From positions 1-47,572 of the forward strand of contig JALQYK010000026.1 of assembly GCA_023254115.1 (NCBI GenBank): a DNA stretch of 47,572 bases, written 5' to 3'. The stretch comes from Polynucleobacter sp. (GTDB lineage Bacteria > Pseudomonadota > Gammaproteobacteria > Burkholderiales > Burkholderiaceae). Under the pieces are notes generated by a model that was not told the origin of the DNA, searched no databases, and saw nothing but the letters and a program-made list of their open reading frames with translations. Shown piece by piece: positions 1-47,572 of the stretch (the first letter of the stretch is position 1; each line of letters begins with the position of its first letter). The position numbers were made by a program, and so were the translations under genes.

Positions 1-1462
1 CTACAAATAACAAGAAATACACTTGTGACAATCCAAATCCAAGAGCCCCAATAGATGCCACTGCATTAAAGTCAGCAAACTGAACTGGATAGTCAGCATA
101 ACGACGTGGCATACCTGCCAAGCCCAAGAAGTGCATTGGGAAGAATGTAATGTTGAAGAAAATCATTGAAGCCCAGAAATGAACTTTTCCACGGAATTCA
201 TTAACCATGAATCCAGTCCACTTTGGCGCCCAATAGTAGAAACCAGCAAACAATGCAAACAATGAACCAGCTACTAAAACATAGTGGAAGTGTGCAACCA
301 CGTAGTATGTATCTTGGATCATGATGTCAATTGGAGCCATCGCACAAATCAAGCCTGTGAAGCCGCCCATTGTGAACACGAAAATAAAACCAATAGACCA
401 CAACATTGGGGTTTCAAATGTCATTGAACCCTGCCACATTGTTGCAACCCAGTTAAAAATCTTCACACCAGTTGGAACAGCAATCAACATCGTTGCATAC
501 ATAAAGAACAACTGGCCAGTCACTGGCATACCAGTTGCAAACATGTGGTGAGCCCAAACGATGAATGACAAGATCGCAATCGAACCTGTTGCGTAAACCA
601 TTGAGCTGTAGCCAAACAATCTCTTACGTGCAAATGTTGGAATCACCTCACTGATGATGCCAAACGCTGGCAAGATCATGATGTAAACCTCTGGGTGACC
701 GAAGAACCAGAAAATATGCTGATACATCACAGGGTCACCACCGCCCGCTGCTGAGAAGAAGCTTGTACCAAAGTGGCGATCTGTAAGAACCATAGTGATC
801 GCACCAGCCAAAACTGGCATTACAGCAATCAATAGATATGCAGTAATTAACCATGTCCAACAGAACATTGGCATCTTCATCAATGTCATGCCAGGGGCAC
901 GCATATTAAGAATAGTCACAATGATGTTAATTGAACCCATGATGGATGATGCACCCATCAAGTGAACAGCAAAAATAGCCATGTCCATACCAGGACCCAT
1001 TTGCACAGATAGGGGTGCATATAGCGTCCAACCGGCAGCAGTTGCGCCACCAGGAACAAAGAATGATGACAACAACAATGATGCTGCTACAGGCATGATC
1101 CAGAAACTAAAGTTATTCATACGAGCAAACGCCATATCTGAGGCGCCCACTTGTAGTGGAATCATGTAGTTAGCAAAACCAACGAAAGCCGGCATGATGG
1201 CACCGAACACCATCACTAAACCGTGCAAAGTTGTTAACTGGTTGAATAATTCAGGACGAATAAATTGCAAACCAGGTTGGAATAGTTCCAAACGAATCAA
1301 AAGCGCCATCACGCCGCCAGCCATCAAGCTAACGAATGAGAAGATTAGGTATAACGTACCAATATCTTTGTGGTTGGTTGCAAACAACCAACGGCGCCAT
1401 CCATGTGGATGGTCATGTGCGTGATCATCGTGATGATCGTGTGCGTGGCTTACTGTGCTCAT
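1..1462 (-). CDS. ctaD: Cytochrome c oxidase subunit I (aa3 type), C-terminus truncated by the window edge
   Basis: Reverse-strand translation starts at the cat at 1460-1462 as MSTVSHAHDHHDDHAHDHPHGWRRWLFATNHKDIGTLYLIFSF..., typical of CoxA/CtaD; lies just downstream of subunit II. Confidence 0.95.
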   Translation of the reverse strand, partial: MSTVSHAHDHHDDHAHDHPHGWRRWLFATNHKDIGTLYLIFSFVSLMAGGVMALLIRLELFQPGLQFIRPELFNQLTTLHGLVMVFGAIMPAFVGFANYMIPLQVGASDMAFARMNNFSFWIMPVAASLLLSSFFVPGGATAAGWTLYAPLSVQMGPGMDMAIFAVHLMGASSIMGSINIIVTILNMRAPGMTLMKMPMFCWTWLITAYLLIAVMPVLAGAITMVLTDRHFGTSFFSAAGGGDPVMYQHIFWFFGHPEVYIMILPAFGIISEVIPTFARKRLFGYSSMVYATGSIAILSFIVWAHHMFATGMPVTGQLFFMYATMLIAVPTGVKIFNWVATMWQGSMTFETPMLWSIGFIFVFTMGGFTGLICAMAPIDIMIQDTYYVVAHFHYVLVAGSLFALFAGFYYWAPKWTGFMVNEFRGKVHFWASMIFFNITFFPMHFLGLAGMPRRYADYPVQFADFNAVASIGALGFGLSQVYFLLFV

Positions 1463-1491
1463 AGTCGCTCCAATTACCTATCTATATATGT

Positions 1492-2658
1492 TTATTTAGC
1501 TGCGCGTGCTGCGGTGAAGTCTTTAGGCTGGATCAATTCACCAGTCTTATTACCCCATGTATTGCGTGTGTATGTCATAACGGCTGCCAACTCAACATCG
1601 TTTAACTGATTCCACTTTGGCATTGCATTTTTACCGTTCAATAAAATCTTTTGTTGGCCTTCTTTGGGACCATTTACAACTTTTGATCCATCCAATGCTG
1701 GGAATGCGCCAGCACCCTTACCGTTTGGTTGATGGCAAGCAGCACAGTTAGCCGCATAAACTTTTTCACCGCGTTGCTTTAACTCATCCATGGTGAATGT
1801 TTTGCTAGGGTCGTCAGCTAAAGCTGCCAATTGCTTTTTCTTTTCAGAAACCCATGTTGCATAGTCTGTATCTGAAACAACTTTGACAACGATAGGCATA
1901 AACGCGTGCTCTTTACCGCACAACTCTGAACATTGACCACGGAAAGTACCCACTTTTTCAGCGCGGAACCATGTATCACGCACAAAACCAGGAATCGCAT
2001 CTTGCTTTACGCCAAATGCAGGAATTGTCCATGAGTGAATAACGTCGTTAGCAGTTGTTACTAAACGGATTTTTTTGCCTACAGGAACAACCATCTCATT
2101 ATCAACTTCCATGAGGTATGTGTCGCTCTTCTCAGCTTGGTTATTAATTTGTTCACGTGGTGTTGACAATGTTTGCAAGAATGAAATGCCTTCGCCTTCA
2201 CCCTTGATGTAGTCGTAACCCCATTTCCATTGGTAACCAGTCACCTTAATGGTGATGTCAGCATTCGTTGTATCTTTCATAGCAACAACAGTTTTTGTTG
2301 CTGGCAACGCCATGCCAATCACAATTAGTAGAGGCACAACAGTCCAAACGATTTCAACAGTGGTGCTTTCATGAAAGCTTGCTGATTGATGGCCTAATGA
2401 TTTACGGTGTTTGTAAATGGAGTAAAACATCACGCCAAACACGGCTACGAAAATTACTACACAGATAATCAACATCATCCAATGTAGAACTGCCACCTCT
2501 TCAGCAACCTTTGTCGCAGCAGGGTGTAGGTTTAACTGAAAACGTGCTGGACCACCCGGCATGTCATTGATAGCCCAAGCTAAATTAGCCTGGAGCAAGC
2601 CCACTAAACCAAATAGCAAACCGGCTAATGATGTGCGTTGTTTCATCTTGATTCCCAT
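1492..2658 (-). CDS. ctaC: Cytochrome c oxidase subunit II with fused C-terminal cytochrome c domain
   Basis: CuA motif CSELCGKEHAFM; heme c motif CAACH near the C-terminus; signal peptide and two TM helices. Confidence 0.96.
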   Translation of the reverse strand: MGIKMKQRTSLAGLLFGLVGLLQANLAWAINDMPGGPARFQLNLHPAATKVAEEVAVLHWMMLIICVVIFVAVFGVMFYSIYKHRKSLGHQSASFHESTTVEIVWTVVPLLIVIGMALPATKTVVAMKDTTNADITIKVTGYQWKWGYDYIKGEGEGISFLQTLSTPREQINNQAEKSDTYLMEVDNEMVVPVGKKIRLVTTANDVIHSWTIPAFGVKQDAIPGFVRDTWFRAEKVGTFRGQCSELCGKEHAFMPIVVKVVSDTDYATWVSEKKKQLAALADDPSKTFTMDELKQRGEKVYAANCAACHQPNGKGAGAFPALDGSKVVNGPKEGQQKILLNGKNAMPKWNQLNDVELAAVMTYTRNTWGNKTGELIQPKDFTAARAAK

Positions 2659-2815
2659 TTAATAAATTCTTGATCTATTGCATCGCACGATTACCTGTGC
2701 ACGTAATATCCGGTGATTATATTTGGTGAATTTGATCTAACGCAATAAATTACTAAGTTTTTTAGAGATTTAGATAGTAACCCCTAGGCAACAGGGTGTG
2801 TGAGCACTCGCATAC

Positions 2816-3562
2816 TTAGCGCTTTACTCTAACAATTTGATCAGGGCTAATTGTTGCAACACCCCCATCCGCCTTAGATAAATCATGATTTGGGGTCCAC
2901 GCATGCCCGTAAACAACCTCAAGGGTTATTTTTAGGGGGAAATCTTTCGGTAGATCTAGACATTTAGGCTGACTTGTTTTTAACAACCCCAAATCAAAAG
3001 CATCAGCAATTAATAAATCTATAGCTTCATAATCCAGGGTGATGTATTCCATATCCATCACGGGCTCAGAAAACCCGGCTTTTAATAAAGCATCGCCCAC
3101 ATCATGCATATCCCATGCACTAGGGACACTCTTTAAATCTTCACCAGAAAAATACTTTGCAATTTCTTTGCCTGTATCTGGGCCCAAGTAACTAAACATT
3201 AATAAGGCTTCTGTTTTAAGTAGCTCTCGCCACTTTTTAATGAGCAATGTTGGAGCCTCATCATGCTGTAGCTCAAGGTTTGACCAAATTAAATCAACCT
3301 TGCTTGTTACATCCTCAAAGCAAGGTCGATTGATCAAGTTAAGAAAGGCTTTTTTTAAGCCTTTTGCAATCAAATCAGGATTAGTCGAAAAATGCCTTGC
3401 CTTTGGGTATCGCCTGCCAAGCAATTCAATGTCAACTTGTCCCACGTGACAAATTGTTTGCGGCTCCATCCTAACAATCGACAGTTTGTCTTCCATGCGC
3501 TTAGCAATCTCAAGCGATAGAAATTTGGGCAAGGAGTGAGACACTGTCGAGATTGTGGACAT
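2816..3562 (-). CDS. BioC-like methyltransferase-domain protein, divergent
   Basis: 272-aa ORF (track 2816..3634); likely start MSTISTVSHSLPKFLSLEIAKRMEDKL at 3562; overall BioC-like layout, but the SAM motif I region is degenerate. Confidence 0.65.
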   Translation of the reverse strand: MSTISTVSHSLPKFLSLEIAKRMEDKLSIVRMEPQTICHVGQVDIELLGRRYPKARHFSTNPDLIAKGLKKAFLNLINRPCFEDVTSKVDLIWSNLELQHDEAPTLLIKKWRELLKTEALLMFSYLGPDTGKEIAKYFSGEDLKSVPSAWDMHDVGDALLKAGFSEPVMDMEYITLDYEAIDLLIADAFDLGLLKTSQPKCLDLPKDFPLKITLEVVYGHAWTPNHDLSKADGGVATISPDQIVRVKR

Positions 3563-3586
3563 AGCCATGAGTATACTCAGCGACCC

Positions 3587-4276
3587 ATGAAATTTCTGCT
3601 CCCAACTGCGTGTATTGGCTGTGGCAAATTTCAAGGATACAGAATTTGCGAAAAGTGCATTAACTTACTAAAGTCCCATCAAAAAAACAGATGTTCACAA
3701 TGCGCTCTGATTTGTAATGAAGCGCACGGAATTTGCACTAATTGTGAAATTCAAATACCCCCATTTGATCAAACTATTTGCATTGATTGTTATGGCGGCT
3801 TGTTAACTAATGCAGTTCATGACTATAAATATAAGCATCGAGTAGCAATTGCTAGAGGTTTAGTGGATGCTTGGTTACAAATTCATAAAGTTAATGATTT
3901 AACAAGCAATATTGACCTTTTAATTCCGGTACCGATGAGCTCTCAGAAATTAAATAAGAGAGGCTTTAATCAATCATGGGAGCTGTGTAAATCGTTTTCG
4001 AAAAAATTAAAGATAGCCACCTCATCATCAATTCTTTATAGAAATCATCTTGAAAGCAATCAGGCTCAAGCGGGGCGTGAGGAAAGAATAAAAAGACTTA
4101 AAGCTGTATTTCACATCAATCAAAATAAAATCAACTCGATTAAAAATACTCGGATTGTCTTGATTGATGACGTGATGACTACTGGAGCTACATTAAGTAC
4201 GATTGCAAAATTACTTAAAGATTTTGGCGCACAAAGTGTTCATAATTGGGTAATTTTAAGAACTCCATATAAATAA
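3587..4276 (+). CDS. comF: ComF family protein (phosphoribosyltransferase domain)
   Basis: N-terminal zinc-finger-like cysteines (CIGCGKFQGYRICEKC..CSQCALIC); PRTase motif VLIDDVMTTGATLSTIAKLLK; likely ATG at 3587. Confidence 0.9.
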   Translation: MKFLLPTACIGCGKFQGYRICEKCINLLKSHQKNRCSQCALICNEAHGICTNCEIQIPPFDQTICIDCYGGLLTNAVHDYKYKHRVAIARGLVDAWLQIHKVNDLTSNIDLLIPVPMSSQKLNKRGFNQSWELCKSFSKKLKIATSSSILYRNHLESNQAQAGREERIKRLKAVFHINQNKINSIKNTRIVLIDDVMTTGATLSTIAKLLKDFGAQSVHNWVILRTPYK

Positions 4277-4277
4277 A

Positions 4278-4748
4278 ATGCTAAATGTTGTACTAGTCGA
4301 ACCAGAAATACCTCCTAACACTGGCAACATTATTCGCTTGTGCGCCAATACCGGAGCTAAGTTACATCTGGTAGAGCCTCTTGGGTTTCCACTAGAAGAT
4401 TCTCGACTAAAACGAGCTGGCTTGGACTATCACGAATATGCCAATATGAAAGTACACGCCAATTGGCAGGCATTTTTAGAATCAGAAAAACCTTTGCAAG
4501 ACAGAATGTTTGCTATTACTACCAAAGGCAAAGCGCACCTTTCAGAATGTAAATTTCAAGAAAATGATTACCTTGTATTTGGCTCCGAAACCAAAGGACT
4601 AAATCAAGAAGTGCGTGATTATTTTTTACCTGAAAGAGCTCTAAGATTACCTATGCGGGCAAATAGTCGCAGTCTTAATTTATCGAATGCAGCTGCCATC
4701 ATGGTTTATGAAGCCTGGCGCCAGATGAACTTTATTGGTGGCGAGTAA
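4278..4748 (+). CDS. trmL: tRNA (cytidine(34)-2'-O)-methyltransferase
   Basis: SPOUT-family protein: MLNVVLVEPEIPPNTGNIIRLCANTGAKLHLVEPLGF ... FGSETKGL ... LRLPMRANSRSLNLSNAAAIMVYEAWRQ. Confidence 0.95.
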   Translation: MLNVVLVEPEIPPNTGNIIRLCANTGAKLHLVEPLGFPLEDSRLKRAGLDYHEYANMKVHANWQAFLESEKPLQDRMFAITTKGKAHLSECKFQENDYLVFGSETKGLNQEVRDYFLPERALRLPMRANSRSLNLSNAAAIMVYEAWRQMNFIGGE

Positions 4749-4749
4749 C

Positions 4750-5778
4750 TTATCGAGACTCAGCTCGCGCGTCACGACTCATTAATAACTTCACAGCTGA
4801 TGCAACGTCTTGTCCATTAAACAAAACTTCACACACCATATGTGTGATTGGCATTTCAATGCCCTTTGTTTTCGCCAAATCATTAACGGCCTGAGCGCAT
4901 CTAACACCTTCAGCAACATGTCCCAAAGCGCCTAAAACTTCTGATAATTTTTTACCTGAAGCAAGCTGCAATCCAACCTGCCTATTTCTAGAAAGATCAC
5001 CCGTTGCCGTTAGGATTAAATCTCCAACACCAGTTAAACCCATGGCTGTTTCTGACTTTCCACCCATCGATATGATCAACCGCATCATCTCCGATAGACC
5101 TCTTGTTAGTACCGCTGCGCGGGCATTTAAACCAAGGCCTAAGCCATCACCAATACCAGTTGCTATCGCTAATACATTCTTAATAGCGCCACCCAACTCA
5201 ACACCTACAACATCATCACTGCCGTACACACGCATATTGCCATGATGAAAAACTTGCTGGATCAGAGTCACTAGCTCTGTTGAGCTACTTGCTGCAGTTA
5301 GTGCACACGGCATGCCCCATGCAACTTCACTGGCAAAACTTGGGCCTGATAAAACTGCCAAACTAATGCCGCGATCCAATGCATTAGCAGCCTTTAATTC
5401 GCGTTCAATCACTTGGTGCGGCATGAGTGACGTGCTAGGCTCCAAACCTTTACACAACCAAACCCAATTCTTGGGCACTTTATTGAGTTTCAACAAAGCA
5501 TGAACAGTATCTTTAAGACCTGCAACTGGGGTAGCAATCACTACTAAATCTTGCTCGCCTACATGAGTAAATATTGCTTCCCAATCGCTACTAATTTTTA
5601 GTTGAGCAGGAAGATCAATATTTGGTAAATATTTTTGATTACGATGAGTTTTGGTCATCTCATCTGCTAAAGATGGTGAGCGACTCCATAAAGTCACATC
5701 ACAGCCCTTAGGATTCTTGGAGGCATGCATAGCCATTGCAGTACCCCATGCACCAGCTCCAAGAAAAATAACTTTCAT
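4750..5778 (-). CDS. gpsA: NAD(P)H-dependent glycerol-3-phosphate dehydrogenase
   Basis: MKVIFLGAGAWGTAMAMH start at 5778; GGAIKNVLAIATGIGDGLGLGLNARAAVLTRGLSEM signature; adjacent to secB. Confidence 0.96.
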   Translation of the reverse strand: MKVIFLGAGAWGTAMAMHASKNPKGCDVTLWSRSPSLADEMTKTHRNQKYLPNIDLPAQLKISSDWEAIFTHVGEQDLVVIATPVAGLKDTVHALLKLNKVPKNWVWLCKGLEPSTSLMPHQVIERELKAANALDRGISLAVLSGPSFASEVAWGMPCALTAASSSTELVTLIQQVFHHGNMRVYGSDDVVGVELGGAIKNVLAIATGIGDGLGLGLNARAAVLTRGLSEMMRLIISMGGKSETAMGLTGVGDLILTATGDLSRNRQVGLQLASGKKLSEVLGALGHVAEGVRCAQAVNDLAKTKGIEMPITHMVCEVLFNGQDVASAVKLLMSRDARAESR

Positions 5779-5779
5779 A

Positions 5780-6280
5780 TTAATTCGGCAAGATAATGCC
5801 GCTATCGTTTGACGCAGGAGCTGCTGCAGCCTGCTGTAAACGTTGCTCATAAAGAGCGTGGAAGTTAATCTCAGCCAAATGAACTGGTTGGAAACCAGCA
5901 CGACTAATCATATCTGCGATATTTGAACGCAAATACGGGAACAAAATTGTTGGGCATGCAATGCCTAATAGCGGATCAATTTGCTCTGGCGGCATTTGGC
6001 GAATTTCAAAAATGCCAGCCTGATGAGCCTCTACCAAGAAAAGAACTTTGTCTTCAATTTTTGTTGTAACTGTACCTACCAAGGTAATGTGGAAGTTATT
6101 CTCGTCGAGTTGGTTAGCCTGAATATCAACTTGTACTTCTAATTTAGGCTCACCTTGATTTAAAAGAATTTGTGGAGCATTAGGTTGCTCCAAAGAAATG
6201 TCTTTAAGGTAAATACGCTGAATTTGAAAACTTGGGTTGTTGTCCGCCGTGTTAGCTGAACCATTTGCTGCTTCTGTCAT
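5780..6280 (-). CDS. secB: Protein-export chaperone SecB
   Basis: [22 protein letters not shown]... [39 protein letters not shown]. Confidence 0.97.
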
Positions 6281-6299
6281 GTTTTTCCTATTTATTTAC

Positions 6300-6563
6300 T
6301 TATTTACCTAACAATGGGTCTAATTTACCCGCTTTATCTAGTCCTGATAAGTCATCAAATCCGCCCACATGAGTTTCATCAATAAAAATCTGTGGAACAG
6401 TGCGACGCCCAGTTCTAGTCATCATCTCTTCTCTTTTAGTCGGATCCTTGTCCACCAAAATTTTTTCATTGATTACCGCGCCTTTAGACGTCAACAACCT
6501 TTCGGCCATCACACAGTATGGGCAAACTTGTGTGCTGTACATAGTAATTTTTGGCATTTTCAA
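6300..6563 (-). CDS. grxC: Glutaredoxin 3
   Basis: Dithiol CPYC active site, TVPQIFI and GGFDDL motifs. Confidence 0.96.
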   Translation of the reverse strand: MKMPKITMYSTQVCPYCVMAERLLTSKGAVINEKILVDKDPTKREEMMTRTGRRTVPQIFIDETHVGGFDDLSGLDKAGKLDPLLGK

Positions 6564-6570
6564 CCTCTTA

Positions 6571-6984
6571 TTACTTTACTAATGGCAATCCAGCCTGATT
6601 CCAAGCTGAAATACCCCCTTCTAGACACATAATCTCTGAAAATCCAGCTTTTTTAAACTTTCCAATCGCGCCACTTGCTCTAGAACCGCTCAAACAAACT
6701 AAAATAATAGGCTTATTTGTATCGAGTTTTAGATGTTTAAAGCCCTTTTCAAGCTCTGAAACTGGTAAATGTTTAGAATTTGCTATGTGTCCTGAGCCAT
6801 ACTCTTCAGCACTACGTATATCAACAACTTGAGCTCCTTGTTGATTGACAGACTGAACAGCGGCATGAACGCCTAGCCATTGTTGATTAAAGCGACCCAA
6901 TAACTGAGGCAAAGCCAAAGCCAAGCCAGAAGTGACTAAAGTAGCTAACAGTAATAGATTATTTGTATTTGTAAAGAAGTCCAT
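6571..6984 (-). CDS. Rhodanese-like domain protein with N-terminal TM segment
   Basis: VVDIRSAEEYGSGHIANSKHLPVSEL ... CLSGSRASGA active-site loop. Confidence 0.9.
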   Translation of the reverse strand: MDFFTNTNNLLLLATLVTSGLALALPQLLGRFNQQWLGVHAAVQSVNQQGAQVVDIRSAEEYGSGHIANSKHLPVSELEKGFKHLKLDTNKPIILVCLSGSRASGAIGKFKKAGFSEIMCLEGGISAWNQAGLPLVK

Positions 6985-7006
6985 CAGTAAATTATAGAAT
7001 GTGAAT

Positions 7007-7699
7007 ATGAAACAACTCGTACTTATCCGCCACGGCGAATCCCAATGGAACCTAGAAAACCGTTTTACCGGCTGGGTTGATGTAGATTTAACACCAACTG
7101 GTGTTCAACAAGCTATCCAAGCTGGTGAGAGTTTAAAGGCTGCCGGCTATGATTTTGACATTGCTTACACATCTGTGCTGAAGAGGGCAATTCGTACTCT
7201 TTGGCATGCTCAAGAAGCCATGGATAGATTGTGGTTACCAGTTGTTCACAGCTGGCGCCTTAATGAGCGTCACTATGGCGCCCTTGCAGGCCTCAATAAG
7301 GCTGAAACTGCTGCTAAGTATGGTGATGAACAGGTACATATTTGGAGACGCTCTTACGACGTAAGACCGCCATTATTAGACCCTAATGATCCAAGAACTT
7401 CATATAACGACCCACGTTACGCCAAACTCAAACGTGAAGAAATACCTTTGGGTGAGTGTCTTAAAGACAACGTTGCTCGAGTTTTACCTCTTTGGGAAGA
7501 ATCAATTGCACCTGCGCTTCGTTCTGGCAAACGGGTATTAATTGCGGCCCATGGCAACAGTATTCGATCACTAGTAAAGTATCTAGATGAAGTTTCTGAT
7601 TCAGACATCATGGAAATCAACATCCCAAACGGCGTTCCATTGGTCTATGAATTAGATGACAACCTAAAACCAATTAAACATTTTTATTTAGAAAAGTAA
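7007..7699 (+). CDS. gpmA: 2,3-bisphosphoglycerate-dependent phosphoglycerate mutase
   Basis: [44 protein letters not shown]; track ORF begins at the upstream GTG (7001). Confidence 0.97.
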
Positions 7700-7702
7700 A
7701 TT

Positions 7703-9139
7703 ATGTATCGGTCAATTAAGAGTATTGCCCTAGTTTGTACAGGCCTGATTGCAGGTGTTGCACTAACCCTGCAACTTTCTGCAACTGCTCAGCAGGGCAA
7801 CTCTAATTTGCCACTTGATGAGCTACGTAATCTATCGAATGTATTTGGTCAAATTAAACGAGATTACGTTGAGCCTGTCGAAGATAAAAGATTATTAACT
7901 GATGCAATCAAAGGCATGGTGAGTGGTCTTGACCCTCATTCTTCATATCTAGACAAAAAAGATTTTGCTGAGATGCAAGAACACACTCAAGGCAAATTTG
8001 CTGGCTTGGGTATTGAAATCACATCAGAAGATGGTGTTGTTAAAGTTCTAAATCCAATTGAAGATACACCTGCGGCTAGAGCAGGACTTCAGTCAGGCGA
8101 CTTAATTACCAGACTAGATGACAAACCTGTGCGAGGCATGACTCTAGACCAAGCTGTCAGACGTATGCGTGGTGAGCCTGGCACAAAAATCACTTTAACG
8201 ATTTTTAGAAAAAGTGAAGACAGAACTTTTCCTGTAACGATTACACGCGCTGAAATTAAAGTTCAATCTGTCAAAGCAAAGTTGCTTGATGCTAGCATTG
8301 CTTATGTTCGCATTACAAGCTTTCAAGAAAGAACGATTCCCGATTTAGCGAAAAAACTAAATGAGCTTGCTGCAAAAGATGCTCAAATCAAAGGTCTAGT
8401 ATTAGATTTAAGAAATAATGGTGGCGGCCTTTTGCAAGGTGCCGTTGGTGTATCAGCTGCCTTCTTACCAACTGGAACTCTAGTGGTATCAACCAAAGGT
8501 CAATCTGAAGACGCCAAACAAATATTTAAGGCTAATGTAGATAACTACAGATTATCTGAAAACAACGACGCATTAGCCGACCTAGCGCCAATCTTCAAAA
8601 AAGTGCCGATGGTGGTATTGGTAAATGCCTTCTCTGCATCCGCATCAGAAATTGTTGCGGGCGCACTCCAAGACCACAAACGCGCAACAATCATTGGCAA
8701 AACAACTTTTGGCAAAGGCTCTGTGCAAACAGTTCGCCCGCTTAGCGCAGACTCTGCTCTTAAATTAACAACTGCCTATTACTACACACCGTCAGGTAAA
8801 TCTATCCAAGCATTTGGCATCAAACCTGATATTGCTGTTGATCAAAATGCAGATGGCGACCCAGATGATGTTCTTATTACTAGAGAAATCGATAGCGAGA
8901 AACATCTCAAAAATAAGCAATCTTCTGAAGAAAAATTAATCAATGAACGTGAAAAACGTAGACTTGAAGAATTACAACGCATTGAAGAAATTAATGCGAA
9001 GAAGACTCCTGAAGAAAAAGAGAAGGATCGCAAGAAGCGACCAGCTGAGTTTGGCTCCGCTGAAGATTTCATGCTGACACAAGCCGCTGCTTATCTAAAG
9101 GGTCAGCCTATCAAGAAATCTAAATCTCGCTTGGAATAA
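7703..9139 (+). CDS. ctpA: S41 family C-terminal processing peptidase with PDZ domain
   Basis: Signal peptide, PDZ domain (GLGIEITSEDGVVKVLNPIEDTPAARAGLQSGDLI), S41 core LVNAFSASASEIVAGALQDHKRA..GKTTFGKGSVQT. Confidence 0.95.
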   Translation: MYRSIKSIALVCTGLIAGVALTLQLSATAQQGNSNLPLDELRNLSNVFGQIKRDYVEPVEDKRLLTDAIKGMVSGLDPHSSYLDKKDFAEMQEHTQGKFAGLGIEITSEDGVVKVLNPIEDTPAARAGLQSGDLITRLDDKPVRGMTLDQAVRRMRGEPGTKITLTIFRKSEDRTFPVTITRAEIKVQSVKAKLLDASIAYVRITSFQERTIPDLAKKLNELAAKDAQIKGLVLDLRNNGGGLLQGAVGVSAAFLPTGTLVVSTKGQSEDAKQIFKANVDNYRLSENNDALADLAPIFKKVPMVVLVNAFSASASEIVAGALQDHKRATIIGKTTFGKGSVQTVRPLSADSALKLTTAYYYTPSGKSIQAFGIKPDIAVDQNADGDPDDVLITREIDSEKHLKNKQSSEEKLINEREKRRLEELQRIEEINAKKTPEEKEKDRKKRPAEFGSAEDFMLTQAAAYLKGQPIKKSKSRLE

Positions 9140-9151
9140 TTAGAGCGACGC

Positions 9152-9904
9152 ATGAACGACCAAGACCTTCTTAGATACTCACGCCATATTCTTCTTGATG
9201 ATATTGGCATTGAAGGTCAAGAAAAAATATTGGCTGCTCATGCGATAGTTATCGGCGCTGGAGGTCTAGGATCTGCAGCTGCGCCCTATTTGGCTGCAGC
9301 AGGCATCGGTAAAATTACCTTAATTGATCATGACACTGTGGATTTAACAAATCTGCAACGCCAGATCATGCATAACCAAAATTCTGTGGGGCAAGCCAAA
9401 GTTCAATCTGGCAAAACAATGCTTCTGAATCTAAATCCTCATATTGAGGTAAATGCCATACAGGAGAAAGCTACTGCTGAATTATTAGATCAACTATTGC
9501 CTACCGCAAGTGTTGTTTTAGATTGCAGCGACAATTTCACCACCAGACACATGGTTAATGCCGCATGCGTTCAACACAAAGTTCCTCTTGTCAGTGGGGC
9601 TGCGATTAAATTTGATGGCCAAGTAACTGTTATTGACCCACGCCAAAAATGCACACCTTGCTACGCATGTTTATTTCCAGCGGACCAAGAATTTAATGAA
9701 GTTCAATGCTCAACGATGGGCGTATTTTCACCACTAGTGGGCATCATTGGCAGTATTCAAGCTGCTCAAGCGCTTCAAGTGATTATGCAAATTGGTGAAC
9801 CTTTGGTTGGCAAATTATTACTATGGGATGCGAGGTCTTCGCAAGTTGATCAAATTGCATTACACCAAAGAGATGATTGCCCCATCTGCTCAAAGCATCA
9901 ATAG
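9152..9904 (+). CDS. moeB: HesA/MoeB/ThiF family adenylyltransferase
   Basis: GAGGLGSAAAPYLAAAGIG, DLTNLQRQ, CTPCYACLFP and C-terminal CPIC zinc motif. Confidence 0.92.
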   Translation: MNDQDLLRYSRHILLDDIGIEGQEKILAAHAIVIGAGGLGSAAAPYLAAAGIGKITLIDHDTVDLTNLQRQIMHNQNSVGQAKVQSGKTMLLNLNPHIEVNAIQEKATAELLDQLLPTASVVLDCSDNFTTRHMVNAACVQHKVPLVSGAAIKFDGQVTVIDPRQKCTPCYACLFPADQEFNEVQCSTMGVFSPLVGIIGSIQAAQALQVIMQIGEPLVGKLLLWDARSSQVDQIALHQRDDCPICSKHQ

Positions 9905-9910
9905 GCACTG

Positions 9911-11668
9911 CTATACAGCGTTAATTTTTTGTAAAGCCGCTTGTAATTCTTCTGGCTCAATAGCGCTCAATAATTCATCAACTGACTGCTTCAATACACT
10001 CATATCTGACCTAAGAATTTCTTTCTTCACAGACAAGAGTTGATTAAAGTGCATAGAAAAATCAGTTAAGCCCATGCCTAATAAAACTTTGGTCATTGAT
10101 GGCTCGCCTGCCATCTCGCCGCACACTGAAACTGGCATGTTGGCAACCTTAGCTTCTCTGATAACGCCTGCAATTAATCTCAAAACTGCTGGGTGCAGTG
10201 GGTCGTACAAATGTGCAACAGCATTATCAGCTCTATCAATTGCCAATGTGTACTGAATCAAATCATTAGTACCAATTGATAAAAAATCTAAGCGGCGAAT
10301 AAATAATGGCAAGGAGAGCGCTGCTGCAGGAATCTCGATCATTGCACCTACTTGTACATTAGGATCAAAAGGGACGCACTCATTTTCAAGCTGTTTCTTT
10401 GCCATATTGATCAACTCCAAAGTTTGATCAATTTCCTGGGCATGCGCCAACATAGGAATCAAGATCTTCATCTTGCCGTATGCTGATGCACGCAAGATGG
10501 CTCTAATCTGAATCAAGAACATCTCAGGCTCAGAAAGTGACCAGCGAATAGCACGCAAACCAAGTGGCGACAAATAATGACCGCCCTCATCTTGACCATC
10601 TAGCGGTTTATCAGCGCCAATATCAATTGTTCTGATGCTAACTGGCAAACCCTTCATGGCCTCAGCAGTTTTTCTGTATGCCCAAAACTGCTCTTCCTCG
10701 CTAGGCATGTCACCTTTGCGATTCATGAATAAGAATTCAGATCTAAATAAGCCAATACCTACCGCGCCAGAATCTAACGCCTGTTCAGCATCATCTGGCA
10801 TCTCAACGTTAGCCATCAAATCAATTGGCACACCATCTAAAGTAAGTGTTGGCGTGTATTTGAGTCTTAATAATTTTTTCTTCTCTAACTTACGCTCTGA
10901 TTGAAGATGTCGATACTCTTCCAAAATCAATGGACTCGGGTCAACAATCACGATGCCACGGTCGCCATCAATAATGATCCAATCATCTTGACGGATTAAC
11001 TCGCTTGCCCTTCTAACACCCACGGCCGCGGGGATATCCAAACTCCTGGCAACAATTGCAGTGTGAGATGTGCGACCACCCAAATCAGTAATAAATCCGC
11101 CAAATGCCAAATCTTTAAAACGCATCATGTCAGGCGGTGCAATGTCATGCGCCACAACAATGACTTCGCTTAACTCACGATTTTCCGAAACAGTTTTGTA
11201 GAACGATGAAAGTGTTTGATGATTTTCACCATGGTGGAGAACCTTCATTACTCGCTCAACAACTTGCCTAATATCTGCAGCACGCTCGCGCAAATATTCA
11301 TCTTCAATTTCAGCAAATTGCTCTAATAAGTCTTCTAACTGTGTGGCCAGTGCCCACTCGGCGTTATATCTTCGACCCTTAATTAACTCTAAAGGCTTTT
11401 CAGTCAGGGTAGGGTCGGCCAAAATCATGCCGTGCACATCTAAGAATGCGCCCATTTCTTCTGGAGCGGCATCAGGCAAGCTGGCTCTTAAGCTTTTTAA
11501 TTCCTGCCTAACAACTTCAAATGCATTTAGTAAGCGTGTTTGTTCTACTTGTTCTGCACCTTCATCTACCAAATAATGCTTCACATCCATGGCTGATGGC
11601 GCAATACGTAGCGCCTTGCCAATTGCAATGCCATTGGTTACAGGAATGCCGTGCAGCGTAAATGACAA
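9911..11668 (-). CDS. ptsI: Phosphoenolpyruvate-protein phosphotransferase (PTS enzyme I)
   Basis: GGRTSHTAIVARSLDIPAAVG active-site His motif; MIEIPAAALSL; IGTNDLIQYTLAIDR; start ambiguous, TTG at 11668 just after the ptsH stop is one candidate (track ORF to 11686). Confidence 0.95.
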   Translation of the reverse strand: MSFTLHGIPVTNGIAIGKALRIAPSAMDVKHYLVDEGAEQVEQTRLLNAFEVVRQELKSLRASLPDAAPEEMGAFLDVHGMILADPTLTEKPLELIKGRRYNAEWALATQLEDLLEQFAEIEDEYLRERAADIRQVVERVMKVLHHGENHQTLSSFYKTVSENRELSEVIVVAHDIAPPDMMRFKDLAFGGFITDLGGRTSHTAIVARSLDIPAAVGVRRASELIRQDDWIIIDGDRGIVIVDPSPLILEEYRHLQSERKLEKKKLLRLKYTPTLTLDGVPIDLMANVEMPDDAEQALDSGAVGIGLFRSEFLFMNRKGDMPSEEEQFWAYRKTAEAMKGLPVSIRTIDIGADKPLDGQDEGGHYLSPLGLRAIRWSLSEPEMFLIQIRAILRASAYGKMKILIPMLAHAQEIDQTLELINMAKKQLENECVPFDPNVQVGAMIEIPAAALSLPLFIRRLDFLSIGTNDLIQYTLAIDRADNAVAHLYDPLHPAVLRLIAGVIREAKVANMPVSVCGEMAGEPSMTKVLLGMGLTDFSMHFNQLLSVKKEILRSDMSVLKQSVDELLSAIEPEELQAALQKINAV

Positions 11669-11669
11669 G

Positions 11670-11939
11670 CTACTCACCCTCTCCAAATCGATCGTTGATA
11701 AGCGCCTCTAAAGCGGCAAATGCTTCCTCAGCTTGCTCACCAGTTGTTTCAAGTACCACAGAACTACCCATACCGGCCGCTAGCATCATGACGCCCATAA
11801 TGCTTTTTGCATTGACCCTACGACCGCCTTTAGATAAAAAAATCTCGCAAGGATACTTTGCCGCCAATTGGGTTAATTTGGCAGAAGCCCTAGCATGCAA
11901 ACCTAATTTATTAATAATGTTAATTTCTGCACTAGGCAT
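11670..11939 (-). CDS. ptsH: HPr phosphocarrier
   Basis: GLHARASAKLTQLAAKYPCEIFL and KSIMGVMMLA motifs. Confidence 0.96.
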   Translation of the reverse strand: MPSAEINIINKLGLHARASAKLTQLAAKYPCEIFLSKGGRRVNAKSIMGVMMLAAGMGSSVVLETTGEQAEEAFAALEALINDRFGEGE

Positions 11940-11941
11940 TT

Positions 11942-12391
11942 TTATTCCTTAACTTCCGAAGTCTTGTTTGATATGGCATCCGCAGCAGGAGTTAAATGGC
12001 CAATCGGAATAATGCCTTGCTGACCACCATGCATGGCTTTTTGCATAGCAGAATCTAAAGAATCCGCCCTATATGAAATTGCCCGCATTAACATTGGCAA
12101 ATTAACTCCAGCAATCACCCTTACACGACCATTGAATTCAGGTTTATGAGCCAAGCGATTAGCAACGTTAGCTGGGGTTGCGCCCATGATATCTGTCAAA
12201 ACTAACAAACCATTTTCTGACTTAATCGTATGAGCAGCTTCAACAGCGCGCTCTAATGTGATTTTTGCATCCTCATGCGCCATCACATCAACTGCAACAA
12301 GTCGACTAGGAACTTCACCATAAACATGTTTAGCAAACTCTTTAAGAGCTGAAGCCAAAGGAGCATGAGCAATGATTAGTATTCCGGCCAT
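11942..12391 (-). CDS. PTS EIIA, mannose/fructose family
   Basis: MAGILIIAHAPLASALKEFAKHVYG; LTDIMGATPANVANRL. Confidence 0.92.
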   Translation of the reverse strand: MAGILIIAHAPLASALKEFAKHVYGEVPSRLVAVDVMAHEDAKITLERAVEAAHTIKSENGLLVLTDIMGATPANVANRLAHKPEFNGRVRVIAGVNLPMLMRAISYRADSLDSAMQKAMHGGQQGIIPIGHLTPAADAISNKTSEVKE

Positions 12392-12392
12392 A

Positions 12393-13337
12393 TTAATTTA
12401 ATTTTTTTTCTAAACTCTTTAACCACTGACTTGCAACATCATGTCCAGTTTGGTTGGTGATTTCCACAAAACAAGTTGGACTTGTAACATTAATTTCAGT
12501 TAAGTACCCGCCAATAAAATCTAAGCCCACTAGATGTAAACCTCGTCCGGCTAATTGTGAACCAATTTCATGAGCGATATCAAATTCTTTTTGCGTTAAT
12601 TTTTGCGCAACACCCTTACCACCAACTGCCAAATTACCTCTGATCTCACCACCCTGAGGAATCCTAGCTAATGAATATGGCACAGGTTCACCATCTATTA
12701 ATAAAACTCTCTTGTCGCCATCCACTATCTCAGGAATAAACTTTTGCACCATTAATGCTTTAGCACCATTCTCACCAAGAGTTTCAACAATACTAGCAAG
12801 ATTCAAGCCATCAGCCTTAATCCTAAATACACCCATGCCACCCATACCATCTAAAGGTTTAATGATGATGTCTTGGTGCTGCTGGTGAAACTCCTTAATA
12901 TCAACTAAATCCCTACTAATGATTGTTGGTGGTGCAAACTGCAAAAACTCTAATAACGCTAATTTTTCAGAATGGTTTCTGAGGGCTTCAGGACTATTAA
13001 AAACTCGTGCGCCTTCTAAACATGCTGCCGACAAGAACCAGGTAGCTGTGACATAAGCCATATCAAAAGGTGGATCCTTGCGCATCACAACTGCATCAAA
13101 GTCTGCCAAGCGCTTGGTGACATTTTCTAACGGGGTAAACCAATCATCAGCGCCACGACTTAATTCAATATGCAAACACTCAGCTTTAATTGATGATGCA
13201 ATACTTTTGATGTCATGAGTATGGCAATGCCATACCTGATGACCGGCCTTTTGGCAGGCGTCCATCATTGCCAAAGTACTATCTTTTTCAACTGCAAACT
13301 CAATTAATGGATCTGCAATAAATAGTATTTTTCTCAT
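12393..13337 (-). CDS. gshB: Glutathione synthetase
   Basis: MRKILFIADPLIEFAVEKDSTLAMM; DAVVMRKDPPFDMAYVTATW; IIKPLDGMGGMGVFRI; LVGLDFIGGYLTEINVTSPTC. Confidence 0.97.
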   Translation of the reverse strand: MRKILFIADPLIEFAVEKDSTLAMMDACQKAGHQVWHCHTHDIKSIASSIKAECLHIELSRGADDWFTPLENVTKRLADFDAVVMRKDPPFDMAYVTATWFLSAACLEGARVFNSPEALRNHSEKLALLEFLQFAPPTIISRDLVDIKEFHQQHQDIIIKPLDGMGGMGVFRIKADGLNLASIVETLGENGAKALMVQKFIPEIVDGDKRVLLIDGEPVPYSLARIPQGGEIRGNLAVGGKGVAQKLTQKEFDIAHEIGSQLAGRGLHLVGLDFIGGYLTEINVTSPTCFVEITNQTGHDVASQWLKSLEKKLN

Positions 13338-14632
13338 TAACTTTCAGCCTCAGGATCTGTCCGCTCAAGCTCAAGAGAAGCTGCTAGCAAGGCCAATCTA
13401 GCTACCACCCCATATAAATAGAAGCGGTTAGGCACAGCCACTCCTGGCTTTGCTGCCACATCCGGTATGGCGTTGTGCTCAAAAGCTAGCGGTACAAAAT
13501 GCATACCCGGCGCATTTAGATTTTCATCAACACCACGGCCTGTATGCACTCGGTAAAAACCGCCAACCACATATCTGTCCATCATGTAGACAACGGGTTC
13601 GGCTACAGCTTCATTAATTTTTTCAAAGGTGTAAACACCTTCTTGCACAAGCACGTCAGCAACCTCTAAACCTTCTTTAACAACGCTCATTTTGTTGCGC
13701 TCTTTACGGTTTAGATCTTTAACTTCACTAGCATCTTTAACTGTCATGATGCCCATGCCATAAGTCCCAGCATCTGCCTTAACAATTACATATGGTTTTT
13801 CTTTGATGCCATATTCACGATATTTACGAGTGATTTTTTTCAAGATGCTGTCAACGCTCTCTTGCAAACATTCTTCTCCAACACGTTCATGGAAATTAAT
13901 ACCATTACATTTGGTAAAGAATGGATTAATCATCCAAGGATCAATATCAATCACTTTTGAGAATTTTTTCGCCACATCGTCATAAGCATCAAAGTGATTT
14001 GATTTACGGCGCACAGCCCAACCAGCATGCAATGGTGGCAATAAATATTGTTCGTATAAGTTTTCCAATATTGGCGGAATGCCACCTGATAAATCATTAT
14101 TTAAAAGAATCGTGCAAGGATCAAAATCTTTTAGGCCTAAGCGACGTCCCTTCATGCCGATTCTAGATAAAGGCTCAAGAATTAATCTCTGGCCATCAGG
14201 CAAATCAATTGGAGTGGCTTTTGTAATTTCTTCTGAAAGAGTCCCCAAGCGAACATTCAAACCCGTTTGACGCAAGATGGATGCTAAACGTGCCACGTTC
14301 TGTAAATAGAACATATTGCGCGTATGGCGTTCAGGTATTAACAATAGATTTTTAGCATCTGGGCAAATCTTTTCAATGGATGCCATCGCGGCTTGAACAG
14401 CTAATGGGAGCATCTCAGGCGAAAGATTATTAAATCCACCAGGGAATAAATTTGTGTCGACCGGCGCCAACTTAAAACCGGCATTTCTTAGATCAACAGA
14501 GCAGTAAAAAGGTGGCGTATGCTCTTGCCACTCAAGCCTAAACCAACGCTCAATTGCAGGCGTAGCTTCTAAAACCTTTTGCTCTAATTCGAGCAAAGGA
14601 CCATTCAGGGCAGTAATTAGATGTGGGACCAT
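13337..14632 (-). CDS. gshA: Glutamate-cysteine ligase, proteobacterial type distinct from E. coli GshA
   Basis: LEWQEHTPPFYCSVDLRNAGFKLAPVDTNLFPGGFNNL; adjacent to gshB. Confidence 0.93.
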   Translation of the reverse strand: MVPHLITALNGPLLELEQKVLEATPAIERWFRLEWQEHTPPFYCSVDLRNAGFKLAPVDTNLFPGGFNNLSPEMLPLAVQAAMASIEKICPDAKNLLLIPERHTRNMFYLQNVARLASILRQTGLNVRLGTLSEEITKATPIDLPDGQRLILEPLSRIGMKGRRLGLKDFDPCTILLNNDLSGGIPPILENLYEQYLLPPLHAGWAVRRKSNHFDAYDDVAKKFSKVIDIDPWMINPFFTKCNGINFHERVGEECLQESVDSILKKITRKYREYGIKEKPYVIVKADAGTYGMGIMTVKDASEVKDLNRKERNKMSVVKEGLEVADVLVQEGVYTFEKINEAVAEPVVYMMDRYVVGGFYRVHTGRGVDENLNAPGMHFVPLAFEHNAIPDVAAKPGVAVPNRFYLYGVVARLALLAASLELERTDPEAES

Positions 14633-14656
14633 ATTGTCATTCTAAGACAGATAAAA

Positions 14657-14690
14657 AAAGAGCGGGTTCTTATTCAAGAAACCGCTCTTT
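14657..14690 (-). terminator. Rho-independent terminator of the amtB operon
   Basis: AAAGAGCGGgTTCTT / AAGAAaCCGCTCTTT stem with one mismatch; on the minus strand followed by a T run (plus-strand A7 at 14653-14659). Confidence 0.8.
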
Positions 14691-14694
14691 AAAT

Positions 14695-14720
14695 CCCCAA
14701 TAATGCTGCAATTATTGGGG
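14695..14720 (-). terminator. Second hairpin between amtB stop and the terminator
   Basis: Perfect 10-bp inverted repeat CCCCAATAAT-GCTGCA-ATTATTGGGG. Confidence 0.55.
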
Positions 14721-14763
14721 TTATTCCACACTACATTTCACACAGATTTACTACAAATACTGA

Positions 14764-16245
14764 TTAAGCCTCGTATGCAGTTTCACCGTGAGAAGTGATA
14801 TCAAGACCTTCACGTTCTTCATCTTCTGGTACACGTAGACCAATCACAAGATCAACCAACTTGTACGCAACTAGAGAAACCACACCAGACCATACTACCG
14901 TTGTTAATACAGCCTTAGCTTGAATAAACACTTGGCTAGCAATTGAATAGTCAGGAGCTACTGCGTTAGCAACGTAGTCATAGATGCCTGTACCGCCCAA
15001 TGATGGGTCAGCAAACACACCAGTCAATAGAGCGCCTAAGATACCGCCAACACCGTGAACGCCGAACACGTCCAATGAGTCGTCTGCACCCAAGATTTTC
15101 TTAAGACCAGTTACACCCCACAAGCATAGGAAACCAGCAATGAAACCGATTACCAAAGCACCTGCTGGGCCTACGAAGCCAGCTGCTGGAGTAATAGCAA
15201 CTAAACCAGCTACCGCACCAGATGCGCCACCCAACATAGATGGTTTACCTTTAGCGATCCATTCAGCAAACGTCCATGCCAATACAGCAGCAGCAGTTGC
15301 CAAGAATGTGTTCACGAAAGCTAATGCAGCGCCACCGTTTGCTTCCAATGCTGAACCAGCGTTGAAACCAAACCAGCCAAACCACAATAGTGATGCGCCA
15401 ACCATAGTCATAGTTAAGCTATGTGGCTTCATTGCTTCTTTACCGAAACCAATACGCTTACCGATTACATAAGCACCCACCAAACCAGCAACCGCTGCGT
15501 TGATGTGAACTACAGTACCGCCAGCAAAGTCTAGAGCACCCATTTGGAACAACCAACCTGCTGTTGCAGTTGCCGCTTCAGCAGCTTTTGCATCAGTAAA
15601 TGCGTCAGGACCAGGCCAGAACCAAACCATGTGAGCAACTGGTAGGTAGCTAAATGTGAACCACAAAACAATGAACAACAATACTGCTGAGAACTTAGCG
15701 CGCTCTGCGAATGCACCGATGATCAAGCAGCAAGTAATGGTTGCAAATGCGCCTTGGAATGCAAAGTAACCAAACTCTGGCACAACAACACCTTTACTAA
15801 ATGTTGCAGCTACTGAATCAACCGTAATGCCTGATAAGAGGATACGATCAAATCCACCAAAAAATGCGCCACCTTCTGTGAACGCAATACTGTAGCCATA
15901 AACTGCCCACAGCACTGCTACCAGTGAGAAGATCACCAAACATTGCATCAACACAGATAACATGTTTTTGCTACGTACCAAACCGCCGTAGAACAAACCT
16001 AGGCCTGGCAATGTCATCAAAATAACTAATGCTGTTGAAATCAACAACCAAGCTGTGTCGCCCTTGTTTGGAACGGCAGCTGGTGCTGCTGGAGCAGCAG
16101 GTGTTGCAGCAGCTGCAGCAGGAGCAGTAACCGCTGGCTTAGCGTCATCTGCAGCATAAGCTGTTGATGAAACTGCCATTGATACTGTACCTAGTGCTAG
16201 CGCCGCTGCGCCGGCTGCGAGTAGACGTTTAATCCAATGTGTCAT
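14764..16245 (-). CDS. amtB: Ammonium transporter with signal peptide and Ala/Pro-rich linker
   Basis: GDTAWLLISTALVILMTLPGLGLFYGGLVRSKNMLSVLMQ; DFAGGTVVHINAAVAGLV; FGVHGVGGILGALLTG. Confidence 0.97.
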   Translation of the reverse strand: MTHWIKRLLAAGAAALALGTVSMAVSSTAYAADDAKPAVTAPAAAAATPAAPAAPAAVPNKGDTAWLLISTALVILMTLPGLGLFYGGLVRSKNMLSVLMQCLVIFSLVAVLWAVYGYSIAFTEGGAFFGGFDRILLSGITVDSVAATFSKGVVVPEFGYFAFQGAFATITCCLIIGAFAERAKFSAVLLFIVLWFTFSYLPVAHMVWFWPGPDAFTDAKAAEAATATAGWLFQMGALDFAGGTVVHINAAVAGLVGAYVIGKRIGFGKEAMKPHSLTMTMVGASLLWFGWFGFNAGSALEANGGAALAFVNTFLATAAAVLAWTFAEWIAKGKPSMLGGASGAVAGLVAITPAAGFVGPAGALVIGFIAGFLCLWGVTGLKKILGADDSLDVFGVHGVGGILGALLTGVFADPSLGGTGIYDYVANAVAPDYSIASQVFIQAKAVLTTVVWSGVVSLVAYKLVDLVIGLRVPEDEEREGLDITSHGETAYEA

Positions 16246-16259
16246 TTTCTTACCTCGCT

Positions 16260-16622
<363 letters not shown>

Positions 16623-17420
16623 TTAGAAAGCTTTGGTTAGAGATACTGCAAAACCATCTTTAAGTAAATTTTTTCCAGTACCGGAACCTGCCGTACCTGC
16701 GTATGCCCTTGTGCCAACCTTGGCATCGTTAGTAAAGTACTTAACACCAAACACATATCCATTTAGATCATACGCAACCCCCACACTGTAATCAGCGTAT
16801 GAAAACTTACCAGCTGTTGATTCTGCATCTTTTCTAAAATCTGTATAACCAGCATGAATTGATGCAGTTAACTTTGGCATTAATTCCTGCGTGAGTGTTA
16901 AATCGTAGTACATAGTGCCTTTTGCACTAACGTTAGTAGTACCTGTTGATGCAAAATAATTTTTACCTAAAACATATGAGGTTTTAAAAGTGGCGGGGCC
17001 ATAACTTAGACCAACATAAGCCTCTTCTGTATCTGCATGCGTTGTTGACTGAACTGACCCAGGGTACGTATACGCTATAAATCCAACGTCAACTCCAACC
17101 CCGCTCAACTCAGTTTTATATCCGCCATACAAATCCAACTCAAGTGAACCAGCTCCCGCTGTCCAAGTTGAAACATTAGAACCCCATGTACCAACATATA
17201 AACCAGAACTATGGGCTACGTCGAATCCACCTTGCATAGATGGATCTTGATCATTTTGTGAAATGCCACGGAAACGATAATCACTGGTGATACCAAAGTT
17301 ACCAGTTACTACGAAGTCTGGTGTTCCGGCTGGTGCTGGATCAGCAGCCATAACAACGCCAGAAGATAAAGTTGCAGCTGCTGCTAATGCGATCGCTGAG
17401 AGAGTTAAGTAAGTTTTCAT
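16623..17420 (-). CDS. TorF family putative porin (TIGR02001-like outer-membrane protein)
   Basis: Signal peptide then VTGNFGITSDYRFRGISQNDQDPSMQGGFDVAHSSGLYVGTWGSNV; C-terminal aromatic KAF typical of OM beta-barrels; ATG at 17420 preceded by AGGAG. Confidence 0.88.
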   Translation of the reverse strand: MKTYLTLSAIALAAAATLSSGVVMAADPAPAGTPDFVVTGNFGITSDYRFRGISQNDQDPSMQGGFDVAHSSGLYVGTWGSNVSTWTAGAGSLELDLYGGYKTELSGVGVDVGFIAYTYPGSVQSTTHADTEEAYVGLSYGPATFKTSYVLGKNYFASTGTTNVSAKGTMYYDLTLTQELMPKLTASIHAGYTDFRKDAESTAGKFSYADYSVGVAYDLNGYVFGVKYFTNDAKVGTRAYAGTAGSGTGKNLLKDGFAVSLTKAF

Positions 17421-17470
17421 GTGTTGCACTCCTAATAAACAATCAAAGGGAAATTCCTTGCAGGTTATTA

Positions 17471-17486
17471 AGCAAAAGGTGTGCCA
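17471..17486 (-). promoter_or_regulatory. Sigma-54 (RpoN) promoter for TorF-glnK-amtB
   Basis: Minus strand TGGCAC-ACCTT-TTGCT matches the -24/-12 consensus TGGCAC-N5-TTGCW exactly; lies about 50 bp upstream of the TorF ATG. Confidence 0.88.
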
Positions 17487-17516
17487 GTTTATTTTTTGTC
17501 ATTAAATTCATGAACT

Positions 17517-17611
17517 TGCACCAAATAAATTATTTTTATTTATTTTTGGCAGTTACTTGCACCAAATTTGTTAATGCCTCATGCACCAATATTGTGCCTC
17601 ATTTTGGTGCA
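17517..17611. promoter_or_regulatory. Cluster of NtrC-like half sites (upstream activating sequence)
   Basis: TGCACCA at 17517, 17558 and 17582, and inverted TGGTGCA at 17605-17611; 17582-17598 (TGCACCA-ATA-TTGTGCC) and 17595-17611 (TGCCTCA-TTT-TGGTGCA) fit the TGCACCA-N3-TGGTGCA dyad with mismatches. Confidence 0.75.
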
Positions 17612-17667
17612 TCTTTTTTTCGTAAATTTGGTAAAAAGAGAACATTAAAGATATATATGGAGACACC

Positions 17668-17922
17668 ATGAATCCGCAAGACATCATGCAGAAGATGCAA
17701 ACAATTGCTAACGATATGCAAAACAAGGTTGGCGATGCAATTCGACAATCACCAGCAAAGGATATGGAAAAAAATGTTCGCAGCCTGATGACTCAAGGTT
17801 TTCAAAAACTTGATTTAGTTACCCGCGAAGAATTTGATTTGCAAACTCAAGTGCTCGCAAAGACACGAGCAAAACTTGAAGAGTTAGAAGCTAAAGTAAG
17901 CGCTTTAGAGAATAAGAAATAA
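17668..17922 (+). CDS. ubiK: UbiK-family accessory factor (YqiC/BMFP domain)
   Basis: Short coiled-coil protein MNPQDIMQKMQTIANDMQNKVGDAIRQSPAKDMEKNVRSLMTQGFQKLDLVTREEFDLQTQVL. Confidence 0.9.
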   Translation: MNPQDIMQKMQTIANDMQNKVGDAIRQSPAKDMEKNVRSLMTQGFQKLDLVTREEFDLQTQVLAKTRAKLEELEAKVSALENKK

Positions 17923-17949
17923 TTTTACAAATTACTAAATTCACTTAAT

Positions 17950-17972
17950 AAAAGCAGGGGTGCCCTGCTTTT
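17950..17972 (+). terminator. Terminator after ubiK (probably bidirectional with the MFS gene)
   Basis: AAAAGCAGGG-gtg-CCCTGCTTTT followed by ATTTTT. Confidence 0.85.
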
Positions 17973-17996
17973 ATTTTTCTTAATTATTGTTTCGGT

Positions 17997-19259
17997 TTAA
18001 CTGCCCGCCAAATGATGCTTAAGTGGCTTTGGGTAAAACAAAAACCAAAGATAAGAAATCACTTGCAGAACTAAAAACGCGAAGAATACCTGCCTGAAAG
18101 CATCTGGTTTGGCGATGCCCACCGCTGTTAATAAATCAATACCCCAACCAATACCCCATTGGAAAATAAATGCTCCGACAAATATGAGCAAGTTATAACT
18201 AGTACTTGCTATACCTGCATTACGTGTCGGGAAAACAGTGATCACAGTACTTTGGCCTAAGATATGTCCTGTTGCTGTCACGGCTAAGAGTATCCAAAGT
18301 ATCCAGCTATATTGCATAGTCAAAGTAATAGCAAAGAACTGGGCGACCAATCCAACAGCTAACAACCACTTGATGTAGTTAAGTGTTTTGTAGCCCTTGC
18401 TATTTGCTCTTGGTATAAACCACGCATTGAATGCGTAGCCAAGCAACATCACACCATTAAATAAAAATAGTATCTGTGCACTCTGTTCTGGGTCATACCC
18501 CAAAACCTGAATCATCCAAGGCCCAATCCATAAGGTTTGCAATGACAAAAAACCGCCATGGTTAACAATGCCGATTGGCAACATTCTGATAAAGAATGAA
18601 TGCCTCAAAATATCTTTTAGGCTAAATGATTTGTCATCTGGACTTGAACTTTGATTATTTGATCTTGGATGGTCATCAAATGTTGGTAGACCAAATCTAA
18701 TTGCAATGAAGCTCAATGCCACCAAAACAGCTGTTACCCAAAATACACCGCGCCAACCGATGTGTGGCAGAGCCAGTTGTACAGGTACAGTTGTCACCAA
18801 TGCCCCCATGGTGCCAAACACCAGCATGGCAGAAGCCAACTGTCCCTGCTGCTCAATCGCAAACCATCTGCGATAGGCTGTAAAGGATGCCATCAAACAG
18901 GCCGAGACTCCAACACCAATCAACAATCTACCAACGGTTAAACCGACCAAGCTCTCTGCGTAAGCAAAAGTAATAGCGCCTATCAATGCAATTAGCAATA
19001 AAAAACTCTCGGTGCGTCGTGCACCAAATTTATCTAGTGCAACGCCAAGTGGAATTTGCATCGTAGAAAAACCAATGAAATATGCTGCAGACAAGAGTCC
19101 TAGCTGTGAGTTACTAATATTGAGATCTTGCATCAACTCAGGAGCAATCACTGCGTTCACAGACCTAAACGCGTATGACAAAAAATAACCAAATGCAAAA
19201 CAAGCAAAAACTCTAAAAGCCCACATCCCTCGCATTGGTAAATTTGGTTGATTAGTCAT
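17997..19259 (-). CDS. MFS transporter
   Basis: About 12 TM segments; GVALDKFGARR and YRRWFAIEQQGQLASAM MFS loops. Confidence 0.9.
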   Translation of the reverse strand: MTNQPNLPMRGMWAFRVFACFAFGYFLSYAFRSVNAVIAPELMQDLNISNSQLGLLSAAYFIGFSTMQIPLGVALDKFGARRTESFLLLIALIGAITFAYAESLVGLTVGRLLIGVGVSACLMASFTAYRRWFAIEQQGQLASAMLVFGTMGALVTTVPVQLALPHIGWRGVFWVTAVLVALSFIAIRFGLPTFDDHPRSNNQSSSPDDKSFSLKDILRHSFFIRMLPIGIVNHGGFLSLQTLWIGPWMIQVLGYDPEQSAQILFLFNGVMLLGYAFNAWFIPRANSKGYKTLNYIKWLLAVGLVAQFFAITLTMQYSWILWILLAVTATGHILGQSTVITVFPTRNAGIASTSYNLLIFVGAFIFQWGIGWGIDLLTAVGIAKPDAFRQVFFAFLVLQVISYLWFLFYPKPLKHHLAGS

Positions 19260-19293
19260 AATTGTTTTTATCTATTTTTATTTACAGGTTTTA

Positions 19294-19893
19294 TTAATAC
19301 GGCTTAAAACCTGTAAAGAACATCTCATGCTCATCAGAGCGCAGTATTTTTTCAATTGCCAGATTATTTTTCAGGCTCTGCAAAATACTTTGCTGATATA
19401 TCTGTATCTGACCATCTGGTAGATTACGCTGTACCACTCTGAATCTTAATAACCGTTGCTGACCATCAGGGCCAAGACCTTGGATCACCCACTCCTGTGC
19501 TGGCAAGTCATAACTGGGTTGACCTGCTGTTTTTACGCTGATAGTTGTTGGCATTACGGCATGATCAGTCTTAAGGTTACTCAACATACCGTTTTGTAAA
19601 AAATCTTTCAGAGCCTTGAGATCGATGCCTTTTGCAGTAGCTGGAATATTGATAACTCCAACGGCAAATAGTGTGTCATTTACTCGAGATGCTTCCATGG
19701 TCATGGTTAATTTTTGACCATTAAACATAACTGTTTTTTCTGCTCGACTTGGCTTGCCTGGATACAAAGCTTCATATAGCAAATCATCAGAACGAACTGT
19801 TCTCCAATCCAAAGATGGAGTACAAGCTACTAGAGATAAGCCTACTACTACCGAGGTGAATAATTTGAACAACATGGAATGTGTAATTTGCAT
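19294..19893 (-). CDS. Hypothetical lipoprotein
   Basis: Lipobox VGLSLVACTPS; no confident domain. Confidence 0.7.
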   Translation of the reverse strand: MQITHSMLFKLFTSVVVGLSLVACTPSLDWRTVRSDDLLYEALYPGKPSRAEKTVMFNGQKLTMTMEASRVNDTLFAVGVINIPATAKGIDLKALKDFLQNGMLSNLKTDHAVMPTTISVKTAGQPSYDLPAQEWVIQGLGPDGQQRLLRFRVVQRNLPDGQIQIYQQSILQSLKNNLAIEKILRSDEHEMFFTGFKPY

Positions 19894-19904
19894 AAAATAG
19901 GATT

Positions 19905-20435
19905 ATGCCCACTCCCATGAATTTGAGCGTATTTATGAATATTCGTCAGTTTTGCCTAGTTGTATTGATGTCTATCGCTAGCATCTTCGTTGGTTGCTCA
20001 TCGAATACGCAACAAGTGATGCCAACATTCAAGGTATCTGAAATTTCTGGCAAAACAATCACTCAAGATAACTTCAAGGGCAAAGTAACCATCATCAATT
20101 TTTGGGCAACTAGCTGCACCACCTGCGTTAAAGAAATGCCCAAGCTTGTAGAGACCTACGACAAATATAAAAGTAATGGCTTGGAGTTTATGGCTCTCGC
20201 CATGTCTTATGACCCGCCCATGTACGTTGTTAATTTTGCAGAAACCAGAAAACTGCCATTCATCGTCGCCATGGATTCTGATGGAAGCGCAGCTAAGTCT
20301 TTTGGAAAGATACAACTAACACCAACAACCCTTGTCATTAACAAACAAGGGAAAATTATCAAGCGTTATGTTGGAGAGCCTGATTGGTCGGAGTTTCATC
20401 AAGTGATTGAGAAATCTTTATCTGAAACTAGCTAA
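19905..20435 (+). CDS. TlpA-like thioredoxin-fold (lipo)protein
   Basis: Lipobox IFVGCSS; FWATSCTTCVKEMP redox motif. Confidence 0.9.
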   Translation: MPTPMNLSVFMNIRQFCLVVLMSIASIFVGCSSNTQQVMPTFKVSEISGKTITQDNFKGKVTIINFWATSCTTCVKEMPKLVETYDKYKSNGLEFMALAMSYDPPMYVVNFAETRKLPFIVAMDSDGSAAKSFGKIQLTPTTLVINKQGKIIKRYVGEPDWSEFHQVIEKSLSETS

Positions 20436-20469
20436 AGACCTCTCAAGTTTTAAATAAATTGCTGTGTAA

Positions 20470-21423
20470 TTAAACAACGCCTGCTTTGTGAGCTTGTTGA
20501 TCTGCGTGATAACTAGAGCGAACCATTGCACCTACTGCTGCATGTGTAAAGCCCATCGCATAAGCTTCTTTTTCAAACATGGCAAAAATGTCAGGATGCA
20601 CATAACGGCGAACAGGCAAATGATGGCCTGATGGTGCTAGATACTGACCAATCGTTAGCATGTCAATATTGTGAGCACGCATATCCTTCATCACCTCTAG
20701 GATTTCTTCATCCGTTTCGCCCAAACCAACCATCAAACCACTCTTGGTAGGCACATCCGGATAACGCTCTTTAAAGTCTTTCAACAACTTTAATGAGTGC
20801 ATGTAATCTGAACCTGGTCTTGCTTCTTTGTACAAACGAGGCACAGTCTCTAAGTTGTGATTCATGACATGAGGTAAACCATTCGCAAAAATATCTAGAG
20901 CTTTGTCTAAACGTCCGCGGAAGTCTGGAACCAATACTTCAATCCTGGTCTCTGGCGACAACTCATTAGTTTTAGTGATGCAGTCAACAAAATGTTGTGC
21001 GCCACCATCTCTTAAGTCATCACGGTCCACACTCGTTATCACCACATACGACAACTTTAAAGCCGCAATTGTTTTTGCCAAGTTAAGAGGTTCATCTACA
21101 TCTAATGGATCAGGCCGACCATGTCCCACATCACAAAATGGGCAGCGACGCGTACATTTATCACCCATGATCATGAATGTCGCAGTACCTTTACCAAAAC
21201 ATTCCCCAATATTCGGGCAGCTAGCTTCTTCACAGACAGTTACCAACTGGTTGTCACGCAATATTTTTTTGATCTCATGGAAACGAGAATTACCCGAAGC
21301 CGCCTTAACTCTTATCCAATCAGGCTTTTTTAGCACCTCTTCGACAGGCACAATTTTGATAGGTATACGCGATGTTTTATCTGCTGATTTTTGCTTCTGA
21401 TTTGGATCGTAGGCCTTAGTCAT
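20470..21423 (-). CDS. lipA: Lipoyl synthase
   Basis: Radical-SAM motif [35 protein letters not shown]. Confidence 0.98.
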
Positions 21424-22067
21424 GACCGCACCTCTAATTGTTGAGATAAATGGCTCAATATATTTTTTGCCACAATATCGATATTATCGCTCACACCAAG
21501 GGTGCGCAGATCAATTGTCTTTAAACCCGCATAACCACAGGGGTTGATTGCGTCGAATGGCTCCAAATCCATTGCCACATTTAAGGCTAAGCCATGATAA
21601 CAACACTGCTTAGTTACCTTTAAACCCAAAGCTGCTATTTTTGCGCCAACCAAGTCTGCGGGGACTTTGTCATTTTTATCCAGATAAATGCCCGGTGCAC
21701 CAGGCTTTCTGATGCCAATCACGCCAGAGTCCGCTAATGTGTCAATAATGGCTTGTTCAATGCGGTTAACAAGATCTCTGACAAATAAACGACGACGACG
21801 TAAATCTAGGAGCAAATAAACAACAATCTGCCCAGGTCCGTGATATGTAATTTGCCCGCCTCGATCGATTGGCACCAAAGGTATATCCGTGTCAGGCTTT
21901 AATAAATGCTCGGGATTTCCTGCTTGCCCCAATGTGTAAGTAGGTGGATGCTGCAGCACCCAAATCTCATCTGGAGTTTCTTCTGTGCGATTTGCGGTAA
22001 AAGATTTCATTGCCTCGTATGTTGGCAAATAATCTTGCAAGCCTAAATCGCGAACCAGCATCTCCAT
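21420..22067 (-). CDS. lipB: Octanoyl-ACP:protein N-octanoyltransferase
   Basis: [13 protein letters not shown]-like [33 protein letters not shown]. Confidence 0.97.
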
Positions 22068-22070
22068 GAT

Positions 22071-22346
22071 TTACAAAACGACACTAACCATTGGATGAGT
22101 CGATAAAGTTCGATATAGCTCATCTAACTGTTCTCTACTGGTCACCCGTACCGTCACAGTAAGGCCAAGATAGTTGCCGTTTTTTGAAGGTCTACACTCG
22201 ATTGTCTTAACATCAAAATCAGGATCAAAGTTCAAGACAACTTTTTCAATAGCTTGTTGGTATCCATCAACAGCCTTACCCATCACTTTGATTTGAAAGT
22301 GACAGGGATACTTAATCAATGACTCTTCGACTGGGATATCCATCAT
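22071..22346 (-). CDS. DUF493 (YbeD-like) protein
   Basis: MMDIPVEESLIKYPCHFQIKVMG..; upstream of lipB as in other proteobacteria; ATGA overlap with the upstream hydrolase. Confidence 0.88.
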   Translation of the reverse strand: MMDIPVEESLIKYPCHFQIKVMGKAVDGYQQAIEKVVLNFDPDFDVKTIECRPSKNGNYLGLTVTVRVTSREQLDELYRTLSTHPMVSVVL

Positions 22347-23065
22347 TTGGCTCCAAGCGTTGGATCCTGCTGACCATGCCAAGTTCGCACAATTAAATCT
22401 CTGATGCAATGCAATTTACGGTGGAAAAAATGATCCGCACCAGGAATCACTTGTACCGTTAACTCTTGAGGTCTTGCCCAATCAAGAACGCTGGTTAACG
22501 GAATGACATCATCAACTTCGCCATGAATCACAATCGTATCTTTAGGCACTGGAGCAACATCCCACTTGCTTGTGGCAGAACCAACCATAATGAGTCGCTC
22601 AGGCGCTTCATTCTTTTCGGTTAACTCTTTGACCACATAGCTACTGACGTAACTACCAAATGAAAAACCTGCCATTGCCAATGGCAACTCATCAACGAGC
22701 TGTGGCCATGCATGCCCTTCTAATTCTTTAATGCCTTGCCAGCTAAACGGGTCTTTCATCCACGCTATCACAGCAAGAAGATCTTGAGCTTCCCCTTTGC
22801 CATCATCATGCACACCTTCTGTAGCACCAACGCCTCTAAAGTTAGGTCTTAATGTGACATACCCAAGTTGCGCAAAGGTACGCGCCAAAGTTTGTGCCAC
22901 CTTGTTATCCATCGTGCCACCCAACAAAGGATGAGGATGGGCGACCAAAGCAATTCCTCTAGGCCTATAACTGCCAGGCGCGTGCCTCACTTCATCAGGT
23001 AAGTCTAGCGATGCCTCAATGAGGCCAACAGGACCTTGAAAATTAATTTTGATTGTCCGACTCAC
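22343..23065 (-). CDS. Alpha/beta hydrolase
   Basis: HPHPLLGGTMDNKVAQTLARTFAQLGYVTLRPNFRGVGATEG; GFSFGSYV nucleophile elbow; GADHFFH. Confidence 0.93.
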   Translation of the reverse strand: MSRTIKINFQGPVGLIEASLDLPDEVRHAPGSYRPRGIALVAHPHPLLGGTMDNKVAQTLARTFAQLGYVTLRPNFRGVGATEGVHDDGKGEAQDLLAVIAWMKDPFSWQGIKELEGHAWPQLVDELPLAMAGFSFGSYVSSYVVKELTEKNEAPERLIMVGSATSKWDVAPVPKDTIVIHGEVDDVIPLTSVLDWARPQELTVQVIPGADHFFHRKLHCIRDLIVRTWHGQQDPTLGAK

Positions 23066-23084
23066 TCAGTACCTTATCAACTGA

Positions 23085-23396
23085 TTAATCAATTTTTAAA
23101 CGTTCTACTACTTTTCCGTTAATGAAATGGCTATCAATAATTTCATCAATATCTGTTTGATCAACCGCCGTGTACCAAACACCCTCTGGATACACAACCA
23201 TCACAGGCCCATGTGCACATCTATCCAAGCAACCTGCTTTATTGACCCTGACCTTGCCTGCCCCATTTAAGGATAGCTCCTTGCAACGCTGTTTGGCGTA
23301 ATCAAATAAACCAACCGCATTGTGGGCGGCACAACAGTCATCGCCGTTTTCACGTTTGTTTAAACAAAAAAATAAGTGGTATTTGTAATAGCTCAT
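23085..23396 (-). CDS. Thioredoxin-like [2Fe-2S] ferredoxin
   Basis: MSYYKYHLFFCLNKRENGDDCCAAHNA...VRVNKAGCLDRCAHGPVMVVYPEGVWY. Confidence 0.92.
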   Translation of the reverse strand: MSYYKYHLFFCLNKRENGDDCCAAHNAVGLFDYAKQRCKELSLNGAGKVRVNKAGCLDRCAHGPVMVVYPEGVWYTAVDQTDIDEIIDSHFINGKVVERLKID

Positions 23397-23404
23397 ATAG
23401 AAAA

Positions 23405-24493
23405 TTATATAGATGACCGAGCTTTTAAGCCTTTTGCTAAGGATAAGGCTGCGCCAATAGGCCAAATCCAAGCCAACCAAGACATTAAATGGTTGAAATG
23501 AATTAGGCGTCCCTGGCGCCACTCTTGAATTGTGACTAAATAATAGGGATTTTTAGGAAATATATTGACCAAAAATATCATCAACCCTAAAAACAAAATT
23601 GCCAGTCCATATTGCCAAGACCTCTTTAGTTGAATTAATCCAGCTAGCAAGATACTTGAAAAAATCATTCCCCAAAATGCTGGTGGTGTTAACCAAGAAA
23701 AACTCTTATCTATACCAAACTGCATTCCAGAAAATAAAGCCTTAAAGATGATTGTCATTAACAGTAGGGCTAACAATATTTTTAACTTTGGCGCAACAGA
23801 CTTCATCGACAAGCTAATACACAAACCAGCGCCAAGCCATGCCAACATGGTTGTGATCATCTCAATGGCGGCAAAATTGAATGAGGTATTTTGTATGGTA
23901 GGAATCACCCAAACAAAACCCCAATCGCCCATTGCCAGCCAAGCTTGCTGGGGATATATTTGAGACCAAGGGAAAGCCATCACTAATAAGATTCCGCTGG
24001 TTCTAAACCCAAACCACTCAATTCTGCGACGCTGAAACCCACTCCCAGACAACCACTTTGGATCTAATGGCATGGCCAATAAAGCGCCCAATATGGCTCC
24101 GCCAATATTTGCAAACCAATCAACATTACTAGGTATGCGAGTACCCAACCAGGTTTGTAGAGACTCCAAAATTCCTGATAACAGTGCACCCAATAGCATC
24201 GCCACAATCAGAGCTCTGTATAGCTTTAACCTTGGATAAACAGCAAATACCGTAAAAAAGCCTAAAGGGGCGTAACCCAAAATATTTGTAAATACATCAA
24301 ACGATGTGATGTATTTAGGGATTGGTGCGGTGACCCAATCCAATATGCCCGCTCCAACACTCACATTAAAGTTATACGGATAAATGCTCGCATAGATAAT
24401 TAGCAAGACGTACCCTAAACCAATCATTCTGGCGGTGGGCATCGGTAAATCTGGCCAATTTAAACGTTGCGGTCTTTGAAAATTGTCTGACAT
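23405..24493 (-). CDS. VanZ-family membrane protein
   Basis: Multi-TM; DVFTNILGYAPLGFFT and NVDWFANIGGAILGALLA VanZ-type motifs. Confidence 0.85.
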   Translation of the reverse strand: MSDNFQRPQRLNWPDLPMPTARMIGLGYVLLIIYASIYPYNFNVSVGAGILDWVTAPIPKYITSFDVFTNILGYAPLGFFTVFAVYPRLKLYRALIVAMLLGALLSGILESLQTWLGTRIPSNVDWFANIGGAILGALLAMPLDPKWLSGSGFQRRRIEWFGFRTSGILLVMAFPWSQIYPQQAWLAMGDWGFVWVIPTIQNTSFNFAAIEMITTMLAWLGAGLCISLSMKSVAPKLKILLALLLMTIIFKALFSGMQFGIDKSFSWLTPPAFWGMIFSSILLAGLIQLKRSWQYGLAILFLGLMIFLVNIFPKNPYYLVTIQEWRQGRLIHFNHLMSWLAWIWPIGAALSLAKGLKARSSI

Positions 24494-24519
24494 ATGCACA
24501 TAGTACCTACAATACAGAT

Positions 24520-25302
24520 ATGACTATTAATTGGATCTTGGAGCGTGTCGAAGAAAGTGCCTCAACAAACGAAGACCTAATGTCTCGTTGGAGGGATGGC
24601 GCACTCTGGGAACCCGTTGCTAGGGTAGCTGCCAAACAGTCTGCAGGACGCGGCAGAATGGGTAGATCATGGGTAAGTCAAGCTAATCAAGCGCTTACTT
24701 TTTCAGTTGCTTACCCATTCAAAAAACCTATTGCAGAGTTATCAGGGCTAAGCCTCGCCTGTGGGCTTGGTGTTATTAAAGGAATTAGTCAAGCAACTGA
24801 GATTTCTGAAAATGTCCTTAAAAAATTAGGGCTAGGTCTTAAATGGCCCAACGATATCTTTTTAGGCGATGCCAAATTGGGTGGAATGTTAATTGAAGGT
24901 GGACAAGTCAACCCAACCCAACCCACATGGTTGGTGATTGGCATTGGCATTAATCTAACAACTGATTTAACAATTGAAAAAAACATTGGCAGATCAATGG
25001 CGAGCATCAGTCAAATAAATAATGCATCAAAAATTGATGCTGATGTATTGTGGCTAGCCATCATTAAAGAACTTGGCGATACTCTCGAAACTTTTGAGAA
25101 GAGTTCATTCAAAGAATTTCAGAGCAAATGGAATGAATGGGATATTTTTAAAAATCAAGCGTGCCAAATTTCTCAACAAGATAAAATTTCTGTTGAAGGA
25201 ATTGAACGTGGCGTTGATGATGCCGGCTACCTACTCATTGAAACCGCCAATGGCATTGAACGAGTGATTAGCGGAGATGTATCTTTGAGGAAATCTTCAT
25301 GA
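24520..25302 (+). CDS. birA: Biotin-[acetyl-CoA-carboxylase] ligase
   Basis: AKQSAGRGRMGRSWVSQANQALTFS; KWPNDIFLGDAKLGGMLIEGG. Confidence 0.95.
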   Translation: MTINWILERVEESASTNEDLMSRWRDGALWEPVARVAAKQSAGRGRMGRSWVSQANQALTFSVAYPFKKPIAELSGLSLACGLGVIKGISQATEISENVLKKLGLGLKWPNDIFLGDAKLGGMLIEGGQVNPTQPTWLVIGIGINLTTDLTIEKNIGRSMASISQINNASKIDADVLWLAIIKELGDTLETFEKSSFKEFQSKWNEWDIFKNQACQISQQDKISVEGIERGVDDAGYLLIETANGIERVISGDVSLRKSS

Positions 25303-26078
25303 GTATTTTGTTAATTGATGCTGGAAATACTCGTATCAAATGGGCTATCTGCTCCGGGACTTCCAGTGAGATTCGAGTTGGCTTTAAAACCTCTGGCGTT
25401 CTTAACAACTTAAGTTCTCAAGAACTTTCAAGCGTACCCAACCTAGCAGAAATTACTCACATCATTTGCTCAAGCGTTATTAGCAAAGAAGAGTCCCTAG
25501 AGCTCAAAAACATGTGTCAGCACCTAATGCCACCAGCACATTGGCATCAAATTACTGGCACCTCTGCGCTCAATCAACTGCCCACAAAATATAGAAATCC
25601 AGAGCAATTGGGGGCGGACAGAAGAGCCATGCTATTAGGCGCCCAACAGCTATTTAGCGGCAAAAATATCTTAGTTATTGGTACCGGTACAGCAACAACT
25701 ATCGATTTACTCGCAAATCAAGAACACCTGGGTGGATGGATTCTTCCGGGCGTCACACTGATGGCAGAAATGCTTTCTAGCAACACTGCCAACTTACCAA
25801 ATATTTTTGAAAAAATTAGTTCTTTATCTAAGCTTGAGCCTGCATTGAGCACCGAAGATGGTATTCATCATGGTATTTTTGCCTCGCAGGCAGGCGCCAT
25901 ATCAATGGCCAAACAGTATGCGAAAAATAATAATATTCAGCTAGATTTAACCGTTCTGAGCGGCGGGAATGCAAATCTTATTAGCCACCATCTAGAAAAC
26001 CAACATATTCTTGTGACTGAGCCTCAATTGGTACTCAAAGGACTCTTGGCCTGGCACCTAATGAATAACGCATCTTGA
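25299..26078 (+). CDS. coaX: Type III pantothenate kinase
   Basis: MSILLIDAGNTRIKWA; LGADRRAMLLGA; GTATTIDLL; ILPGVTLM; overlaps birA by ATGA. Confidence 0.95.
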   Translation: MSILLIDAGNTRIKWAICSGTSSEIRVGFKTSGVLNNLSSQELSSVPNLAEITHIICSSVISKEESLELKNMCQHLMPPAHWHQITGTSALNQLPTKYRNPEQLGADRRAMLLGAQQLFSGKNILVIGTGTATTIDLLANQEHLGGWILPGVTLMAEMLSSNTANLPNIFEKISSLSKLEPALSTEDGIHHGIFASQAGAISMAKQYAKNNNIQLDLTVLSGGNANLISHHLENQHILVTEPQLVLKGLLAWHLMNNAS

Positions 26079-26113
26079 ATATGCAACTCAATAAGCCATT
26101 AGGTCGAGCTAAC

Positions 26114-26617
26114 TCAAGATCTAATCTTATTCAGTAAAGCCGTTGTTGATCGATCGTGAATAAATGGAATGGCATATGCCTTACCGCCCCAAGTTTTAAC
26201 CAAAGCGGTCTCTGCTAAATCATCAATTTGATAGTCACCACCCTTAACGTAGATGTCAGGTTTTACCTTAGCGATTAACTCTACTGGTGTTTTTTCACTA
26301 AATAGTACAACTAGATCAACTGAATCCAGTGCGGCCAAGAGAGCCATTCGGTCTTCTTGTTGATTTAATGGACGATCATCTCCCTTGCCCAACAATTTAA
26401 CTGAGCTATCTGCATTAACACCAACAACCATGCTCGCACCTAAGCTTCTGGCTTGGGCAAGATAACTCACATGCCCCCTGTGCAAAATATCAAAGACGCC
26501 GTTTGTAAAAACAATTGGTTTTGGCAATTGGCTAAGCTTGCTCTGCAAATCCTCTGCTGAGCAAATTTTCTTCTCAAAAGTAGGTAAAGGTAAATTATTC
26601 AAATCTAGTGATGTCAT
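26114..26617 (-). CDS. rfaE2: D-glycero-beta-D-manno-heptose 1-phosphate adenylyltransferase
   Basis: FTNGVFDILHRGHVSYLAQARSLG nucleotidyltransferase motif; VKGGDYQIDDLAE; stand-alone HldE C-terminal domain. Confidence 0.93.
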   Translation of the reverse strand: MTSLDLNNLPLPTFEKKICSAEDLQSKLSQLPKPIVFTNGVFDILHRGHVSYLAQARSLGASMVVGVNADSSVKLLGKGDDRPLNQQEDRMALLAALDSVDLVVLFSEKTPVELIAKVKPDIYVKGGDYQIDDLAETALVKTWGGKAYAIPFIHDRSTTALLNKIRS

Positions 26618-26637
26618 AGGCAACATCTTACAACTGA

Positions 26638-28164
26638 CTAGATATTTTCTAAATTATTTAATAAATATTGAGCGTGTTGCTCTATCTTTTTTTGCTCAGC
26701 AACATCAATTTTGTTCAGATTAGCGGTCATTAATCGAGTTCTTGGATTTTTTTCCAACTCGGTTTTGTGTTTGATTAAAAAATTCCAATATAAGTTGGTC
26801 ATTGGGCACGCATTATCGCCATATCGCTCACTTGGCTTATATGTACAAGCATCACAATAATTGCTCATGCGCTTAATGTAGGCTCCACTTGCTATGTATG
26901 GTTTGCTAGTAAACCTGGGTCCATTTGCAAACAATGCCATCCCTGAAGTATTTGGCAACTCAACCCACTCAATCGCATCAACATACACAGCTAAGTACCA
27001 ATCGCAGACATCTTTGGGTAGTATTTCAGCCAATAAGGCAAAGTTACCGGTAACCATTAAACGTTGTATGTGGTGCGCATAACCAAACTTCATTGTTTGA
27101 TAAATTGCATCTTGCATACATGCCATTTGAGTTTGACCGCTCCAATACCATCTCGGCAGATTTCTTTGATGATCATAAAAATTAGCTTTTGCCATTTTTG
27201 GCATATCTAAGTAATACATGCCTCTGACAAACTCTCGCCATCCAAGTATTTGACGAACAAATCCTTCTACCGCATTAATTGAGATGTTTTTTTGTTTCCA
27301 TACTTTAATGGCTGCATCTACTACTTCTTTTGGATCAATTAACTTCAAATTCAACGATGCAGACAATATCGAATGCCAACCAAATGGTGTATTGGTCCAC
27401 ATAGCATCCTGATACTGCCCAAATGATGGCAAGCGATGCTCCATGAAATGCTCCATAGCTTTTAATGCTTGATCTCTCGTGACGGGCCAGCCAAAGTTTT
27501 CAAGCTGTCCAGGATGATTGCTATACCGTTCTTTAACTTCAGCAATCACTTCTTTGGTTACGTCATCTGGTTCAAACCATAATGGATCAATGATTAAGCC
27601 TGGGCCTTTTTTTGAATATGCCCCTCGATTTTGATCATCAAAATTCCACTGACCACCATCTGGTTCTCCATCCGCCTGCATCATGACTTGATGTTTCTTA
27701 CGCATGTAGCGATAGAAATATTCAAGCCTCAATTCTTTTTTATCACCTGCCCACTTTTTAAATTCATCAATCTGACAATAAAAATGATTGTCTTGCCTCA
27801 AATCTAGATGAATGTTTAATTCTTGTGCCAGAGCCTTTAAATCAGATTTGAGCCGCAACTCGCCGGGCTCAACGCAAATTAAATGAGTGAAGTGATTGTT
27901 TTGTATATGTTGCTTTAACTCAGCAACAATTGATTGTTTTGATTTAGTTATGTAAGTGAGATGGTATTTCTTACTCTTTAAGTCGTTGGCAAAGTGCCTC
28001 ATTGCTGACAAAAATAATGCAATCTTTGCCTGGTGCGACCACACATAATTTGCCTCACACACAGACTCAATCATGATGACATGATCATTTTCTATGTTGA
28101 AATTATTAAAGGCCGAACTATCGGCCTTTAATTGATCTCCCAAAACTAATACAAGCTTTTTCAA
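26638..28164 (-). CDS. FeS-BCP / PhrB-like cryptochrome-photolyase family protein (probable (6-4) photolyase)
   Basis: MKKLVLVLGDQLKADSSAF; Cys pattern VCDWYL ... YCDACTYKPSERYGDNACPMTNLYW consistent with four [4Fe-4S] ligands; TTG start 4 nt after the MerR stop. Confidence 0.92.
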   Translation of the reverse strand: MKKLVLVLGDQLKADSSAFNNFNIENDHVIMIESVCEANYVWSHQAKIALFLSAMRHFANDLKSKKYHLTYITKSKQSIVAELKQHIQNNHFTHLICVEPGELRLKSDLKALAQELNIHLDLRQDNHFYCQIDEFKKWAGDKKELRLEYFYRYMRKKHQVMMQADGEPDGGQWNFDDQNRGAYSKKGPGLIIDPLWFEPDDVTKEVIAEVKERYSNHPGQLENFGWPVTRDQALKAMEHFMEHRLPSFGQYQDAMWTNTPFGWHSILSASLNLKLIDPKEVVDAAIKVWKQKNISINAVEGFVRQILGWREFVRGMYYLDMPKMAKANFYDHQRNLPRWYWSGQTQMACMQDAIYQTMKFGYAHHIQRLMVTGNFALLAEILPKDVCDWYLAVYVDAIEWVELPNTSGMALFANGPRFTSKPYIASGAYIKRMSNYCDACTYKPSERYGDNACPMTNLYWNFLIKHKTELEKNPRTRLMTANLNKIDVAEQKKIEQHAQYLLNNLENI

Positions 28165-28168
28165 CTCG

Positions 28169-29131
28169 TTAGATATCCGAACGCTTTGATCGCCAATCTT
28201 TTACATTAACTGATATGTCATTTAATGCATTAATTACTTTAATTCCTTCTGGAGCACGTTTACGCAAGGCCTGATTTTCACCACCAACCCACAACTCAAT
28301 ACCTGGTGCCAGTTTTGACTTAAGCTCATTTAAACCATCCACCACCTGATTTTGGTTCATTTGTGATGAAAATGACAAAGCAATCACATCAGCTTTTTGT
28401 GCGCGTGCTGCTTGAGCGATTTCTAGAATTGGTGTTTGCGTTCCCAATGAAACACATACACATCCCTCCAGTGCCATTAGAGCTTCAGCCATTAATAAAC
28501 CCAAGCTATGATGTTCTTGTGGGAATGTCGTCAATAAAATCCTTGGTCTAGCTAGATCTTCACTCTGACCAGTATGACCACGCGGCACTGAATTAATTGC
28601 TGTTCTTAATAGATGTTTGATTTGTTCAGTAAACAGATGCTCTTCATGGATCTCTAATTTGCCGTCCGCCCAGTAATCTCCTATATTTTTAATTAGTGGC
28701 GAGACTACTTCAATGACAAAACGATCTAAGCCGATTTTCATGAGGGTAGTCGACAAGGCTAGACGTAAAGCTTCAGTTTGATGTGACCTTAGCAAATCCA
28801 AATAACGGTCCATTTCTTCTTGAGAAATGACCATACCCACACTTTGAGCAGGCTCCGCTTGCAACGACTTGGCGCTTAATTCTTTTAAAGCTTCTGTTGG
28901 TAAAGGAACAACTCGCCCGGGACGATGACCCAAATCCAATAAGCGCTTTAAAAGACGTAATTTTTCTATTTGATCGGCAGGATAAACACGATCATCATTG
29001 CTATCCCTAAGTGGGTTAGGGAAGCCATAACGCCTTTCCCAAACCCGCAGGGTATCTTTGGCTATACCAGTGTCGCGCTCTACAGCGGCGATGCTGAGCA
29101 TGTCTGGCAAATTGGTAAATCTAACATTCAT
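28169..29131 (-). CDS. MerR-family regulator with C-terminal cobalamin-binding domain (CarH/LitR-like photoreceptor)
   Basis: N-terminal MerR helix MLSIAAVERDTGIAKDTLRVWERRYGFP; W-ADGKLEIHE-EH (Wx9EH); EHHSLG (ExHxxG) B12 motif; ATG at 29131. Confidence 0.93.
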   Translation of the reverse strand: MNVRFTNLPDMLSIAAVERDTGIAKDTLRVWERRYGFPNPLRDSNDDRVYPADQIEKLRLLKRLLDLGHRPGRVVPLPTEALKELSAKSLQAEPAQSVGMVISQEEMDRYLDLLRSHQTEALRLALSTTLMKIGLDRFVIEVVSPLIKNIGDYWADGKLEIHEEHLFTEQIKHLLRTAINSVPRGHTGQSEDLARPRILLTTFPQEHHSLGLLMAEALMALEGCVCVSLGTQTPILEIAQAARAQKADVIALSFSSQMNQNQVVDGLNELKSKLAPGIELWVGGENQALRKRAPEGIKVINALNDISVNVKDWRSKRSDI

Positions 29132-29191
29132 ATGTGAATACTCACGATTAGCCGCCAGGTTAATACCTGGATCGACAAGCAAATTCTACAC

Positions 29192-29202
29192 TGTCCTAGA
29201 CA
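29192..29202. promoter_or_regulatory. Operator-like box A (TGTCCTAGACA) in the regulator promoter
   Basis: Imperfect palindrome TGTC-CTA-GACA; shares GTCCTAGACA exactly with box B. Confidence 0.6.
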
Positions 29203-29254
29203 TTATTTGCATTTTTTTTATTTTTTATGTAATATCAACTCATATATGTTTTTC

Positions 29255-29284
29255 GTCCTAGACAAAAACCACTCTTGTCTAAGG
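29255..29284. promoter_or_regulatory. Operator-like box B plus inverted arm (GTCCTAGACAA-N9-TTGTCTAAGG)
   Basis: TAGACAA (29259-29265) and TTGTCTA (29275-29281) form a 7-bp perfect inverted repeat; the downstream arm could be a -35 with AATAAT (29300-29305) as -10, spacer 19. Confidence 0.6.
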
Positions 29285-29327
29285 GTCATTAAACAAAAAA
29301 ATAATACGGGTCGAGGAGACAAACCCA

Positions 29328-29954
29328 ATGTTGGTCGATTTTAAAAAAAGACCGTTTATCCCGCAACAGGCAACAGACCTGGGGAATATCTTTTACAAAA
29401 TCAATCTTATCGTATTGATTTTAATAGGTTTAATGTGGTTTTCTTGGCCTAAGGAGGCTCAAGCCATGAGTTGCCCAGCATCACTTTCTTTCACCTTCCC
29501 ACGGCTGCAGGACGAAGCCCCCCAAAATCTGTGTCAATACCAAGGAAAAGTGATCCTGGTCGTTAATACAGCAAGTTACTGTGGATTTACTGGTCAGTAC
29601 GACGGACTTGAAAAGCTATTTGCACAATACAAAGATAAAGGTTTTGTGGTGCTAGGTTTTCCATCGAATGATTTTGGCAAGCAAGAGCCAGGGTCGAATA
29701 AAGAAATTGCCGAATTTTGTCACAACACCTATGGGGTGAAATTCCCAATGTTTGCAAAAACATCTGTTAGTGGCAACGACGCAAACCCCCTATTCAAATT
29801 ATTAATTGAAAAAACAAACACTAAGCCACGCTGGAATTTTTATAAGTACTTAATAGATCGTCAAGGCAATGTAGTTGAGGCATACAGCAGCATGACCTCA
29901 CCTAGCAGCAAAACAATGACTGCTCAAATCGAAAAGTTACTTCAGGAAAAATAA
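29328..29954 (+). CDS. Glutathione peroxidase family protein with N-terminal signal/TM segment
   Basis: VILVVNTASYCGFTGQYDGLEKLFAQYKDKGFVVLGFPSNDFGKQEPGSNKEIAEFC; N-terminal hydrophobic segment ending AQA. Confidence 0.94.
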   Translation: MLVDFKKRPFIPQQATDLGNIFYKINLIVLILIGLMWFSWPKEAQAMSCPASLSFTFPRLQDEAPQNLCQYQGKVILVVNTASYCGFTGQYDGLEKLFAQYKDKGFVVLGFPSNDFGKQEPGSNKEIAEFCHNTYGVKFPMFAKTSVSGNDANPLFKLLIEKTNTKPRWNFYKYLIDRQGNVVEAYSSMTSPSSKTMTAQIEKLLQEK

Positions 29955-29956
29955 TC

Positions 29957-30760
29957 ATGAATGCACCAGAGAACATTTTTCTACCGGACGTTCAGGCAAG
30001 TCTTGATGAACGCAACATTGTTATTCAAAAAGTGGGGATTAAATCGGTACGTCATCCAGTCTTGCTCCAAACGCAGACTGGCTCACAACCCAGTGTTGCA
30101 ATGATTGATATGACTGTGATGTTGCCAAGCAATGTTAAAGGCACTCATATGTCTAGATTTTTGGAAGTTCTACAAAATCACCATGAACCCCTTAACCTTG
30201 TCAGTATCAAAACAATGATGGTCAACATGCTCAATAGACTTGAGGCGGAAGAAGGCCATTTAGATTTGAGAATGCCACTTTTCTTAAAAAAAGTGGCCCC
30301 GGTGTCTGGTGTTGAAAGTCTTTTAGATTACGACCTTCATATCAAAGCTGCTTTTAAAAATGGTGGCTTGAAATACACTTTACAAGTGCAAGTACCAGTG
30401 ACCAGTTTGTGCCCTTGCTCTAAGAAGATTTCTGAATATGGCGCACATAATCAGCGCTCACACATAGTGATAGCTGCGGAATTAACTGAGGATATGGCAG
30501 CAGAAGACTTAATCAAAATTGCTGAACAAGCGGCTTCTTGCGAGTTATGGGGATTATTAAAGCGCCCAGATGAGAAATATGTCACAGAGCGTGCATACGA
30601 CAATCCTAAATTTGTTGAAGATTTAGTCAGAGATATAGCAGTGGCTTTAGAACAAGAACGCAAAGTCATTGCATACGAAGTGTCATCAGAAAATTTTGAA
30701 TCCATACACAACCACTCAGCATATGCGTGGCTAAGTAACGACAAGAGAAATAGACACTAA
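29957..30760 (+). CDS. folE2: GTP cyclohydrolase IB (FolE2)
   Basis: VTSLCPCSKKISEYGAHNQRSHI signature. Confidence 0.96.
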   Translation: MNAPENIFLPDVQASLDERNIVIQKVGIKSVRHPVLLQTQTGSQPSVAMIDMTVMLPSNVKGTHMSRFLEVLQNHHEPLNLVSIKTMMVNMLNRLEAEEGHLDLRMPLFLKKVAPVSGVESLLDYDLHIKAAFKNGGLKYTLQVQVPVTSLCPCSKKISEYGAHNQRSHIVIAAELTEDMAAEDLIKIAEQAASCELWGLLKRPDEKYVTERAYDNPKFVEDLVRDIAVALEQERKVIAYEVSSENFESIHNHSAYAWLSNDKRNRH

Positions 30761-30767
30761 CCCTTTT

Positions 30768-30843
30768 AAACCACAAGACATGAAACCTGCCGAGCACCAT
30801 TTCTCTCCCTCCCTTTTTATTGCTCACAGGCGTCTTGTGGTTT
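30768..30843. repeat. Hairpin-forming inverted repeat element in the folE2-FAD gene gap
   Basis: AAACCACAAGAC (30768-30779) / GTCTTGTGGTTT (30832-30843), 12-bp perfect; nested CCTG (30786) / CAGG (30827) and GAGCA (30792) / TGCTC (30821). Confidence 0.75.
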
Positions 30844-30871
30844 TCTTCTATCTAGCGCAAAGTGAATCAAC

Positions 30872-32203
30872 ATGAAAATCGCCGTTATAGGGGCAGGTAT
30901 ATCTGGTTTAGGGTGCGCATACGCACTCAGCAAATTACCAAATGTTGAATTAACAATATACGAGGGTGGCGACCATATTGGCGGCCACAGTAACACCATA
31001 GACCTAACCCTAGATACTGGTATTGGTCCCGTTACTCATGGTATTGATACAGGATTTCTAGTTTTTAACCAAAGAACATATCCAAGGCTTCTAAGACTCT
31101 TTCATGAAATTGATGCCCCAATAGCTAAATCAGATATGTCATTCTCAGTATCTATCCCCAACAAAGATGGGCAATACTTGGAATGGGCGGGCACAGACTT
31201 AAATTCATTATTCGCACAAAGAGAAAATCTATTTAATTATGGTTTTCTATTAATGGTGAAAGACATCATTAAATTTAATAGCTTGTGCACAAAGCTAGCT
31301 TTAGATAAAAAACTAGATCAACTCAATTTAACAGTTGGCGAGTTCATTAAAAAACACGGGTTCAGCCAACAATTTCAAGATTGGTATTTTTTACCGATGA
31401 TAGGTGCCATCTGGTCTTGCCCTGTTGAGCAAATGCTGGAATTTCCCATCTCCACCATGATTCGCTTTTGTCACAATCATGGTTTGATAAAAATTACTGA
31501 CAGACCTCAATGGCTCACTGTATCAGGCGGATCTAGAGAATACGTCAAAAGAATTTGTGAAAAAATAAAACACTCTGGCGCCAATTTTAAAAGACTAAAA
31601 GTCGACTCAATTAAAAGACTTGATAACCAAGTCCAAGTTTTCACCAACCAGTCATCTGAGCTTTATGACCATGTTGTGATGGCAGCTCACAGCGATGAGA
31701 CATTACAAATGCTTGCGGACCCAAGCAACGACGAACATTCAATCCTTAGCTCGATTAACTACCAAAAAAATCGCGCCGTATTACATACAGATGCATCTGT
31801 TTTACCAAGTGAAAAAAGATGCTGGGCTGCTTGGAATTACACCACTGATGCATCAACAAAGACAGAAAATCAACGCGTTTGCGTCAACTATTTGATTAAT
31901 AAACTACAACCGTTACCCGAGGCTTGGAACAATCATCCAATAATTGTTAGCCTTAACCCAGTGATTGAACCCTCAGCAGAAACCATCAGAGCTGATATTG
32001 AATATGCTCACCCCATATTCGACCAAGCAGCAATCAATGCACAAGCCAATCTACCCCTCATTCAAGGCTCGAAAAATACTTGGTTTTGTGGGGCTTGGAC
32101 AGGTTACGGTTTTCATGAAGATGGTTTACGCTCAGGGGAATTAGTGGCTGAAGCAATCCACGAACTACTCCACTTGCATCACCACACATCGGCACTTGCA
32201 TGA
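30872..32203 (+). CDS. FAD-dependent amine-oxidase-like oxidoreductase
   Basis: MKIAVIGAGISGLGCAYALSKLPNVELTIYEGGDHIGGHSNTI; C-terminal GAWTGYGFHEDGLRSGELVAEAI. Confidence 0.92.
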   Translation: MKIAVIGAGISGLGCAYALSKLPNVELTIYEGGDHIGGHSNTIDLTLDTGIGPVTHGIDTGFLVFNQRTYPRLLRLFHEIDAPIAKSDMSFSVSIPNKDGQYLEWAGTDLNSLFAQRENLFNYGFLLMVKDIIKFNSLCTKLALDKKLDQLNLTVGEFIKKHGFSQQFQDWYFLPMIGAIWSCPVEQMLEFPISTMIRFCHNHGLIKITDRPQWLTVSGGSREYVKRICEKIKHSGANFKRLKVDSIKRLDNQVQVFTNQSSELYDHVVMAAHSDETLQMLADPSNDEHSILSSINYQKNRAVLHTDASVLPSEKRCWAAWNYTTDASTKTENQRVCVNYLINKLQPLPEAWNNHPIIVSLNPVIEPSAETIRADIEYAHPIFDQAAINAQANLPLIQGSKNTWFCGAWTGYGFHEDGLRSGELVAEAIHELLHLHHHTSALA

Positions 32204-32973
32204 GCATTGCAAAGATTTGCTTCGGCCAGGTTAGACACGCACGCTTAAAGCCAGCCAAGAACTCTTTTGCCTATTCAGTTTTTACTTTGCGTATCCCCAT
32301 GCGTAAAAGAATGCATAGCCCTGCTGGCATAAATCAATTTGGTTTAGGCGACAATAAATTTTCATGGCTATCTTTTTACGACAAAGATCATGGTGATGGC
32401 AGAGATAATTCTCTTGACTGGGCAACTAACTTAGTTAAGAGCCAAGGTATTACAGATATTGATGGTGAAGTTTGGTTACAAACATTCCCACGAGTACTAG
32501 GTTATGTTTTTAACCCAGTTAGCTTTTGGTTTTTTGAAAATGTAACAGGTCAGACTAAAGCTATTTTGGCAGAGGTGAATAATACTTTTGGTGAAAGACA
32601 TTGTTACTTACTAGCCCACCCAGATACTAAAAATATTGAGTGGGGAGAAAGCCATGTATCCAATAAAGTTTTTCATGTTTCACCCTTTTGCGAAGTAACA
32701 GGTCACTACGTTTTTAGGTTTTTTTCAAAAAATTCTCCCAAGCAGCACGTTGCACGTATTGAGTATCACGATCAAGGCCCATTACTCATTACCAGTGTTA
32801 ATGGTGTTGAGCACGATATCAGTATTAAAAATTTAGTCTGGTCTGCCATCAGATACCCCGCAATGAGTATTGGTGTTATTGCACGAATACATTGGCAAGC
32901 CTTACGTTTATGGCTAAAAGGGGTGCAATTTCATTCCAAGCCAGAACCACCATCTGTGGAAGTTAGCAAATGA
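32200..32973 (+). CDS. DUF1365 family protein
   Basis: VRHARLKPAKNSFAYSVFTLRIPM; LLTYPRVLGYVFNPVSFWF-like LQTFPRVLGYVFNPVSFWF; EVNNTFGERHCYLL. Confidence 0.92.
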   Translation: MSIAKICFGQVRHARLKPAKNSFAYSVFTLRIPMRKRMHSPAGINQFGLGDNKFSWLSFYDKDHGDGRDNSLDWATNLVKSQGITDIDGEVWLQTFPRVLGYVFNPVSFWFFENVTGQTKAILAEVNNTFGERHCYLLAHPDTKNIEWGESHVSNKVFHVSPFCEVTGHYVFRFFSKNSPKQHVARIEYHDQGPLLITSVNGVEHDISIKNLVWSAIRYPAMSIGVIARIHWQALRLWLKGVQFHSKPEPPSVEVSK

Positions 32974-34205
32974 GCTCAAATATTCATGCTGTTTCAAATG
33001 TATCTGCAACGTTCCCCTGGTACGCAAGAACCATTTTGTCTTTATTGGAAAAAATTCAAGTTGGGCAATTAACTCTTGCTAGCCCTGAGGGTGAAAAATT
33101 TATATTTAGAGGCGCACAGTCAGGAATTGAAGCAAACATCCAAATTCATGATTGGTCAGTTTGCAAGGCCTGCTTAAAATCTGGCGATATTGGCTTAGCA
33201 GAAACATATATTGATGGTCTTTGGGACTCAACCGATGTTCAATCACTACTGAGATTATTTCTTATCAATCGCCAAGTAATTGAAAAAGCAATTTACGGCA
33301 GTTGGTGGGGAAGGTTGGGCTACCGCATTAAACATTGGCTCAACAAGAATTCAAAAGCCGGTAGCAAAAAAAATATTCATGCTCACTACGATATTGGCAA
33401 TGCCTTTTATTCCTTGTGGTTAGACCCCAGCATGACTTATTCCAGCGCATGCTTTAAGAATCAAGATACATCACTGATTGAAGCGCAAGAAGCAAAATAC
33501 CAACGCATCATTAATTCAATCAATGTTAAGCCTGGCGACAATATTCTTGAAGTAGGTTGTGGCTGGGGTGGATTGATGGAAGCCGCATCTAAGCAAGGTC
33601 TCCACATTGACTGCCTAACCATTTCTAAAGAACAGGCAACTTACGCTCAAGACCGTGCAAAACGCATCAAATCATGCGATTCTGGCGAAGTAAACATTCT
33701 GATTCAAGACTACCGTGACCATGAAAAGCAATATGATGGCATTGCCTCGGTTGAAATGTTTGAGGCAGTTGGCGAAAAATATTGGGCCACTTATTTTGAG
33801 ATGATTCAAAGATGTCTCAAGCCAGGAAAAAGGGCTTGTATACAAACTATTGTTATTGCAGATAATCTATTCGATAAATATCGTAGGAGCTCAGACTTTA
33901 TTCAACAATATGTTTTCCCAGGCGGCATGCTACCCTCAATTACAAAATTCAAAGAGGCCGCACAAAGCAAAGGATTGATAGTTGAAGATGTTTACCAGTT
34001 TGGGCAGGATTATCAGAAAACACTTTGTTTATGGCATCAAAAATTCAATCATCACTTGCAAGAAATAAAACAACAAGGTTTTGATGAAAAATTTATACGT
34101 CTTTGGAACTTGTATTTGATGTATTGCGCAGCTGGATTTGCAGAAAAAAGTACTGATGTAGTTCAGTTCACCTTATCTAAGCCAGCAAACAATGCCATTA
34201 AATAA
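32970..34205 (+). CDS. Cyclopropane-fatty-acyl-phospholipid synthase family methyltransferase
   Basis: HAHYDIGNAFYSLWLDPSMTYSSACF; ILEVGCGWGGLMEAAS; SVEMFEAVGEKYW; QYVFPGGMLPS. Confidence 0.94.
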   Translation: MSSNIHAVSNVSATFPWYARTILSLLEKIQVGQLTLASPEGEKFIFRGAQSGIEANIQIHDWSVCKACLKSGDIGLAETYIDGLWDSTDVQSLLRLFLINRQVIEKAIYGSWWGRLGYRIKHWLNKNSKAGSKKNIHAHYDIGNAFYSLWLDPSMTYSSACFKNQDTSLIEAQEAKYQRIINSINVKPGDNILEVGCGWGGLMEAASKQGLHIDCLTISKEQATYAQDRAKRIKSCDSGEVNILIQDYRDHEKQYDGIASVEMFEAVGEKYWATYFEMIQRCLKPGKRACIQTIVIADNLFDKYRRSSDFIQQYVFPGGMLPSITKFKEAAQSKGLIVEDVYQFGQDYQKTLCLWHQKFNHHLQEIKQQGFDEKFIRLWNLYLMYCAAGFAEKSTDVVQFTLSKPANNAIK

Positions 34206-34971
34206 GCCCGTTATTAGCTTTTATAACAAGCGCATTTGGGTCATCGGCGCATCAAGTGGTATTGGCCTTGCTTGTACAAAAGACTTCTTAAGTCACGGCG
34301 CAAAGGTCGCCGTCAGTGCTCGCAGAGCAGATCTCATACAAGAAATTAATGATGCCTACCCAGAGGATCAAGTTTTAGCTTTAGCATTGGACGCGCGAAA
34401 TTACTCTGAGCTAACTAATGCCTATAAAACTATTAAAGCTAAATGGGGCGGCTTGGATTTAATGGTTTTTGTTTCTGGCACCTATGAACCCATGCGCGCT
34501 GATAATTTTGATTTATCTAAAGCAAAAAACATTATTGACCTAAATGTTTTGGGACCTATGTCAGCATGTGAGGTGGTGTTCCCTGACTTCATAAACAATC
34601 AATCAGGCGGGATTGCTATAGTCAGCAGCGTAGCTGGGTACAGTGGGTTACCAAAGGCACTTGCCTATGGCCCAAGTAAAGCAGCCATGATTAATTTCTG
34701 CGAAACGTTGTATTACGACTTAAAACCAAAAGGTATATCCGTCTACATGATCAACCCAGGTTTTGTCGCCACTGATGCAACAGCCAATAATGATTTTCAT
34801 ATGCCGGCTTTAATCACACCAGAAAAAGCCTCTGAATATATTCTTGATGGAATACAAGCCGGTAAATTTGATATTCATTTCCCAAAAAGGTTTTCGCTAT
34901 TCCTTAAATTTTTGAGAATTTTGCCGTACTCAATTTATTTTTATTTGTTAAAAAAATTCATAAAAATATAA
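34192..34971 (+). CDS. Short-chain dehydrogenase/reductase
   Basis: VIGASSGIGLACTKDF; Ser...YGPSKAA (catalytic Y-x3-K); INPGFVATD. Confidence 0.94.
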   Translation: MPLNKPVISFYNKRIWVIGASSGIGLACTKDFLSHGAKVAVSARRADLIQEINDAYPEDQVLALALDARNYSELTNAYKTIKAKWGGLDLMVFVSGTYEPMRADNFDLSKAKNIIDLNVLGPMSACEVVFPDFINNQSGGIAIVSSVAGYSGLPKALAYGPSKAAMINFCETLYYDLKPKGISVYMINPGFVATDATANNDFHMPALITPEKASEYILDGIQAGKFDIHFPKRFSLFLKFLRILPYSIYFYLLKKFIKI

Positions 34972-35400
34972 ATGACCAGCTTGCGTATCCAAAATGTAAT
35001 TGCCCAATTTGAGTCACTAAGCCCTCAATCCGTTAATCAATTGACCAATCTATACGCTAGTGATGCCGCCTTCAAAGATCCATTCAATGAGGTTAGGGGG
35101 CATAACGCAATTAAACACATATTTCTACATATGTTTAATCAAGTTAATAACCCAAGATTTGTCATTAAGAGCGTTTTAGAAAATGATCAACATGCATCAC
35201 TCACTTGGGAGTTTGAGTTTCAATTTAAGTCTTCGCCCAATCAGTCAGAACTCATTAAAGGTTGCACTTGGTTCACCTTTAATCAGCAAGACTTAATTAT
35301 TGAGCACAGAGATTACTGGGATGCAGCAGAAGAACTCTATGAAAAACTGCCCCTAATTGGGGGGTTGATGAGGTGGCTAAAAAAAAGGGCCAAGCATTAA
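34972..35400 (+). CDS. NTF2-like (nuclear transport factor 2 / SnoaL) protein
   Basis: LTNLYASDAAFKDPFNEVRGHNAIKHIFLHMF ... IEHRDYWDAAEELYEKLP. Confidence 0.9.
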   Translation: MTSLRIQNVIAQFESLSPQSVNQLTNLYASDAAFKDPFNEVRGHNAIKHIFLHMFNQVNNPRFVIKSVLENDQHASLTWEFEFQFKSSPNQSELIKGCTWFTFNQQDLIIEHRDYWDAAEELYEKLPLIGGLMRWLKKRAKH

Positions 35401-35409
35401 GCTTAGCCC
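35379..35409 (-). terminator. Rho-independent terminator of argS-SPOR-dsbA, embedded in the 3' end of the convergent NTF2 gene
   Basis: Minus strand GGGCTAAGC-TTAAT-GCTTGGCCC followed by T8. Confidence 0.82.
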
Positions 35410-35433
35410 GGCTATTTATTTGTTAAAAAACGA

Positions 35434-36075
35434 TTAGCGTTTTTCTTTTCTAGCTTTTTCGACTAAATAATCCATCACTTGAATAGCTCTTGCTTTGGAG
35501 CCACCTGCTATTGAAGGCGATGTGATGTACTTGCCTTGTATTGCCACAGTTGGCACACCATCAATTCTGTACGCTTGAGCAATTTGATTGCCAGACCTAG
35601 CCTTAGACGTTACCGTAAAAGACTTGAACGCCTTTAAAAAAGCTTGCACATCTACACCTTGAGACCCAACCCAATCAGTGATTTCAGCTTCAGACAATAA
35701 TTTCTTTTTACTAACATGCATTGCATCCATCACTTTTGCATGCAAATCAGATCTACCCAAAGACTCCAAAGCATAGAAGAGTTGACTATGAATCAGTAAG
35801 TCATCTCTGAATGCAACTGGAACTTTTCGCACAACTACATCTTTACTTTGTCGCTTGATCCAAGCACTTAGCTCAGGTTCAAAATCATGGCAGTGAGGAC
35901 AGCCATACCAAAAAAATTCTAAAACCTCTACCTTGCCCTTTTGCTCAACCACTTGAGCTACTGGCAAAGTTCTGTAATCAAAGCCCTCTTCAATGGGTCG
36001 ACCCTGGGCCAAGGCTAATCCAGCAGAGCAAATTAAGAGAAAACTTATTAAAACTTTTTTGGCTAGTAATTGCAT
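35434..36075 (-). CDS. dsbA: Thiol:disulfide interchange protein DsbA
   Basis: EFFWYGCPHCHDFEP active site; RIDGVPTVAIQGKY. Confidence 0.93.
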   Translation of the reverse strand: MQLLAKKVLISFLLICSAGLALAQGRPIEEGFDYRTLPVAQVVEQKGKVEVLEFFWYGCPHCHDFEPELSAWIKRQSKDVVVRKVPVAFRDDLLIHSQLFYALESLGRSDLHAKVMDAMHVSKKKLLSEAEITDWVGSQGVDVQAFLKAFKSFTVTSKARSGNQIAQAYRIDGVPTVAIQGKYITSPSIAGGSKARAIQVMDYLVEKARKEKR

Positions 36076-36099
36076 ATCAAGACTCTTTGCTTTGATAAA

Positions 36100-36666
36100 T
36101 TAATTATTTTTGTTAATACGAATAACTGTCGCAGCAATGCCAGCACCCTGTAATCTTGAGCGCGCTTTTGCAACATCCTCTTGCAACACAAATGGCCCAA
36201 CGCGAACTCGCCACAACACTGCACCTTCAACTTCTCGCTCTGAAATCAATGCCTCTAAACCTTGCATAGCCAAAGTTGCTTTTTGTCTTTGGGCTTCATC
36301 TTGATTTCTAAAGGCACCTGTTTGTAACCAATACTCTGGACCTTGAGTCGCGGCTGCAATATTCGCAATAGGGTCTTTACCAGTTACCTCGCTTGGTAGC
36401 GGGACCTTACTTTGCAATGACTTATTTAAGTTAGGCTTCTCTTCTACCTGAACCTCGCCTTCCTCAATTGCCTCAGCAGGCTTTGCCTTACCGTTTAATT
36501 CTGGTGCACGTAAGTTTAATTTTGGCTCAGGAGCGCCTTTAGTCAAAGTAACCGCAACCCCGACCGCAATTGCTAAACCTAACAATAAACCCAACACAAA
36601 ACCCATCAAAGTTCCACCTGATGATTTGTTTTGCAGGCGGTTATCTGTTTGTTTATTTGTATTCAT
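36100..36666 (-). CDS. SPOR-domain membrane protein
   Basis: N-terminal TM; C-terminal YWLQTGAFRNQDEAQRQKATLAMQGLEALISEREVEGAVLWRVRVGPF. Confidence 0.9.
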   Translation of the reverse strand: MNTNKQTDNRLQNKSSGGTLMGFVLGLLLGLAIAVGVAVTLTKGAPEPKLNLRAPELNGKAKPAEAIEEGEVQVEEKPNLNKSLQSKVPLPSEVTGKDPIANIAAATQGPEYWLQTGAFRNQDEAQRQKATLAMQGLEALISEREVEGAVLWRVRVGPFVLQEDVAKARSRLQGAGIAATVIRINKNN

Positions 36667-36682
36667 AGAGCTATCTTACCTC

Positions 36683-38446
36683 TTACATCTTCTCTGGTGC
36701 GGATACACCCAAAATAGCCAAGCCATTTGCTATTACCTGCTTAGCAGCTGATAACAAAGCTAATCTTGCCAAGCGCAATGCCTCATCATCGACAAGCACA
36801 CGATCAGCGTTATAGAAAGTATGGAAGTCACCAGCCAAATCTCTCAAATAGAAGGCTACTGAATGCGGGGTCATTTCCTTGGCTGAATCAGTCAACATAT
36901 CTGAGTACTCTGCCAAACGCCTTAACAAGGTATCTGATGCAGGACTATTTAAGCCATCTAATGAAACATTTTTTAATGCTGTTTCATCGCCCGCCCATTG
37001 GCGCAAAATTGAGCAAATACGGGCGTGAGCATATTGAACATAAAAAACAGGGTTTTCATCATTTTGCTTTAAAGCCAAATCAACATCAAAGACAAACTCT
37101 GTATCAGCTTTGCGAGAAATTAGGAAGAATCTGACCGCATCTCTACCTTTTCGAATTGCATCATCCCTCTCTAAAGCCGGGGTCTCCTCAGTCACACCAC
37201 CCGACCATTCGATGAGATCTCTCACCGTAACATATGATCCAGCACGCTTAGATATCTTGACCTCTTCGCCACCCTTCATCACCGTTACCATTTTATGCAA
37301 CACATATTGTGGGTAATCTTTAGGAATATCCCAACCACGTTTTTGTGCAACGCCCTGTATACCTGAGCGTACTCGAGCGATAGTTCCATGGTGGTCACTA
37401 CCCTGAATATTGATCACATGCGTAAATCCTCGAGACCACTTGCTTGCATGATAGGCAACATCGGGAACAAAATAGGTGTAACCGCCATCGGATTTACGCA
37501 TGACACGATCTTTGTCATCACCATCTTCGGTCGTTCTTAACCATAGCGCACCCTCTGACTCGTAGCTTTTATTAATTGATTGCAAATCACTAACTACAGA
37601 ATCAACGCTGCCGTCACTATACAAAGATGATTCAAGGTAATAGCAATCAAACTTGACGCCAAATGACTGCAAATCAATATCTTGCTCGCGACGCAAATAA
37701 GCTACCGCAAATTTTCTAATTGATTCAATATCCTCAATCTGACCTGAGCCTGTAACAGGTTCACCATCAGAGGCAACTACAGTCGACTTAGCCAAGTAGT
37801 CTCTCGCAATATCAGCAATGTATTCACCGTTATATGCAGATTCAGGCCAAGATGCATCACCAGGCTTTAGACCTTTTGCTCTAGCTTGAACGGAAATAGC
37901 CAAGTTCTGAATCTGTACACCAGCATCGTTGTAATAAAACTCTTTATGTACAGACCACCCCTGCGTTTTTAATAAATTTGATAACGCATCACCCAATGCA
38001 GCCTGCCTACCGTGCCCCACATGCAAAGGCCCTGTAGGGTTAGCTGAAACAAACTCAACCAAAACCTTTTTACCATTTTCAGATTGCTGACCAAAGCAAT
38101 TGCCCTCAGCAAAAATTTTATGAATAACTTGTAATTTAGCTGCTTGAGTTAGACGTAAATTAATAAAACCAGGACCAGCAATTTCGACACTAGCTAATAA
38201 ATCTTTATAGCCAGGCTGGGCCTGTAATTCGTCTGCAAAGGCCTGCGCCAATTCTCTCGGATTTGTTTTCCAATTTTTGGCTAACTGCATCGCAATATTT
38301 GTAGCTATATCACCATGCTCCGCCACTTTTGGACGCTCTAAATGAGGCGTAGGCAAAACATCCAAAGAAATATCTCTGCTCTTGGCAATCTCTGCCAACG
38401 CGCTTTGCATCAATGTAGTAATTTGTTGTTTAATGACTGGTAGCAT
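36683..38446 (-). CDS. argS: Arginyl-tRNA synthetase
   Basis: [30 protein letters not shown] (HIGH motif); [23 protein letters not shown]. Confidence 0.98.
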
Positions 38447-38483
38447 AGATATTCAGTTTATCAGTTCGCTTTAATGTTAATCT

Positions 38484-38816
38484 TTGACTATGTTATATAA
38501 ATTTCAATGCAAAAAATCTGCTGATGTATTAATGCTAGAAGATCTCACATCAAGAATCTTCGAGATTCTTGATAGACCACTTGAAGCAAGAGGTGTTTTT
38601 CTGATTGAACAGCTGCCCGTTGCCATTGAAAAGCTCGAGGCAGCTATTGCAGAAGACGAAAAACTCAGAAAAGAAATGCTTGAGGAAAAATCAGAAAACA
38701 AAGAGGGCTCACCCCACAAGGTTAAACATGATCGATTGGGGCAAAGAGCATTCCCATTCATACAATTACTCAAAGCAGCCTTAGCTAATCAAGAAATGGT
38801 TATTTGGGGCGTCTAG
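38484..38816 (+). CDS. DUF1840 family protein
   Basis: [29 protein letters not shown] ... [14 protein letters not shown]. Confidence 0.88.
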
Positions 38817-41496
38817 CAAAGTCATTTTGCTGATCCTCGCCAATGCGACCCACATCAAAATATTGTGCATGCGGACTTGCCAAATAAAAGCCGCTGACAC
38901 TTGATGCTGGCGTCATAGCCATTGACTCGGTCAAAGCCATATCAATCTCACCCGCACTCAAGCACTCAAACATTTCTTTTTTGACCAAATGATCTGGGCA
39001 AGCTGGATAACCTGGCGCAGGCCTAATGCCTAGATATTTTTCCTGAATCAACTCGTCATTGGTCAAAGACTCCGAAGCAACGTAGCCCCAAAGCTCTGTT
39101 CGTACTCGTTGATGCATTTTTTCAGCAAAAGCTTCAGCCAATCTATCAGCTAACGCTTTAAGCATGATGGCGCTGTAGTCGTCATGCTTAGACTCAAATT
39201 CTTTTAATTTTTTCTCAATTGCATGACCCGCAGTTACCGCAAACATACCTACATAGTCAGCCACACCAGAATCTTTTGGTGCAACAAAGTCTGCCAAACA
39301 ACGATTTGGTTTTTTTACACCATCAACCACAGGGCGATCTGCTTGCTGCCTGTAGTTCTTCCAAGTCAGCAAAACCTTTTGGCGTGACTCATCAGAATAA
39401 ATTTCAATATCATCACCAACACTATTGGCAGGATATAAGCCTACAACTGCATGCGCTTGTAGCCAACGTCCCTGAATAATTTTTTGAAGCATAGCTTGAG
39501 CGTCCGCATACACTTTTTTGGCAGACTCACCAACCACTTCATCATCTAATATTTGTGGAAACTTTCCAGCCAAGTCCCATGTTTGGAAGAACGGCGTCCA
39601 GTCAATGCAAGTTGCGATTTCTGCCAAATCATAATTCTTAAAAACACGCCGACCGATAAATTTTGGTTTAACAACAAGCTCTTTTGACCAATCAATTTTT
39701 TCTTTATTAGCACGCGCTTCTTCGATGCTAATTATTGGCAACTGCTTTTTATTGGCATGTTGATCACGTATACGCTCATACTCAACACTTAAATCATCAA
39801 TGAATTTTTTAGCACCATCGTCTGATAACAAGCCTGAGGCAACAGATACGGCTCTAGATGCATCTGGCACATAGACAACCGGACCTTCATAATGTGGTGC
39901 AATTTTTACTGCGGTATGCACACGTGAAGTTGTCGCTCCACCAATCATTAGAGGCATTTTTTTGCTTCTAAAGTAATCATCTCGTTGCATCTCTTGAGCA
40001 ACGTAAGTCATTTCTTCGAGAGAAGGTGTGATTAAGCCAGATAGGCCAATCATGTCAGCCTTTTCTTCTTTAGCTTTACTCAAAATTTCATTACATGGAA
40101 CCATGACACCCATGTTCACAACGTCAAAATTGTTACATTGCAATACAACCGTAACGATGTTTTTACCGATGTCGTGAACATCACCTTTCACTGTTGCCAT
40201 AATAATTTTTCCGCGTGAACGCACATCACCACCACGCTGCAAAATTTGACGCTTTTCTTCTTCAATGTATGGCACCAAATGTGCAACAGCTTGCTTCATT
40301 ACACGCGCACTCTTAACCACCTGTGGCAAAAACATCTTTCCCTCACCGAACAGATCGCCAACCACATTCATGCCATCCATCAATGGACCTTCAATTACCT
40401 CAATAGGTCGACCACCGGCGTTGGCGATTTCCAAGCGCATCTCTTCGGTGTCTTCAACAATGTGAGATGTGATTCCATGAACTAAAGCATGCGTCAAGCG
40501 CTCCCGCACCGAAGCCTCTCTCCAAGCTAATGTTTCTTCAGCTTTAGCGCCACCACCCTTGTATTCATCGGCGATTTCTAAGAGTCTTTCAGTGGGGGTC
40601 TTGCCATCTTTTTCTTTAAAGCGATTCAAGACCACATCTTCAACGCGCTCTTTTAACTTCTCATCTAAATCAGCATACACACCCAACTGCCCTGCATTAA
40701 CGATACCCATATCTAAACCAGCACGTATCGCGTAGTAAAGGAATACTGTATGTATGGCTTCACGGACCACATCATTACCGCGGAAAGAAAAGCTGACGTT
40801 TGAAACCCCACCGCTGACTTTGGCGCCAGGTAGATTTTGTTTAATCCAAGCCGTAGCATTAATAAAATCATTGGCATAGTTATCATGCTCTTCAATGCCT
40901 GTGGCTATAGCAAAAATATTTGGATCAAAAATTATGTCTTCAGCCGGGAAACCAAGCTCATTAACTAAGATGTTGTAACTGCGCTGGCAAATTTCGATTT
41001 TGCGCTCGTATGTATCAGCCTGACCCTTTTCGTCAAACGCCATCACAACAGTTGCTGCACCATAACGTCGTATTAATTTGGCTTGTTGTCTAAATGGCTC
41101 CTCTCCCTCCTTCATAGAGATAGAGTTAACAATCGCCTTACCCTGTACGCATTGCAAACCAGCCTCAATCACTGACCATTTTGATGAATCAATCATCACT
41201 GGTACTCTTGAAATATCCGGCTCAGATGCAATCAAATTTAAAAAACGTACCATCGCAGCTTTTGAGTCCAACATGGCTTCATCCATGTTGATGTCAATAA
41301 CTTGCGCGCCATTCTCAACTTGTTGACGCGCCACTGACAAAGCTTCGTCATATTGACCATTCAAGATCATTCTTGCAAATGCCTTGGAACCTGTCACATT
41401 AGTACGCTCACCAACGTTAACAAAGCCAACGTGAGCACTGATGTTGCATGGTTCAAGACCTGATAAACGCATCGGCGGAATCTTGACTGTACTCAT
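38800..41496 (-). CDS. metH: Methionine synthase, pterin / cobalamin / activation domains (split MetH, C-terminal part)
   Basis: [29 protein letters not shown]12 DxHxxG motif; activation domain [19 protein letters not shown]; start MSTVKIPPM at 41496. Confidence 0.96.
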
Positions 41497-42533
41497 CACA
41501 CAGACTCCTTGTATGCATCCCAACGACGCGCCGTTCTTTTAGATACAAGCTCAGCAATAGCCTTAATATGGGCAGGGGTTGTACCACAGCATCCACCCAC
41601 TAAATTTACTAAACCATCTTTTGAAAATTCGTCTAAAAGTCTTGATGTCATTTCTGGCGTCTCATCAAATCCTGTGTCGCTCATTGGATTTGGCAAGCCA
41701 GCATTTGGATAACAAGAAACAGCAACATCACAAACCTTAGCCAACTCAGCAATATATGGTCGCATCAATGTGGCGCCCAAAGCACAGTTCAGGCCAAATG
41801 TGAGGGGCTTAGCATGACGCAAACTATTCCAAAAAGCCTCTACCGTCTGACCAGACAAGATTCTGCCGGAGGCATCAGTCACAGTTCCAGAAATCATGAT
41901 TGGCAATCTTACGCCTGACTCTTCAAAGAACTCATCTATAGCAAATAGGGCAGCTTTTGCATTGAGTGTGTCAAAAATTGTCTCAACCAAGAGCACATCT
42001 GCACCACCCTCATACAAAGCTTCAACTTGCTCTTTGTACGCCACTCTTAATTGTTCAAAGGTAACGTTTCTAGCACCAGGATCATTTACATCAGGCGAAA
42101 TGCTGGCAGTTTTTGGGGTGGGTCCAACAGCACCAGCAACAAAGCGTGGTTTTTCCGGCGTCGAAAACTCATCACAAGCTTGTCTTGCCAGTTTTGCGGC
42201 CGCAATATTCATTTCTCTAGCAAGCTCAGGCATTTTGTAATCATCTTGTGCAACTGTTGTTGCGCCAAACGTGTTGGTTTCAATTAAATCTGCACCTGCC
42301 GCTAAATATTGCCTGTGTATATCAAGAATGATTTCTGGGTGAGTCAAGTTGAGTAATTCGTTGTTGCCCTTAAGGTCAATTGGATGATTCTCAAAACGTT
42401 TGGATTCTGGCAAGCCACGGTAGTCTTGCTCTGATAATTTACGTTGCTGAATCATGGTACCCATAGCACCATCCAAGATCAAAATTCGATCTTTTAATAA
42501 TTGAGGCAAAACAGCGCCACGCGTATAAAGCAT
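41496..42533 (-). CDS. metH: Methionine synthase homocysteine-binding domain (split MetH, N-terminal part)
   Basis: [56 protein letters not shown] stop overlaps the downstream ATG. Confidence 0.95.
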
Positions 42534-42648
42534 AGGTAAAAACTCTTGATTTAGCAGCAAATGATTGCGGCAAATGGATTAAACCTATATTTTATCGGTA
42601 TTACGCATATTTATCTGATTACATTAACTTTTTTATTAAGGGGTCATC

Positions 42649-43110
42649 ATGTTTGGTGCTATGCCGGATTTCAACCAAAGCCTTGAAATGTTTAAAACAA
42701 TGTGGGGTAACTCACCGACTCCTGGCGACTTGAGTGGGTTTGGCGCAGGCATTGGCGGTGGTGCAGCCATGCCAACCCTAGATATTGAGGAGCTAGACAA
42801 GCGTATTCAGGACCTAAAAAGCGTAGAAAACTGGCTTCAACTCAATATGAGCGTACTCAGAAGTACCATCCAAGGCCTAGAAGTACAAAGAGCCACCTTG
42901 GCTGCCCTAAAAAGCTTTAGTGCAGCGATGACACCAGAAGCCATGGCAGAAGCTAGCAAAGCGGCACAAAAAGCGGCTAACCAAGCAACTCAAGCAGCTA
43001 CTGAAATGGCAAAAGAAATGGCTACGGGTAGTTTTTCTGATAAAAAAACCGCCAAACCCCGTCAGAAGAAGCCTCGCGCGACAAGCACCCGACGCGCCAC
43101 AGGTAGTTAA
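42649..43110 (+). CDS. phaM: PhaM-like PHA granule multifunctional regulatory protein
   Basis: MFGAMPDFNQSLEMFKTMWGN... EELDKRIQDLKSVENWLQLNMSVLRSTIQGLEVQRATLAAL; basic C-terminal tail. Confidence 0.88.
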   Translation: MFGAMPDFNQSLEMFKTMWGNSPTPGDLSGFGAGIGGGAAMPTLDIEELDKRIQDLKSVENWLQLNMSVLRSTIQGLEVQRATLAALKSFSAAMTPEAMAEASKAAQKAANQATQAATEMAKEMATGSFSDKKTAKPRQKKPRATSTRRATGS

Positions 43111-44089
43111 GGTGCGCAATGGCTTCGCCCATTGCAAACGTTAACTGATGTAAATCCAAATCTCTTTTGAACAACACGGGAATCAAATCTCTCGCAGTTT
43201 GAGGTGCTTGCTGACAGGCAGTCATTGTGTCAGCAAGCCTATCTTGATGATGCTTCTTTAATTGCTCAACACGCAAACGAAGCCCCTGAAATGGCTTGCC
43301 ATGTGAAGGGAGCACCAAGGTTTGCATCGGTAAGTCTACAAATCGCTCTAGAGATGATAAATACAGGCCCAATGGATCAGCATCTGGCTCGGTATCAAAA
43401 ACGCTAACATTTGTTGAAATTCTAGGTAAAACCATATCCCCAGAAATCAATAAATTATCTTTTGCATTCCATAAAGAGGCGTGCTCTGGGGCATGACCAT
43501 AACCTGATATGACCTGCCAAACGCCATCACCTATGATGATTTCTTCACGATCAATAATTCTTCTAAACCGGGATGGGACGCCAGGAACCATTTGACTGAA
43601 ATAGTTTGCCCTAGCTCTAATTTTTACCAAATCCTCTTCTTGATTTAGTCCATGCTTTGCAAAATGATCTGCAGCACCGCCACCTCCAGCTGCCGAACCA
43701 ATATTTGCCCCTTCAGGGCTTGATAGCCATTTTGCTAACAAGTAATCCGTCATGGTCATCCATAGTGGCGCAGACCACCTTTCACACAACCAAGATGCAA
43801 GGCCTATATGATCAGGATGCATATGGGTAACGATTACCCTAACAATCGGTAAACCCTCTAACTCAGACTGAAAGATACTTTCCCAAGCATCCTTGGTTGC
43901 TTGATTGGCTACCCCACAGTCAACCACCGTCCAACCATGCCGCCCATTAAAATCATCTTTAATCAACCATAGATTGATATGGTCCAAAGCAAATGGCAAG
44001 GGCATCCGCAACCACTTGACGTTCGCATCAATCTTTTTCGCGGCACCTAGAGCGGGCAACTCATCATTAAATGGGTATTTAAGAGAATT
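43022..44089 (-). CDS. Metallo-beta-lactamase fold hydrolase with C-terminal winged-helix-like region
   Basis: VIVTHMHPDHIGLASWL; SGDMVLPRISTN; LPSHGKPFQGLRLRVEQLKKHHQDRL; likely start MNSLKYPF at about 44089 (track to 44122). Confidence 0.9.
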   Translation of the reverse strand, partial: NSLKYPFNDELPALGAAKKIDANVKWLRMPLPFALDHINLWLIKDDFNGRHGWTVVDCGVANQATKDAWESIFQSELEGLPIVRVIVTHMHPDHIGLASWLCERWSAPLWMTMTDYLLAKWLSSPEGANIGSAAGGGGAADHFAKHGLNQEEDLVKIRARANYFSQMVPGVPSRFRRIIDREEIIIGDGVWQVISGYGHAPEHASLWNAKDNLLISGDMVLPRISTNVSVFDTEPDADPLGLYLSSLERFVDLPMQTLVLPSHGKPFQGLRLRVEQLKKHHQDRLADTMTACQQAPQTARDLIPVLFKRDLDLHQLTFAMGEAIAHLNYLWRVGCLSREASSDGVWRFFYQKNYP

Positions 44090-44238
44090 CATTAGTAGCG
44101 TTATATCAAATAAATAGACCACACTCTATAAAGACATTTAGTCATGAAAAATTCCGCCGAAACCTAAAGTCACTGTAACATTCTTACTGTGATGCCAATA
44201 TTGCAATAATCTATTTGCCAACAGATAAAGATTTAATT

Positions 44239-44919
44239 ATGACGACATCAAATAATCCATACATCCTATCCAAGTTACTTGAAAATAATCAGGATTGGGT
44301 TGATTCCGTCACCAAGGCCGATCCTAACTATTTTTCTAGACTAGTCGATCAACAAGCGCCTGAGTACCTTTGGATTGGTTGTTCAGATTCAAGAGTTCCT
44401 GCCAATCAGATTACCGGACTAGCGCCTGGCGAAGTATTTGTTCACCGTAACATAGCTAACGTTGTTGTTCATACAGATTTAAACGCTCTATCAGTGATTC
44501 AGTTTGCCGTAGACCAAATCAAAGTAAAACATATCATTGTTGTAGGCCACTATGGTTGCTCAGGGGTTCGAGCGGCGCAAATTAAGGCACGAATTGGTAT
44601 TGCAGATAATTGGATTCGACATGTTCAAGATGTTCAAGATAAACACGGAAAATATCTTGGGCAAGTACTTAAAGAAACTGATCAATTTGATAAATTATGT
44701 GAATTAAATGTCATAGAACAAGTGATGAATGTATGCCAAACAACCAGCGTCCAAGATGCTTGGTCAAAAGGGCAAGAAATCACTATTCATGGTTGGATTT
44801 ATGACTTAAAAGATGGCCGCGTTAGGGACTTAGGTATTAGCATTAAAAATGCCAAAGAACTCTCTAATAGATATCAAGCAATCTTGGAAAAGAACTACCC
44901 TCAAAGTGAACAGCGTTAA
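44239..44919 (+). CDS. can: Beta-class carbonic anhydrase
   Basis: YLWIGCSDSRVPANQITGLAPGEVFVHRNIANVV; VVGHYGCSGVRAA. Confidence 0.96.
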   Translation: MTTSNNPYILSKLLENNQDWVDSVTKADPNYFSRLVDQQAPEYLWIGCSDSRVPANQITGLAPGEVFVHRNIANVVVHTDLNALSVIQFAVDQIKVKHIIVVGHYGCSGVRAAQIKARIGIADNWIRHVQDVQDKHGKYLGQVLKETDQFDKLCELNVIEQVMNVCQTTSVQDAWSKGQEITIHGWIYDLKDGRVRDLGISIKNAKELSNRYQAILEKNYPQSEQR

Positions 44920-45100
44920 TACGCCGCAAAGACCAGCATCACCTTGCATTAACTTATGCAAAATGGACGATGCTGATCAATATTGTTTAGGCTGCCAAAG
45001 AACTTTGGACGAAATTGCAGCTTGGTCTGAATTAAGCGATGCAGAAAAAGAAGTGATCTGGACTGAATTAGATAAGAGACGCGCTAATTTGCATGAATGA
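44906..45100 (+). CDS. DUF1289 protein
   Basis: SPCINLCKMDDADQYCLGCQRTLDEIAAWSELSDAEKEVIWTELDKRR; probable GTG start at 44906 (track from 44849). Confidence 0.85.
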   Translation: MNSVNTPQRPASPCINLCKMDDADQYCLGCQRTLDEIAAWSELSDAEKEVIWTELDKRRANLHE

Positions 45101-46016
45101 GTTCGCTCTTCCAAGAGGTATCAAAGTTTTTGAAAGAGGTTGGCTGTCAGCCAACAATATTTTATTTTGGTCAAACGATGATGTATCCATCGTAGATACT
45201 GGCTATGTTGCTCACCAAGAGCAAACTCTATCCTTAGTTAAAAACGCGCTCAAAGCTGAAGGCTTATCCAAGCTAGATAAAATTGTTAACACGCACCTTC
45301 ACTCAGATCACTGTGGTGGAAATGCAATTTTGGTTAATGATTTTCAATCTAGCGTCTATGTACCCGCTAATGAATTTTCTGCCGTTTATAACTGGAATGA
45401 AAATTTATTAAGCTTTAAAAATCTTGGGCAAAACTGCCCTACTTTTCAGTGCCACCATTCTTTAGAACCGGGCAAAAGAATATTACTTGGTGCATACATG
45501 TGGGAGATTCTTGCTGCACCAGGGCACGACCCCCACTCAGTTATTCTCTATCAAGAAGACCATCAACTACTTATCTCAGCTGATGCCCTTTGGGAAGACG
45601 GGTTTGGCGCAATATTTCCAGAACTTGATGGAGAAGATGGATTTGAAGAGGTGGCTAGAACACTCGATTTAATCGATCAGTTAAAAATTAAGTTAGTGAT
45701 TCCAGGTCATGGGAAGTTATTTACAGATATCAAAACATCACTAGCCAAGGCAAGAAGTCGCCTGGATTACTTAGCTACCGACAAAGCAAGAAATGCTAGG
45801 CATGCCGCTAAAGTTTTACTTAAATTTAGACTACTTGAGTGGCAATCACTAGAACTACATCTTGTGCACGAGTGGATAAAAGAAACACCACTTATGAAAG
45901 CCATCGCGAAAGAATTGAATCAGTCAATTAATCAATTGGCTGAATGGCTACCACCAGCTTTAACCAAAGCCGGTGGCGCCAAAATAGATCAAAACATCTT
46001 AATCAATCTAGATTGA
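45093..46016 (+). CDS. Metallo-beta-lactamase fold protein
   Basis: VNTHLHSDHCGGNAILV; APGHDPHSVILYQ; ISADALWEDGFG; IPGHGKLF. Confidence 0.92.
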   Translation: MNEFALPRGIKVFERGWLSANNILFWSNDDVSIVDTGYVAHQEQTLSLVKNALKAEGLSKLDKIVNTHLHSDHCGGNAILVNDFQSSVYVPANEFSAVYNWNENLLSFKNLGQNCPTFQCHHSLEPGKRILLGAYMWEILAAPGHDPHSVILYQEDHQLLISADALWEDGFGAIFPELDGEDGFEEVARTLDLIDQLKIKLVIPGHGKLFTDIKTSLAKARSRLDYLATDKARNARHAAKVLLKFRLLEWQSLELHLVHEWIKETPLMKAIAKELNQSINQLAEWLPPALTKAGGAKIDQNILINLD

Positions 46017-47000
46017 TTAGTCAGCGTATACACCAGCCTTTTTAATGATTGGAGTCCACAAATCAATTTGCGCTTTCAAGTGAGCTTTGTGTCCTTCTGG
46101 GCTAGCATTCTTGTCATTAGGTACGTTTGCACCCAACTCTGCCATCTTGGCTTTGTAACCAGCATCATTGATGCCCGCCTTGATTGCTGCTGATAATTTA
46201 TCCGTGGCCGCTTTTGGTGTGCCTTTTGGCGCATAAACACCATGCCAAACGTTCACTTGGAAGTTTTTCAAACCTTGCTCATGCAATGTTGGAATATCTT
46301 TAAATGCAGGAATACGTTGCATAGTTGTCGCACCGTATGCTTTAACAGAGCCCGCCTTTAGTTGACCTGCTAAATTAGTTGTTTGGTCACACATCAATTG
46401 CACTTGACCACCAATCAAATCTGTTAACGCTGGCGCTGTACCTTTGTATGGAACTGTTGTCATGTCCTGCTGAATAGTGCTCATGAACAACAAGCCACAT
46501 AAATGGCTTGCTGAACCGATACCTGCATTGGCATAAGCCACTTTTGATGCATTAGCTTTAATGTAAGCAAGCAACTCTATGTAATTTTTTGCTGGCAAAT
46601 CTTTATTTGCCACCATGACCATTGGTACATCAGCAACTTGACCTAAATGTTCATAGTCAGTATTGGGATCAAAACCTAAATTTTTATACAAAGCTGGGGC
46701 AGTAGACATACCAATGTGGTGAATCAGTACTGTGTAGCCATCTTTAGGTGCATTAAGTACTTTCTTTGCGGCAATAGTGCCACCTGCACCAGGTGAGTTA
46801 TCAACAATCACTTGTTGCTTGAGAGTTTTGCTCATAGCCAAAGCAAGTTCTCTAGCTACTTTATCTGTTGGGCCACCAGCTGCAAATGGAACAACCATCG
46901 TAACCGGTTTGTCTTCTGGGAATGCAGCCTGAACACCGCCTGATAGAGCAGTTGCTACGACGCCCATTGTTAGCATCGCATGACGAATTGTCTTGTTCAT
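46017..47000 (-). CDS. Bug/TctC-type tripartite tricarboxylate transporter substrate-binding protein
   Basis: Signal peptide; FPEDKPVTMVVPFAAGGPTDKVARELA...IVDNSPGAGGTIAAKKVLNAPKDGYT. Confidence 0.95.
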   Translation of the reverse strand: MNKTIRHAMLTMGVVATALSGGVQAAFPEDKPVTMVVPFAAGGPTDKVARELALAMSKTLKQQVIVDNSPGAGGTIAAKKVLNAPKDGYTVLIHHIGMSTAPALYKNLGFDPNTDYEHLGQVADVPMVMVANKDLPAKNYIELLAYIKANASKVAYANAGIGSASHLCGLLFMSTIQQDMTTVPYKGTAPALTDLIGGQVQLMCDQTTNLAGQLKAGSVKAYGATTMQRIPAFKDIPTLHEQGLKNFQVNVWHGVYAPKGTPKAATDKLSAAIKAGINDAGYKAKMAELGANVPNDKNASPEGHKAHLKAQIDLWTPIIKKAGVYAD

Positions 47001-47114
47001 ATATATCTCCTTAATTGTTGTCTCTGTACAAAATTACTGATTTGACTCTTTAATTGTAAGGAATTATTAAGGGAAGTTGCAAAAACATTAAGTCCAAATT
47101 ACTAGAACTTACCC

Positions 47115-47564
47115 TTATAACTCAGCGATTTTTAGTGAAAAATCATCTAAAAAAACCCTATTGTGATCAGAGGTAATTACAACGCCATCTTTTTGTGCAC
47201 GTTTTGCAATTTTTAAAACCATCTTATCTTTACTGATAAGCATCGCAGGTTTGAGGGTATAAGCTAAGTTTATAAATACTTGATCATCCCTGTCTTTACA
47301 TTTCCACGGTGCAACATCAAGCACTTCATCATTTATTAATCTAGACCATGAGCGCCACTGAAACATGATTTCATCTTGCTTCTCTTGCGAAAGTAAAAAT
47401 TGTTGGCGCCCAATCACATCAAGAAACTCTGCCAAAGTTTTTTGTGTTGCAACAGCGTCTAAGCTTCCTGCTATTAAAGCAGCTCTTAATGGATGAGCTC
47501 TGCTGTCATCAAAAACCAAAACATCCAAAAGAATATTTGTATCTAAAACAACAACTGGCTTCAC
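47115..47564 (-). CDS. PIN-domain protein (putative toxin component, COG1569-like)
   Basis: VVVLDTNILLDVL, CKDRDDQVFINLAYTLKPAMLISKDKMVL acidic PIN residues. Confidence 0.85.
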   Translation of the reverse strand: MKPVVVLDTNILLDVLVFDDSRAHPLRAALIAGSLDAVATQKTLAEFLDVIGRQQFLLSQEKQDEIMFQWRSWSRLINDEVLDVAPWKCKDRDDQVFINLAYTLKPAMLISKDKMVLKIAKRAQKDGVVITSDHNRVFLDDFSLKIAEL

Positions 47565-47572
47565 TCAACTGT

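Follow-up and report, generated by a model that had tools for sequence, protein, structure and literature searches.

In CarH and the class I LitR proteins, the Wx9EH motif makes the contact to the adenosyl group of adenosylcobalamin (AdoCbl), and in TtCarH it is His132 that coordinates cobalt from the upper side once photolysis has produced the light state. To our knowledge, nearly all structures of B12 photoreceptors are of one thermophile protein, and the mechanism by which AdoCbl photolysis leads to the release of DNA, including the role of His132, is disputed. TtCarH (a class I LitR; PDB 5C8D-5C8F and 3WHP) binds an operator of three tandem 11-bp direct repeats, nAnnTnnACAn (PMC8156234). 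In one study TtCarH H132A was mostly tetrameric in the light, although the same paper cites an earlier, opposite report that this variant does disassemble (PMC10442372). CtMerR of Chloracidobacterium thermophilum (PDB 8JBS/8JBT) has Arg at position 132 yet converts from tetramer to monomer in the light through a water-mediated light state, and the SignatureFinder light signature comprises the motifs GxxW, EH, GxxH and GxxxP (PMC11796333). The class II LitR proteins PplR1-3 and PmlR1-2 of Pseudomonas are dark repressors that have no working B12 domain and depend on a short LOV protein; the PplR1/PmlR2 operator is T(G/A)TACA-N12-TGTA(C/T)A, and the pmlR1 cluster (phrB, an FAD oxidoreductase, a CFA/UfaM-like gene, an SDR gene and folE) does not require B12 (PMC9758184). 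In CarA of Myxococcus xanthus, which does not depend on B12, the Trp of Wx9EH is missing (PMC9304148).

The litR gene described here lies in a 47,572-bp window, the whole stretch of Polynucleobacter DNA that was analysed, from a host assembly of 1.62 Mb that is 93% complete (Table 1). Between 28169 and 29131 the minus-strand frame is open and the plus-strand frame is interrupted by many stop codons; the ATG at 29131 (stop codon at 28169-28171) is kept in 14 of 14 aligned loci. A longer frame reaching a TTG at 29182 is a mechanical ORF call, which we rejected on the grounds that a conserved -10-like TGTAGAAT lies directly upstream and that the ATG is conserved. The Pfam models MerR_1, B12-binding_2 and B12-binding all match the protein above their cut-offs, so that LitR combines a MerR domain containing WERRY with both B12 domains, as in the CarH/LitR family. 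The best NCBIfam model was CarH, with a score of 108 that lies below its cut-off of 400, and a PDB sequence search at E<=0.001 gave seven matches, five of them to TtCarH and the others to the CarA DNA-binding domain and CtMerR. An AlphaFold model that took 87 relatives as input (mean pLDDT 91.1, pTM 0.70) gave full-length TtCarH as the top Foldseek matches (E about 1e-15), with a TMt of up to 0.83 for the cobalamin domain. Full-length superposition was loose (rmsd 14-20 Å), as would be expected if the DNA-binding domain of LitR is placed differently. LitR is like TtCarH in its three domains, its Wx9EH, its lower-ligand His, its equivalent of Gly192 and its predicted fold, at about 24-29% identity. 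It shares with CtMerR the MerR-B12 architecture and the lack of His at position 132, although the two are only 18% identical over the structural alignment, and with CarA the family and the DNA-binding domain. Within Polynucleobacter, orthologues reach 97% identity.

Table 1. Features of the litR locus (window positions; domains in residues of LitR)
Feature	Position	Strand	Remarks
phrB-like photolyase-related protein	26638..28164	-	Pfam DPRP; 4 bp downstream of litR
litR/carH-like gene	28169..29131	-	320 aa; MerR, B12-binding_2 and B12-binding domains
MerR DNA-binding domain	about residues 12-74
Four-helix B12-binding_2 domain	about residues 108-176
Rossmann B12-binding domain	about residues 197-285
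Lower-ligand motif	28499..28516	-	E206-H-H208-S-L-G211; H208 = TtCarH H177
Wx9EH	28637..28672	-	Trp154, Glu164, His165 = TtCarH W131, E141, H142
-10-like TGTAGAAT	29183..29190	-	inferred litR promoter; conserved
Operator B (predicted)	29191..29203		ATGTCTAGGACAG as read on the minus strand; directly upstream of -10-like TGTAGAAT
AT-rich box GATATTAC	29229..29236		between operators; inferred shared -10 position; AATATT in most orthologues
Operator A (predicted)	29253..29265		TTGTCTAGGACGA as read on the minus strand; 62 bp from operator B
Third half-site TTGTCTAAGG	29275..29284	+	inverted repeat with operator A
Glutathione peroxidase (gpx)	29328..29954	+	first gene of divergent unit
folE2	29957..30760	+	type I GTP cyclohydrolase
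FAD-dependent amine-oxidase-like protein	30872..32203	+
DUF1365 protein	32200..32973	+
Cyclopropane-fatty-acid-synthase-like (CFA) methyltransferase	32970..34205	+
Short-chain dehydrogenase (SDR)	34192..34971	+
SnoaL-like protein	34972..35400	+

Both motifs that the preliminary description had read from the translation are present: its string YW-ADGKLEIHE-EH corresponds to W154-x9-E164-H165 on the minus strand, and its FPQEHHSLG contains the lower-ligand ExHxxG motif as E206-x-H208-x-x-G211. The longer lower-face motif D/ExHx2G-x41-SxT/V-x22-27-GG can also be followed through LitR, both spacings (41 and 27) being exact, and reads E206-x-H208-x2-G211, x41, S253-x-S255, x27 and GG, with Ser255 in place of Thr/Val. 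By chance, a protein of this composition would be expected to hold 0.007 copies of Wx9EH and 0.03 of ExHxxG. An alignment of 87 sequences, which excluded three relatives that lack the B12 site (L114, L118 and L123), had 13 invariant columns: R29, W31, R34, Y50, G68, W154, E164, H165, E206, H208, G211, G230 and P234. Over all 93 relatives, W154 is retained in 92, E164 in 93, H165 in 91 and H208 in 90, residue counts which indicate strong selection on the B12 site together with occasional loss. The motifs and their conservation support an intact AdoCbl pocket in LitR. The preliminary description had also held that some relatives lack a functional B12 site, and this was borne out by L114, L118, L123, L192, L202 and L207, which have lost B12-ligating residues, in losses that occurred more than once on the tree. 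Because such homologues exist, retention of the site in Polynucleobacter LitR is informative. Some of the site-less homologues (L118 and L123) retain the upstream palindrome described below.

An enrichment of 8-mers upstream of 78 non-Polynucleobacter homologues, for which no motif was given in advance, ranked CTAGGACA (32 occurrences vs 0.05 expected) and CCTAGACA (24 vs 0.09) at the top. The 13-bp palindrome derived from them, TTGTCYWRGACAA, is present in the 250 bp upstream, at no more than two mismatches, of 65 of these 78 genes and of all 15 Polynucleobacter genes, and in 0.5% of 2300 background pieces of 250 bp. Within 300 bp upstream it occurs in 80 of the 93 relatives, compared with 0-10 for consensuses that had been scrambled; in a phylogenetically uneven set such counts are not independent events. 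The palindromes are usually paired: 46 pairs have a spacing of 61-65 bp, and in Polynucleobacter the spacing is exactly 62 in each of the 13 pairs. Exact TGTCTARG sites were found in 14 of 14 Polynucleobacter loci with litR (one to three per locus) vs 1 of 19 without it. Single TGTCTARG-like matches are no commoner than chance in the window, and the predicted operators are convincing only because of phylogenetic conservation and pairing. On the question of a TtCarH-type nAnnTnnACAn direct repeat, it is the 13-bp palindrome that dominates upstream of litR relatives; at Polynucleobacter litR we predict a pair of palindromes, unlike the three direct repeats of TtCarH. As written, TTGTCYWRGACAA differs from both the CarH repeats and the PplR1 sites, although an ACA/TGT core is common to them, and measured against the open-access literature its identification as a paired candidate operator appears to be new. 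Operator A and the third half-site together read TAGACAA-N9-TTGTCTA, which is perfect in the window. Across the genome, GACAA-N9-TTGTCTA has no exact match outside the litR-gpx intergenic region, and in a genome-wide regulon prediction its one-mismatch matches were no commoner than those of a reversed control pattern.

Three elements of the litR-gpx intergenic region are kept in all 14 Polynucleobacter loci, and TGTA(G/A)AAT or a close variant stands at the position of the -10-like TGTAGAAT in each. Between paired palindromes there is a -10-like box that can be read on both strands (TATACTA). Site A provides a -35-like TAGNCA 17 bp before this box, and on the other strand TTGAC adjoins site B, an arrangement that suggests two overlapping antiparallel promoters. 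In Polynucleobacter the AT-rich box GATATTAC sits where other families have the nearly self-complementary shared -10 (TATACTA). The fixed spacing of 61-65 bp may be explained by overlapping divergent promoters that share one -10; looping, which we considered as a necessary cause of the spacing, is not needed, since a shared -10 fixes the same distance. A sigma-70 consensus scanner did not call the putative promoters of the litR-gpx region. The 5' leader of litR contains a hairpin (29135-29182, minus strand; GUCGAU-CCAGG...CCUGG-CGGC) that keeps its position in 14 loci and shows some compensatory changes (folding z-score -2.1).

The gene order around litR, which is probably co-transcribed with phrB, differs from that of TtCarH, which adjoins carotenoid genes; Polynucleobacter litR is linked instead to phrB, gpx, folE2 and the amine-oxidase/DUF1365/CFA genes. 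Among 78 loci with enough flanking sequence, some of it incomplete, we found near litR an amine oxidase in 59, DUF1365 in 58, CFA in 62, folE2 in 35, gpx in 33 and phrB in 25. No match to PF00494 (phytoene/squalene synthase) was detected in the host genome, on which ground we rejected a carotenoid output for LitR. Close litR orthologues (at least 70% identity) are found in 15 of 186 Polynucleobacter genomes; co-occurrence of DUF1365 with litR was rejected as a signal, as DUF1365 is present in 182 of the 186. In 19 of 20 loci without litR, rfaE2 is followed directly by gpx and the amine oxidase, with no litR, phrB or folE2 between. Polynucleobacter thus has gpx-amine oxidase-DUF1365-CFA-SDR as a core cluster of the genus, but in the litR-less loci (L161-L180) the same neighbours have no litR, phrB or folE2 between them.

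The best reading of LitR, judged from these sequence features, is a B12 photorepressor of the CarH/LitR type. We think it likely that LitR is an AdoCbl-loaded dark repressor that sits on the two palindromes and keeps both divergent promoters off until light releases it from DNA. In the dark, AdoCbl would be bound via Trp154, Glu164, His165 and His208, and the loaded protein would occupy the two TTGTCYWRGACAA operators, which lie between litR and gpx at a distance of 62 bp, and hold both promoters off. Green or blue light would break the cobalt-carbon bond, the adenosyl group would leave, the LitR assembly would change and the DNA would be released, so that both litR-phrB and the divergent unit gpx-folE2-amine oxidase-DUF1365-CFA-SDR-SnoaL would be induced. 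In the open-access literature we found no biochemical or expression data on close LitR relatives or on Burkholderiales LitR proteins of the B12 type.

The preliminary description had called the photoreceptor signature of LitR full, which holds for the two motifs and fails for several other TtCarH residues. TtCarH His132 is replaced by Ala155, and the partners of the Arg176-Asp201 dimer salt bridge are replaced by His207 and Gln232. Of the SignatureFinder motifs, LitR has three (GxxW, EH and GxxxP), whereas CtMerR has four of four; the missing GxxH has Gln205 for Gly174, a position at which 27 of the 93 relatives have Gly. His is found at position 132 in none of the 93 relatives (Ala in 35, Met in 18, Val in 11, Leu in 9, and others) and in 3 of 28 further, more distant proteobacterial homologues; the lack of His132 in relatives is not itself a new observation. 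As none of His132, Arg176/Asp201 and Gly174 is kept, the oligomer chemistry of TtCarH is not simply transferable to LitR. Because Ala155 stands in place of His132, LitR cannot reach the bis-His light state of TtCarH by way of that residue; more likely the light state is ligated by water or hydroxide, as in CtMerR, or by another residue. The H132A result (PMC10442372) implies that the dark tetramer and light monomer of TtCarH may not hold for LitR. That same result, together with the absence of His from position 132 in all 93 relatives, lends some weight to an alternative in which LitR reports the level or form of cobalamin, not light, and photolysis is a side effect that does not release DNA when His132 is lacking. 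We regard this as unlikely. CtMerR monomerises in the light with Arg at this position (PMC11796333), so that the lack of His132 weakens the bis-His mechanism and not light sensing; moreover, AdoCbl is intrinsically photolabile, and the genes linked to litR include those for a photolyase-related protein, a glutathione peroxidase and FolE2 and are not genes of B12 metabolism.

The gene content of the host suggests that AdoCbl should be available to a LitR photorepressor, through B12 import and AdoCbl synthesis. The genome encodes a PduO-type cobalamin adenosyltransferase (no CobA/BtuR was found in it), methylmalonyl-CoA mutase and MeaB, and has a cobalamin riboswitch upstream of a gene for a TonB-dependent receptor. 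MetH is present in the window at 38800-42560 (minus strand) in two overlapping adjacent frames, which specify a homocysteine S-methyltransferase of 354 aa and a protein of 907 aa with the pterin, B12 and activation domains. The cluster around litR is similar to the phrB/oxidoreductase/CFA/SDR/folE cluster of class II LitR proteins, members of the same MerR/LitR family, and the cluster around Pseudomonas pmlR1 does not require B12 (PMC9758184). LitR might by analogy bind B12 only vestigially, with a separate flavin protein (LOV or BLUF) sensing light and removing the repressor. This is very unlikely, as both B12 domains of LitR are intact and all ligand residues are retained, in contrast to the degenerate domain of class II; a LOV motif, as in the short LOV partner of class II, is absent from the two PAS matches of the genome (93% complete); and the PplR1/PmlR2 operator differs from TTGTCYWRGACAA (PMC9758184). 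Least probable is a bis-His CarH in which His162, at the position of TtCarH Ala139, replaces His132: this position holds His, Phe or Tyr in 87 of the 93 relatives, but Phe/Tyr (58, vs 29 with His) could not supply the same ligand, and Ala155 removes the known one.

Beyond the proposed Polynucleobacter photorepressor, we tentatively propose, with somewhat less than even confidence, that a large, mostly Burkholderiales group of proteobacterial proteins act as B12 photorepressors that do without a bis-His state. Their mode of DNA binding would differ from that of CarH: symmetric units would sit on a pair of 13-bp palindromes, separated by about six helical turns, that flank two overlapping antiparallel promoters with a shared, near-self-complementary -10, so that one B12-loaded oligomer would silence two divergent photoprotection operons simultaneously. 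Natural homologues with Ala, Met, Val and other residues at position 132 in a pocket that is otherwise invariant offer a ready-made test of His132, and the predicted operator can be used directly as a probe in binding assays and to predict the regulon. LitR proteins of this kind could also be employed as mesophilic switches that control DNA binding by green light. Polynucleobacter is a very abundant freshwater genus, and the locus suggests that scavenged B12 lets one of its sub-clades place photolyase and antioxidant genes under light control.

In a tree of 117 proteins, Polynucleobacter LitR forms one fully supported group within Burkholderiales homologues; the deeper branches are weak. One Polynucleobacter genome (L039; G145:C59) encodes, besides a divergent LitR (35%), a second homologue about 0.3 kb away from it that consists of the B12 domain only and is possibly PpaA/AerR-like. 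On a plasmid of Comamonas endophytica (L159), a LitR homologue lies between genes for chemotaxis proteins, outside the usual cluster; about 3 kb separates it from a BLUF-domain gene.
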